Source: an uncultured Pirellulaceae bacterium (GTDB lineage: Bacteria > Planctomycetota > Planctomycetia > Pirellulales > Pirellulaceae). From it: 52,513 bases of DNA. How positions within the stretch are numbered: the stretch's first letter is position 1; the number at the start of each line of letters is the position of its first letter. Below, piece by piece: positions 1 to 52,513 of this stretch. A program made the position numbers and the translations under genes. The stretch is taken from positions 1-52,513 of the forward strand of contig CALKCC010000037.1 of assembly GCA_938082855.1 (NCBI GenBank), given 5' to 3'. The notes beneath the pieces were generated by a model. The model saw only the letters and a list, made by a program, of their open reading frames with translations, did no database searches and was not told the DNA's origin.

Positions 1-998
1 CGTTTAATTGTCAGGATTTTCGTCTCCTGACTTTTCTCCGGGATGATTCCGAGACGGACAGTCGAACCTGGTTTTCCTCGAATCAATGAAACAACATCGT
101 TGAGTTTCATATCGATGACTTCCTTCATTTCGCCTTCCGTATCCTGTCCGACACTGACAATGCGGTCACCTGTTTTGAGCTCGCCCTGCTTATCAGCTGC
201 ACCGCCGGGAATGATGCGAGTGACTTTGGTGTATCCGTCTTCGAGGGTCAATTGCGCTCCGATACCATCGAGGTTTAACCGCATCTGAATTTCGAAGTTT
301 TCAGAGCTCGTTGGTGACATATAAGTCGTATGTGGATCATAACTGGTGGTCACAGAAGTCAGGAAGATCTCGAGCAAGTCGTCGCTCTTGGTTTGTTCCA
401 TTTGTTTTAACTGACTCGTGTAACGTCGATGGAGTCGTTCCCGAGCTGCATCACCTTCCGTTTTATCTCCTTTGAGAACCAGGAAGTTGTACTTAATTCG
501 CTTACGCCAGCGTTCGGTCAACTCTTCACGATTTTTGGCGTATTCAAGATTGTCCCAGTCAGTATTGATATATTCCTCTACCGTAAAATCATGCTCAGCA
601 TCGATCAGACGATGGACAACAGTGATGCTTTCTTCCATACGGCTCATGTATTGCAAAAACACATCATGTGCAAATTGAAGTTCGCCACTCTTAAGCATGT
701 CATCAATCTCAGTCTTCTTCGATTGAAAAGCATCAACATCTTCCTGTAGGAAGTAAAGTTTCATGGGATCAAGGCGTTCGATAAATGTTGCCAGGGATCG
801 TTCTGAAATCTCATCGTCTAACTCATGACGAGTGAGATGCTGTGACGATACAATGCCTCGAACCATTAAAGCGATTTGCCGGTTTTTCGTACTTGGTTCG
901 CCAATTTCCGCACCCACGAGAAATGGAAGCGTGACTCCGAGAAGAAGTAATACGGAAACAGTTCGTAGGATGTTTTTGCGTGTATTAACCAGGAGCAT
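1..998 (-). CDS. prc: Tail-specific (C-terminal processing) protease, N-terminal part
   Basis: The frame runs off the left edge, leaving the first 332 residues. I chose the ATG at 998 because it gives a clean signal peptide (LRTVSVLLLLGVTLPFLVGA, residues 11-30); no strong ribosome site is visible. Residues about 35-235 match the helical N-terminal domain of Prc/Tsp proteases, including the typical stretch SYDPHTTYMSP (219-229). A PDZ domain follows at about 240-330 (LDGIGAQL, GGAADKQGELKTGDRI). The Ser/Lys catalytic dyad would lie beyond the window, so activity cannot be judged. Family role: an exported serine protease that degrades or trims proteins from their C-terminus in the periplasm. 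Identification is strong; the start is fairly sure. Confidence 0.88.
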   Translation of the reverse strand, partial: MLLVNTRKNILRTVSVLLLLGVTLPFLVGAEIGEPSTKNRQIALMVRGIVSSQHLTRHELDDEISERSLATFIERLDPMKLYFLQEDVDAFQSKKTEIDDMLKSGELQFAHDVFLQYMSRMEESITVVHRLIDAEHDFTVEEYINTDWDNLEYAKNREELTERWRKRIKYNFLVLKGDKTEGDAARERLHRRYTSQLKQMEQTKSDDLLEIFLTSVTTSYDPHTTYMSPTSSENFEIQMRLNLDGIGAQLTLEDGYTKVTRIIPGGAADKQGELKTGDRIVSVGQDTEGEMKEVIDMKLNDVVSLIRGKPGSTVRLGIIPEKSQETKILTIK

Positions 999-1294
999 AG
1001 AAAAATCCAGTAAATGTAAAAATGAATAATGTCGAGGCACCAAGATTCCACAGCAAGTGCCGACTGGACTGGAAAAACTCAAACCAGTTTAAGCGGGAAT
1101 TTGATCACCAAGAGAATGTTAATGCGTTGATGTGACTTAGACAAGTCGAATCAGTCGCCAATGAACAGTCGGTAAATTGGATTCACCAAAAATCAAAGAG
1201 GTCTAAATCATGGAGTTGTTCACTCCCCAATTTTAAGCCTTTTCCGTACGCTTGTGTTTGTCCCTAAGAGTATTCGCGGAATTTCTTGGTTTAC
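999..1294. other. Intergenic stretch between prc and the YheT-like gene
   Basis: About 296 bases without a convincing gene. Both flanking genes are on the minus strand, so this holds the 5' region of prc and the 3' end of the hydrolase operon. I see no strong terminator hairpin, tRNA or repeat. The small frames on either strand have no recognisable content. An in-frame GTG at 1040 could extend prc by 14 codons but would spoil its signal peptide. Confidence 0.5.
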
Positions 1295-2263
1295 TTAGTC
1301 ACTTTCGAGCCATGAGATAATTTGCTCATCGAGCCAACGACGGCCCTTGCTGGCGAGATAACCCATATGGCCCCCATGCTTTGTCCGGAATAAGTCTGTC
1401 GTTTCTGAAAGCTGAACGTCATCAAATACTTCAGCAGGGACAACCGGATCATCATCGGCAATCAATATCTTTGTTGGCACGGAAATACGATGGAGGTCCG
1501 CCTTGCTGCTGCTTCGCTGATAGTAGTCATTGGCATCCTGAAATCCATTCAAGGGAGCTGTAAAGCGGTCGTCGAATTCAAATAACGACTTTGGAAATGG
1601 TGTCAACCGAGACCACTTGCAGTCGGGATGGTGCTTTAGTCGCTGAGCAATGTCTTTCTTGAGAGAACGAATAAATTGATAGTCGTAGAATCCCCAATAC
1701 TTCTTTGTTATCTGGTGACTGGAATAGGCCAGATCAATTGGTGGGCAAATGGCAATCGCTTGTTCGATGTTGATATTGGGATATTCTTCTGCTTCGCTTA
1801 ACAGCTTAAGAAGAATATTTCCGCTGAGCGAATACGCCACAACACGTATGGAATTGGATTGAGTAAATTCCTGAATCCACCGAATCGTCTGCGCCAAATC
1901 ATCGCTTGCTCCGGCGTGTGCAGTCCGTTTAGCCACAGGAATGCCCAGTCCGCACCCGCGCATATCCATTCGAAATACTTTCTGGTTATTTTGACGAAGA
2001 CGCGTTGCCAATCGCGTTAGGTACGAGGATGCATGAGAACCACCCAATCCATGCACTAAGAGAGTGGGGACACTTTGAGCCGTTGCAGTAGAAGTAGGAG
2101 AGTCATCATAGACGAAAAGTGAGTCACCATCGGAAAGCTCAATGGTGTGTTGTTTCGTCTCTGGTAACGGTCTTGTGCCACCAAATAAGGCAGCCAGAAT
2201 CGTCTGACGATGACGGCAACTCAGAAATCTCCTGGGCTTGAAATCCAGATACGTACCGGCCAT
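1295..2263 (-). CDS. YheT-family alpha/beta hydrolase
   Basis: A 322-residue alpha/beta hydrolase of the YheT/COG0429 group. Visible signs are the oxyanion-side motif HGLGGS near residue 71, the family stretch FRMDMRGCGLG, a nucleophile elbow AYSLSG with Ser145, an acid-site region ADDDPVVP, and the C-terminal His in KHGGHMGYL. The elbow departs from the usual GxSxG because both glycine positions are replaced (A-Y-S-L-S). There is no signal peptide, so it is probably cytoplasmic. It starts two bases after the stop of the 5-oxoprolinase gene and is almost certainly co-transcribed with it. The family contains esterases; the substrate here is unknown. Confidence 0.85.
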   Translation of the reverse strand: MAGTYLDFKPRRFLSCRHRQTILAALFGGTRPLPETKQHTIELSDGDSLFVYDDSPTSTATAQSVPTLLVHGLGGSHASSYLTRLATRLRQNNQKVFRMDMRGCGLGIPVAKRTAHAGASDDLAQTIRWIQEFTQSNSIRVVAYSLSGNILLKLLSEAEEYPNINIEQAIAICPPIDLAYSSHQITKKYWGFYDYQFIRSLKKDIAQRLKHHPDCKWSRLTPFPKSLFEFDDRFTAPLNGFQDANDYYQRSSSKADLHRISVPTKILIADDDPVVPAEVFDDVQLSETTDLFRTKHGGHMGYLASKGRRWLDEQIISWLESD

Positions 2264-2265
2264 TT

Positions 2266-5200
2266 CTATGGTGTTCCCCAGCCCCCTCCCCCCGGTGTTT
2301 CGAGGGTAAGTTGGTCTCCCGGCAGGACGGATAGTTGCTGACGATTACTAAGAGTCTGTTGGCTGCCGTCAGAATGAGTGAGTATGTTGAGCCCCGGTTT
2401 CCCTGGCAATCCACCCTGAATACCGGGCGGAGCATTTGAATGGCGGCGTTGAGTTAACAGTGAGACCGTGACGGGCTTTAGAAATGTCATCTTTCGGAGA
2501 ATGCCATTTCCACCGCGTTTCGCGCCTTGTCCACCAGACTCCGGACGAATGGAGAATTGCTCCAGTCTGACCGGATACCTTTGCTCAAGGATTTCCGGGT
2601 CGGTGATACGTGTGTTAGTCATATGAGTGTGTACGGCATCCGCGCCATGAGCCAATGCAGTTGCGCCGGCTCCGCCACAAATCGTCTCGTAGTACCCAAA
2701 CGTCTCATCCCCAAACAACAGATTGTTCATGGTGCCCTGACTGGCAGCGGATAACTGCAAAGCGCCGATTAGGACATCGACGATTCGTTGAGAGGTTTCT
2801 ACATTGCCACCAACAACGGCCGGTGATTCTGAAGGTGTTACCCCAGCGTTTGGATTGAGTAAGCAAGGTGGCAACACGAGCGTAATGGGTTCCAACACTC
2901 CCTGATTCAAAGGGATCGGCTGATTGATCAGCAACCGTAATACGTAGATGACGGCCGCCGTCACAATCGCTCGGTTTGCATTGAGATTGATCGGAAGTAC
3001 GTCCGATGTCCCAGTAAAGTCGATGGTTGCGGTGTCTCCTGCGATAGTCACTGTTACGCACAATTTTGCTTCATACGGTTCCGTAAAATGCTCGTCTAAG
3101 ACGTCTTCGTATTGGTAGACACCGTCGGGTAACTCCCGAATCGTCTGGCGAGTTTTCGAGGCAGCTGCCTGCTGGATTAGATCCATATATCGTAAGACAT
3201 TGTCTTCACCTCGCCGTTGAATCATCCTCTGCAGATCATCTGCGCCCTGTCGATTGGCTGCAATCTGAGCATTAATATCAGCAATGTTGGCATCGATATC
3301 GCGGGAAGGATAGTCGCTGTTTCCGAGCAAAGCTCTCAGAGTCGATTCTTCCGATTGTCCAGCGTTAACTATTTTCTGAGAATGGATCAGTACCCCTTCT
3401 TCTGCAAGCGATTTTGAAAACGGAGGCATCGATCCTGGTGTGATGCCTCCCAGTTCTGAATGATGAGCTCGGCTGGCCGTAAAAAAGAGTCGCTCCTGCT
3501 GTGGATTGAAGACGGGAGTGATAACCGTGATATCTGGTAAATGGGATCCACCGCGATAAGGATCATTAGTAATAAACACATCGCCCGGTTGCATTGGATG
3601 ATGGTCGTCAATCACTGCACGGACAGCTTCCCCCATGGCTCCCAAATGGACAGGGATGTGAGGCGCATTGACGACCAATTCTCCCGAGGCTGTAAAGATT
3701 GCGCAACTGAAGTCCAGGCGTTCTTTGACGTTGACACTGCTGGAGGTGTTTTGAAGTGTTAATCCCATCTGATCTGCAATCGATGCAAATTGATTGTTGT
3801 AGATTTCCAGTAGGGCAGGGTCAGAGTCGGTCGTGTTTTTGACTTGAGAGTCGCTAGCATCCTGAGAATGATTCAACACAATCGTACCGCTTGAAAGCAC
3901 TTCAGCCGTCCAGCCGGGATCAATGACTGTGGTGGATACCGCTTCGGTAATAATGGCAGGTCCTGAGATTAGATCTCCAGTCTGCAGCGTACATCTGGAA
4001 TAAACACAGGCGTCGTGAAATTTTCCCTGATAGTAGATGCTCGTTGGCTCTGTTGTCGGCTTGTCGCCCGGAGGTGAATTCTCCATCAAGGTCTTTGGAG
4101 GGTTTGTTTGCCCAGTGGCTTCGAGACGTAGCGTAACGAGTTCAAGCTCTGGATCGGATGTGAATCCGTAGCGACGTTGATGGGCCGATTGAAAGCGATG
4201 TTGTAAACCATCTGCATCGACCGACCAGATCAATTCGTTGGAGTTTCCGGCGATCACTTCAACCGTCAGCGATGCATCGATACCTTGCGGACGTATTTCG
4301 GCAAGTACTCTTACGTGGATGTTCTGATGCTCGATCCCTTCGTTACGCACCAGGTCGATTAGAGTATTACTCGCTTTCTTGAAAGACGATTGAAGGTCAT
4401 CCAGCACTGTTTGGGAAAGTGGTTTATAGACTCCTAGATTTGCCTGCCGGGAGATATTTGCGTGACCGATGCCATAGGCAGACAGAATTCCAGCGTCGGG
4501 ATGGTTGAGGATTTTGGTCATTCCGAGGAGTTGAGCGACCTGACAGGCGTGCTGCGATGCTGCGCCTCCAAAATTGACCAGAGTATACTCCGATGGGTTA
4601 TATCCCTTGGCTACGCTGATGTTACTGATTGCCTGAGCCATGTTGTGATTGGCGATTGTTAGGAATGCTTCCGCCAGATCGTAGAGTTGGTATTGGTGTC
4701 CGGTCGCTTCATAGATCTCGGCAATGAGGGTCTCGAGCCGTTCAGTCGCCGCCTCGGGATATAAGGGAATGGAAAACTGTTGTGGCAGAATTCTACCGAG
4801 AATTAAGTTGAGGTCGGTGACGGTGAGTGGCCCCTGTTGTCCATAACAGGCTGGCCCGGGATGGCTACCAGCACTTTGAGGCCCCACCGACAGCTTCACT
4901 CCATCGAAACTACAAATCGACCCTCCGCCTGCCGCGACGGTTTCGATTGCGAGCATCGGAGTCACAATGCGGACTCCGGCCTTTTGCGTTTCGTATTCGT
5001 ATTCAAATTTTCCGTCAAAACGAGAGACGTCTGTACTCGTCCCTCCCATATCAAATCCGATGGCCTTTTGGAATCCAACCTGTTCAGCGACTTGTGAAAA
5101 CCCGACGACTCCGCCAGCCGGTCCAGACAAGATGGAGTCCTTTCCGGAAAACGAGTCTGCCGGAATCAATCCGCCTGACGAGGTCATCAACCGAATGGAA

Positions 5201-6129
5201 GAATCTGGATGGAGTTGTTGCCTGATATCGTTGAGGTATTCAGTTAGAACAGGGTTGAGGTAGCTATTCAGGACAGTTGTGTCGGCTCGGGATACAAGCT
5301 TAATAAGAGGTGATACTTCCGAAGAAATACTGACGTCTTTGAATCCCAGTTCATTAGCCAGGGTTTTTAATGCCTGTTCATGAATGTCATTGGCATAGGA
5401 ATTCATCAGGCAGATGGCAATGGATTGGATACCTGCTTGTCGGGCTTGTTCGAGAGTTTCTCTAGCCGGAGACATTTGTAACGGTTCGAGGATTTCTCCG
5501 TTCGTATCAATGCGTTCCTGGACTTCGAAGGTTGATTCAAACAGTGGTTGGGGCTTTTGGATATTTAAGGTGAAGAGATTTGGGCGATCTTGATTTCCGA
5601 TGTGAAGAATGTCTCCAAAACCCGCCGTCGTCACAAACAACGTTCGCGCACCAGTACGTGTTAACAGAGCATTGGTGCCACGCGTTGTGCCAAGTCGCAA
5701 ACTTACCGGAGGTAAGGAGTCGGTTAACGGAATCCCAAGCAAATAATGAATGGCGATCAGAGGAGCTTCTAATGGCGTATGAATTTCATAGCGTAGCTCG
5801 GTGGTTGCATATTCGGCCGGGATCTCGAATCCCGATACCAGTTGCAAGGATCCTTCTCGACTCTCCGCAATCGTTGACTCAAAGAGTAATTGCCCGTGGC
5901 AGTCCAGCACACGTAATTGGGCTCCGTTCCAGAATGCTGGAGGATCCTGCTGACGTCGATGGTCATGCAGGACATTACCTTCAACGTGTTCAACTAGCCC
6001 TGGCGTAATGGCCGAGCTAAGAAGTTTATGTCGCTGTAGAGATTCGCTCTCTTGATTCGGAGGACAAGCGATACAGTCGGTAAATGTCCCGCCGACATCA
6101 ATCCAGAATTGCCACAGCTGGTTTTTCAA
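2266..6129 (-). CDS. 5-oxoprolinase (ATP-hydrolysing), HyuA-HyuB fusion
   Basis: The 1287 residues carry both halves of the hydantoinase/oxoprolinase family in one chain, the same layout and nearly the same length as eukaryotic 5-oxoprolinase. The HyuA half has the N-terminal phosphate-binding motif DVGGTFTD (11-18) and a second one, GFDMGGTSTD, in the middle. The HyuB half begins near residue 780 (QMGLTLQNTSSSVNVKERLD) and ends in a glycine-rich GGGGWG tail. The family reaction is ATP-driven opening of 5-oxo-L-proline to glutamate, a cytoplasmic salvage step. Many bacteria use separate HyuA/HyuB subunits or PxpABC instead. A hydantoin or N-methylhydantoin substrate is possible, but the fusion favours oxoproline. 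It lies 6 bases downstream of the PQQ-repeat gene. Confidence 0.88.
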   Translation of the reverse strand: MKNQLWQFWIDVGGTFTDCIACPPNQESESLQRHKLLSSAITPGLVEHVEGNVLHDHRRQQDPPAFWNGAQLRVLDCHGQLLFESTIAESREGSLQLVSGFEIPAEYATTELRYEIHTPLEAPLIAIHYLLGIPLTDSLPPVSLRLGTTRGTNALLTRTGARTLFVTTAGFGDILHIGNQDRPNLFTLNIQKPQPLFESTFEVQERIDTNGEILEPLQMSPARETLEQARQAGIQSIAICLMNSYANDIHEQALKTLANELGFKDVSISSEVSPLIKLVSRADTTVLNSYLNPVLTEYLNDIRQQLHPDSSIRLMTSSGGLIPADSFSGKDSILSGPAGGVVGFSQVAEQVGFQKAIGFDMGGTSTDVSRFDGKFEYEYETQKAGVRIVTPMLAIETVAAGGGSICSFDGVKLSVGPQSAGSHPGPACYGQQGPLTVTDLNLILGRILPQQFSIPLYPEAATERLETLIAEIYEATGHQYQLYDLAEAFLTIANHNMAQAISNISVAKGYNPSEYTLVNFGGAASQHACQVAQLLGMTKILNHPDAGILSAYGIGHANISRQANLGVYKPLSQTVLDDLQSSFKKASNTLIDLVRNEGIEHQNIHVRVLAEIRPQGIDASLTVEVIAGNSNELIWSVDADGLQHRFQSAHQRRYGFTSDPELELVTLRLEATGQTNPPKTLMENSPPGDKPTTEPTSIYYQGKFHDACVYSRCTLQTGDLISGPAIITEAVSTTVIDPGWTAEVLSSGTIVLNHSQDASDSQVKNTTDSDPALLEIYNNQFASIADQMGLTLQNTSSSVNVKERLDFSCAIFTASGELVVNAPHIPVHLGAMGEAVRAVIDDHHPMQPGDVFITNDPYRGGSHLPDITVITPVFNPQQERLFFTASRAHHSELGGITPGSMPPFSKSLAEEGVLIHSQKIVNAGQSEESTLRALLGNSDYPSRDIDANIADINAQIAANRQGADDLQRMIQRRGEDNVLRYMDLIQQAAASKTRQTIRELPDGVYQYEDVLDEHFTEPYEAKLCVTVTIAGDTATIDFTGTSDVLPINLNANRAIVTAAVIYVLRLLINQPIPLNQGVLEPITLVLPPCLLNPNAGVTPSESPAVVGGNVETSQRIVDVLIGALQLSAASQGTMNNLLFGDETFGYYETICGGAGATALAHGADAVHTHMTNTRITDPEILEQRYPVRLEQFSIRPESGGQGAKRGGNGILRKMTFLKPVTVSLLTQRRHSNAPPGIQGGLPGKPGLNILTHSDGSQQTLSNRQQLSVLPGDQLTLETPGGGGWGTP

Positions 6130-6135
6130 GAGACG

Positions 6136-7398
6136 CTAGCTTTTCTTTGCACCGATACAAATCAGTTGTGAGTAGGTACGAAGATACATTCGTCCACCGG
6201 AGACGGCTGGAGTACTACGACTATCCTCACCTAACGGGTTAGTTGCCAGGACTTTAAATTCCTTGCTAGCAGCAATCACATGGACAATTCCTTCTTCGTC
6301 GATGCAGAATAACTTATCCCCAACTCGGATTGGCGACCCGGAAAAGGCACAGTCCAATCGCTTTTGGTAATAGACTTCACCAGTTTTTGTATCCATGCAT
6401 GACAGGATTCCCTTGTCATAAAAACAGAACATTAGATTGTCGAGGCAGACCGAAGTTGGAACATAAGGAGCAGCTCGATCCAGTTTGAAACTGATCGTGG
6501 GTTCTGCCCCGGGTTTGATCGCGGCGACATAATTGCCCCCTCCGCCTGAACCGGTCGAACCAAAAATGTGACCACCGGAGAACAAAGGAGAAGAAACAGT
6601 TCGTTTATCAAAGGCCGTAACAGACCAGTTTTCTTTTCCAGTTTCTGGATCGAGGCTATACATACCGTCGACAGTGTTGGAGCAGATAATCTCATCTCCG
6701 TTTTCTCCCGAGTAAATAGCAGGAACGCTATAGCTGGCAGAGGCAGTACCACGAGGGGTTTTCCAAATCAACTCACCGCTTTCCTTGTCAAACGCATAGA
6801 AGAAGCTTTCACCAGGCTCGATCCCAGCCGGAAGTTTGTTGTTGGCTTGTGATGCATTGAGCAAAACTCGGTTTTTATAAATGACCGGTGACGTGCCGAA
6901 GCCATGCTGGCTGCTCCAAGAGCCCAGATCTTTGCTCCAGAGTTCATTGCCGTCGTGGCTATAAGCCTTGACTAAGGTGTGTTGAGGGTCGGACCACGCA
7001 AAGATGACAACATCCTTATCGACGACTGGAGTACAGGACGCGTAACTGGACCGCAGGTGTAATTGGTGTGTGGCTGACTGATAGTCATGCTGCCAAATCA
7101 CTTTTCCAGTACTGGCATTTAGACAGAGAACATACCGTTCCGCATTTTCTGGGTCCGCACTGAGCAAAAATAGCTTTTCTCCCCATATGACTGGTGACGA
7201 GTGACCAATCCCCGGAAGTTCCGCTTTAAAGACCACATTGTCTTCACTCCACTTGGCAGGGAAGGACTTAGTTGTGGCAACTCCTTGGCCATTTGGGCCA
7301 TGAAATCTTGTCCATTCCTGAGCTTGAGCGGAATGAGAAACTAGTAACGCACATGCGAAAAGGGCCAAACAATGTAATCGGTTGGTCATTTGGTTCAC
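6136..7398 (-). CDS. Secreted PQQ-repeat beta-propeller protein
   Basis: A 420-residue protein with a signal peptide (hydrophobic LHCLALFACALLVSHS, then AQAQ at about 24-27) and a start typical of planctomycete propellers (EWTRFHGPNGQGVA). The body is a series of PQQ-like blades, seen as repeated phrases such as LNASTGKVIWQHD, AYSHDGNELW, DKESGELIWKT, DPETGKENW and DTKTGEVYYQK. These proteins fold as a beta-propeller in the periplasm. Some are PQQ-dependent dehydrogenases and others are scaffolds like BamB. I see nothing that proves a cofactor or substrate here. The short gap to the 5-oxoprolinase gene suggests shared transcription. Confidence 0.85.
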   Translation of the reverse strand: MNQMTNRLHCLALFACALLVSHSAQAQEWTRFHGPNGQGVATTKSFPAKWSEDNVVFKAELPGIGHSSPVIWGEKLFLLSADPENAERYVLCLNASTGKVIWQHDYQSATHQLHLRSSYASCTPVVDKDVVIFAWSDPQHTLVKAYSHDGNELWSKDLGSWSSQHGFGTSPVIYKNRVLLNASQANNKLPAGIEPGESFFYAFDKESGELIWKTPRGTASASYSVPAIYSGENGDEIICSNTVDGMYSLDPETGKENWSVTAFDKRTVSSPLFSGGHIFGSTGSGGGGNYVAAIKPGAEPTISFKLDRAAPYVPTSVCLDNLMFCFYDKGILSCMDTKTGEVYYQKRLDCAFSGSPIRVGDKLFCIDEEGIVHVIAASKEFKVLATNPLGEDSRSTPAVSGGRMYLRTYSQLICIGAKKS

Positions 7399-7463
7399 TC
7401 TTAAATTGAAAGGAGACTTAGGTGATTACGCCTATCCTACATATCTAAAGCGGGACACGCAAT

Positions 7464-8786
7464 TTATGCCGTTGGTAATTCTTCCGGAGGGCTTTCCTGC
7501 TCGCCGGCAGAAAAGTCGCTTCCACTGCGAGCCGCCGCGACGATGAGTAAAACTCCCAATACCATCAATCCTGCAGCGACATAGTAAGGCACATCAATTT
7601 TGATTGCCAGCAAGGGAATTCCTATTCCCGAACCAATAATCCGAGCCAGTGAACTGATACTCTGTCCAACTCCCATGATGGCTCCCTGACGAGCTGGGTC
7701 ACTGCGTCGAGACAGCATAGCGTTGAGCGATGGTTGCATGAATGAGAATCCGGTAACGACGACGCCTAGAGCGACGAATAATAAGGTATCGCTCTGCTTA
7801 TCGATGGCCACCGTCATAATGGCAAATCCGATAATCTCCAAAACCGCTCCGGTCAAAGCCAGTGAAGAGTCAGAACGTTTTCCCGCCATGCGTCGGACAA
7901 TGCCACCCTGAACGAGTGACAGTGTAATTCCGATGAAGGCAAAGGTTCCACAAATGCCCTGATAACTAAACTTGAAGGGGCTTCCGGTAAAGTGCTTGGA
8001 GTCCCCTTTGATTAATAGTGAGAGTGTTGTTTCGAAATTGGCAAAAGAAAAAATGCAGACAAAGATAGTAATGAGAATGAGGCCAATCGACGGGATAGAC
8101 AATGCTTGTTTGAGCCCTGCCAGATCCAGGATTTTATGACCCGCTGACTTACTTGATTCCGTACGAGACTCAGGCAATTTCTTAAATGCCAGAAGTAAGG
8201 CCACGAAAGACAGGATCGCGGCGATAAATCCCGGCCAGGGACTAACCGTGTTCTCGGCCATGGCCACCATTCCCAGAAGTGGTCCGAAGGTGAAACCGGC
8301 ACCAAAAGCCATCCCGATTAACGCCATTCCTTTCGCACGCTTCTCAGGAGTCGTTGTATCGGCAATGTACGCCTGAGCGGTGGATATGGTGGCTCCGAAA
8401 ATACCGGCACCGATTCGCGAAACGTAGAGTAACAGCATGGTGGTGGAAGCGTCGTTCACCAACTCGGTCGTGGCCAGGCCAAATAGCGAGTAGAAGACGA
8501 CCGAGCCGGCTAGCCCGACCATGATAATAGGGCGTCTGCCGTGTTTGTCTGATAACTTTCCCCAGAACGGTGCAAACAGAAACTGCATCGCAGAGAAGCT
8601 TGCCATTAACAGTCCCAATTGCATTCCGGCGTTAGCAGAATCGGTTAAATAGTGATCTGCGTAGGCTGGCAATAGCGGAAGAACCAAGCCGAATCCTAGT
8701 AAGTCGATGAAGACTGTCAGAAAGATTACCAGCAGAGAGCCTTTTCGGGGTTCGTCGGTCATAGATGAATTCATTCCGTGGAGCAA
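7464..8786 (-). CDS. MFS transporter, TetA-like drug:H+ antiporter group
   Basis: A 440-residue protein with about 12 hydrophobic segments and the MFS loop motif GKLSDKHGRRP after the second helix. The opening (LLVIFLTVFIDLLGFGLVLP) and the GIFGATISTAQAYIAD stretch in the fourth-to-fifth helix region resemble the TetA/DHA1 group, whose members export drugs or metabolites using the proton gradient. The first three Met codons (8786, 8774, 8762) are all possible starts; the last gives the tidiest N-terminus (MTDEPRKGS). The substrate cannot be read from sequence. The C-terminal tail is acidic and cytoplasmic. Confidence 0.83.
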   Translation of the reverse strand: MLHGMNSSMTDEPRKGSLLVIFLTVFIDLLGFGLVLPLLPAYADHYLTDSANAGMQLGLLMASFSAMQFLFAPFWGKLSDKHGRRPIIMVGLAGSVVFYSLFGLATTELVNDASTTMLLLYVSRIGAGIFGATISTAQAYIADTTTPEKRAKGMALIGMAFGAGFTFGPLLGMVAMAENTVSPWPGFIAAILSFVALLLAFKKLPESRTESSKSAGHKILDLAGLKQALSIPSIGLILITIFVCIFSFANFETTLSLLIKGDSKHFTGSPFKFSYQGICGTFAFIGITLSLVQGGIVRRMAGKRSDSSLALTGAVLEIIGFAIMTVAIDKQSDTLLFVALGVVVTGFSFMQPSLNAMLSRRSDPARQGAIMGVGQSISSLARIIGSGIGIPLLAIKIDVPYYVAAGLMVLGVLLIVAAARSGSDFSAGEQESPPEELPTA

Positions 8787-8852
8787 AAGTTTAAGAAGGC
8801 TTCAGTTTAAATAGGAGGCCACGGTCGTGCTATCCCCTGAATTCACTCACAT

Positions 8853-9191
8853 TTAGGATTCGGCTTCTGCGACAGCATCTCCCAATTGCCGCAGTAGCTC
8901 GAGTTTATAGATGCCGGTATCATGTCCATCGCTAAAGGCAATGGTGTAGGCATAATTACCAAGTGGTTTCATACCCTGAACAATTAGAGGACGAGCTTCG
9001 GCTGCACTGATGACAGGCAATAAATCAGTAGGCTCCGGGTTGAGGGCTGCCTCGCGACAATGTGCACATGGACAATTGTCCCGAAGGATTTTGAAAGGAA
9101 TCCGGGAAATCGCATCGTCGCTCCAATTGATGACCAGGCGTTGATCCTCAGATAGGCTAATTCCGGTGGGATAGGCGGTTGGTTCGTTCAT
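8853..9191 (-). CDS. DUF971 / GBBH-like N-terminal domain protein
   Basis: A 112-residue single-domain protein of the DUF971 family, related to the N-terminal domain of gamma-butyrobetaine hydroxylase. It has the family core, including INWSDD and the cysteine cluster CPCAHCRE (Cys40, Cys42, Cys45), then YAYTIAFSDGHDTGIYKLELL. In GBBH this domain binds zinc, so a metal-binding role is reasonable. In other bacteria it occurs alone or attached to Mrp-type Fe-S carrier proteins, which suggests a link with Fe-S or metal handling, but no function is proven. It follows the aminotransferase gene by 8 bases and is likely in its operon. Confidence 0.85.
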   Translation of the reverse strand: MNEPTAYPTGISLSEDQRLVINWSDDAISRIPFKILRDNCPCAHCREAALNPEPTDLLPVISAAEARPLIVQGMKPLGNYAYTIAFSDGHDTGIYKLELLRQLGDAVAEAES

Positions 9192-9199
9192 AGTGCACC

Positions 9200-10462
9200 C
9201 TAATTGAGGATTTCTTTAAGAGCAGTGATCAGTCGCGTGACTTCTTCCGCCGTGTTGTAGTGGACCAATCCCAGGCGAACCATACCATCAGGTTCCAACC
9301 CGAGTTGCTCTGTCAGTTCCAGTGCATAGTAATTTCCATCCCAGGCATAGATGCCATATTCGTTAAGTTCACGAGCGAGTGCAGAAGCACTCATTTTGGG
9401 ATGCGTCACCGAAACGGTAGGGACACGTTGATCAATTTGATCCGGATCGGTAATTCCATGGACTTTTAAATCAGTGACGGTTGCCAGTCCTGCCAGTAAT
9501 TGCTTGCAAAGGTCGTCTTCATACCGGTGGATTGCAGCATAAGCAGCTTGAAGCGCGTCACGTCGAGTCAACGAGCCATCACCGGAAACGGTACGCCCTA
9601 AGTCAGCCAGGTAATCGACCGCGGCACGGGCTCCACATAGACTGGCAAAGTTCTGGGTGCCGGTCATCCACTTGTCTGGAATTTCCATCGAAGAAGGGCG
9701 GACCTTGTAGGCTTCTAGGCTCTCCAAAATTTCCGTTTTAGCCCAAAGCACTCCAATATGCGGCCCAAAGAATTTATAGGTCGAGCAAGCCAGGAAGTCA
9801 CAGCCAATCTGCTTAACATCAATCAGACGATGAGGCGCGATGTGCACGGCATCAATGAAAACCTGAGCTTGAACCTGTTTGGCATAGCTGGTGATTTCCT
9901 GGACTGGGTTAATGGATCCGGAAGAATTGGAAGCCAAGCCTACGGCTACTAACTTAGTACGGTCATCAATTTTTGATTTCAGATCATCGACATCCAGAGT
10001 GCAGTTGTCTTTATCAATGGCAGCGTAACGTACTTCTACGTCATGGTCCTTTGCAGCCAGAGCCCAGGTCGACACGTTGGCATCATGATCAAGTCGAGTC
10101 ACTACGATATTGTCTCCGGCCGTCCATGTTCGTGCGACGGCGCGTGAAAACGCGAACGTCAGGCTGGTCATATTGGCTCCGAAGACAATTTCCCGCCACT
10201 GGTCTGCACCCACGAAGTCGGCTAATGCCTGGTGAGCTTCCTGGACAAGAGCATCACTTTCATGACTCGTGGCAAATTGCCCGCCATGGTTGGCATTGCA
10301 AGTGCAGTAATAGTGAGTGATAGCGTCCATGACGGATTGGGGCACTTGCGTACCGGCGGGTCCGTCGAGGTAAATGGCTGGCTGCCCGTTATGATCGCGA
10401 GATAGAGCAGGGAATAGGTTGCGGCATTGTTGGATGAGATCAGAGGTCAATGTGGCGGTCAT
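9200..10462 (-). CDS. Class V aminotransferase, cysteine desulfurase-like
   Basis: The 420 residues have the fold-type I PLP layout of the SufS/NifS superfamily. They include the N-terminal YLDGPAGTQVP, a PLP-stacking region around HDANVSTW, DAVH (204-207) where classical enzymes have an Asp-x-x-His/Gln pair, and the Schiff-base lysine in STYKFFGPH (Lys230). The conserved C-terminal loop that carries the catalytic Cys in true desulfurases reads MVRLGLVHYNT here, with no Cys. It therefore fits the cysteine-desulfurase-like subfamily (TIGR01976 type) of unknown reaction better than SufS or IscS. The DUF971 gene follows by 8 bases. Confidence 0.82.
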   Translation of the reverse strand: MTATLTSDLIQQCRNLFPALSRDHNGQPAIYLDGPAGTQVPQSVMDAITHYYCTCNANHGGQFATSHESDALVQEAHQALADFVGADQWREIVFGANMTSLTFAFSRAVARTWTAGDNIVVTRLDHDANVSTWALAAKDHDVEVRYAAIDKDNCTLDVDDLKSKIDDRTKLVAVGLASNSSGSINPVQEITSYAKQVQAQVFIDAVHIAPHRLIDVKQIGCDFLACSTYKFFGPHIGVLWAKTEILESLEAYKVRPSSMEIPDKWMTGTQNFASLCGARAAVDYLADLGRTVSGDGSLTRRDALQAAYAAIHRYEDDLCKQLLAGLATVTDLKVHGITDPDQIDQRVPTVSVTHPKMSASALARELNEYGIYAWDGNYYALELTEQLGLEPDGMVRLGLVHYNTAEEVTRLITALKEILN

Positions 10463-10529
10463 GCGGTTGGGTTCTCAGGTCATGTCGGATAATCATCGGC
10501 GAATTGAAGTCACCGTACGAGGATTTGCG

Positions 10530-11801
10530 TTATTCGCGATTGTCGATAAAACGCTGGCCTTTCGCTTCAAATCGCGGAAGCGAATTTGCATCTGCCAATA
10601 TAACCTCAACTCGCAGACCTAACCCGACCTGGATAGCGTCTTTTATTTGCTCCACGTTTCCGGAAGTATCTTCCACTTCGATGGAGAGGCTGTCCATCTC
10701 ACCTTCTTTAAAAGCGGTAATACGGTATTCAGTGACACTGTCGAATCGTCTTATTATTTCTTCGAGTGAACTAGGAAAGACATTCACTCCACGGACAACG
10801 ATCATATCGTCAGCTCGGCCAAGGACTCCCCCCTTTAACAAGACAAAACTATTTGTGTCATGGTAAGTAGGGACAACTCGATCACCGGTACGGTACCTAA
10901 TAAGCGGGCTTCCTACACGCCCCAAACAGGTTAGGACCAGTTCACCGGATTCACCCGGACTGACAGGTTGGTTCGTTTCCGGATGGAGGATTTCAGGGAT
11001 GAATTCCGCTTCACAAACATGAAGACCAGTTTGTTGAGTATTGGCAAATCCCCACGGACCAATTTCTGAAGCCCCGGCATGATCGATAAGCCGAGCTCCC
11101 CAAAGCGTCTCGATCCGCGTTCGCACCGAGGGAATCGATCCGCCTGGTTCGCCGGCAACAATGATGCGTTCGACGGAGCTAGATTTTAGATCGATGTCAT
11201 TTTCCTGCGCGACCTCAGCGAGACGTAACGCATAAGTTGGTGTGCAGAGCAGTACAGTTGGTTGGCTGGTTTGAATCAGGTCCAGGCGTGATCGAGTACT
11301 GAGGCCACCTCCGGGTATCGACATGGCACCGCGAGCGACAATGGCGTCGTGGGCAGACCAAAATCCGATGAAGGGTCCAAAAGAAAACGCTAGAAAACAT
11401 CGATCTTGGCTGGTAATGTCGGCGGTGTCCAAAACGTATTGCCAGACCTGCATCCACCATTTCCAGTCTTCGGCCGTATCCAAAACGGCCATCGGGTTTC
11501 CTTTGGTACCGGAAGTTCGGTGAAACCGCACGTAGTGCTCGATCGGCCAAGTCAGATTTTTTGCAAAGCCATCATCAGCAAGTAGTTCCGCTTTGGTTGT
11601 GAACGGTAAGTCACTCAGTTCCTGTAAGTTTTTCAGCGAAGAGAGATTTCCCAATTTGTCCTGGTAGAACTGGTTCTGGGGAAGTATTTGGCTGAGCAGA
11701 GAATTCAGTTTCTCTAGTTGCAGACATTCCAATGCCTCACGTGATAGCGATTGAAGCTCGTCACGGAATGAACTGTCGTTAAGTTCAGCATTGGTATTCA
11801 T
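10530..11801 (-). CDS. PaaK-like phenylacetate-CoA ligase family protein
   Basis: A 423-residue member of the adenylate-forming family, close to the size of PaaK. The ATP-binding loop is RTSGTKGNP (from residue 95). Later motifs are YRTGDRV and the hinge/C-terminal domain start GRADDMIVVRGVNVFPSSLE. The family activates aryl or related acids with ATP and joins them to CoA. No phenylacetate catabolic genes (paaA-E, paaZ) are nearby, so the acid substrate is open. It begins 18 bases after the DUF4340 gene ends, so it may be the last gene of the Gld-like operon or start its own unit. Confidence 0.83.
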   Translation of the reverse strand: MNTNAELNDSSFRDELQSLSREALECLQLEKLNSLLSQILPQNQFYQDKLGNLSSLKNLQELSDLPFTTKAELLADDGFAKNLTWPIEHYVRFHRTSGTKGNPMAVLDTAEDWKWWMQVWQYVLDTADITSQDRCFLAFSFGPFIGFWSAHDAIVARGAMSIPGGGLSTRSRLDLIQTSQPTVLLCTPTYALRLAEVAQENDIDLKSSSVERIIVAGEPGGSIPSVRTRIETLWGARLIDHAGASEIGPWGFANTQQTGLHVCEAEFIPEILHPETNQPVSPGESGELVLTCLGRVGSPLIRYRTGDRVVPTYHDTNSFVLLKGGVLGRADDMIVVRGVNVFPSSLEEIIRRFDSVTEYRITAFKEGEMDSLSIEVEDTSGNVEQIKDAIQVGLGLRVEVILADANSLPRFEAKGQRFIDNRE

Positions 11802-11819
11802 GATTAGTTTATAAGCAGT

Positions 11820-13466
11820 CTATTGATCCTCCGGATTGGCATTATCCGGTAGATTGTCCTGAGGTGGTGCATCAGGAAGCCCAGGAACGTTGGGCAGTCC
11901 CGGGACAGCAGGCAGCCCAGGAAGGTCGCCCCCAAGTTCGTTTTCCTGAGCTCTGATTAAGTCAGTATTGGCCAGATGTAATTTGTTGTAAGTGGCTTCA
12001 TCAATGAGGTAGAACCAATCGGCAAATCGTCCATTTAACAACCGCACCGTATTTTCCGCGGCGGCTAACTTGGTTTCGTATTCTTCTTTAAGCCTTGCGT
12101 TATCTCGTTCGATTTCAGCTTTTAGCTCAGCCAACTGTTCTGGTGTGAGTTCAGGTTGTGGTTCGGCCGGCTCGGCTGATTCGGTGGCTGCAGTCTCGGA
12201 AGTTTCTTCTGTCGGAGTTTCCGATGTTGGCTCAGTTGGTAATGTTCGGTATTCCGGTGCCGGAATCATATTGGGTTGGAATTCAGTGGTGACAAACAAG
12301 TAACGTTCGATAGAGCTATCGGCGCTGGACGAAGTATCCACTTCACCAAATCGAAGGACATACTTTACACCCGTTTGAAGTGACACATTCATTTCACCAT
12401 TGGCGCTCTTTAGATCCATCAGATTATTGACGGTGGTATTTGGGTCACCGAATAAGCCGAGTGCTGTTAGCGTTGCAGACGTTTGTTCATCTTCAATAGC
12501 AGCGGCTGTAATCTTGAGGTCTGGACGTAAGATGGCGGGCTTTCTCATGACGCCCTGAATGGTCAGATTTTCCAATGTGCTTTGCAGGGTATTGATGCGA
12601 TCCAGATTCAATTCTTCATTTTCCGTCAGCTCAATAGTGAAAGGTTCCTGCGTGTTTTGGTCATATTGCACCATGTTGGCAAGCTTCCAAATCAGGTCTG
12701 TTTCATCGAGTGCTAAGGAAGTATTGGAACGGCGTAGCATAATCGGAGCACCCTCGGGGTCGAGCCCGATGAAGTAGTCCTGAATGCTGAGCTGGCGGAC
12801 ATCCAGTCCATTAAGGCCCAGCAGGTTGGTATCGATCCATTGGGAGAAGTCTGTATTAAAGATCTCCATGTTGAGATCAATCGTGAAGACGGTGTCACTC
12901 TCAGGACGCCGGGCAGCGTAGTAGGATTGTTGCATACGAGGGTCAATGCCAGCCTGAGCGCCTCGCATGACTTTGGCACCGACAATTAGTGAATGTGATT
13001 TTCCTTCGTCGTCGGTAACGGTGATGAGAGTTCCAACGCCGTCCGTTCCTACGTCTAGCGTTTCAGTATTGGGCTCGACAACGCGGTATTCGGCATGCAC
13101 GCTACTGTCAACATCGACCACTTCTTTGACTTCCAGTGTGCCAAAGACTGCCGCAGCGGATGCCATTTGTTCTTCAGCATCAGCGGGGTAGTTATTGTGT
13201 GAAGGGATTACCCACTGACCAGTCCCATCTTTCTTAACACTGAAAGATTTGATTCTTGCCGTTGTGTCATCATAGGTCGTGATTTTCAACTCGACAGCTT
13301 GATCCGATGTGAGGCCTTCAAAAACCGCGTTGCCTTCTTCCTGTTTAGCAATGTCACGACGGTTTTGATACGTGTCAGCTTCACCAATGTCATTGGTTAA
13401 AAAGGCTGCGACAACGCAGACTACGGCAAGCGTTACAAAGATCAAAGTTTGGGTTAGGTTATTCAT
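11820..13466 (-). CDS. DUF4340 domain membrane-anchored protein
   Basis: A 548-residue protein with one N-terminal membrane helix (about 5-24, LTQTLIFVTLAVVCVVAAF) and a large outside part. Residues about 60-340 look like the DUF4340 repeat seen beside GldG-type proteins (SFSVKKDGTGQWVIPSHNN). Near 400-440 is a T/E/S/P-rich linker, then a charged coiled-coil stretch (ELKAEIERDNARLKEEYETK). The end is a Gly-Leu-Pro repeat (GLPAVPGLPNVPGLPDAP). It is the third gene after the ABC ATPase and the permease fusion, the usual order for this system. It probably forms an extracytoplasmic part of that complex; the exact job is unknown. Confidence 0.8.
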   Translation of the reverse strand: MNNLTQTLIFVTLAVVCVVAAFLTNDIGEADTYQNRRDIAKQEEGNAVFEGLTSDQAVELKITTYDDTTARIKSFSVKKDGTGQWVIPSHNNYPADAEEQMASAAAVFGTLEVKEVVDVDSSVHAEYRVVEPNTETLDVGTDGVGTLITVTDDEGKSHSLIVGAKVMRGAQAGIDPRMQQSYYAARRPESDTVFTIDLNMEIFNTDFSQWIDTNLLGLNGLDVRQLSIQDYFIGLDPEGAPIMLRRSNTSLALDETDLIWKLANMVQYDQNTQEPFTIELTENEELNLDRINTLQSTLENLTIQGVMRKPAILRPDLKITAAAIEDEQTSATLTALGLFGDPNTTVNNLMDLKSANGEMNVSLQTGVKYVLRFGEVDTSSSADSSIERYLFVTTEFQPNMIPAPEYRTLPTEPTSETPTEETSETAATESAEPAEPQPELTPEQLAELKAEIERDNARLKEEYETKLAAAENTVRLLNGRFADWFYLIDEATYNKLHLANTDLIRAQENELGGDLPGLPAVPGLPNVPGLPDAPPQDNLPDNANPEDQ

Positions 13467-13512
13467 GGTTCAAATTGGTTGTGAATGGCCTGATTGAATA
13501 AGTGCGGAGTGT

Positions 13513-16389
13513 CTATCGCAAGCGTGCTGCTGCCACGCCTTCACGTTCTTTAATCCGGCGACGGAAGAAGACGAAGACTGCGATCAGCAGTGGAGGGATT
13601 GGAGGAATTAACACAGCGAGGAACTTATATTGGTTTTGCATTTTCGCGATTTTACGATTGCTATCACGGCGGATCGTCGCAATCTTCTTATCTCGATCAC
13701 GTTCCTGTCTCACGCGTTCTACTTCTAGTTTTCTTTGGTTTTCCTGTTGCCGGCTGTTGAGATTGATGACCTTGGCACGCAGGATGGCTGGGTCAGGTTT
13801 ATTGGTGTTGGTAGGATCTTGCAGAGTCTGTAGTTGGATCTGTAAATCTTCGATTTCCTGATTGAGATCCTCTTCGATCGAAGCAATCGCACTATCCATT
13901 ACCTTATGGAAACGTGCAGTTTCATTCGTCAGGTTTTCCTGTTCGAGATTAATCTGATGCTCGACGGTCTTCAGTGAGCTGTGGCGAAGTTTGCGATTCC
14001 GGATCGCTATATAATCCGTCTCCTTGGTCAGGTAATCCACCACGTTTAACAGGAAAGTAATGTTTTCGAATTTGTAAGAGACATCCTGAAAAGCGGTCGG
14101 CCTGGCACGTACGGTGAGAAAGGCATTGAACATAATATCGAGATCACTGATATACACCACTTCGACTTCCGGTGTATTACCATCGTCATCGGGCTGAGCT
14201 CCTGCTGGAGTCCCCTTAATGTGAACAGCCAGATTTTGGATGCCGTTGGTTCCCTCATTTTGCAGCTGCTTGATGCGGGCTTTCGCGGCACGACTTCCGT
14301 TGGCTAACGCCTGTAATTCGATCTGATACGGAGCAGAATCCAGCGTTCCGGAATTTCTAATCGAGGATCGAATCAACGGAGTGATCGTCATGTGATCCTT
14401 CGTTGGGTCTACTTCGATTGGGCTGCCTACAGGGATCAAAACTTCCTGTAAATCACGCGTGATGTCATGATCCATTTCGAGATTACGGGTAAAGATCCAG
14501 GTATCCAGAATGTCCTGATATTTCAATAAAGGATAAGGATTGTCCGTTTGCCAAACGAGATTGGAATCCCAGAGCCCTGGGTTGGTCTCAGAAGGTTTGC
14601 CTGGAATGTGAATTCCCAATAAATCCCATAGCCGCGAGATACTTCCCTTTTGTTGCGGTGTTCCTGGCAGCCCCATCATTTGTTCGACGGATTGCCGTGG
14701 CATACCGGTCCCCGGAGCAGCAATGGTTTCAGGCCGAGGGTCTTCAAAAATAACGGCAGGTACGCCGGCTTGCAGAGCTCGTAAGATATTCGTCAGCTTG
14801 ACGTCTTCCAGTGAAGAGGGCTGAGCAATGAACAGCAGATCATATTCGGTTGTGGAAATCTCCTGCTCGGAGTCGACATTGACAACACGATATTGCTTTT
14901 GCAGTTCAGTAATAAATCCCTGTTGAGGAACGCGGGTTGGCCGGCCACTGGCAAAACTATAGCCTCCCATAATATTGGCGTCCGAATCAATCACTCCAAT
15001 TGTCTTGCGTGTCCCTTTAGCGACTGTGGCAATCGAACGAGCTAATTCATATTCCACGGGAATTCCGTAGTCGAAAAACGGAACCACGACCTTTTCTAAT
15101 CCACTGCGGAACACGGCTCCCATAATAATGGGCTGACTGGCGTTTTCTCCTGTGACGTTAATGAGAGAGATGCCATGATTGTCGTCTGCATTGGCGACCA
15201 CTTCATCGTACGACTCCAAATTGTCATGGAGTGTGAGGAAGATCTTATCGTGAGAGTCAAATTCCTTGAGCAGTGAAATTAGGTCGTAGCGAGTCTTTAT
15301 ATATTGTTCCGGGACCTGGTTACTAATAAAAGCTTCCACATAAACAGGATGTTCCGGTTCCAAGCTGCCAATGAGTTTGCGAGTGTGATCGGAAAGGGAG
15401 CTGATTTTCCCCTGCGTAGTATCCTGTCGGACAAGGTCGTGTCCATCAAACACAACCGTGAGCGAGAATAACATCACGATCAAAGCGCAAATGCGAATGA
15501 GAAAATGAATCCACAGGCGATCTCCATCACGTCCTCCGGACCAGTGGCGTTTGCCGATCATGATCATGCACAGATAGAGACTAATGCAGATGATCATCAC
15601 AAAATACATGGTGGAGGATAAACTCAGTATGCCTCGCTGAAAGTCATCAAACTGAGCGTGAATTCCCCATTTAGAAATCATCTGTGCAAACCCTGAAGTC
15701 GATGAAAACAGATCGGCTGAATTCGCGGCGACCAGGGGAACATTGAAAGCCAGCCCAAAGACAAAGGCGATCGTCATGTTACTTGTAAGGAAGGAAGCAA
15801 CCATGCCGATGGCTAGCATCGCCAGTCCGATCAACCAGTAACCGAAGTAGTTGGTGGCCAGCAATCCTGTGTCCAAATCCACCGTCCAGGCGTTTGGTTC
15901 TTTAGCCAGTGAGGCCAGGACCAGAAAATTAGAAAACTGAGAGAACAATAGCGACACGGTAAAGATCAACGCAGCGGAGATGAATTTACCGACCACAATA
16001 TCTGAATCGCGAGCTGGAAGTGTGAGTAATAATTCGTCGGTTTTGCCGCGACGTTCTTCTGACCAGATTCCCATCGTAATGGCAGGAATATAGATCAACA
16101 TGATCAATGGCAAATACTCATTCAGTTGAGAGAGATTGGCCAGATTGGCGTTAAAGAACTGCTTGGGCCAAAAGGCAGCAAAGGATGTCAGCAAAACAAA
16201 GACGCAGAGGAAGACATATCCGGTTGGATTGCTGAAGTATCCACGGAAGTTCTGGCGAACCACAGCGATGGCCGCTCGACGCGTGTAATTCAGTGGGACG
16301 AGGATGCCAGCCAGAATGATCACGATCAGAAGATCGCGAAAGATCAGGTCACCCAGTGAGACGATTAAATTGGTTCCGGTTTGGTCCAT
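13513..16389 (-). CDS. ABC-2 permease fused to GldG-like domain
   Basis: The 958 residues combine two partners that are separate in Bacteroidetes. Residues about 1-310 are an ABC-2 permease with several helices and the typical cytoplasmic phrase EERRGKTDELLLTLP, as in GldF. Residues about 320-900 are a GldG/DUF4350-like extracytoplasmic part (KISSLSDHTRKLIGSLEPEH; VIDSDANIMGG). Near the C-terminus is a long charged coiled coil (QQENQRKLEVERVRQERDRD), then a final helix (AVLIPPIPPLLIAVFVFF) and an Arg-rich tail. It lies between the ATPase and DUF4340 genes. The transported molecule is unknown; gliding is not implied by the homology alone. Confidence 0.85.
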   Translation of the reverse strand: MDQTGTNLIVSLGDLIFRDLLIVIILAGILVPLNYTRRAAIAVVRQNFRGYFSNPTGYVFLCVFVLLTSFAAFWPKQFFNANLANLSQLNEYLPLIMLIYIPAITMGIWSEERRGKTDELLLTLPARDSDIVVGKFISAALIFTVSLLFSQFSNFLVLASLAKEPNAWTVDLDTGLLATNYFGYWLIGLAMLAIGMVASFLTSNMTIAFVFGLAFNVPLVAANSADLFSSTSGFAQMISKWGIHAQFDDFQRGILSLSSTMYFVMIICISLYLCMIMIGKRHWSGGRDGDRLWIHFLIRICALIVMLFSLTVVFDGHDLVRQDTTQGKISSLSDHTRKLIGSLEPEHPVYVEAFISNQVPEQYIKTRYDLISLLKEFDSHDKIFLTLHDNLESYDEVVANADDNHGISLINVTGENASQPIIMGAVFRSGLEKVVVPFFDYGIPVEYELARSIATVAKGTRKTIGVIDSDANIMGGYSFASGRPTRVPQQGFITELQKQYRVVNVDSEQEISTTEYDLLFIAQPSSLEDVKLTNILRALQAGVPAVIFEDPRPETIAAPGTGMPRQSVEQMMGLPGTPQQKGSISRLWDLLGIHIPGKPSETNPGLWDSNLVWQTDNPYPLLKYQDILDTWIFTRNLEMDHDITRDLQEVLIPVGSPIEVDPTKDHMTITPLIRSSIRNSGTLDSAPYQIELQALANGSRAAKARIKQLQNEGTNGIQNLAVHIKGTPAGAQPDDDGNTPEVEVVYISDLDIMFNAFLTVRARPTAFQDVSYKFENITFLLNVVDYLTKETDYIAIRNRKLRHSSLKTVEHQINLEQENLTNETARFHKVMDSAIASIEEDLNQEIEDLQIQLQTLQDPTNTNKPDPAILRAKVINLNSRQQENQRKLEVERVRQERDRDKKIATIRRDSNRKIAKMQNQYKFLAVLIPPIPPLLIAVFVFFRRRIKEREGVAAARLR

Positions 16390-16445
16390 TGTCAGTTATT
16401 CAAAGAAGAATGTGTGTAAGGCATATAGGCGAGCAAGAGCAGGGA

Positions 16446-17294
16446 TTAGATCTTTTCCGCTACGGTGGTCATCCGACGGAAGGCGGCATCGAGAGGTTCA
16501 CCTTCTTCGGCTAGTTCGTCCATAGGGCCGTCGTATACCAACTGGCCTTCATTAATCATGATGACTCGGCTTGCCATCGCTTCGACCTCTTGCATGATAT
16601 GAGTGGAAAGCAGGATGGTCCGGTCTTTCCCAAGTCGATTCATCGTGTTGCGGACTTCCTGAATTTGATTCGGGTCCAGCCCAGCGGTTGGTTCATCCAT
16701 GATTAAGACATCGGGTTCATGAAGTAAGGCTTGAGCCATCCCAACTCGCTGGCGATACCCTTTGGATAGTTTCCCAATGGCTTTGTAAATGACGCTGCTT
16801 AAGTCACACAGATCAACCACCGCTTCAATTCGCTCTTCCCGAATACGTTTGGAGAGGCCACGAGCGTCTGCAAAAAAAGCTAGTAGCGAATATGGTGTCA
16901 TGTCGAGGTATAGCGGTCCGTTCTCTGGTAGGTAACCGAGATGTCTCGAGCCTTCAATACGATGGGTGGCCATGTTGAAGCCGGCAATACTGGCGACACC
17001 TTCCGAGGGAGACAAGTAACCGGTTAGGATTTTCATCGTCGTGCTTTTCCCCGCTCCGTTAGGACCAAGGAAGGCTACGACTTCACCACGTTTGATTTGA
17101 AAATTAACATCTCGAGTCGCTGCAAACTCTCCATAAAACTTGGATAGTTGGTTTGCCTCGATCATGACCTCATCGCTAACCTCCGCCGTTTCCGGCAATG
17201 ATTCAGCTTGCGGTTGCTGGGACTCGGGCGTCTCCGTGGAATCCTCGTCTGATTTAGAGGCAAGTAGCTGGGCTATGGAGTCTTCTTCAGTCAT
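16446..17294 (-). CDS. ABC transporter ATP-binding protein, GldA-like
   Basis: A 282-residue ATPase with all expected motifs: Walker A GPNGAGKSTT, signature LSKGYRQRVG, Walker B VLIMDEPTAGLDP and the switch His in LLSTHIMQE. The first 40 residues are an acidic, glutamine-rich extension without homology (EDSTETPESQQPQAESLPE). It powers the permease encoded 56 bases downstream. The order ATPase, permease/GldG, DUF4340 defines a complete Gld-like ABC unit. No promoter stands out in the 159 bases between it and nadB. Confidence 0.9.
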   Translation of the reverse strand: MTEEDSIAQLLASKSDEDSTETPESQQPQAESLPETAEVSDEVMIEANQLSKFYGEFAATRDVNFQIKRGEVVAFLGPNGAGKSTTMKILTGYLSPSEGVASIAGFNMATHRIEGSRHLGYLPENGPLYLDMTPYSLLAFFADARGLSKRIREERIEAVVDLCDLSSVIYKAIGKLSKGYRQRVGMAQALLHEPDVLIMDEPTAGLDPNQIQEVRNTMNRLGKDRTILLSTHIMQEVEAMASRVIMINEGQLVYDGPMDELAEEGEPLDAAFRRMTTVAEKI

Positions 17295-17453
17295 TTGATT
17301 AAAGGGGTTAGGCTGTAATTACCAAAAAAGTTTGGATGGGGTTTGGGGCGTTATCGAAAGGGCGTTATATCTGGATTTGAGTATTGTGTTAATACGGTTT
17401 TGATTGGATTCTTGTTCTCAACTTCATGGTAGCGTCCACAGGACTTTATCTGA

Positions 17454-19055
17454 CTAGCCGGACTTGGAAATCCGCAAGTGGCGATTCCAATTGTCATCCA
17501 ATCCCGGGAAGTCTGTTCGCAGGTGGACTCCGCGTGATTCCTCCCGCTGAAAAGCCGCATCCACCATGAGACGGGCCACGGTAAGCATGTTTTGCAATTC
17601 CCATCCCTGAAGACTGGTGAATTGTGCGGGCAGTACATAACGTCTCCAGCGATCAATCGTCTCCAAGGCTTCTTTTAAGGTATCTGCTTGACGGCGGACA
17701 CCAACAAATCGCCACATCAGGCTCTTCAAGGAATTAGTTATGTCCGTCAAATCCATGATTTCATTAGTCGAAGCGATATTCGGGTTACTGATTTGATAGG
17801 CCTCGTAGTGATCCTGCATTTGGGAAGCTGCATCAGAAGCTCCCTTTCCGGCATGAGCTCCAAACACCAGGCTTTCCAGGAGACTGTTGGATGCCAAGCG
17901 ATTGGCTCCGTGAAGTCCGCTGGCTGAGACTTCACCGGCGGCCCAAAGCCCGGGTAACGTGGTTCTCCCCTGAGCGTCCACAGTAACACCCCCAATCATG
18001 TAATGAGCACCCGGACGAACAGGGATGCGATCGGAAGTAATATTGATTCCAAATTTTTCACAGGTCCGTGCAATCCCTGGAAAACGTCCAGTGACGTAGG
18101 AGGCGTTGAGATGGGCCAGGTCGAGATAAACGCAAGGGTGCCGATTCTTTTCCATTTGGGAAACGATGGCCTGGGAGACAATATCTCGTGGGGCCAATTC
18201 GCCCCGTTGGTCGTACTCGTTCATAAAGCGATGACCATTATTGTCGACCAAGTAGGCCCCTTCACCACGCATTGCTTCAGTAATCAGATTCCGACTGCTC
18301 CCAGCTATATATAGAACGGTTGGATGAAATTGCATGAATTCCATATCGGACAGCTCGGCGCCGGCTCGGTACGCTAACGCATGGCCGTCGGCAGTGGCAA
18401 CCGGAGGATTCGTCGACTCTCGGTAGAGTTGCCCAGCGCCACCAGTACAGAGGATGGTCTGCTTTGCCCAAACCATAATCATCTCATTGTTTTGACGAAT
18501 GAGAGCGCCACGGCAGGCTCCGGATTCAGTGAGTAAATCCAGAGTAAATGTGTTTTCAAGTATCGATACGTTGCGGAGTTTCCGAGTCCATTGGATCATG
18601 GCTCGGATGATCTCTTTGCCCGTGGAATCACCTAACGCATGTAGGATTCGATGGTGACTATGTCCTCCCTCTCGCCCAAGAGATAATTCGCCGGAATTGC
18701 GGTCGAAATTGGTACCCCATTGCATGAGCTCACGAATCCGATCCGGAGCCTCTTTGATTACCATGTCGACGACGTCTTGGTCACATAGGCTTCCACCTGC
18801 CGTCAACGTGTCCTGAATATGGTTTTCAAAGTTGTCTTCGGGGTGCATCACTCCGGCAATTCCACCCTGCGCATAATTGCTGTTGGATTGTTGTAACTGA
18901 TCCTTAGTAACAATCATCAGACTGTTGGAGGAACTGACAGCATTGGCAGCACGTAAACCAGCCAGACCACCTCCAATGATGAGCACATCGGTAAAGCGGT
19001 GAGCTACATCCTTGGGATGAAAGGGAACGAGATAACGAGGAGTGATATCAGGCAT
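17454..19055 (-). CDS. nadB: L-aspartate oxidase
   Basis: The 533 residues match NadB throughout. There is an FAD dinucleotide-binding motif (IIGGGLAGLRAA, from about residue 26), the conserved SNYAQGGIAGV, the active-site region GGHSHHRILHALGDSTG, GGAGQLYRESTNPP and EFMQFHPTVLY, and a C-terminal GEVSASGLHGANRLASNSLLE. It oxidises aspartate to iminoaspartate, the first step of de novo NAD synthesis, in the cytoplasm. NadA and NadC are not in the window. The 132 bases upstream contain two overlapping inverted repeats that could be regulatory. Succinate dehydrogenase flavoproteins are related, but the EFMQFHPT context and size favour NadB. Confidence 0.92.
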   Translation of the reverse strand: MPDITPRYLVPFHPKDVAHRFTDVLIIGGGLAGLRAANAVSSSNSLMIVTKDQLQQSNSNYAQGGIAGVMHPEDNFENHIQDTLTAGGSLCDQDVVDMVIKEAPDRIRELMQWGTNFDRNSGELSLGREGGHSHHRILHALGDSTGKEIIRAMIQWTRKLRNVSILENTFTLDLLTESGACRGALIRQNNEMIMVWAKQTILCTGGAGQLYRESTNPPVATADGHALAYRAGAELSDMEFMQFHPTVLYIAGSSRNLITEAMRGEGAYLVDNNGHRFMNEYDQRGELAPRDIVSQAIVSQMEKNRHPCVYLDLAHLNASYVTGRFPGIARTCEKFGINITSDRIPVRPGAHYMIGGVTVDAQGRTTLPGLWAAGEVSASGLHGANRLASNSLLESLVFGAHAGKGASDAASQMQDHYEAYQISNPNIASTNEIMDLTDITNSLKSLMWRFVGVRRQADTLKEALETIDRWRRYVLPAQFTSLQGWELQNMLTVARLMVDAAFQREESRGVHLRTDFPGLDDNWNRHLRISKSG

Positions 19056-19092
19056 ATCAGATACTTAGGACAGGGGAGTACTCTCTTTAATA

Positions 19093-19128
19093 GTACGCTA
19101 TGTGCGTACCTGCATTCCCTGCACATAG
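19093..19128 (-). promoter_or_regulatory. Overlapping inverted repeats upstream of nadB
   Basis: Two inverted repeats share bases 38 to 73 bases before the nadB start. One is GTACGC-5 nt-GCGTAC (19093-19109). The other is CTATGTGC-15 nt-GCACATAG (19098-19105 with 19121-19128). They cannot form as hairpins at the same time. No T-run follows either, so a terminator is unlikely. An operator or RNA switch acting on nadB is possible, but I recognise no known NAD-regulon box. Confidence 0.35.
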
Positions 19129-19187
19129 TTAGCGGTAAGTCCTTTTTCCCGCTTTTTAAGAGGTGTGGCTGTTGTCGTCGTTACAAC

Positions 19188-22100
19188 CTATTCATCTGAT
19201 ACATTCGTACCTGTTCGGAAGGACTTGAATCGCTGTTGTAGATGAGCTGGCAGGCCTGATAGAGCTCCATTGCCACGGACTCCCTGGACATCCTGTTGAT
19301 TACTTTTCACCTGTCGGATTCCGGATTGAGCCGTGGGACGCAGGCCAAGCGATTTTAAAGTGTCAGATAAAACCGTTTTGCCGGCGGCTGTGGTGTCTTG
19401 TTGCAGACCTTCGTAACGAGCCACCATCTCCCGTAGTTGTTCGGCTGTGATTCCTAAGTCCTCGAGTAAATCTTCACTCGGGTTATCCTGATGATCTCGC
19501 AGGTATTTTAAGGCCAAGTCGGTAGCACGCTTGGCATAGTCGAGCTGGGCCTCTTCCGATTCGTCAATTTCCTCTGGCAACCCAAGGTTGTCGACCTGCT
19601 CAGCGTCCTGTTGGCCGGTCCCGGATTGCGGATTGGCTTCAGCCCCTGCTGACTGATCTGTAGCACCTGGCGAGTCAGTTGACTCTTGGGTACCTGGTGT
19701 ATCCGTCATGTTTTCCCCATTGGGATTGGTATCGTCTCCGGCAGACATATCACCTTGTTCACTCTGCTGTGGACCACCAGTTTGAGTCGAGTCCGTATCG
19801 CTACCACCCATGTCTTCGACCTGTTCACCGGAGTCACCGACATCGCCATTACGAGGATCCTTCATCGGGTCTTTGGTGTTCATGCCCTGAGCGTCAGGAT
19901 TTGCTGATGCATCGCCTGTCTGCTGATTTGCCGGATCTCCAGTCTTCGGATTTCCCGAATCGGTTTGTGTATTCGGTTGCCCTTCGACACCCTGCATGGA
20001 ATCGGTATTTCCATCTGTCGCCGCTGGCTTTTCATTGGAAGTCTGCTCGGTTGGATTTTCATCACCCTGATTCATTGGGGGCGTTTGAGGCGGCTCATTA
20101 GAAGGAGTATTGTCGGTCGAGGACTCCTGATTTTTCATGTCACGTAAACGGTCAAGAAGTTTGTCAAAGATGTCGCCATCATGTTTGTCATCCGATTTGG
20201 ATCCGCCGTCTCCGCCTTCCTGCTCAGGGGTGTTATCGGAGTTGTTTTGGTTTCCGGATTCTCCGGTCGATTGACCACTTACCGATTCCTCCGAAGATTG
20301 AGTGCTTTCCCCGGTATCCCCAGTGTCCTGAGCATTACTATCGTTTCCGGACTCACCTGAATCTGAGTTGTTGCTGGATTCTCCTGTTCCTGCATTTCCG
20401 GTGTCATTTCCTGCTTCACTTTCAGGATTGTTGTCTCCCGGCATGTCGTTGTCAGAGTTTCCATCATTGGTATCACTGGGAGATCCACCCTGATCTGCTG
20501 GCGCATTTTCGCCTTTACCGTCATTTGGTTCTTCAGACGGATTCCCCTGGCCTCCGGAACCTCCGTTTTCGTTATTCGGTTCTCCACCTTCTTCCGGGTT
20601 TTCAGAAGATCCTCCGGTCGCGCCTTCTTCGGGACTATCACTTCCTCCGTCGGGAGTCATGCCTTCTTCGCTACCCATTTCATTCGGTGCATCTTCCATG
20701 TTGTCCGACGGCTGCTGTGTCATGTCGCCATCGTCCATCTCGTTTTCTTCGTCAGGATTTTCCGGAGTATCAACAGGGTCAGTTACATGAATCACCAGAT
20801 GTTCGCTTTGACTCTGGTTAGGCTGTGGATTCGAGGCTGTTTTTCTATTGTCCGCTGCTTCACCGTAAAGCGTGATTCGTGTTCCTGGTGTAAGTCCCAA
20901 TTTCGTTGGTGTGAATTTGGTATTAAACCGGCGTTGCATATCCTGTGCTTGCTGAGGAGACAGCAACTCCACACGAATATCGTCATGGGCCTGTCGATTG
21001 ATCACCATAGATACCCGTGACAATGCAAAGTCGGGATCATAAGCCTCCCACTCTAATTGCAGCGTCTGATTGGCAGCCAACTCCACCGGGCCGTTGCGTA
21101 CTTCCCGCGAGGCCGGTTGGGTGAATTCAATGATCGGCGCCAAATCCTGCAGGGTCGTGATCGAGTACTCAATGGCATGTGGATTGGTCTTACCTGATTT
21201 GGATTTGAAGAAGACCTGATAGCCGGAGTACAGAGGTTGTTGTTCACTGTCGACTCGTAATTCCAACTCAGACGCCGCAGTAAATTCATCGGTGACTTCC
21301 ATGGCTTGTCGTTGAGAACCACCATCCCTCGTCCTTAGTTGCAGCCAGGCTGAGTCGATTGGAGCATTGGCTGTTGCATGGATTTGGACACGACTGCCTT
21401 CCAATGCTTCCAGATTGAATTGTGTCGAACTCGAGGAGGTCGGCAGATTGGTGTACGCAGGACGAGTCGTTTTGACTTGAGTGACTCGGATCGAAGGTGC
21501 CGGGATGACCTGTATTTTAAACTGTTTGCTTAATGCGGTCCGGCCGTTCGGGTCGCCAGCTTCGATCCAGTATTGAAAACTTTGCTGGATCCCGTGTGGA
21601 ACTTCGTCCAATGTGAATTCATACCTGTTGTCTTTCAGCATCATTAGGTGCTTCTGACGAGCGGAGGTTCCATCAAGAGACTCGGTGATCAGGTGGACTG
21701 GTTGGCCTTCGCTGATCCCTTCAACCTTTGCGGAAAAGGTTACGGTAGCACCATAATTGATCTCGATCTCTCCCGGTTCGATCTGGTCGATGGTGATTTC
21801 GGAAGGACGTTGCACGTCGTCCCACGGGATCAAAATACGATGTATAGTCTGGAGCGACGGATTAGGCATGCAGGCAAAGTAGATTGCCGTCACTGCCATG
21901 CAGGCCAGACTGGAGTATCCCCACCAGGAAGTGGTGGTTGCGTCGGCGCCATCCAGGGCTCGGTCGTCGTCCAAATCTGAATACGCTCGTTTTTCCATCG
22001 ATTGAGCAATGGAAGGATGGATGTGATTCGAATCTTTAATTTGCCAGTAATTGGAAACGCTGTTCTTGATCTCGGGCGAGATGGCTTCAATCTGCTGAGC

Positions 22101-22421
22101 GACATACAGTGGATTAATTCTTCCGCGGAGCGAACGTCCAATGAAGTAAATGCTCGCTGGTGGAAAGAGAATGACCAGTAGCAGGAAATATAACCAACGC
22201 CCCAGAGATCCAAGCGACCCACTGTCAACGAGCAGATATGCCCAATGGTCGATTAAAAATGCGGAGCCGAGTAATACTAAGCCTGCCAATGCCGATCGGC
22301 TAAGCATCGTTAGCAGATCGAGTAGCTTCCAACGCCGGCAATTGGATTGCAATACGTCAGCGATTTGACCTGCTTCCGCAGTTCCGCTGAGATCGTGTTG
22401 TGATAACGAGCCGGTGGCCAT
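19188..22421 (-). CDS. Large membrane protein with long low-complexity region (DUF4175-like layout)
   Basis: A 1077-residue protein with three hydrophobic helices near the N-terminus (about 43-66, 76-95, 169-185), then a beta-rich outside part (about 190-540) with Ig-like phrases such as PAPSIRVTQVKTTRPAYTNL. Residues about 548-940 are an extreme Gly/Asn/Glu/Asp/Ser-rich, acidic, presumably disordered region. The end returns to helix (DYAKRATDLALKYLRDHQDN) and a short conserved-looking tail. This layout resembles planctomycete and proteobacterial DUF4175-type proteins; I do not know its function. It has its own likely promoter, overlapped by a perfect palindrome. The repetitive DNA at about 19590-20780 creates long open frames on the other strand that are not genes. 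Confidence 0.8.
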   Translation of the reverse strand: MATGSLSQHDLSGTAEAGQIADVLQSNCRRWKLLDLLTMLSRSALAGLVLLGSAFLIDHWAYLLVDSGSLGSLGRWLYFLLLVILFPPASIYFIGRSLRGRINPLYVAQQIEAISPEIKNSVSNYWQIKDSNHIHPSIAQSMEKRAYSDLDDDRALDGADATTTSWWGYSSLACMAVTAIYFACMPNPSLQTIHRILIPWDDVQRPSEITIDQIEPGEIEINYGATVTFSAKVEGISEGQPVHLITESLDGTSARQKHLMMLKDNRYEFTLDEVPHGIQQSFQYWIEAGDPNGRTALSKQFKIQVIPAPSIRVTQVKTTRPAYTNLPTSSSSTQFNLEALEGSRVQIHATANAPIDSAWLQLRTRDGGSQRQAMEVTDEFTAASELELRVDSEQQPLYSGYQVFFKSKSGKTNPHAIEYSITTLQDLAPIIEFTQPASREVRNGPVELAANQTLQLEWEAYDPDFALSRVSMVINRQAHDDIRVELLSPQQAQDMQRRFNTKFTPTKLGLTPGTRITLYGEAADNRKTASNPQPNQSQSEHLVIHVTDPVDTPENPDEENEMDDGDMTQQPSDNMEDAPNEMGSEEGMTPDGGSDSPEEGATGGSSENPEEGGEPNNENGGSGGQGNPSEEPNDGKGENAPADQGGSPSDTNDGNSDNDMPGDNNPESEAGNDTGNAGTGESSNNSDSGESGNDSNAQDTGDTGESTQSSEESVSGQSTGESGNQNNSDNTPEQEGGDGGSKSDDKHDGDIFDKLLDRLRDMKNQESSTDNTPSNEPPQTPPMNQGDENPTEQTSNEKPAATDGNTDSMQGVEGQPNTQTDSGNPKTGDPANQQTGDASANPDAQGMNTKDPMKDPRNGDVGDSGEQVEDMGGSDTDSTQTGGPQQSEQGDMSAGDDTNPNGENMTDTPGTQESTDSPGATDQSAGAEANPQSGTGQQDAEQVDNLGLPEEIDESEEAQLDYAKRATDLALKYLRDHQDNPSEDLLEDLGITAEQLREMVARYEGLQQDTTAAGKTVLSDTLKSLGLRPTAQSGIRQVKSNQQDVQGVRGNGALSGLPAHLQQRFKSFRTGTNVSDE

Positions 22422-22459
22422 GCAATCTGCCCAATAATTCCAAATGAATAGTACTACTT

Positions 22460-22475
22460 ATTATAGACGTCTATA
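22460..22475 (-). promoter_or_regulatory. -10 box TATAAT overlapped by a 14-bp perfect palindrome
   Basis: On the minus strand a perfect TATAAT (22465-22460) lies 38 bases before the start codon of the 1077-residue protein. The 14-bp perfect palindrome TATAGACGTCTATA (22462-22475) overlaps this box, as expected for a repressor operator. The -35 region is weak at any normal spacing, which would suit a regulated promoter. No candidate regulator gene is adjacent. Confidence 0.4.
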
Positions 22476-22743
22476 GCGTCGTAAAGTTCCATTGTTTTTA
22501 GAACTTCAACGACTGATCGGTCGATGAGGGGCACGCCGACCAGATGTAGTGCTATTACCATGAACTCGTAAAGAGTCTAAAGTACAATATTAGATAAGCA
22601 CCACCTTTTATTTATCGGCTTATTTGTAGCTATTTCTCCCTGACATTTATGCTATTCATGTGTCGTCGACGGAGAAATTCGAGTCGTTCCCAAGCTATCG
22701 ATGCTCGCGTCTCCTTAGCATAAGTCCGAATAGGGTAAAGCGT

Positions 22744-22764
22744 GTTGGCTTAGTGAAAGCCAAC
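22744..22764 (+). promoter_or_regulatory. Leader hairpin before the UxaA-family gene
   Basis: GTTGGCTT and AAGCCAAC form a perfect 8-bp stem with a 5-base loop (AGTGA), 44 bases before the GTG start at 22809. No T-run follows, so it is not a classic terminator. It may be an operator or a 5' leader structure. Confidence 0.3.
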
Positions 22765-22808
22765 TTAAGCTGACTGATACACAACTCTGTAAAAATAGGT
22801 AATTTTCA

Positions 22809-24359
22809 GTGTCCGACAAAGTAGATTTCATTTATCTCGATGGGAATGACAATATCTGTGTAGCCACCAGAAATCTCTCCAAAGGCACAACCTTGGATGT
22901 TGAGGGTCAGTCCTTTGAGCTGCAGGAAGATATCCGTATCGGTCACAAAATAGCGATTCGGGAAATTGATTCCGAGACACCGGTTTACAAGTACGGTCAG
23001 CCGATTGGTCTGAGTACGGAACGGGTTACTCCCGGGCAGTGGGTGCATGTTCACAATGTGAAGCATGTGGCACCGGAAACGGATTACGAAAAGGCAACGA
23101 ATCATCCGGAGCCTTTACCTCCAATCACTGATCGCACATTTATGGGGTTTCGTCGTCCCAATAATACAGCCGGGACTCGAAACTATATCGGAGTCCTGTC
23201 TTCAGTAAATTGTTCGGCCTCCGTGGCGAAGTACATTGCGCGTCACTTCGACCAGAGCATTCTCAAAGATTATCCCAACGTCGATGGGATTGTACCGTTT
23301 GTGCATGGCGAAGGTTGTGGGATGCAATTCGGCGGACTGAAGCATGAAATGTTGAACCGGGTACTGGGGGGGATCGCCAGACACCCTAACATCGGTGGCT
23401 ATCTCATTGTTGGACTGGGCTGCGAGCAAAGCACGATTGGCTACTTGGTGGAAAGTCAACGTCTTGTACAGATTGATGGAGTGGCGGATTCCAGTGGAGT
23501 GAAAACTCCACCGGTGTTAAGTATGCAAGACCATGGGGGTACGATGGCGACTGTCGAGCTGGGTATTCAGCAAATCGCCAAATTACTCCCTGCCGCCAAC
23601 GACGTGAAACGAGAACCGATTCCCGTTAGCGAACTGACCGTCGGGTTGGAATGTGGTGGTTCAGATGGTAACTCCGGAGTCACCGCCAACCCAGCCGTCG
23701 GCGTTGCCAGTGATTTACTGGTTGCCAGTGGGGGAACAGCGATGTTGTCCGAGATGCCTGAAGTTTATGGTGCAGAGCACCTGTTGACGGCTCGTTCCAG
23801 ATCAGTGGAAGTGGCCGATAAGTTGCTTGAGCGGATTAAATGGTGGGAATGGTATGCCGGAATATGGGGCGAGTCGATCAACAACAATCCTTCGGCTGGT
23901 AATAAAGAGGGAGGCCTGACTACGATTGCTGAGAAGTCGTTGGGAGCTGTCGCCAAAGGTGGATCCACGATTCTTGAAGCGGTCTATGAATACGCAGAGC
24001 AGGTCGATAAGAAAGGGTTTGTCTTAATGGACACGCCCGGGTTTGATCCTCCCAGCGTCACCGGAATGGTAGCAGGTGGTGCCAACGTTGTCGTGTTTAC
24101 CACGGGTCGTGGAAGTTGTTTTGGATGTAAACCCACTCCATCAATTAAGGTTGCCACCAATACTCCAATGTACGAACGCATGATTGATGATATGGATATT
24201 AATGCGGGAACCGTACTGACCGGCAAGACAGTTCAGGAATTGGGCCGTGATATCTATGAAGAGATTATCGAAGTGGCCAGTGGAAAGAAAACCAAAAGTG
24301 AAATCCATGGAATTGGAGACGAGGAGTTTGTTCCCTGGACATTAGGAGCTCAGCTCTAA
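22809..24359 (+). CDS. UxaA-family altronate/galactarate dehydratase
   Basis: A 516-residue one-piece UxaA/GarD-type dehydratase starting at GTG. Residues about 1-90 form the SAF-like domain (HKIAIREIDSETPVYKYGQ). The catalytic part follows with GFRRPNNTAGTRNYIGV, SSVNCSASVA, FVHGEGCGMQ, LECGGSDGNSGVTANPA and, near the end, TTGRGSCFGCKPTPSIKVA. The conserved cysteines and histidines fit the Fe2+-dependent site of this family. It would dehydrate a sugar acid such as altronate to a 2-keto-3-deoxy acid in the cytoplasm. No uxaB/uxaC or kdgK/eda lies nearby, so the substrate could be altronate, galactarate or a related acid. Confidence 0.87.
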   Translation: MSDKVDFIYLDGNDNICVATRNLSKGTTLDVEGQSFELQEDIRIGHKIAIREIDSETPVYKYGQPIGLSTERVTPGQWVHVHNVKHVAPETDYEKATNHPEPLPPITDRTFMGFRRPNNTAGTRNYIGVLSSVNCSASVAKYIARHFDQSILKDYPNVDGIVPFVHGEGCGMQFGGLKHEMLNRVLGGIARHPNIGGYLIVGLGCEQSTIGYLVESQRLVQIDGVADSSGVKTPPVLSMQDHGGTMATVELGIQQIAKLLPAANDVKREPIPVSELTVGLECGGSDGNSGVTANPAVGVASDLLVASGGTAMLSEMPEVYGAEHLLTARSRSVEVADKLLERIKWWEWYAGIWGESINNNPSAGNKEGGLTTIAEKSLGAVAKGGSTILEAVYEYAEQVDKKGFVLMDTPGFDPPSVTGMVAGGANVVVFTTGRGSCFGCKPTPSIKVATNTPMYERMIDDMDINAGTVLTGKTVQELGRDIYEEIIEVASGKKTKSEIHGIGDEEFVPWTLGAQL

Positions 24360-24384
24360 TCTCTTTCCGGGGCATCGTCAGACC

Positions 24385-25443
24385 ATGTCAGGTTTACTTA
24401 AGATCATCGATGGGAGCTCCCGATCGCCATTGATCTGGTTCGTGCAGTGCCTATTGCGTTTGCTCTCGCTTCCGTATCGTTTGGTGATTTACTGGCGAAA
24501 TGCTCGGTTTGATAAAGGGCATCGCGTTACCCGCGTTTCTGTCCCAGTCATTAGTATTGGCAATCTTACGACCGGAGGTACTGGGAAGACCCCGATGGTG
24601 AAATACGTAGCTCAGTGGCTACGTGATTGTGGACTGCGAGTGACTTTGTTGAGCCGTGGCTATCGCGCCGAAGCTGACCAGCCCAATGACGAGGCCTTGG
24701 AATTAGAAAGACGCTTGCCGGATGTCCCCCACCTACAGAATCCAAATCGAGTTGAATCTGCTCGGGTGGCGATCGAAGAGTTTGCTGCTCAGATTTTGCT
24801 ACTGGATGATGGCTTTCAACACCGATTCCTTGAACGAGATTTGGATATCGTATTGATTGATGCCACTTGCCCCTTTGGCTATGGGCGACTACTGCCAGCA
24901 GGGTTGTTAAGAGAGCCAATCAGCGCTTTGAATCGAGCCAACGTGGCCATCATTACCAGAACAGATCGTGTTTCCGCTCACGACCTTGAGCAAATACGAC
25001 AGCAAATTGGGGCCGTAAATGACGACCTGCCGATCATTGAATTTGGTCATGCCATTGATGGACTGGAAAATTACAGTGGCGACTTGGTCGACTGTGAACA
25101 CCTTCAAGGTGAGAGAGTTTTGGTTTTCTCTGGCATCGGAAATCACCAGGCATTTAAGGCACTGTTGGAAAGCCAGAAGGTTGATCTTGTTTGTGATCTC
25201 GAGTTTGCTGATCACTACCATTATGGTCGCGAAGATATTGAGAGGATTTGCCAGCGAGCTCAGAAACATTCAGCCAGCGCCGTAGTCTGTACAATGAAGG
25301 ATCTGGTCAAGATTCAGGTTGATCAACTTGGAGAGTTTCCTTTGTGGGCTTTAGCTGTCAGTCTGGAACCGACAGCGGGGAAAGCAGATCTGGATTTGGC
25401 GTTAGGTAAGATTGTGGATTTAGTAGGACCGGACGAACTGTAA
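24385..25443 (+). CDS. lpxK: Tetraacyldisaccharide 4'-kinase
   Basis: A 352-residue LpxK. It shows an N-terminal membrane-associated stretch (about 15-40), the modified Walker A SIGNLTTGGTGKTPMVKYV, LLSRGYR, the Walker B/catalytic region LLLDDGFQHRFLERDLDIVL, and GRLLPAGLLREP. It phosphorylates the lipid A disaccharide precursor at the inner membrane. Its presence argues that this organism makes lipid A and has a Gram-negative type outer membrane. No other lpx gene is in the window. It is directly followed by the SDR gene with no gap (TAA then ATG). Confidence 0.93.
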   Translation: MSGLLKIIDGSSRSPLIWFVQCLLRLLSLPYRLVIYWRNARFDKGHRVTRVSVPVISIGNLTTGGTGKTPMVKYVAQWLRDCGLRVTLLSRGYRAEADQPNDEALELERRLPDVPHLQNPNRVESARVAIEEFAAQILLLDDGFQHRFLERDLDIVLIDATCPFGYGRLLPAGLLREPISALNRANVAIITRTDRVSAHDLEQIRQQIGAVNDDLPIIEFGHAIDGLENYSGDLVDCEHLQGERVLVFSGIGNHQAFKALLESQKVDLVCDLEFADHYHYGREDIERICQRAQKHSASAVVCTMKDLVKIQVDQLGEFPLWALAVSLEPTAGKADLDLALGKIVDLVGPDEL

Positions 25444-26187
25444 ATGCCAGAAGCTGTAATTATTATCGGAGCCACTTCGGACATAGCGCGGGCAACGGCG
25501 ATGGAGTTCTCGCGGGAATATGATCTGATTCTTGTTGGCCGTAATGAAGTCGAATTGGAAGCGATAGCTAGTGATTTGTCTATTCGATTTGATTGCAATG
25601 TAACCACTCTGCCATTCGATGCTCGGGATCTATCTACTCATCAGGATTTAGTTAGTGATTGTTTTGAGCAAGCTGAGTTGATTGCCGGAGCGGTAGTGTG
25701 CTATGGCTTCCTGCCAGAACAAACTCAGGCCCAACGAGAATGGGATCTGGCGCATAAAACACTGGAAGTCAACTTCACGTCATGCGTTTCTATCTTGGAA
25801 CCGTTGATGGCTCGGCTTGAAGAACAGCAACATGGATTCCTGGCGGTGATTTCATCCGTCGCTGGCGATCGAGGGCGTCAAAGTAATTACATCTATGGAG
25901 CAGCGAAGGGTGGGCTGACGACTTACCTGCAGGGCTTGCGAAACCGAGGATTCAAATCGGGAGTCCATGTGATGACGGTGAAACCCGGATTCGTTTCCAC
26001 GGCAATGACCGTTGGAATCGTTGATCCAAAGTCTCCTTTAGTCGCAAGCCCGGAGCAGGTGGCTCGCGACATATATCGAGGGATTAGGAAACGGAAAAGT
26101 GTGATTTATTCACGTTGGTTCTGGCGGTACATCATGCTGATTATTCGTGCGATACCCGAGTGGATATTCAAACGGCTAGGCCTCTAA
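25444..26187 (+). CDS. Short-chain dehydrogenase/reductase
   Basis: A 247-residue SDR. The nucleotide-binding start is IIIGATSDIARATAMEF, a GxTSxIG-like variant found in the DprE2-like subgroup rather than the common TGxxxGIG. The catalytic Ser, Tyr and Lys are seen in ISSVAGDRGR and YIYGAAKGG. The C-terminus is basic and hydrophobic (FWRYIMLIIRAIPEWIFKRL), suggesting membrane attachment. Abutting lpxK suggests a role in envelope or lipid-linked sugar metabolism, but this is inference from position. Confidence 0.82.
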   Translation: MPEAVIIIGATSDIARATAMEFSREYDLILVGRNEVELEAIASDLSIRFDCNVTTLPFDARDLSTHQDLVSDCFEQAELIAGAVVCYGFLPEQTQAQREWDLAHKTLEVNFTSCVSILEPLMARLEEQQHGFLAVISSVAGDRGRQSNYIYGAAKGGLTTYLQGLRNRGFKSGVHVMTVKPGFVSTAMTVGIVDPKSPLVASPEQVARDIYRGIRKRKSVIYSRWFWRYIMLIIRAIPEWIFKRLGL

Positions 26188-26231
26188 CCTAGCCTATCGC
26201 AAGTGCAAGGTACCCGTCCTATAATGACGCT

Positions 26232-27341
26232 ATGTCTGTGACCATTGAGCCTGTCGAAATACGTTCACCTGAAGACCCTGCGTTAGAGCAGCTGTGTCAG
26301 CAGCTTCGTGAATTGTCAGACACCCTGGATTTTCCAGATGAAAACGGTCAGTCTCGGTGGCCTCAGCCCCAGTTAGATCTTTGTGCACAGTATGGCGTTT
26401 TTCGCTGGTTTTTGGACGAAGAATTTGGTGGTCTTGGTTGGAGTGACCGCGAGCTTACCGAAGGCTATCTGGCTCTCAGCTCAGCCTGTCAAACAACCAC
26501 GTTTATTATCACGCAGCGGACTGGCGCTTGTCGACGTATCGCTTTGAGCGGTAACGCGTTTGCTCGCGAGCAGTTGATCGCACCACTACTTAATGGATCC
26601 CAGTTTTCAACTGTCGGAATTTCACATTTAACGACGAGCCGGCGCCATTTAGCCAAGCCGGTGTTAGCCGCAGAAGAAACAGACTCGGGTTTCATACTCA
26701 ATGGATTTAGTCCTTGGGTAACCGGTGGTATCCATGCTGACACAATTGTTGTCGGCGCTGAGTTAGAGGATGGTCGGCAAATTTTAACCGTCGTACCTAC
26801 GGATGTCTCAGGGGTCCAGACAGAAAAGCCAGCTGACTTGGTGGCCTTATCTGGTAGTCATACCGGAAAGGTCTCCTTCACGGACGTGCATGTTGATGCA
26901 AAGTGGTTATTGGCCGGTCCCATTGAAAATGTGATGGCAGCCGGAATCGGAGCTCGCACTGGTGGGTTACAAACGTCCACTCTGGCGTTGGGTTTATCCG
27001 GCGCTGCCATAGAATTCATTTTTTCGGAAGCGGAAAAGCGTCCTGATTTGCTACCGCCTGCCCAGGCATTGCGACAGGAACGGGAGTCACTGAAACAGAT
27101 GCTGCTTCAGTCGGCATCCGGTGACGAGTCCTGTGGGACGGAAACACTCAGGCAACACTGTAACAGTCTGGTTCTGCGTTCCACTCAAGCAGCCTTATCA
27201 GCGGCGAAAGGGATGGGGTTTGTAACCGGACATCCGGTTGGAAGATGGTGTCGTGAAGCCTTGTTCTTCATGGTTTGGAGCTGCCCACAACCAGTCGTCA
27301 ATGCTCAGCTTTGTCAGCTGGCAGGAATTTCGGTCGAGTAA
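26232..27341 (+). CDS. Acyl-CoA dehydrogenase-like protein
   Basis: A 369-residue protein with the acyl-CoA dehydrogenase domain order: a helical N-terminus, a middle beta-domain (GISHLTTSRRHLAKPVLAAE, then GFSPWVTGGIHADTIVVGA) and a helical C-terminus. The middle domain has the FAD-contact style WVTGG. It is shorter than typical ACADs, and I cannot point with confidence to a catalytic Glu, so it may oxidise something other than acyl-CoA or act as a monooxygenase-like flavoprotein. It lies 12 bases before cysC. Confidence 0.75.
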   Translation: MSVTIEPVEIRSPEDPALEQLCQQLRELSDTLDFPDENGQSRWPQPQLDLCAQYGVFRWFLDEEFGGLGWSDRELTEGYLALSSACQTTTFIITQRTGACRRIALSGNAFAREQLIAPLLNGSQFSTVGISHLTTSRRHLAKPVLAAEETDSGFILNGFSPWVTGGIHADTIVVGAELEDGRQILTVVPTDVSGVQTEKPADLVALSGSHTGKVSFTDVHVDAKWLLAGPIENVMAAGIGARTGGLQTSTLALGLSGAAIEFIFSEAEKRPDLLPPAQALRQERESLKQMLLQSASGDESCGTETLRQHCNSLVLRSTQAALSAAKGMGFVTGHPVGRWCREALFFMVWSCPQPVVNAQLCQLAGISVE

Positions 27342-27353
27342 GGAAACAACTGG

Positions 27354-28013
27354 ATGGAAGAAACACATATTACCTGGCATGAACACTCAGTATCACGCGA
27401 ACAACGGGAAAGCCTCAATGGGCATCGCGGTTGTGTGGTATGGTTCACCGGATTGAGCGGTTGTGGGAAAAGCACAGTCGCCAATGTTGTGGATCAAAAA
27501 CTTCATGCACGCGGGATCCACACCACTGTGCTCGACGGAGATAATGTACGTCACGGATTAAATGCCAGCCCCCAGATCTTAGAGCCGCTTGGTCCAGAGT
27601 ATGCAAAACGATTCGGCTTAGGATTCTCAGCAGAAGATCGGCAGGAAAACATTCGCCGAGTCGGTGCAGTGACGGAGTTGTTTGCTGCTTCAGGCTTAAT
27701 TACGTTAGTGGCGTTTGTGAGTCCCTATCGTCAAGATCGAGCGAGTGTACGGGAACGCGTGGAGGCAGCACGAGCCGGTGATTTCGTAGAAGTCTTTATG
27801 GATACTCCATTGGAAGTCTGTGAAGCTCGCGACCCAAAGGGCCTCTATCAAAAGGCACGTGCAGGTGAAATCAAAGGGATGACTGGCATCGACGCTCCAT
27901 ACGAAGCTCCGGAGGCACCAGAAGTTCACCTTCAGGGTGGAGATCAAACACCGGATGTGTTAGCCGATCAGGTTATCGCTTATTTAGTATCAGTCGGCAT
28001 CATTCACGACTAG
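27354..28013 (+). CDS. cysC: Adenylylsulfate kinase
   Basis: A 219-residue APS kinase. The start matches family N-termini ([19 protein letters not shown]). The Walker A is GLSGCGKST, with [27 protein letters not shown], the lid region [19 protein letters not shown], and [12 protein letters not shown] following. It phosphorylates APS to PAPS in the cytoplasm for sulfate assimilation or sulfation. No ATP sulfurylase or PAPS reductase gene is near. Planctomycetes often have many sulfatases, so PAPS for sulfated products is conceivable but unproven. The start at 27354 lies 12 bases after the preceding stop. Confidence 0.93.
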
Positions 28014-28083
28014 GACATATCCTACCCAAGTGTGTGAACGCTCTGCATTGCAACTTAAAAGCTCTTAACAGAAGGAATGAATC

Positions 28084-28551
28084 ATGGCGATTTTAGAAGG
28101 ACAGCCTGCACCGGAATTTTCGTTACCGGACAAAGATGGTAATCAGATCTCGCTGGAAGGACTGAAGGGGAAAAATGTCGTCGTCTACTTCTATCCCAAA
28201 GATGATACTCCGGGGTGTACCAAACAGGCACAGGGCTTTCGTGATTTGAATCCACAGTTTGAAGCCTTGAATACTGTCGTACTTGGCATCAGCCCCGACG
28301 GTGCGAAGTCGCATGATGACTTCATTTGCAAGTATGACCTTCCATTTACGCTGCTTTGTGATGAACAAAAGGCAGTCTTACCCGCCTATGATGCCTGGGG
28401 TGAAAAAACTCGGTTTGGGAAAACCTCAATGGGAGTCATTCGTTCCACTGTATTGATTGACAGCGAAGGCGTTGTAAAGAAACATTGGGCTTCTGTTAAA
28501 GATGCAGGAGCTCATCCCCAGGAAGTATTGGACGTGATTTCCGAAGCATAA
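28084..28551 (+). CDS. bcp: Thiol peroxidase, Bcp/PrxQ family
   Basis: A 155-residue peroxiredoxin of the Bcp/PrxQ class, reducing peroxides with electrons from thioredoxin. The motif around the peroxidatic Cys is DDTPGCTKQAQGFRD, with Cys45. In many Bcp proteins a resolving Cys sits five residues later; here that position is Gln50. Other cysteines (in FICKYD and LLCDEQ) might resolve the sulfenic acid, or the enzyme may work as a 1-Cys form. The gene has an AG-rich ribosome-binding stretch (AGAAGGAA) 5-12 bases before the ATG. Confidence 0.92.
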   Translation: MAILEGQPAPEFSLPDKDGNQISLEGLKGKNVVVYFYPKDDTPGCTKQAQGFRDLNPQFEALNTVVLGISPDGAKSHDDFICKYDLPFTLLCDEQKAVLPAYDAWGEKTRFGKTSMGVIRSTVLIDSEGVVKKHWASVKDAGAHPQEVLDVISEA

Positions 28552-28624
28552 CGCAATGGCTCAACTTGTGTGATAAAATCGCATCAGAAGAATTCAGATT
28601 TACTTTTGTAAGAGAAATAGATTT

Positions 28625-30574
28625 ATGAAATCGTTAAAAGGTTTAGGGACTGTTAGCGTGCTATTGTTGACAGCCTTCATCACCAAAGCTGCATTGGCAG
28701 AAGTACCGTTAAACGGCCTGACTGAAGCAGAGAAACGTAGTGGCTGGGAAGTATTGTTTGATGGCAAGTCGACAGACGGCTGGAGAAACTACAAGAAAGA
28801 AGGCGTGAGTGACGGCTGGCAAGTCAAAGATGGCGCGTTGGTGCGTGCAGCCGGCGGTGCTGGGGATATTATCACCGAAGGAAAGTACGAATATTTTGAG
28901 CTGTTTCTGGAGTATAAGATCTCCAAAGGTGGCAACAGTGGCATCATGTTCCACGTGACCGAAGAGTATAACGCTCCTTGGCAGACCGGACCGGAGATTC
29001 AGGTTCAGGACAACGTCGACGGTCATGACCCTCAAAAAGCGGGCTGGCTTTATCAGTTATATAAACCCAAGAAGCCAGCTTGGGCGAAGATGTTTGAGGA
29101 ACAGGTCGGATTCAAAGGAATCGATATGGACGATGCGACTCGTCCAGCCGGCCAATGGAATTTGGTTTACTTGCGAATTGGCCCCAAGAACTGTGAAGTA
29201 CAGGTCAATGGAGTCCATTACTACTACTTCAATGTAGGAAACCCAGAGTGGAATGGTTTGGTCGCTAAAAGCAAGTTCGCCAAATATCCTAATTTTGGGA
29301 AGGCCGGAAAAGGGCACCTCTGCCTACAGGATCACGGTAATCTGGTCTCTTATCGAAACATCAAAATTCGTGAAATTGAAGAAGGTAAAACGCCTTCCAT
29401 CGCGGATAAAGAAATCACGCTCAACGCCGTCGAAGCATTCCCCGGTTTAACCTGGGAAGATTTCGAAGGAGTGGATGAAGATGGAAAAATTCAGGTCATG
29501 CGTCCGGTCGAGTTGATTCATCCTGGAGACGGGTCGAACCGACTGTTTGCACTGGACCAACGTGGGCGAATCTACTCCATCGATGCGACAGGCAAAGACA
29601 AAGAAGCAAAGATTGTCGTGGACTTTCAGGATCGTGTTCAGGCCCATGATGCGGCCAATAACGTGAATGAAGAAGGGGCGTTAGGCATGGCCATTCACCC
29701 TGACTATGCCAACAACGGTCAGATCTTCGTTTACTACTCGTCAAATAAATCCAATCTCAAAGATGGACGTACCTCGTACTTGTCCCGCTTTACGGTCGAT
29801 ACGAATACCGGAGTTGGTAAAGCCTCAAGTGAAGCAATTATCATGACCATTCCCCAGCCGTTTTCGAATCACAACGGTGGTCCGATGACGTTTGGCAATG
29901 ATGGCCTGTTGTATATCGGAATGGGTGACGGAGGTGGACGTAACGATCCCACCGGCGAAGGACAGGACTTGAGTTCCTGGATGGGATCCATCCTACGAAT
30001 CGATGTCGATAAACCGACAGCGGCGCGACGTTACAGCATTCCTGCCGACAACCCGTTTGTCGATGTGAAGGGAGCGAAGCCGGAGATTTATGCATACGGC
30101 ATTCGTAACCCCTGGAGAATCGCGAATGATCCTGAGACAGGAACAATCTGGATTGGGGATGTTGGTCAGGACCAGTGGGAAGAAGTGAACATCCTTGAGA
30201 AGGGCGCTAACTATGGTTGGAGTGCTCGGGAAGGGAGTTACCAATTTGGTAATGCCCCAGTGGATCCGAAGCTGGAAGTGACAGACCCGATTTTTGAATA
30301 TGATCATCAAATCGGTAAATCGATCACCGGTGGATATGTCTATCGTGGTAAGGAAATTCCTGAATTACAGGGTGCCTATCTTTATGCAGATTATATTTCC
30401 GGCCGTATTTGGGCGCTAAAGTATGATCTCAAAAACAAGAAGGTTATTTCGAATATCGAAATCAAAGCCTCTGGTACTCCTGTGATGGCCTTTGGATTAG
30501 GCGTCGACGGTGAGATTTACTACACCGTTGGAGCCGCCAGTGGTCGTTGTATTTATAAGTTCGAACGACCCTAA
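28625..30574 (+). CDS. Secreted DUF1080 / PQQ-type sugar dehydrogenase fusion
   Basis: A 649-residue exported protein. Residues 1-25 are a signal peptide ending ALAEVPL. Residues about 37-250 are a DUF1080 (3-keto-disaccharide hydrolase, LamG-like) domain, with WEVLFDGKSTDGWRNYKK, GGNSGIMFHV and QDHGNLVSYRNIKIREI. Residues about 285-645 form a six-bladed glucose/sorbosone dehydrogenase-type propeller, with EGALGMAIHPDYANNGQIFV, FSNHNGGPMTFGNDGLLYIG, YGIRNPWRIANDPETG and GDVGQDQWEEVN. The pairing suggests binding or cleavage of an (oxidised) glycan coupled to sugar oxidation in the periplasm. Such fusions are common in planctomycetes. Substrate and cofactor are not shown by the sequence. Confidence 0.87.
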   Translation: MKSLKGLGTVSVLLLTAFITKAALAEVPLNGLTEAEKRSGWEVLFDGKSTDGWRNYKKEGVSDGWQVKDGALVRAAGGAGDIITEGKYEYFELFLEYKISKGGNSGIMFHVTEEYNAPWQTGPEIQVQDNVDGHDPQKAGWLYQLYKPKKPAWAKMFEEQVGFKGIDMDDATRPAGQWNLVYLRIGPKNCEVQVNGVHYYYFNVGNPEWNGLVAKSKFAKYPNFGKAGKGHLCLQDHGNLVSYRNIKIREIEEGKTPSIADKEITLNAVEAFPGLTWEDFEGVDEDGKIQVMRPVELIHPGDGSNRLFALDQRGRIYSIDATGKDKEAKIVVDFQDRVQAHDAANNVNEEGALGMAIHPDYANNGQIFVYYSSNKSNLKDGRTSYLSRFTVDTNTGVGKASSEAIIMTIPQPFSNHNGGPMTFGNDGLLYIGMGDGGGRNDPTGEGQDLSSWMGSILRIDVDKPTAARRYSIPADNPFVDVKGAKPEIYAYGIRNPWRIANDPETGTIWIGDVGQDQWEEVNILEKGANYGWSAREGSYQFGNAPVDPKLEVTDPIFEYDHQIGKSITGGYVYRGKEIPELQGAYLYADYISGRIWALKYDLKNKKVISNIEIKASGTPVMAFGLGVDGEIYYTVGAASGRCIYKFERP

Positions 30575-30585
30575 GGAATGCCTTC

Positions 30586-31500
30586 ATGGCCAATCGAAGA
30601 AAGAAGAGACCTGCCGCTCAGCCGGCAGGTCTTTCTATAGCCACCTGCCAGTTTTCGGTCGAAGCTGGTATCACTCACAACCGAGATTGTGTTTTACGCC
30701 AGATGCGTAAAGCGGCTTCTCAGGGTGCGCGTGTGGTTCATTTTTCTGAGTGTGCTTTGAGTGGCTATGCTGGTGTTGAATTTGAATCCATGAAGTCGCT
30801 GGACTGGCAAATGTTGAAGTCAGCCACTGAGGACATTATGGAGCTGGCTCGACAGCTTCGAGTTTGGGTTTTGCTGGGGTCGACTCACCAGCTATCTGGA
30901 AATCACAAACCTCACAATTGTATTTATGTGATTTCGGACGAAGGGAAAATTGTAGAGCGATACGATAAGCGATTTTGTACTGGGACTGACGGGAAGACGC
31001 CGACTCTGGATTTAGTACACTATTCGCCTGGAAATCACATGACAGTCTTTGACGTGGACGGGTTTCGCTGCGGAGTTTTGATTTGTTATGACTATCGTTT
31101 TCCCGAGTTGTACCGCGAATTGAAACAGGCTGGTGTGCAAGTTTTGTTTCAGTCTTTTCATAATGCACGATCGAGCGTCGTGGACGACCAGCAATACAAT
31201 ATCTGGAAAACCATCGTGCCGGCGACAATGGCATGCCGCGCCGCTGAAAATCATATTTGGATTTCTGCCAATAACAGCACGACTCGCCCTTCGCGTTGGG
31301 GTAGTTTCGTGGTCCGTCCAGATGGTGCCATCATTAACAAATTGCCTTTGCACCGTGCGGCAGTGATGGTGAATGATGTTTTCTTCGACGCATCTTTCTA
31401 CGATGCACCGGGGCCGTGGCGCGACCGAGCGATTGCCGGTCAACTGCATAGCGGATGTACGGTCAAAGACAAACGCAGTCGTGACCGGACCGTTCTTTAG
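30586..31500 (+). CDS. Carbon-nitrogen hydrolase (nitrilase superfamily)
   Basis: A 304-residue nitrilase-superfamily amidase. The catalytic triad is visible as Glu55 (HFSECALSG), Lys128 (ERYDKRFCTG) and Cys167 (GVLICYDYRFPELYREL). Members hydrolyse amides, ureas or nitriles in the cytoplasm. The conserved domain starts at LSIATCQF (about residue 16). The first 15 residues (rich in Arg, Lys, Pro) are an extension and coincide with a strong hairpin in the DNA. No start codon is available between the hairpin and the domain, so the ATG at 30586 is probably right. The neighbouring amtB-glnB pair would fit a role in releasing ammonia, but this is only positional. Confidence 0.88.
   Translation: MANRRKKRPAAQPAGLSIATCQFSVEAGITHNRDCVLRQMRKAASQGARVVHFSECALSGYAGVEFESMKSLDWQMLKSATEDIMELARQLRVWVLLGSTHQLSGNHKPHNCIYVISDEGKIVERYDKRFCTGTDGKTPTLDLVHYSPGNHMTVFDVDGFRCGVLICYDYRFPELYRELKQAGVQVLFQSFHNARSSVVDDQQYNIWKTIVPATMACRAAENHIWISANNSTTRPSRWGSFVVRPDGAIINKLPLHRAAVMVNDVFFDASFYDAPGPWRDRAIAGQLHSGCTVKDKRSRDRTVL
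30605..30634 (+). terminator. Terminator-like hairpin inside the start of the nitrilase gene
   Basis: A 12-bp stem (30605-30616 with 30623-30634, one G-T pair; core GACCTGCCG/CGGCAGGTC) closes a 6-base loop. The 3' arm runs into TCTTTCT. It has the look of an intrinsic terminator for the upstream dehydrogenase gene, yet lies within codons 7-17 of the next gene. It could limit readthrough or act as an attenuator. Confidence 0.45.
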
Positions 31501-31516
31501 AGCGAGTCAATCTGCC

Positions 31517-31547
31517 TTGCTTCCCCACGACTGTTTTTTGCTACAAT
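31517..31547 (+). promoter_or_regulatory. Possible amtB promoter (extended -10)
   Basis: TG-C-TACAAT (31539-31547) is an extended -10 match, with a weak TTGCTT (31517-31522) 19 bases upstream. The leader to the amtB start would be about 135 bases. I looked for the sigma-54 GG-N10-GC signature often found before amtB in other bacteria and did not find one. Confidence 0.3.
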
Positions 31548-31687
31548 AAATCGCAGATGTTCTTTCGACGTTTTCTTTAAGTTAACCCAAGAGCATCTAC
31601 AAGGCGGCCCTATTTGCAATTGGGGTGATTCTGTGATTGCAAGATTTGTATTGATTTATTTAGTTCATTGATTTTAGAGGATCAATT

Positions 31688-33193
31688 GTGAGGTTTAGTA
31701 AGAGAATTGCGCGCGGAATCCTGTGCGTTCTGTTTTTAGCTGGATTGCCGATGGCCAGTTGGGCAGAAGATGTTGCTCCGGCCGCGGAGCAGAATGTTGA
31801 GTTGGCACCTGGTGAATCAGCAGACGTGTCCACTGAGGAACAATATGAAGACGTAACCTTAAGTCCGGAAGAAGCTTCTCCGGAATTGGCCGCTCAATTA
31901 GAGTTGAGCGACGCTGTTGCTGCGGCTGCTAATGCAGGCCATAACGGCTGGATGTTGGTTTGCTGTGCACTGGTTCTTTTTATGACCGCTCCGGGATTGG
32001 CTCTTTTCTATGGCGGTTTAGTTCGTAAGAAGAATGTCGTTTCGGTTTTGATGCAGTGTTTATTCCTGATGGGTTTGATGAGTGTTGTTTGGGCAGTGTG
32101 CGGATTTAGTCTGGCATTTGGTGGCGACGGCATGGCAAACAAATTTATTGGTAATGGAGAGTTCCTATTTATGGAAGGTCTGACGATGCAGGGCGGAGCA
32201 CTTAGCTACGACCTGGAATTGGACGTATCGGATCTGACGTTTGCTATTTTCCAGGGTATGTTTTTTATTATCACGCCAGCCTTGATTTGTGGTGCGTTCG
32301 CTGAACGCATGAAGTTTAGTACGATGGCTGTTTTTTCCGTCTTATGGGGACTTTTGGTTTACTGCCCGATCTGTCACTGGGTTTGGGATGGAGGAATCAT
32401 TGCGCACGGTGTAAAGGGAGCATGGGCCGGCGGTGGTTTGGATTTTGCCGGTGGAAATGTGGTGCATATTAGTTCCGGTGTCTCAGCCTTAGTTGCTTGT
32501 ATCCTGATCGGCAAACGAATGGGATTTGGATCAGAGCCTATGCCTCCGCACAATCTGACTTATACGGTCCTTGGTGCGGCGATGCTCTGGGTTGGTTGGT
32601 TTGGGTTTAATGCTGGTAGTGCCGTGGCTTCTAACGATGGGGCTACGATGGCATTTGCAGTAACTCATCTTTCAGCAGCAGCTGGTGTTATCGGATGGAC
32701 CCTGTTCGAATGGGCGGTGCATAAGAAACCAACGGCGTTGGGTGCTGCTTCGGGTGCTGTCGCTGGCTTGGTTTGTATCACGCCAGCTGCCGGATTTGTC
32801 CAGCCAATGCCGGCAATTCTAATGGGGTTCATCGCCGGTGTGGTCTGTTTCTTCGCTGTTACGACTATGAAATCCAAACTTGGTTACGACGATTCCTTAG
32901 ATGCTTTTGGTGTCCACGGGATTGGTGGTACGGTCGGTGCAATTCTGACAGGCGTGTTTGCTACCCAGCAGGTAACCGGTGATGCCGAGCCTCTGGGTGC
33001 GATTGACGGTCATGGAGGGGCGATTGTTGGCCAATTAGTTAGTGTCATCGTGACTGTTGTTTATGCTGCTGTTGTCTCATATGTCTTGCTTAAGATTTTG
33101 GATAAAGTCATGGGCTTGCGAGTGGATGAGGAATCTGAAACACGCGGACTTGACCTCAGCGAACATGGTGAAGAAGGCTATATCTGGCTGTAA
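31688..33193 (+). CDS. amtB: Ammonium transporter
   Basis: A 501-residue Amt protein starting at GTG (the annotated Met). Residues 1-26 are a signal peptide (LCVLFLAGLPMASWA), followed by an unusually long acidic periplasmic segment (about 27-75) before the first of about eleven helices (from WMLVCCALVLFMTAPG). Family marks are GGLVRKKNVVSV, the first pore His in CPICHWVWDGG and the second in FGVHGIGGTVGAILTG. It moves ammonium/ammonia across the inner membrane. The cytoplasmic tail (ESETRGLDLSEHGEEGY) is the conserved end that contacts PII, whose gene is next. Confidence 0.95.
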   Translation: MRFSKRIARGILCVLFLAGLPMASWAEDVAPAAEQNVELAPGESADVSTEEQYEDVTLSPEEASPELAAQLELSDAVAAAANAGHNGWMLVCCALVLFMTAPGLALFYGGLVRKKNVVSVLMQCLFLMGLMSVVWAVCGFSLAFGGDGMANKFIGNGEFLFMEGLTMQGGALSYDLELDVSDLTFAIFQGMFFIITPALICGAFAERMKFSTMAVFSVLWGLLVYCPICHWVWDGGIIAHGVKGAWAGGGLDFAGGNVVHISSGVSALVACILIGKRMGFGSEPMPPHNLTYTVLGAAMLWVGWFGFNAGSAVASNDGATMAFAVTHLSAAAGVIGWTLFEWAVHKKPTALGAASGAVAGLVCITPAAGFVQPMPAILMGFIAGVVCFFAVTTMKSKLGYDDSLDAFGVHGIGGTVGAILTGVFATQQVTGDAEPLGAIDGHGGAIVGQLVSVIVTVVYAAVVSYVLLKILDKVMGLRVDEESETRGLDLSEHGEEGYIWL

Positions 33194-33619
<426 letters not shown>

Positions 33620-33640
33620 TAACCGCTAAAAGTTTAGCAT

Positions 33641-33669
33641 AAGGCTGGCAGTAACATGCCAGCCTTTTT
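33641..33669 (+). terminator. Intrinsic terminator of amtB-glnB
   Basis: A perfect 10-bp stem (AAGGCTGGCA with TGCCAGCCTT) with a 6-base loop (GTAACA), running into TTTTT. It ends 22-50 bases after the glnB stop and touches the end of the convergent amidohydrolase gene. The other side lacks a T-run for the minus strand, so it acts mainly on the plus strand. Confidence 0.9.
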
Positions 33670-34644
33670 CTATGCCTCGAAGTCAATCAAATCAAGAATT
33701 AGATTTTCATACCGCGGCCCGTATTGATAAGCTCGCTTGATATTTAGGTCTAAATCCAGAATGTTCTTGCGGTACTTGGGAAATAATCCGACGTGTTTCC
33801 GATGAGGAATACACGAGGGTGGAATCGGGTAATCACTGCCGTGGAGAATACGACTGGTAATCGATTCGGGCTCTTTGGATAACTTCCCGCAGGCGTTTAG
33901 GCGAACTAATCCCGCCATGACTGCCGTATCGCCATAGAGATTGTCGTACTTGTGCATCATCTCGATGAAATGCGGATAGTAATCTTCTCGATCCCAAAAG
34001 GCACAGGTGCCACAATGTGCCGCGATGATATTTCCACCTTGCTCTAAAGCGCGGGATAGCTTTTTGGGGTCAGTAAACTTTTGAGAAACCACTTGGCAGG
34101 AGTGCTCGTAGCCGGTGTGAAAGATGAGTGTGATCCCTATCTCCGCCGCATGACGATAGAATGCTTCGAACTCGGGTAGATCAGGACTGACTCCCTGAAT
34201 GGCGGTGTGGATTTTGACAAGTTTACAACCAGCGTCTCGCACGCGATCGAGTTCCTGAATGGAATCCTTTCGCATCGGGTTGATACTCGTACAGGGAATA
34301 ATCTTGTCGGATCGCGTCGCCAGCTCTAATACGTAGTCATTAGAGACATAAAAATGAGTTCTCTCATAGTCAATGTCGATCCCGTCTTTATAGATAGCAT
34401 CCTGAGCAAATAAGACGATGTAATCCAACTCGGTAGATTCCAAGTCCTTAAAGAGGCGATTGTAGATTTTCTCGGAGATCGTATCGCCACGCTCTTTCTT
34501 TATTCCGGATAAGCGTAGTAACAACTTAGAGATGATCGACTTTTGTGTTCGTTTAGAGAGAAAGCCCTCTTTAGGGTTCTCTCCCCAACAAAATATGTGA
34601 GTGTGCGAATCGACACTGAGGTTTGTGAAATCCATATCCGGCAA
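33670..34644 (-). CDS. Metal-dependent amidohydrolase (TIM barrel)
   Basis: A 324-residue amidohydrolase-2 family protein. Metal-site motifs are VDSHTHIF near the N-terminus, LIFHTGYEH, IIAAHCGTCAFWDRE and ILHGSDYPIPPS near the C-terminus (Asp ligand). The family hydrolyses or decarboxylates varied substrates in the cytoplasm. The ATG at 34635 (MDFTNLS) is as good a start as 34644. The gene follows the acyltransferase fusion by 26 bases on the same strand and may be co-transcribed. Substrate unknown. Confidence 0.83.
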   Translation of the reverse strand: MPDMDFTNLSVDSHTHIFCWGENPKEGFLSKRTQKSIISKLLLRLSGIKKERGDTISEKIYNRLFKDLESTELDYIVLFAQDAIYKDGIDIDYERTHFYVSNDYVLELATRSDKIIPCTSINPMRKDSIQELDRVRDAGCKLVKIHTAIQGVSPDLPEFEAFYRHAAEIGITLIFHTGYEHSCQVVSQKFTDPKKLSRALEQGGNIIAAHCGTCAFWDREDYYPHFIEMMHKYDNLYGDTAVMAGLVRLNACGKLSKEPESITSRILHGSDYPIPPSCIPHRKHVGLFPKYRKNILDLDLNIKRAYQYGPRYENLILDLIDFEA

Positions 34645-34670
34645 GTACTTCCTGATTGGTTGGGTGTTTC

Positions 34671-37600
34671 TTAGGTGTGAGCGGATGGAACGGATTGAGT
34701 GTGGTCTGTTTTGGATCGCATGAATAAGACAAATTTAGTCAGGGCATAGCCGACCGCTGTCACGACGGAGAGATAAAACAAGGCGATCACTTTTGTGCCG
34801 ACCAAAGCGAAAATGCCGTGGCGTTTGTATTCCATGATGAAAGTGATGCTGGAACGACTGAGCGTTTCGGCGAATCGCTCAAAAGCTTCGCCCTCATGCT
34901 TACCCTCGAAGATCTCCAGTGTCGACGAGTTGCTAATGCGGTCAGAATCCAACCAGGCGATCAGATCGTACTGCTCTTCTCCATTGCGAACTTGTTGAAC
35001 AAAATGACGAGCCAATTCGTGTGCAGGAAGCGTCTTGCGTCCCATGACAGTGATGATCGGAAACTGAAGAGTCGCAGCATTGCCGCCATAACAACGATAA
35101 ATGACTTCCGTGCATACAAGTGTATTCGGAGTTTCGAAATCGAAGTTAAAATCGTATTCCCTGCCTTCGTAGAAGTAAGCAGCGGCAATCGCCCTAGCCC
35201 GTTCGAGCGGCTCAACATGAGGGCTCAATGCAAATACAGAAGAAGCCTCACCGATACTGTGATCAACAGTGTTATGGTAAACGCCTTCACTGATGGCCTC
35301 CATGATTTGACGGGACTTGAGCTTTTCATTACCTCCCGAGCTCAAGTCTTCGGCCAGTGCCAACATTCGATCGGCATGGGTTAAGCCGTCGACCGATTGC
35401 GTTTCAGATGTCTCGAGAGCCTTTTCCTCATTCGCCATGGAAGTCAGTTCTTTAACGACATCGTCGAGAAGTTTTGCTTTTTTAAGTTCCTTGGGAGTAC
35501 CGATATACAATGCCCCGTGTGGCCAGTATCCGGGGAGGAATGCATTCGACGAATACCAGTCCCGTCGTTCAATGAGGATGTCGCCTGGCTTAAGTAACGC
35601 GTGAAACTGATCGACTTTTTCCGAATCGATTTTGTGATTAGTTATGTCCTCAGTCTGCTTGATACGAAAATCACCAATCTGAGTCGCTACAAACTGCTGA
35701 ATGGTTAAGTAGGTATTCACACTGTGACGTTTTGCTTCACTGAGAGCCGCTTTGACATTGTCACTGAATGCGTACTCAGGATTCTCAGCAATCGTAGCCT
35801 TGGCTTTGGCAATTAATTCCAGCAGGGCTATGGCGCTGGCTGGACTGTCTTCGTTGGTCCGAGCGGTGTCGAATTCGTGTCCATCCATTGCCGAGGCAAT
35901 GTATCCCTGGTAGCTCGGATCGATTAATTGTTCATTGACCTGCTCAATCAAATTGGCCGGGATCCCATAGGTGTCATCCGGTTGATTGAGATATTTTTCC
36001 AGAGTACTATCCGCCTTATAAGTCACGGCAAATCGGATGGACATCTGATGACGTAATAGTAATGCTGCGGTGAACAATACTGCTCGGCGTTGGCGTTGTT
36101 GCGGGTCATCATCCTCTATTTCGTTATCAGGGCTGTAGTCTGCCACGATTTTCCAGAGGTCGTCGCGAGCTTGAAAGAAACGATGAAGTAGAGCACTCAC
36201 TTCTCGGCGATTACCTTGGTCTTCTAACTGAAACAGGCCTTGGTTGTATTGTTCTAGTAATTCAAGGCTGTCAGCATGTGTATCTTTCGCTGTCTCTGCA
36301 ATCCGTAGGACTTCTTGCTCTTTCGCTTCGATTTGTGCATTCAATTCTTCCAGACTGACCTCCGTCACACGGTATCCAGACTGTTCCGTAGTAACTGTGG
36401 GGAATAGATATTGGTTGGCAAGAATATAAAAGACGAATGCCACCATTAATAGTAAGATCGAGCTGACTGTCGACGCGAGTAACATCATCAGCGGCTTGAT
36501 GGAAGGTGGGGTAGGTCGGGGTACAACTTCTGCATATTTTTCAGCATATGAAATCAGGGTGTTACGGATCTGTTGGAGTTCTTCACGCAACTGAAGTAGT
36601 CGGCTTCGCCGTAGTGTCGCTCGGACCTGATGCCCGAGATGCACCATGGTTTTGGTGAAGTAGGGCCAATACTTCAAAGAGATCGTCCCTGACAGGATTA
36701 GTAGGAAATTGGTCACCGTGATGAGCACCCATTGATTCGTTTCGCTCATGACGGTGTAATCGATGAGTCCGTACCAAATGAGATAAATGGGGATTCCGAT
36801 TCCGATTCGTGCTTGGGCGGTAGTCTTCATCCCTTCTTGCTGTACTTTGCCGGCAATAAAACGTGTGATCACAAAGGGAACAATATTTCCTAAGGTCCCT
36901 ACAGTCGCTGGAATGAACCAGATGATTAGGTGAAGCAATTTCCCCAGAATTTTAAACGTGGTTTTCAAAGAACTCCGTTGCAGGATAGGGTCGTCAATTA
37001 CCAGACCGGCAGACTGGACTTTTTGATGATAGTCTTTGATTTGCCCAACGACTTCTTCACCAACTTCCGGTTGTTCCTTGTAAAAATAGTTCAATGCATC
37101 AGCAATCCTTTTACGACGCATCAATTTGGGAACTTTAAGGGAGGCTTTATGTTTGGAATGGTCCACTAATGTCTCAAGATCATCGAGCAACGGGTCCCAT
37201 TCGGCGTTGTCCAAGTGAACAATGACAGACTTCAGACGATCTTCAATCGTGTGAGTTAACTGGCGACGAAGAACCTTATCTTCCGTTGGAGTCTTGCCTT
37301 CCGAGGCGTGTTCTTCTGCAAACGTCTTCAGTGGGACTGGCTCACCAACATTGATCCAAACTTTACTTCCCAGCTGTTGCTTACGTTCATAGTTAATACC
37401 AAGGGGAATAATAACAAGATCGTCGACACCACCCTCTAAGGCTTCAAGGGCAATACGGGAAGCACCGCCACGGACCAGGCCAAGTTGTCGTAAATCACTT
37501 GAGACGCCTTCCGGGAAGATTCCCATAGCACGGCCTTCTTTGAGTCCTTTGACAACACGCCCAAGGCTCTTTTGGTTTTTCTTCACCTGACTGGAATCAT

Positions 37601-37889
37601 CTCGGCCTCGATACGCCGGGACCATACCCAACGCATGCATGAGTGGACCGATAACAGGTGCTTTAAAGAGCGGAGCTTTGGCCATGAAACTGACAGGCCG
37701 TTTGGCTGTAATCCCGATGAGTATGGGATCGATGAGCGAGTTAGGGTGATTCGCACAGAACAGAACTGGTCCATCAGATGGAATCCGCTCGGCACCTGTG
37801 ATTTGAATCTTTGGATAATACTTCTTGATGAGCGTATGGGCGACTTTTCTCAGCAGTCGCCCTATCAAAATCCCCGTATTCAAGACCAT
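34671..37889 (-). CDS. PlsC-type acyltransferase fused to YiiX-like papain-fold domain
   Basis: A 1072-residue membrane protein. Residues about 1-230 are a lysophospholipid/glycerol-phosphate acyltransferase: NHPNSLIDP (His48, Asp54, five residues between instead of the usual four), GMVPAYRGRDD and FPEGVSSD. Several helices follow (about 310-400), then a further helix near 470-500. A charged coiled-coil part lies at about 510-620. Residues about 765-960 resemble the permuted papain-like YiiX/LRAT group: KPGDILIERRDW, catalytic-type His791 (WPHGALYIG) and Cys926 (NTLVCTEVIYRCYGG). A last helix is near 1030-1055. Joining an acyltransferase with a likely thiol lipid/peptide hydrolase suggests membrane lipid remodelling. 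That role is inference. Confidence 0.8.
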   Translation of the reverse strand: MVLNTGILIGRLLRKVAHTLIKKYYPKIQITGAERIPSDGPVLFCANHPNSLIDPILIGITAKRPVSFMAKAPLFKAPVIGPLMHALGMVPAYRGRDDSSQVKKNQKSLGRVVKGLKEGRAMGIFPEGVSSDLRQLGLVRGGASRIALEALEGGVDDLVIIPLGINYERKQQLGSKVWINVGEPVPLKTFAEEHASEGKTPTEDKVLRRQLTHTIEDRLKSVIVHLDNAEWDPLLDDLETLVDHSKHKASLKVPKLMRRKRIADALNYFYKEQPEVGEEVVGQIKDYHQKVQSAGLVIDDPILQRSSLKTTFKILGKLLHLIIWFIPATVGTLGNIVPFVITRFIAGKVQQEGMKTTAQARIGIGIPIYLIWYGLIDYTVMSETNQWVLITVTNFLLILSGTISLKYWPYFTKTMVHLGHQVRATLRRSRLLQLREELQQIRNTLISYAEKYAEVVPRPTPPSIKPLMMLLASTVSSILLLMVAFVFYILANQYLFPTVTTEQSGYRVTEVSLEELNAQIEAKEQEVLRIAETAKDTHADSLELLEQYNQGLFQLEDQGNRREVSALLHRFFQARDDLWKIVADYSPDNEIEDDDPQQRQRRAVLFTAALLLRHQMSIRFAVTYKADSTLEKYLNQPDDTYGIPANLIEQVNEQLIDPSYQGYIASAMDGHEFDTARTNEDSPASAIALLELIAKAKATIAENPEYAFSDNVKAALSEAKRHSVNTYLTIQQFVATQIGDFRIKQTEDITNHKIDSEKVDQFHALLKPGDILIERRDWYSSNAFLPGYWPHGALYIGTPKELKKAKLLDDVVKELTSMANEEKALETSETQSVDGLTHADRMLALAEDLSSGGNEKLKSRQIMEAISEGVYHNTVDHSIGEASSVFALSPHVEPLERARAIAAAYFYEGREYDFNFDFETPNTLVCTEVIYRCYGGNAATLQFPIITVMGRKTLPAHELARHFVQQVRNGEEQYDLIAWLDSDRISNSSTLEIFEGKHEGEAFERFAETLSRSSITFIMEYKRHGIFALVGTKVIALFYLSVVTAVGYALTKFVLFMRSKTDHTQSVPSAHT

Positions 37890-37918
37890 AAGAGTTCTTT
37901 CGAATCTGCCGATGTGTA

Positions 37919-37947
37919 CTGAAACTAACTGGTTTGCTATTTATAAT
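37919..37947 (+). promoter_or_regulatory. Likely promoter of the esterase/Tm-1 operon
   Basis: CTGAAA (37919-37924), 17 bases, then a perfect TATAAT (37942-37947). It points at the esterase gene, leaving a leader of roughly 80 bases. The region is divergent from the acyltransferase gene starting at 37889. Confidence 0.45.
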
Positions 37948-38035
37948 ATCCCTGTTGCATTACCGGATTGCCCGAAAAAAACGACGCAAGCTTTAGAAAC
38001 AGTACTTAAATTACAACGCATAGATCCGAGTTGAT

Positions 38036-38944
38036 ATGAAAGAAGACCGAATGAATTACCGAACAACCGTAGTTTTGACCGTCCTTGTAGCTTTGTTGAT
38101 TGGTGATCCAATGGTTGGATTTGCAGCTGAAAAACCGATCAAAGTGTGGCCTGATAAGGTCCCTGGTGAAACAGGAGATATTGGAGAAGAAACGGCGACT
38201 CCAAGTGAACCTGGGAAGAAACAGGTATTACGGATTTCCAATGTCTCTGTTCCCACCCTGCAGTTTTATCCCGCTGCGAAGCAACAGAATACCAGAACCA
38301 CAGTAGTTGTTTGTCCTGGGGGTGGTTACAACATTTTGGCCTGGGATCTGGAAGGCACGGAAGTCTGCGAGTGGCTTAATTCTCTTGGTGTGAATGCTGT
38401 ATTGTTGAAATATCGAGTGCCTCGACGTAAAGGCCTTCCTGCTCATCATGCACCACTTCAGGATGCCCAACGTACCATGAGCTATGTCCGAGCCCATGCA
38501 AAGCAATGGAACTTGGATCCTCAACGGATCGGAATTTTGGGATTCTCTGCCGGAGGTAATCTTGCTGCGATGACATCCATGCACTTTGCTAAACGTAACT
38601 ATGACGCAATCGATGATATTGATCAGGTAAGCAGCAGACCTGATTTTTCTATTCTGATTTACCCAGCGTATCTTACAGGAAGCGATGGGAAATTAGTGCC
38701 TGAGGCGTTGGTGACCAAAGAGACCCCCCCAATGTTTATGGCTCATGCCTATAACGATGGCGTAACACCGGAAAGTAGTGTCTTGATGTGGTTAGCTTTG
38801 AAGCGAGTTGGCGTTCCTGCAGAAATGCATATTACAGAAACTGGTGGACATGGCTATGGCTTACGCGTTACAGATTCCAATAGCCATCGCTGGCCTTCAC
38901 GGTGTGAGGAGTGGCTGCGAGAACGAGGGCTTTTAAGTAAATAA
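38036..38944 (+). CDS. Secreted alpha/beta hydrolase (acetylesterase-like)
   Basis: A 302-residue exported esterase. The ATG at 38036 or the one at 38051 (MNYRTTVVL) may be used; both leave a signal peptide ending GFAAEKP. Catalytic signs are the oxyanion motif VVVCPGGGYNILAW, the nucleophile elbow GFSAGG, an acid region HAYNDGVTPESS and the His in ETGGHGYGL. The type (family BD-FAE/acetyl xylan esterase-like) commonly removes acetyl groups from plant or algal glycans in the periplasm. It is followed by the Tm-1 N-domain gene after one base, so the three genes to 41020 are probably one operon. Confidence 0.84.
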   Translation: MKEDRMNYRTTVVLTVLVALLIGDPMVGFAAEKPIKVWPDKVPGETGDIGEETATPSEPGKKQVLRISNVSVPTLQFYPAAKQQNTRTTVVVCPGGGYNILAWDLEGTEVCEWLNSLGVNAVLLKYRVPRRKGLPAHHAPLQDAQRTMSYVRAHAKQWNLDPQRIGILGFSAGGNLAAMTSMHFAKRNYDAIDDIDQVSSRPDFSILIYPAYLTGSDGKLVPEALVTKETPPMFMAHAYNDGVTPESSVLMWLALKRVGVPAEMHITETGGHGYGLRVTDSNSHRWPSRCEEWLRERGLLSK

Positions 38945-38945
38945 G

Positions 38946-40175
38946 ATGAAACAAACCGTACTGCTTGTCGGCGCCTTTGACTCCAAAGGACAGGAATATT
39001 CTTTTGTCCGTGACTTACTGCTGGCAAATCAATTGCACGTGTTATCGGTGAATACCGGAGTTCTGGGTACGACCGAATTATTCCCCGTGGATATCGAAGC
39101 TGCTGAAGTTGCTGAGGCCGCCGGTTCGACATTGGAACAACTGAGAGAGGCGGGGGATCGTGGCGAAGCCATGAAAACCATGGCGGCAGGCGTAGCAGTC
39201 ATCTCGAAGAAACTGTTTTCTGAAGATCGATTTGATGCAGTGTTTGGTATGGGAGGATCAGGTGGTTCCACGATGGTGACCGCCGCAATGCGTTGCCTTC
39301 CACTCGGGATCCCCAAAGTTTGTGTTTGTACGGTGGCAAGTGGTGATACTTCCACTTATGTCGGGGCCAGTGATGTTGTGCTTTATCCTTCGGCAACCGA
39401 TGTGGCAGGCGTCAATAGAATCAGTCGGGTAACTTATACCCGAGCCGTTGGTTGTTTAGTTGGTATGCTACAAACCAAGGTCATCGAGGCCGAGCATGAA
39501 AGGCCGATCGTGGTGGCCAGCATGTTTGGGAACACGACCGCTTGTGTGGATACGTGTCGCCAACAGTTAGATGATCAGGGATATGAGGTCTTAGTCTTTC
39601 ACGCAGTCGGTACGGGTGGGCAGACGATGGAATCTCTGATCGAACAGGGGTTGGTCGACGCCTGTCTCGATATCACCACAACCGAATGGGCGGATGAGTT
39701 ATGTGGAGGCGTGTTTAGTGCAGGGACCGCGAGGCTGGAAGCTGCTGGCAAAGCAGGGATACCTCATCTGATTGTGCCGGGATGTGTCGATATGGTGAAT
39801 TTCAATGCACCGGAATCGGTTCCCCAAAAATATCAGAATGCCGGTCGCCAGTTCTATCATTGGAATCCGTCCGTCACATTAATGAGAACCAATGCAGAGG
39901 AAAACCGACAGCTCGGTGAAATTTTTGCTGCCAAGGCAAATAAGGCAAAAGGCCCAATCGCTTTCCTCCTTCCACTGAAGGGCGTTTCGATTCTGGATGG
40001 GGATGGAGAGCTCTTTTGTGATCGCGAGGCAGATCAGGCATTGTTCCAGGCGATTCGCGAAAATGTCCGGGAGGGAATTCCGGTCCACGAATTGGACGCC
40101 AATATTAATGACCCCGAATTTGCCACTCGAGCAGTTGAGTTGCTATTGGAAATGCAAGCAGAAGATAAGGTCTAG
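38946..40175 (+). CDS. Tm-1-like ATP-binding domain protein (UPF0261)
   Basis: A 409-residue UPF0261 protein. Family features are the start VLLVGAFDSKGQEYSFVRDL, the ATP-binding type GMGGSGGSTMVTAAMRCLPLG, DTSTYVGASDVVLYPSATDVAGVN, FGNTTACVDTC and the end FLLPLKGVSILD. In plants this domain is the N-terminal half of Tm-1, the tomato protein that blocks tomato mosaic virus replication. The bacterial function is not established. The following gene encodes the C-terminal half of the same plant protein, so the two products probably work together. Confidence 0.9.
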   Translation: MKQTVLLVGAFDSKGQEYSFVRDLLLANQLHVLSVNTGVLGTTELFPVDIEAAEVAEAAGSTLEQLREAGDRGEAMKTMAAGVAVISKKLFSEDRFDAVFGMGGSGGSTMVTAAMRCLPLGIPKVCVCTVASGDTSTYVGASDVVLYPSATDVAGVNRISRVTYTRAVGCLVGMLQTKVIEAEHERPIVVASMFGNTTACVDTCRQQLDDQGYEVLVFHAVGTGGQTMESLIEQGLVDACLDITTTEWADELCGGVFSAGTARLEAAGKAGIPHLIVPGCVDMVNFNAPESVPQKYQNAGRQFYHWNPSVTLMRTNAEENRQLGEIFAAKANKAKGPIAFLLPLKGVSILDGDGELFCDREADQALFQAIRENVREGIPVHELDANINDPEFATRAVELLLEMQAEDKV

Positions 40176-40186
40176 AGTGAGTAGAT

Positions 40187-41020
40187 ATGAGCTTTACCAG
40201 AGAAACAACATTGGCTCGACTGCGGGAGCGTCAACAAGCGGGTGTCCCTATCATTGGAGGTGGTGCCGGGACTGGGATCAGTGCTAAGTTCGAAGAAGTG
40301 GGCGGCATCGATCTAATAATTATTTACAACTCTGGACGTTTTCGTATGGCCGGTCGCGGGTCGCTGGCCGGATTAATGCCTTATGGCGATGCCAATCAAA
40401 TCGTCATGGAAATGGCCGGGGAAGTATTAACCGTTGTGCGTGATACTCCGGTATTGGCCGGCGTGTGTGCCTCGGATCCGTTTCGGCAAATGGATAAATT
40501 CCTCGATCAGGTGAAAGCAGAAGGTTTTGCTGGGATTCAGAACTTTCCCACTGTAGGACTTATCGATGGAAGTTTTCGAGCGAATTTGGAAGAGACAGGA
40601 ATGGGCTATGACCGGGAAGTGGAGTTGGTAAAACTTGCTCGTGAAAAGGACTTGTTGACCACTCCCTATGCGTTTACTCCGGAAGAAGCTGAGCGGATGA
40701 CAGAGGTTGGAGCCGACGTGATCGTCGCTCATATGGGACTGACTACCAAAGGATCGATCGGAGCAGAAACGGCGTTGTCGCTTGAGCAAAGTGTTCAACG
40801 TGTTCAGGATATTGCAGACGCCGCCCGTGGGGTTCGGGAAGACGTCATTGTCTTATGCCACGGCGGACCGATTGCAATGCCCGAAGATGCTCAATTCGTA
40901 CTGTCCCGCACCACGAATGTCCACGGATTTTACGGAGCGAGTTCCATGGAACGCTTGCCAGTGGAAACGGCTCTGACTGAACAGGTTAAGGCCTTCAAAC
41001 AAATCCGTTTTGAAGACTAA
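40187..41020 (+). CDS. Phosphoenolpyruvate hydrolase-like TIM-barrel protein
   Basis: A 277-residue TIM-barrel protein of the PEP-hydrolase-like family (PF09370 type), the equivalent of the C-terminal half of plant Tm-1. It shows the signature start [75 protein letters not shown] and the late LCHGGPIA. It begins 11 bases after the UPF0261 gene, so the pair is co-transcribed. The reaction is unproven despite the family name. Its last 4 bases overlap the end of the convergent beta-flower gene. Confidence 0.9.
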
Positions 41021-41460
41021 TAGGGCTCGAGGAAGTCTGTAAAGAGAACTAAGAATGCTGCTACCTTATGGCGATTGTCCATGGAGACAACACCATAACA
41101 GCCGGTGGCTCTACCCCATAGTTTATCTCCTCGGAGAATCTCTCCCTGCTTGGTGATGCGACCGATTGACTGGTTGTTTTGAAGGATAGCTCCTTCATTA
41201 GTAACAGAGATAAGCTGCCGCTTTCCGGTCCTAATCAGGCCGGTATTGGAAAGCCTCCCAACCCCTCTGGAATGTTTTATAAGCCTTCCGGTGGAGGTGA
41301 TTTCTCCAATGACTTCCCCTCGATGCTGGATTAATCCGTCGGTCGTTATGTTGACTCCCGTCGATCCATCTCGGGGTATTACGATTACATCTGCCTGACA
41401 GGCACTGCTTACCAAGAAACTGCTCAATAGCACGGCAAAGAGTAAGGGAATTCGAATCAT
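41017..41460 (-). CDS. Small secreted five-repeat (beta-flower-like) protein
   Basis: A 147-residue protein. Residues 1-23 are a signal peptide ([19 protein letters not shown]). Then come five repeats of about 16 residues ([80 protein letters not shown]), each with the pattern xxxxG-x-Ixxxxxx-IG. This suits a small closed five-fold beta structure like the family called five-fold beta-flower. The C-terminus is a helix-like tail ([13 protein letters not shown]). Function unknown. It is joined to the upstream GNAT gene by a TAATG overlap. Confidence 0.75.
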
Positions 41461-41972
41461 TAGTTGGGTCCTTGCGTATCTAGTGGGAAATCTAATACGT
41501 AGTCATCAAATTCGGCAACCGGTATTCGTTCAGTGATGCGCATGCCAAGTTTCTTTGCCAACGCCAGAGACGCTTCATTTTTGACATGGATTTTTGCAAA
41601 CAAGCGACGCGGCTCCAAGGTCTCTAAGGCTTGCCGAATGATATAACTGGCAGCTTCAAACCCTAGCCTCTGTCGCCAGAAGTCGGAATGAAGTCGCCAG
41701 CCTATTTCAAGCTGATGAGCGTCATGCGTAAGTGGTCGGAATCCACAAAACCCAATCAGGCGACGATCACTTTTCAATTCCAATGCCCAGCGACAATGAC
41801 CTAGTTGTTCGAACTGTCGTTGTTCATTACGTATGAACTCGGCAACTCGTTCGGTATTCCATGGCCCATCGATAAATTGCATGACTTCGGGCCGACTGCA
41901 GATGGCATGGAATGGTTGCACGTCTGTCGTGCGCCAAGGGCGGAATCGTAGACGGCTGGTAGTCATATCCAT
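41460..41972 (-). CDS. GNAT acetyltransferase, RimJ/RimL type
   Basis: A 170-residue GNAT enzyme. The N-terminal strand TSRLRFRPWRTTD and the acetyl-CoA region IGWRLHSDFWRQRLGFEAA, then LEPRRLFAKIHVKNEASLALAKKLGM, are typical of the RimJ/RimL group, which acetylates protein N-termini or small amines. The start may be 41972 or 41966 (MTTSRLRF). Its stop overlaps the next start (TAATG), showing translational coupling with the beta-flower gene. The substrate is unknown. Confidence 0.87.
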   Translation of the reverse strand: MDMTTSRLRFRPWRTTDVQPFHAICSRPEVMQFIDGPWNTERVAEFIRNEQRQFEQLGHCRWALELKSDRRLIGFCGFRPLTHDAHQLEIGWRLHSDFWRQRLGFEAASYIIRQALETLEPRRLFAKIHVKNEASLALAKKLGMRITERIPVAEFDDYVLDFPLDTQGPN

Positions 41973-42022
41973 GGAAATGAGTGCCTTTCCAAATCAACTA
42001 ACGATTGTATGAACACTCATCT

Positions 42023-43495
42023 TTACCGGATCGACTTAGGAGCTGTTTGTCCGTCAGGGATAAACGTATAGTACTTCTTCCCCTTCATACGTTGCTGCCA
42101 TTCCGCCTTGGCTGTGAGGACCTGATTAGAGTCTTGCATTAACTCAACCGCTGTGATCGCCAGAACTTTGGAGGCAAATAGAATTCCCTTTTCCCCGATC
42201 GTACTTCCAATCGAGCTAACATTTTGCCAACTATGGCCAGGAGCATCCGCGATGAAACAAGTGGCTCGTATTCCACTGGTGGGAACTCGCCAGCTGATAT
42301 CGCCAACATCGGTAGAGCCTTTGCTACTTTCCGGGTTTGCAGTGACGGGGTGAATTCGACTGTCCAACGCTAATGGATACTCGCGACCAAATTGAGCGAC
42401 TAGCGGAGCTTGTAATTTTCGGGCGAAGTTCTCTTCCTCTTGCGTAAACTCAGGTGCTCCCACTAACTGCATATTTCGGACAAGTTGTCGGGACAAGGCC
42501 AGGTTAGGGATGATTTCGTGGCAGTCGGTATCTACCTGAACCGAGAGCTTAGTTCGGGTCATCAGCGCAGCACCCTTAGCGATGTCTTTGAGCCAGTTGA
42601 AGTTGTACTCTACGTCTTCATGGCGATCCGCTCGGCAAAAGTACCAAACAGTGGCCTTGGGAGGTACCACATTGGGAGCTCCCCCGCCGTTGGTAATGAC
42701 GTAATGCAATCGAGCATCTTCCTTAATATGCTCGCGCATGAAATTAACACCAACATTCATGAGTTCGACGGCATCGAGTGCACTGCGACCATCTTCCGGA
42801 GATCCCGATGCATGGGCTGCCGTCCCGTCAAAGGTAAACTTGGCAGACACCAAAGCTTTGCTACTGCCAGCATAGGTATTGTTTTTGTCTCCCGGATGCC
42901 AGTGCAAACAGATGTCCAAATCGTCAAAGACACCATCAAGTGTCATGTAAACCTTACCGATCACTGTTTCTTCAGCCGGAGTCCCGTAAAGGCGAATCGT
43001 CCCCTTCAATTTGTGTTGGTCGATAGCATCACGAATTGCAATCGCAGCACCTAAAGCACCAGCCCCGAGACCACTGTGCCCACACCCATGTCCATTACCA
43101 CCTTCCACTACGGGGGTTTGTCGATCAGACACTTCTTGGCTGAGTCCGGGAAGTGCATCATATTCTGCCAGAATCCCAATGACCGGTTTGCCCGAGCCGT
43201 AGGTGGCGACGAACGCTGTCGGCATTCCGGAGATTCCATTTTCAACTTTGAAGCCTTCTCGTTTTAAATTCTGCTGTAGTACTGCAGAGGATTTTTCTTC
43301 CTGAAGTCCCACTTCGGCAAAATTCCAGATTTGCTGATTGACGGCTTTGATTAGATTGGCGTTGTCCGTGACGCTTTCGACGATCGTCTTGTTCACGGGT
43401 TTCAACTCAGTTTGTTGTGCACTAATGGTAGTGGTTAGAAAGAGAAAAATTAAAACGGTCGTATTTCGCATGATGCGTCTCCTGATATACGACAT
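42023..43495 (-). CDS. Secreted M20-family amidohydrolase/peptidase
   Basis: A 490-residue M20D-type zinc hydrolase close to AbgB (p-aminobenzoyl-glutamate hydrolase) and aminoacylase-like enzymes. The N-terminus from the second Met (43471) gives a signal peptide RNTTVLIFLFLTTTISAQQ, so 43471 may be the true start. The metal site is seen as GHGCGHSGLG (Cys138, His140), with ILAEYDALPG and YGTPAEETVIGK; the dimerisation-domain motif FDGTAAHASGSPEDGRSALD follows. A late block holds DVGDISWRVPT and the His in APGHSWQNV. It would cleave amide bonds of acylated amino acids in the periplasm. Confidence 0.87.
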   Translation of the reverse strand: MSYIRRRIMRNTTVLIFLFLTTTISAQQTELKPVNKTIVESVTDNANLIKAVNQQIWNFAEVGLQEEKSSAVLQQNLKREGFKVENGISGMPTAFVATYGSGKPVIGILAEYDALPGLSQEVSDRQTPVVEGGNGHGCGHSGLGAGALGAAIAIRDAIDQHKLKGTIRLYGTPAEETVIGKVYMTLDGVFDDLDICLHWHPGDKNNTYAGSSKALVSAKFTFDGTAAHASGSPEDGRSALDAVELMNVGVNFMREHIKEDARLHYVITNGGGAPNVVPPKATVWYFCRADRHEDVEYNFNWLKDIAKGAALMTRTKLSVQVDTDCHEIIPNLALSRQLVRNMQLVGAPEFTQEEENFARKLQAPLVAQFGREYPLALDSRIHPVTANPESSKGSTDVGDISWRVPTSGIRATCFIADAPGHSWQNVSSIGSTIGEKGILFASKVLAITAVELMQDSNQVLTAKAEWQQRMKGKKYYTFIPDGQTAPKSIR

Positions 43496-43523
43496 GGGAT
43501 GTCGCTTTTGATCTGGTGATGAT

Positions 43524-43541
43524 AGACAATGAGAATTGTCT
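43524..43541. promoter_or_regulatory. Inverted repeat in a divergent promoter region
   Basis: AGACAAT-GAGA-ATTGTCT is a perfect 7-bp inverted repeat with a GNRA-type loop, 29 bases before the M20 gene start and 77 before the beta-helix gene. It may be an operator between two divergent promoters. No regulator lies next to it. Confidence 0.3.
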
Positions 43542-43617
43542 TGTTGGCTTTGTCATTTAGCCGTGACGTTAATTATCTCTTTTCAAAATACGAATCGCAA
43601 ATCAGTGGGATGACATC

Positions 43618-44913
43618 ATGAGTGTTTATCATTTTGGTGCCGTAGGTGATGGTGTAGCAGATGACACCGATGCTCTACAGCATGCTTTAGATGCCGGAGA
43701 CGGCGTCCTGGATCTTGAGAAGGGAACGTATCGTATTACGCGACCGGTCGTCATTAATACAGTTGAAAATGGCTATGGTGGGATTTCCGGACGTAGTGGT
43801 ACATCACGGATTGTCATGGAAGGTGCTGGACCGGCTATTCGAGTGGTTGGGAATCACAACGGAACTGCCTCGCCATCGTCTTACAAGGAATCGACCTGGC
43901 AAAATGAGCGAATGCCAATCCTCGAAGGGTTTGAAATAGTTGGGCGTCATCCCCAGGCTGTAGGTATTGAACTGGTCAAGACGACCAAGACAGTGATTTC
44001 GAGGGTATTGGTGCGTGAATGTCAGATCGGTATTCATCTGGTTGAACGAAATCGGGACTTTATTCTTTCCGATAGCCATCTACTCAATAATTCTCACTTC
44101 GGCCTGTTTTTCGATCGCTGTAATCTGCATCAAATAATTGTGCACGGAAACCATATTTCATGGAATGGGAAGGCAGGGATCAAGTCGCTTGACGGGGATG
44201 TCCACAATCTTCAGATCACCGGAAATGATATCGAATACAACAACTCACCGGAAACGGATGAAGGTGACGGCCCCTTAGGAGCAGAGATTTGGTTTGATGC
44301 CCGTAATGGTGTTATCTCAGAAGTGACGATCGCCAGTAATACGATTCAAGCAACGATTCAACCTGGCGGAGCCAATGTAAGAATCTGGGGCAACGGTAAA
44401 GTTGATCAATATTCCAATCGTCTTATTGCGATTACCGGAAATGTGTTGGGAAGCCAGACTCGGGGTATCGATATGCGGGATGGAGGGCGAATAACGGTGA
44501 CGGGCAATACGATTTATGATTCGCAAGATTTGTCCGTGTACTTTGAACGTTGCCACGGGTTTTCCATCGGCAGTAATACGTTTGTCTGGCGGAGCGATCC
44601 GAATGCCGCTCAGCGAGATGGACTGAAATTTGTCGATTGTTCTGCTGGTGTTTTATCCGGATTACAAACGGAACACCTATGCTACGGTTCCAAAGAACGA
44701 GGGGCAGGAATTACCCTCGAAGGTTGTCAGGATATAACGATAGGTCACTGTCAGGTGCTGGACCCTCTACATTGCGGTATCGAACTGCGAGATAGCCAAC
44801 GCTGTATCGTTGATGGCTGTACGATTCTTGATCGTAAAAATCCGCCGACGATGGTGGACGCGATTCGAGTGGTGGGTGGAGCGGATAATCAGGTCGATCG
44901 AAACTTCACATAG
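43618..44913 (+). CDS. Right-handed beta-helix (pectate lyase-like) protein
   Basis: A 431-residue parallel beta-helix protein without a visible signal peptide. The N-terminus, VYHFGAVGDGVADDTDALQHAL, is the cap of the pectate-lyase-3/GH28-like group. Later coils show repeated short phrases (HGNHISWNGKAGI, ITGNDIEYNNSPE, IASNTIQATIQ, VTGNTIYDS, IDGCTILD-like). Members bind or cleave polysaccharides. No catalytic residues can be assigned with confidence. Lack of a leader is odd for this fold; an upstream in-frame start is not obvious. It converges with the MFS gene, 23 bases apart. Confidence 0.78.
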   Translation: MSVYHFGAVGDGVADDTDALQHALDAGDGVLDLEKGTYRITRPVVINTVENGYGGISGRSGTSRIVMEGAGPAIRVVGNHNGTASPSSYKESTWQNERMPILEGFEIVGRHPQAVGIELVKTTKTVISRVLVRECQIGIHLVERNRDFILSDSHLLNNSHFGLFFDRCNLHQIIVHGNHISWNGKAGIKSLDGDVHNLQITGNDIEYNNSPETDEGDGPLGAEIWFDARNGVISEVTIASNTIQATIQPGGANVRIWGNGKVDQYSNRLIAITGNVLGSQTRGIDMRDGGRITVTGNTIYDSQDLSVYFERCHGFSIGSNTFVWRSDPNAAQRDGLKFVDCSAGVLSGLQTEHLCYGSKERGAGITLEGCQDITIGHCQVLDPLHCGIELRDSQRCIVDGCTILDRKNPPTMVDAIRVVGGADNQVDRNFT

Positions 44914-44936
44914 TGACGCTGAATGCTCTTCAATAT

Positions 44937-46187
44937 TTAGGTGGCGTCAGGATCCCCAGCGACTTGATACTCGGCAATGGGGCGTAGTAGGTAGCTGCAA
45001 ATTGCGCAGACTACGCAACCAGCTGAAAAGAACCAGAAGATACCCAGTAAATTGTCCTGCCATTTGAAAAATGCTACCGCGGCATAGAAGATCAGCGTAC
45101 CGGTTCCCCAGGTAACGCCCATCGTTAAGGAACTGGCAAACCTCTGTCCTGCCGGCATGATTTGTTGGGCATAGCTGATGAAGATTGGCATCGCTACACC
45201 CTGGAAAATACCCGAGATCAATGCCAGTACAAATAATTCAGCAACAGGGATCACACCAAAGAGATGGAACCATGCTTCATGACTAGCGGTCCCGATCATG
45301 GCGACGGGAACGGTGGTGAGCAGAGCCGGTAGCCAGAGGGTGAGGCGTTGTCGCTTACTTCCAAACCCGAAGGCACAGGCTATACCTCCAATGCCCAGTC
45401 CGGCCATGAAGTAACTAGCAACCGTCCCTTTGATCGTATCGCTTTCGCCGGACAGTATATAGGACATGACGATCGGGATACCTAAGGCTGGCATGACTCG
45501 AAATACACCTCCTACAAACAACAGGATCATTTGCCCTTTCGGAGCAGGTTCTGTGATCGTGCCTGGGACTGTCTTCGACGAACCTTGACTCTTCAGTGCC
45601 TCCCGCTCCTGTCGTTCTTGCTTCGCGGAGAACCAGTGCAGTCCGATCCCCACAATGGTGAGAAGAGGTAAGCACCAGTAGAAATTATTGGTGAGTCCAG
45701 GTAATTGGAATCGATCTGAGATCCAGCCTCCATAGGTTGGGCCGACAGATTGACCGAGGTATCCAGAGAGAGCGAATAATGCGAGCCAGCGGTTTCGGTT
45801 TGTAGGAGATAGATTTCCGGCGGTCGTCGCGGCTTCCGGGTGAAAAGCAGCCACTCCCATTCCACCTAACATGAGCAGGACGGTCATGCTTACAGGTGAA
45901 TGGACATATCCAATAAAGGAAAAGCAGAACAGTGAGAATAATGGGCCTGCCCAGATTATCGCTTTAATGCGAATCCGATCTCCCAAATAGCCAAAGAACA
46001 TCTGGCCGCAACTGTCGGCCACACGCCAAATGATATAGCCAACCAGAAACCCACCTTCCTCAAGTCCCAGATGTTTTTCCAGACTGGGTAGCAGGCTCAC
46101 GGTTGTGGTTGCCAATACGTCTACGGTGAGATGAGCGACGCAGAGAACAATGAGTAGTTGAACGGCAATACGTGCGTGGCTGGTCAT
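44937..46187 (-). CDS. MFS transporter (fosmidomycin-resistance-like)
   Basis: A 416-residue protein with about 12 helices. The opening (LLIVLCVAHLTVDVLATTTVSLLPSLEK) and the loop GYLGDRIRIKAI resemble the Fsr/YnfM side of the MFS. The central cytoplasmic loop is charged (SAKQERQEREALKSQGSSK). The substrate is unknown. The gene overlaps the HAD phosphatase gene upstream (TAATG), so the two are translationally coupled. Confidence 0.8.
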   Translation of the reverse strand: MTSHARIAVQLLIVLCVAHLTVDVLATTTVSLLPSLEKHLGLEEGGFLVGYIIWRVADSCGQMFFGYLGDRIRIKAIIWAGPLFSLFCFSFIGYVHSPVSMTVLLMLGGMGVAAFHPEAATTAGNLSPTNRNRWLALFALSGYLGQSVGPTYGGWISDRFQLPGLTNNFYWCLPLLTIVGIGLHWFSAKQERQEREALKSQGSSKTVPGTITEPAPKGQMILLFVGGVFRVMPALGIPIVMSYILSGESDTIKGTVASYFMAGLGIGGIACAFGFGSKRQRLTLWLPALLTTVPVAMIGTASHEAWFHLFGVIPVAELFVLALISGIFQGVAMPIFISYAQQIMPAGQRFASSLTMGVTWGTGTLIFYAAVAFFKWQDNLLGIFWFFSAGCVVCAICSYLLRPIAEYQVAGDPDAT

Positions 46188-46930
46188 TAAGGTTTCTCGT
46201 CCATTAAGAAATCCATAAAGTCCAATACGCCGTCTATTTGCTCATACTCCGATACAAAGTGAGCAACCTGTTTAACGTCGTCGATGGCATTTGCCGGGCA
46301 ACCGAATGTTTTGACACGTTGAGCAATGGCCAGATCACTACTGGTATCGCCTATGCCAGCTGTGCGGTCGGCAGGCACGCCGGTCATTTCCAGCAGGCGG
46401 TCAATGCCGGAGGCCTTGGTGATCTGCGGTAGGTCACAGTTTATGTAGAACAGCGTTAAGGAAACTCGGAATTCAAATCCGTGCTGATCAAAAGATTCCT
46501 GGAGCTGTGGGGCGATCCGTTGCAGGACAACTGGATCGGGATGGTATAGCGTGACTGACGCAGACTTACCCGGTTGCAGCGTTACGCCTTCCTGACGATA
46601 TGATTTGAGTGAGAATAATTCGGCCTCATGCACCATCTCCAATTGTTCATCGGTAATGGACGGATCCATCAGGTATCCATTACAGGACGGGTCGTAGAGC
46701 CAGACTCCGTTTTCAGCCACGCAGGGCACGGACGGATTTTGTAGCAGGCGACACAGCCCTTCGGCAAATGGAATCGGACGCCCTGTACAGAGGGTTAATT
46801 TGGGGCGATCGTTTTGAGCGAAGGCCAGACGGTTGTGTTCAGCGATTTGGCTGAGTTTTTGTATGTCTAGTGGGGAAGAGTCTTCGGGGGACAGACAGCC
46901 GTCAATGTCGCTGATAATCAGGTCGTACAT
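46187..46930 (-). CDS. HAD-superfamily phosphatase, type IIB
   Basis: A 247-residue Cof/IIB-type HAD hydrolase. The catalytic motif is IISDIDGCLS (Asp8, Asp10), LCTGRP is motif II, and GIGDTSSDLAIAQ is the late metal-binding motif. The middle carries the cap domain. Related enzymes include sucrose-phosphate, mannosyl-3-phosphoglycerate and phosphoglycolate phosphatases. Translational coupling with an MFS transporter suggests sugar or sugar-acid metabolism, but the substrate cannot be told. Confidence 0.85.
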   Translation of the reverse strand: MYDLIISDIDGCLSPEDSSPLDIQKLSQIAEHNRLAFAQNDRPKLTLCTGRPIPFAEGLCRLLQNPSVPCVAENGVWLYDPSCNGYLMDPSITDEQLEMVHEAELFSLKSYRQEGVTLQPGKSASVTLYHPDPVVLQRIAPQLQESFDQHGFEFRVSLTLFYINCDLPQITKASGIDRLLEMTGVPADRTAGIGDTSSDLAIAQRVKTFGCPANAIDDVKQVAHFVSEYEQIDGVLDFMDFLMDEKP

Positions 46931-47030
46931 AGAGTCTTTTGCGAGCAGGGGGATGATGGGAGGAAGTAGGAATTATGTGCCAAGGAGAGAAGTCTGGCAA
47001 TGAACAATTTAGGTACAGTGACTAATTGAG

Positions 47031-47549
47031 TCAGCGTTGTGAATCATCTGTGGCAGCCAGTACATCAGATATCTGCGTATAATCTGCCGAATGTTTTCCG
47101 TGATGTCGAAAGATGACTTCACCGATGGAATTTACCAGAACCGTTCCATGCATTTGAGTGATGTCATTTAGCGGTTTCCCCATCCCTCCGCGAAGCATTG
47201 CTCGGAGACCGGCCAGCCAGATGCGAGGGCCAAGGTATTGCCATGGAGTTCCTTGAGGAATTTCAAAACTTCGGTATGCAATTTGATCTGGGTCACACAG
47301 TACGGTGTAAGAAAGTTGTAGTTTCTCTACGACAGGCTGAGTCTGTTCGGGGGTGGCCATTACGACGACGACAGATTGGACATTACCGGATTCAAATTCA
47401 GATTGTTGGTTCCGCAGATTGACCATCTGCTCACGACAAAAAACTCATCCAAGATGACGCATGAAATAGAACGCGACAGGTCGTTCATGCCAGAGAGAAT
47501 TGAGTGCAATCCTGTGGCCTTGAGAATCAGGCAGTGTTAAATCAGTCAT
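47031..47549 (-). CDS. Probable selenoprotein: SelL/PRXL2-like redoxin with in-frame TGA (Sec35)
   Basis: A 172-residue thioredoxin-fold protein of the AhpC/TSA-like SelL/PRXL2 group. The ATG at 47549 opens MTDLTLPDSQGHRIALNSLW. Codon 35 is TGA (47447-47445), giving RHLG-U-VFCREQ, exactly where homologues have the first Cys of CxxC. The second Cys (Cys38) is kept. The frame then continues 137 codons with normal family content (VVVVMATPEQTQPVVEKL, YTVLCDPDQIAYRSF, GTPWQYLGPRIWLAGL, HGTVLVNS-like). A SECIS-like hairpin follows the TGA. I read TGA as selenocysteine. Calling the gene from Met42 (47426) would discard the active site. It starts 8 bases after the SDR gene, in a likely operon with tdk. 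A nonsense mutation is the main alternative; the Sec machinery is not in this window. Confidence 0.8.
47403..47439 (-). promoter_or_regulatory. Bacterial SECIS-like element
   Basis: On the minus strand, 14 bases after the TGA, GCAGAT and ATCTGC (47430-47425 with 47419-47414) form a perfect 6-bp stem closing the loop GGTCA. A lower 4-bp helix (TTGT 47439-47436 with ACAA 47406-47403) can form across an internal loop. The first loop G lies 21 bases after the TGA. The known bacterial SECIS pattern is a short apical stem with a G in the first loop positions about 16-37 bases after TGA, as in fdhF whose loop also has GGUC. It would recruit SelB. Confidence 0.7.
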
Positions 47550-47557
47550 CGATAAAC

Positions 47558-48346
47558 TTAGTCCTGCGGGTCAGGTTGTTGCCAAATACTCATTCCACCA
47601 TCGACCATCAGCATGTGTCCACATAAGTGTCTGGCTGCATCGCTAACAAGAAAGACAGCCGAATCACCGCATACGTCAGGGTTGGGAACTTCGCCATTGG
47701 GTGTATGTAATTCCATCCATTGCATGAACTTTGGATCGTCAAGCGCGGGGGCAGTGAGCGGCGTGTAGAATAACCCCGGTGCCAAGCCGTTGACCCGTAT
47801 TCCATGGGGGGCCAATGAGACAGCGACTGATTTAACCATCATTTCAACTGCGCCTTTAGACGTGTCATAGGCTGTATGAACATCTTCGGCGAGTCTTCCG
47901 TTGATGGAGCCGATCATGACGACACGTCCTGCGACTTCTTCGGCGACCCAATGCTTGGCAAAGTGTTGCGTCAGAAAGTAGTAAGAGAAGACGTTGAGCT
48001 TCATGGTTTTTTGAAAACGTTCGACATCCATTTCCAGATAAGGAAGGTCGATATAAGTTCCTGCATTATTAACCAGTGTGTCGATCGCAGGATTGGCAGC
48101 CAAAGCACGTTGAAAGACGTCCAAGGTTGGATCATCGGAATCACTGGCCAGATCTCCGGTAATCAGCTCAGCTTGCACTCCGGTTGCTAAGCAGGCTTGC
48201 AGAGTATCTTGAGCTGAAGCATTATCTTGGAGGCCATGAATAACGACATTGGCTCCGGCTTGGGCCATAGCGATAACAATTGCCTGTCCAACACCTTGTG
48301 TGGAACCTGTGACTAGGACATTACGGCCCGCTAGACTATTCATCAA
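47558..48346 (-). CDS. Short-chain dehydrogenase/reductase
   Basis: A 262-residue classical SDR. Nucleotide binding is shown by [19 protein letters not shown] follows the fourth strand, and the catalytic Ser, Tyr and Lys are in [12 protein letters not shown] and [13 protein letters not shown]. The C-terminus has the family phrase [11 protein letters not shown]. It resembles glucose/3-oxoacyl reductase-type enzymes; the substrate is unknown. Its start (48346 or 48343) lies inside the end of tdk and its stop is 8 bases before the redoxin start, so the three are probably one mRNA. Confidence 0.88.
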
Positions 48347-48953
48347 ATCCCTCCAACATTAATTCATCATCTCGCCGACTGATCATACCGAGTTTGAAAT
48401 GTTTTCGGCATACGGAAATGTAATCGTCGTTGCCTCCGATTTTAATTTGAGCGCCTTGTTTAATGACGTTTCCATCCGAGTCGATTCGTAAGACCATATT
48501 TGCTTTACGTCCGCAGTGACAGATTGTCTTAATCTCGGTCAGGTCATCTGCCCAGGCAAGCAGTTGTTCGCTGCCGGTAAAGAGCTTCCCTTGAAAGTCC
48601 GTTCGTAAGCCGTAACAGAGGACGGGGATATCCAATTCGTCAGCCACATCCGAGAGTTGCTTGACCTGAGAATGTTCGAGAAACTGAGCTTCATCCACGA
48701 AGATGGCATCAACGGTTTGTGACTGACAAACCGAGCTTACTAACGTGAAAAGGTTGTCTGTTGTATGAAAGCAGGTTGCCGGTGCGTTCAATCCGATTCG
48801 CGACGAAACGGAATTTGCTCCGTCGCGGTCATCAATCGCCGGGACGAGCACGAGTGACTGCATACCGCGTTCGCAGTAATTGTAGCTAGCCTGCAATAAC
48901 ATGGTCGATTTGCCGGCATTCATCGTGGAATAATAGAAATACAATTTCGCCAT
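48336..48953 (-). CDS. tdk: Thymidine kinase
   Basis: A 205-residue type II thymidine kinase. The P-loop is STMNAGKST (9-17), and the Walker-B/catalytic region is [16 protein letters not shown] with the base Glu. The lasso/zinc part is [13 protein letters not shown] with the later Cys in SVCRKHFK. It phosphorylates thymidine to dTMP for pyrimidine salvage in the cytoplasm. It overlaps the next gene by about 11 bases. No ribosome site is striking upstream. Confidence 0.95.
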
Positions 48954-48991
48954 AAACGATATTGTACGTTAGATAAGCCGGCTTTTAAGAC

Positions 48992-50218
48992 CTAACGAAT
49001 CCCGTTTTGTTTGAAGTAGATTCCAGAAATGATCGCCACGGTGGCCGCTACCGTTAAGAACATCGCATTGTAGCCCTGCCAAACCACTAGTTGGGCCATA
49101 ACAGGCATCCCAAAGACTACGCCACAATCAAACGCCATTAAGGCCAGAGCGGATCCCGTACCACGATGTTCTTTAGGGAATGTTTGCAACGATAAGGCAG
49201 TCATGCAATGGTAGGTTAACCCATGGCCCGTGCCGCATAACAAGGCGGGGAACAGCAGCATCCACATTCTGTCGGCAGAAACTGTGCAATATCCGCAGTA
49301 TCCGAGCACCATGGCAGAGAGTCCGACGCAAAGAATCTTTCGACGGCCAATTCGATCCGGTGCATTCTTTAAAGCGATCCGAATAGTCATTCCCCAACCT
49401 GCATAAAGCAGATAAAAAACTGTAATGAACCCAAGCTCGCCAATCATCGGGCCACTCAAGTTGTTATCCAGTACAAATTTCTTCAGTAAGTGCAGAGGCA
49501 CTGTCATGCTGAGCCCAAAGGCGATATTGATAAAGACAATACTACCGGGCCAGTACTTTTTACAGGTCTTCACGAATTGAATTAATGAAAGTGATCCTGC
49601 TTTGACGTTGCCTGGCGGCGACGGCATAAAAAATAACAGCGACATCGAGGCGATGACACAGATCGATCCCATCCAAAAGTAGCGTTCGAATTCGAGTGCA
49701 CCTGGCTGCGGCCCGAGCACCATATCTCCAATCATCGGCCCAATAAGAAACCCGATAAAACCACCAACCCCAAGAATCCCAATGGCTTCCGTTCTTCGTT
49801 CTTCTGGGGTTGTGAGTGTGATATAGGTTATCGAACTCGTGAAAATACAGGCGACTCCCAGAAACATGATGCCTCGCAAGGCATAGATCAACCAGTTGAC
49901 GTCCTCTAGCAGGAGGTTGCCCATGAAGCCACCGATAAAAAGTAAGTATCCGGCCATCCAAATCGTACGAGCTCCGAGTCGGTTGACCAGTTGTCCTAGC
50001 CAGGGCCGTGAGATGAATCCGAGGATGGCTCCGAAGGACGTGATATATCCCAATTCCAATAGCGCGCGCTGTTCGTCACCTTGATAGAGGTATTGCACCC
50101 ACTCGGCATAATGCACCAAGGCGGCATTGGCGGGAACAAATAAGACCTGACTAAAGAAGGCCAGTATGAACGAGCGGTCATACAGCTTGTGATTAGTGGC
50201 CGTTAACGCTGAGGACAA
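48992..50218 (-). CDS. MFS transporter
   Basis: A 408-residue protein with about 12 helices. It has the MFS motif GQLVNRLGARTIW in the loop after helix 2 and a second one near the middle (NAPDRIGRRKILCVG). The phrases ITYITLTTPEERRTEAIGILG and HGLTYHCMTALSLQTFPKEHRG are typical of the sugar/arabinose-efflux-like side of the family. Substrate unknown. It ends 38 bases before the tdk start codon on the same strand, and is separated from the kinase gene by 88 bases. Confidence 0.83.
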   Translation of the reverse strand: MSSALTATNHKLYDRSFILAFFSQVLFVPANAALVHYAEWVQYLYQGDEQRALLELGYITSFGAILGFISRPWLGQLVNRLGARTIWMAGYLLFIGGFMGNLLLEDVNWLIYALRGIMFLGVACIFTSSITYITLTTPEERRTEAIGILGVGGFIGFLIGPMIGDMVLGPQPGALEFERYFWMGSICVIASMSLLFFMPSPPGNVKAGSLSLIQFVKTCKKYWPGSIVFINIAFGLSMTVPLHLLKKFVLDNNLSGPMIGELGFITVFYLLYAGWGMTIRIALKNAPDRIGRRKILCVGLSAMVLGYCGYCTVSADRMWMLLFPALLCGTGHGLTYHCMTALSLQTFPKEHRGTGSALALMAFDCGVVFGMPVMAQLVVWQGYNAMFLTVAATVAIISGIYFKQNGIR

Positions 50219-50306
50219 AAGGAAGGATCCGGAGGGAGGAATGTTAGGTGGGACTGGGTAAGCAGGAGATTATGAGTGACGAGCGGTTTTATGACAATGA
50301 GAAATC

Positions 50307-52106
50307 TTAGGAACTTACAACGGCCGTCGATTGCATGGAGTCAGCTTGCGGCAACAAGATAATGAATACCGTACCGGATTCAGGATGGCTAGTGACGTCG
50401 ATCGTTCCCCCAAACGCGTTGACCAGATGTTTAACGATAGAAAGCCCTAAGCCTGTGCCGCCGAGTTCACGCGAGCGGGCTTTGTCGACACGATAGAATC
50501 GTTCAAAGATTCGTTGCAAATGATCTTCCGAGATGCCAATTCCACTATCTTGTACTCGTATCGATACTTGATTTTGCTCGATTACAATTTTTACACTAAC
50601 TTCGCCACCTTCTGGCGTGTACTTAATCGCGTTATCCACTAGGTTGTCGAGGATCTGACGAATCCCCTCTGTTTCGGCATAAACCAAAACTTCATTGGGC
50701 ACGTCGACCGTCAATACGGTAGATCTTTTCTCAGCACGAGGTTGGTGGTATTTAATGCACTTTTCCAATACTTCGGCGATGTTCACGATGGTGTATTCAT
50801 TGGCTTGCGTATTGGACTCGACACGAGCGATACTCAGTAAATCCTGAATCAGAAGATGAAGGCGTTCGGATTGTTCGACAATACGCCCCAGGAAAGTACG
50901 GTTGTTGTCCTGGTCTTCCAAGGCTCCGTCCAGTAGCGTCTCGGCATAGGCCTGAATCGAAGCCAGTGGTGTCTTGAGTTCGTGCGAAACATTCGCGACG
51001 AAATCACGCCTCATGTTTTCCAGTCGGCGCACTTCTGTAATGTCATGCACTACGATGATCACGCCGGACTCGTCTTCATCTTCGGTGGGAATGGCCGAGG
51101 CATTGAGCGCTAGATAACGGGTGGGCGGCCCCAGCAGTTCCATTTCACCGCGAAAGTGCTCGCTCGTTTTCTTAGCCTGATTAATGATCGTTTCGACCAT
51201 CTGATTTCGTATGACTTCCCAGATTGGACGTCCTTGATCTCGCTCCAGATCCAGATCAAACATCTCACAAACCGCTTCATTGGCAAACCGAATTCGCTCA
51301 TGTTCATCGACCGCGATGACGCCTTCATCCATGCCTTCCAACACGGTTAGCAGTTCATGGTGATTTTGTTCGAGTTGAGCCATGCGGTCAGCCAGAGCGC
51401 TGCTGAGTTCATTGAGAAGACGTCCTAGTTCACTGATTTCGTCTTCGAATCCATGCGTGATCGTCTCGCCCAACTGGAGCATCGTTAGTTCACGAGCTTC
51501 TTCGATCAACCGAACTACCGGCCGAGTCATCCGATAGACGACTAATCCGGTTAAGAGTAATCCGATCACGACTACCGCCAGGACGAGTTTAGCGATCCGA
51601 GACTGAATATCCGCAACTTTGTCATTGATTTCAATCGTGCTTAAGGCACAGCGAACGCACCCCAGGACTTGTTCCTGATGTTTGATTCGCACTGCATAGT
51701 AAAGCATGCCAATATTGAGCGTATTACTGTGCCGCAGGCTGTGTCCTTCACCATTACTTATCGCTGCCCGCAACTCATTTCGGTTGGCGTGATTTTCCAT
51801 GACCTGTGGGTCTTCGTGGGTATCGGCATACACTGTTCCATCGAGCGCCACGATGGTAATTCGAGTTGTCGTCTTGGTACTGATATCTTTAATGATGCCG
51901 TGAAGCCGCTGGAAATCACCACTGAGAATAGTCTCTCTTGCAGTTTCTTCCAGTGAAATCGCAGTATTGCGCAGACGCTGCTGCAATTGATCGGTCAATT
52001 GCTCTTTTTGCCATTGAGAGGTGGTGAAGCCCCCGATGAGTCCTACGATGGTGATGAGGACGGAAAAGTAAACGAACGGTTTCCAGAACAGGCGGGAGGT
52101 AAACAT
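50307..52106 (-). CDS. Sensor histidine kinase, PhoR-like
   Basis: A 599-residue membrane kinase. Helix 1 (about 11-28) and helix 2 (162-181) flank a periplasmic sensor domain. A HAMP linker (about 182-235) is followed by a PAS domain (about 245-355, with EGVIAVDEHERIRFANEA). The HisKA site is VSHELKTP with His375. The ATPase domain shows NLVDNAIKYTPEGG (N box), VQDSGIGIS and GTGLGLSIVKHL. This is the PhoR/ResE layout. It senses an unknown signal in the envelope and phosphorylates the response regulator encoded just upstream (38 bases). A phosphate-starvation role is plausible from domain order but not shown. Confidence 0.92.
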   Translation of the reverse strand: MFTSRLFWKPFVYFSVLITIVGLIGGFTTSQWQKEQLTDQLQQRLRNTAISLEETARETILSGDFQRLHGIIKDISTKTTTRITIVALDGTVYADTHEDPQVMENHANRNELRAAISNGEGHSLRHSNTLNIGMLYYAVRIKHQEQVLGCVRCALSTIEINDKVADIQSRIAKLVLAVVVIGLLLTGLVVYRMTRPVVRLIEEARELTMLQLGETITHGFEDEISELGRLLNELSSALADRMAQLEQNHHELLTVLEGMDEGVIAVDEHERIRFANEAVCEMFDLDLERDQGRPIWEVIRNQMVETIINQAKKTSEHFRGEMELLGPPTRYLALNASAIPTEDEDESGVIIVVHDITEVRRLENMRRDFVANVSHELKTPLASIQAYAETLLDGALEDQDNNRTFLGRIVEQSERLHLLIQDLLSIARVESNTQANEYTIVNIAEVLEKCIKYHQPRAEKRSTVLTVDVPNEVLVYAETEGIRQILDNLVDNAIKYTPEGGEVSVKIVIEQNQVSIRVQDSGIGISEDHLQRIFERFYRVDKARSRELGGTGLGLSIVKHLVNAFGGTIDVTSHPESGTVFIILLPQADSMQSTAVVSS

Positions 52107-52144
52107 CGGATTAGTCTTTCGTCAGCTATTGTATAGCGAAACGA

Positions 52145-52513
52145 TTAGTAATTACTCCTCAGTCGATAACCGATACCACGTACTGTTTCGATTAAGTCCG
52201 CCTTGCTTCCCATTTTCTTGCGTAAGGCGCGGATATGAACATCGATCGTGCGTTCTAGCACGACAGTATTATCGCCCATGACGGCATCCATTAGATCGTA
52301 CCGTTTATAGGCGCGACCTGGATGTTCCATCAATTGCCATAACAGATCAAACTCTGTGGGCGTGAGTGTGACAGATTCTCCGTCAATCGAGACGCGGAAT
52401 TGTAAGCGGTCTAATACAATTCCGTTGGAACTGAGTACCTGAGACTCATCATCTGTTGGTTGATTGGCACGACGCAACAAGGATTTCACTCGCTCAATGA
52501 GCACGCGCACCTT
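52145..52513 (-). CDS. Response regulator, OmpR/PhoB family, C-terminal part
   Basis: Only the last ~122 residues are present; the frame runs off the right edge. The end of the receiver domain is recognisable (KVRVLIERVKSLLRR), followed by a full OmpR/PhoB winged-helix DNA-binding domain (LTPTEFDLLWQLMEHPGR, VVLERTIDVHIRALRKKMG, IETVRGIGYRL). The phosphorylated Asp lies outside the window. It is the partner of the histidine kinase encoded downstream. Assignment to PhoB by name is tempting but not proven. Confidence 0.9.
   Translation of the reverse strand, partial: KVRVLIERVKSLLRRANQPTDDESQVLSSNGIVLDRLQFRVSIDGESVTLTPTEFDLLWQLMEHPGRAYKRYDLMDAVMGDNTVVLERTIDVHIRALRKKMGSKADLIETVRGIGYRLRSNY

Follow-up and report, generated by a model that had tools for sequence, protein, structure and literature searches.

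SelL carries two selenocysteine (Sec) residues in a UxxU motif, which form a diselenide. It has been mentioned as a Prx-like protein (PMC2398784), and descriptions of Prx-like selenoproteins with a UxxC motif go back to at least 2005, namely the 'Prx-like' proteins of the Sargasso Sea (PMC1088965), 'Prx-like 1' of the GOS survey (PMC2398784) and the 'Prx-like thiol:disulfide oxidoreductase' (PMC9312934, PMC13188914). Among planctomycetes, one publication reports selenoproteins in a Porphyra planctomycete (PMC4807772); a literature search on SelL in this group yielded nothing of relevance.

The redoxin gene analysed here shares with the bacterial Prx-like UxxC selenoproteins the PF00578 domain, the UxxC motif (and not the TxxU of Sec-peroxiredoxins) and common Cys homologues, and GOS 'Prx-like 1' may include this very redoxin subfamily. 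The Sargasso Sea and GOS surveys consisted of metagenome reads; in the present case the host's own Sec machinery could be examined too (selD as a piece). The redoxin is thus an addition to the already described bacterial redoxin-type (Prx-like UxxC) selenoproteins. The initial annotation had called it a hidden selenoprotein, which is right in the sense that default tools mis-annotate the gene, but not in the sense of a new class, given the descriptions from 2005 onwards.

The NCBIfam model NF040769 ('SelL-related redox protein') is matched over the whole length with the same size and architecture, and no difference was found. With SelL itself, the protein has in common that it is a peroxiredoxin-like redoxin with Sec at motif position 1; the difference is that SelL has UxxU, while residue 38 is here a Cys (TGT), as it is in all nine congeners. 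Therefore, of the proposed 'SelL/PRXL2-like' assignment we keep SelL-related and leave out SelL itself. The closest solved fold is human prostamide/prostaglandin F synthase (PRXL2B; PDB 9us9 and 9usa; 156 residues, 2.5 A), whose CxxC aligns with U35xxC38, with its first Cys on column 35; however, it is a Cys enzyme of 20% identity, and in a planctomycete one would not expect its prostaglandin substrates.

We regard it as almost certain, from the sequence evidence, that the gene encodes a redoxin of the SelL-related/PRXL2-like group with a thioredoxin fold, whose catalytic residue would be selenocysteine. That evidence consists of the frame, a TGA conserved at the catalytic column, the genes for its decoding, a hairpin with covariation and the class of the fold.

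The redoxin gene and its neighbours

The gene occupies positions 47031..47549 of the window (the whole stretch of 52,513 nucleotides that was analysed, from a draft assembly of 351 contigs). These coordinates agree with the initial annotation, in which the strand was unstated; it was found to be the minus strand, with the start ATG at 47549 and the stop TGA at 47033..47031 (172 amino acids plus stop). With TGA read as U, the frame is MTDLTLPDSQGHRIALNSLWHERPVAFYFMRHLG-U35-VF-C38-REQM42...DSQR*, and the sole internal stop of its 172 residues is the TGA at codon 35 (RHLG-U-VF-C; 47445..47447, minus strand), in position 1 of UxxC. Cys38 (TGT; 47436..47438, minus strand), the putative resolving cysteine, belongs to a UVFC motif present in all nine congeners. 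The reading first proposed, a redoxin frame with one TGA at the first Cys of CxxC (Sec35, Cys38) and intact family sequence on both sides, is borne out, and so is the expectation that standard calling would give a truncated protein from Met42, as standard-code ORF calling at this locus returned only 131 amino acids from that residue (47426..47031).

The NF040769 match reached 137.2 bits over residues 3-166 (curated cut-off of 120 bits), and the profiles AhpC-TSA, Redoxin and AhpC-TSA_2 were all matched above their gathering scores (PF00578, 53.7 bits; PF13911, 34.7 bits). A mechanical scan of the window for TGA-interrupted frames (at least 30 amino acids before the TGA and at least 60 after it) gave 30 such frames, among which the redoxin was the only one where a redox motif (UxxC) could be recognised by eye at the TGA.

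Directly upstream lies a gene for an SDR-family oxidoreductase (47558..48346, minus strand; PF13561, 164 bits), whose stop codon is 8 nt before the redoxin ATG. An SDR gene is the upstream neighbour of the redoxin in 7/9 congeners, and this shared neighbour together with the 8-nt gap suggests that the two genes may be cotranscribed. The next gene downstream of the redoxin encodes a HAD-family hydrolase (46930..46187) and is preceded by a promoter-like TTGCCA-17-CATAAT (47000..46972, minus strand). This site is recognisable by eye in most congeners despite diverged surrounding intergenic DNA; the HAD gene is probably transcribed from a promoter of its own.

Codon 35 in related genomes

The homologue search covered 296 genomes of the order, after which all nine genomes of the genus were examined. 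Every one of the nine (this genome included) has a redoxin with an in-frame TGA; the congener TGAs are all at the same codon, in frames that are otherwise intact, with protein identities of 53-82% to this redoxin and with start position and length conserved. An extra TAA flagged in one congener redoxin is the natural stop of that gene. Outside the genus, many homologues carry Cys in the codon-35 column, and others, within the order, carry TGA. In a 16-row family alignment this column holds Cys or Sec in all rows, and therefore codon 35 corresponds to the first, catalytic Cys of CxxC, as the initial annotation had supposed.

The Cys38 column is variable in the same alignment, and some relatives have the second redox residue displaced or lack it (UPCM, CPCT); judged from these sequences, position 38 is less constrained than position 35. 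One UGA-type member (L040:1501-1995, minus strand) has the motif UPCM, i.e., U-x-C in place of U-x-x-C, and two Cys members (L036, L042) have CPCT, with the second redox residue displaced by one. A scan of genome contigs by CxxC peptide pattern gave mainly Cys members, which were used as controls. On a tree of 69 members, four Cys/Sec changes are needed, but the well supported branches force only one, for which reason we do not claim independent origins.

These data bear on the possibility that an ordinary Cys redoxin was hit at its catalytic codon by a nonsense mutation or a sequencing error, leaving a pseudogene. There is a single TGA, one base away from TGT or TGC, and the assembly is a draft; however, the same TGA in intact frames of nine genomes diverged to 53% identity refutes such an origin, and the covarying hairpin and the Sec machinery of the genome (selD as a contig-edge piece) speak against it too, so that we consider it extremely improbable. 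A damaged frame in close relatives, which the initial annotation had named as a sign against its reading, was seen in none of the nine. Just as improbable is the suggestion that UGA is a real stop and that the functional product begins at Met42. The ATG of codon 42 does open the 131-residue ORF, but its product would be without the catalytic motif, and the upstream 34 residues, which contain the RH-x-G stretch as well as beta strands of the fold, are kept in frame in all congeners and belong to a confidently predicted domain.

Selenocysteine machinery and the SECIS-type hairpin

The genome carries a tRNA-Sec with anticodon UCA (65.8 bits), SelB (375 bits) and SelA (539.5 bits), the genes of the two proteins being adjacent on one contig. 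The initial search for selD matched only a ThiL-like protein, which by inspection is a thiamine-phosphate kinase and was rejected, and a direct query of the genome with congener SelD found no selD. The closest relative has a QueC-like gene, so named by inspection, next to its selD in tail-to-tail orientation; in our genome, the end of the QueC-like gene is 120 bases away from the beginning of contig C233, whose first hundred bases (L118:2-100) code for the C-terminal 32 residues of SelD. A SelD tail at the contig edge, beside the gene that is its neighbour in the closest relative, means that selD is present and was cut by the assembly. The machinery for which a search had been advised was therefore found, with selD as a piece. 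The SelD of congeners (L050, L051, L052, L054, L055) is itself UGA-containing, at the canonical CAGUAGK site.

Within the order, SelB scored over the cut-off in 18/20 genomes with a TGA-type redoxin vs 3/46 of those with only Cys types. Both exceptions, G234 and G288, are congeners with draft genomes, and together with G296 they are the congeners in which SelB above the cut-off was not found. G234 (99% complete) has tRNA-Sec, UGA-containing SelD and the UGA redoxin. Contig breaks may well account for these absences, with a divergent SelB as the other candidate for G234. UGA is known to be reassigned in some bacteria; suppression or a code change that would put a different amino acid (Trp or Cys) at this UGA is nevertheless scarcely conceivable here, because the redoxin gene itself stops at a UGA (47033..47031) that is unconserved as a residue, homologues carry Cys and not Trp at the site, and selA, selB and tRNA-Sec are present.

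A bacterial SECIS-type hairpin, GCAGAU-GGUCA-AUCUGC (47414..47430, minus strand), follows the UGA of codon 35, with a 6-bp stem and a 5-nt apical loop that starts with GG and lies 20 nt after the UGA. The published bacterial SECIS model has a loop of 3-9 nt with G in its first two positions, a stem of 4-16 bp, a distance of 16-37 nt from the UGA and an MFE of at most -7.5 kcal/mol (PMC13188914). The hairpin agrees with the constraints on loop length, G, stem and distance. Its energy depends on the stretch that is folded: the core has -6.9 kcal/mol, just short of -7.5, while 60 nt after the UGA give -10.5. When the isolated hairpin was compared with shuffled sequence, it folded no better (z 0.09), and Rfam at gathering thresholds gave no match in the whole window, the SECIS hairpin included. 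The SECIS-like hairpin of the initial annotation thus exists, but the argument from a single sequence is weak, and it is the comparative evidence that makes the hairpin convincing.

A G-loop hairpin with at least 5 pairs, in range, is present in 33/33 UGA members, and such hairpins are not present as a class in Cys members. In the 19 hairpins that share a register, standard pairs fill 100% of the pair cells, falling to 36% or less in slid-register controls of the alignment, and two pairs have changed on both sides (18 cells vs 4.1 in shuffles). The mean hairpin energy of the 33 UGA members is -8.0, against a null of -2.1, and that of 36 Cys members is -1.5, against a null of -1.3; the Cys members are without hairpin excess over synonymous recodings. 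For this gene, 1.3% of synonymous draws with the protein fixed equalled or beat the hairpin, although the p-values of the recoding and co-occurrence tests overstate certainty, because the sequences are related and not independent. More UGA-type redoxin subfamilies occur in the order (L110-L115; L045, L097-L101, L103-L109), with the motifs RSA(D/S)WUPxC and RHLxU(L/P)xC; in the RHLxU(L/P)xC subfamily the hairpin loop is 25 nt from the UGA and mostly AGUU, vs 20-21 nt with GGU.

Predicted structure, proposed chemistry and meaning

The AlphaFold model of the redoxin has a pLDDT of 88.5 and a pTM of 0.86. In it, Sec35 follows the strand 25-29 and directly precedes the helix 36-47, the position that the active site takes in the thioredoxin/peroxiredoxin fold. 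Among solved structures, the best match was the human prostamide/PGF synthase (Z 20.2), with bacterioferritin-comigratory-type peroxiredoxins close behind. At -3 from Sec35, where a canonical peroxiredoxin has T/S (PxxxT/SxxC), the redoxin has His32, which does not vary in the alignment; the signature of a canonical peroxiredoxin is thus lacking. Since the T/S is absent, the enzyme is best inferred to be a thiol-disulfide reductase or a special peroxide reductase, with a selenenylsulfide as intermediate.

To hypothesize, a ribosome translating the UGA of codon 35 would meet the hairpin 20 nt downstream, to which SelB and Sec-tRNA-Sec may bind, with Sec inserted in place of termination; Sec would be supplied by SelA, using selenophosphate from SelD. 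The selenolate of Sec35, at the N-terminus of the helix, could then attack a disulfide or a peroxide-type substrate, after which Cys38 would resolve the intermediate as a selenenylsulfide, to be reduced by a thioredoxin-like donor. Insertion of Sec in vivo, the substrate, the electron donor and the resolution step of Cys38 are all inferred.

It is rather doubtful that we are dealing with an uncatalogued UxxC subfamily of SelL-related redoxins, fixed in one planctomycete genus and marked by a conserved SECIS type of its own, with a GGU loop. What the locus does provide is a well supported case in which standard ORF calling truncates a selenoprotein gene, here at Met42. In addition, Sec is fixed genus-wide in these planctomycete SelL-related redoxins, and together with the Cys homologues of the same order this gives a natural Sec/Cys comparison.
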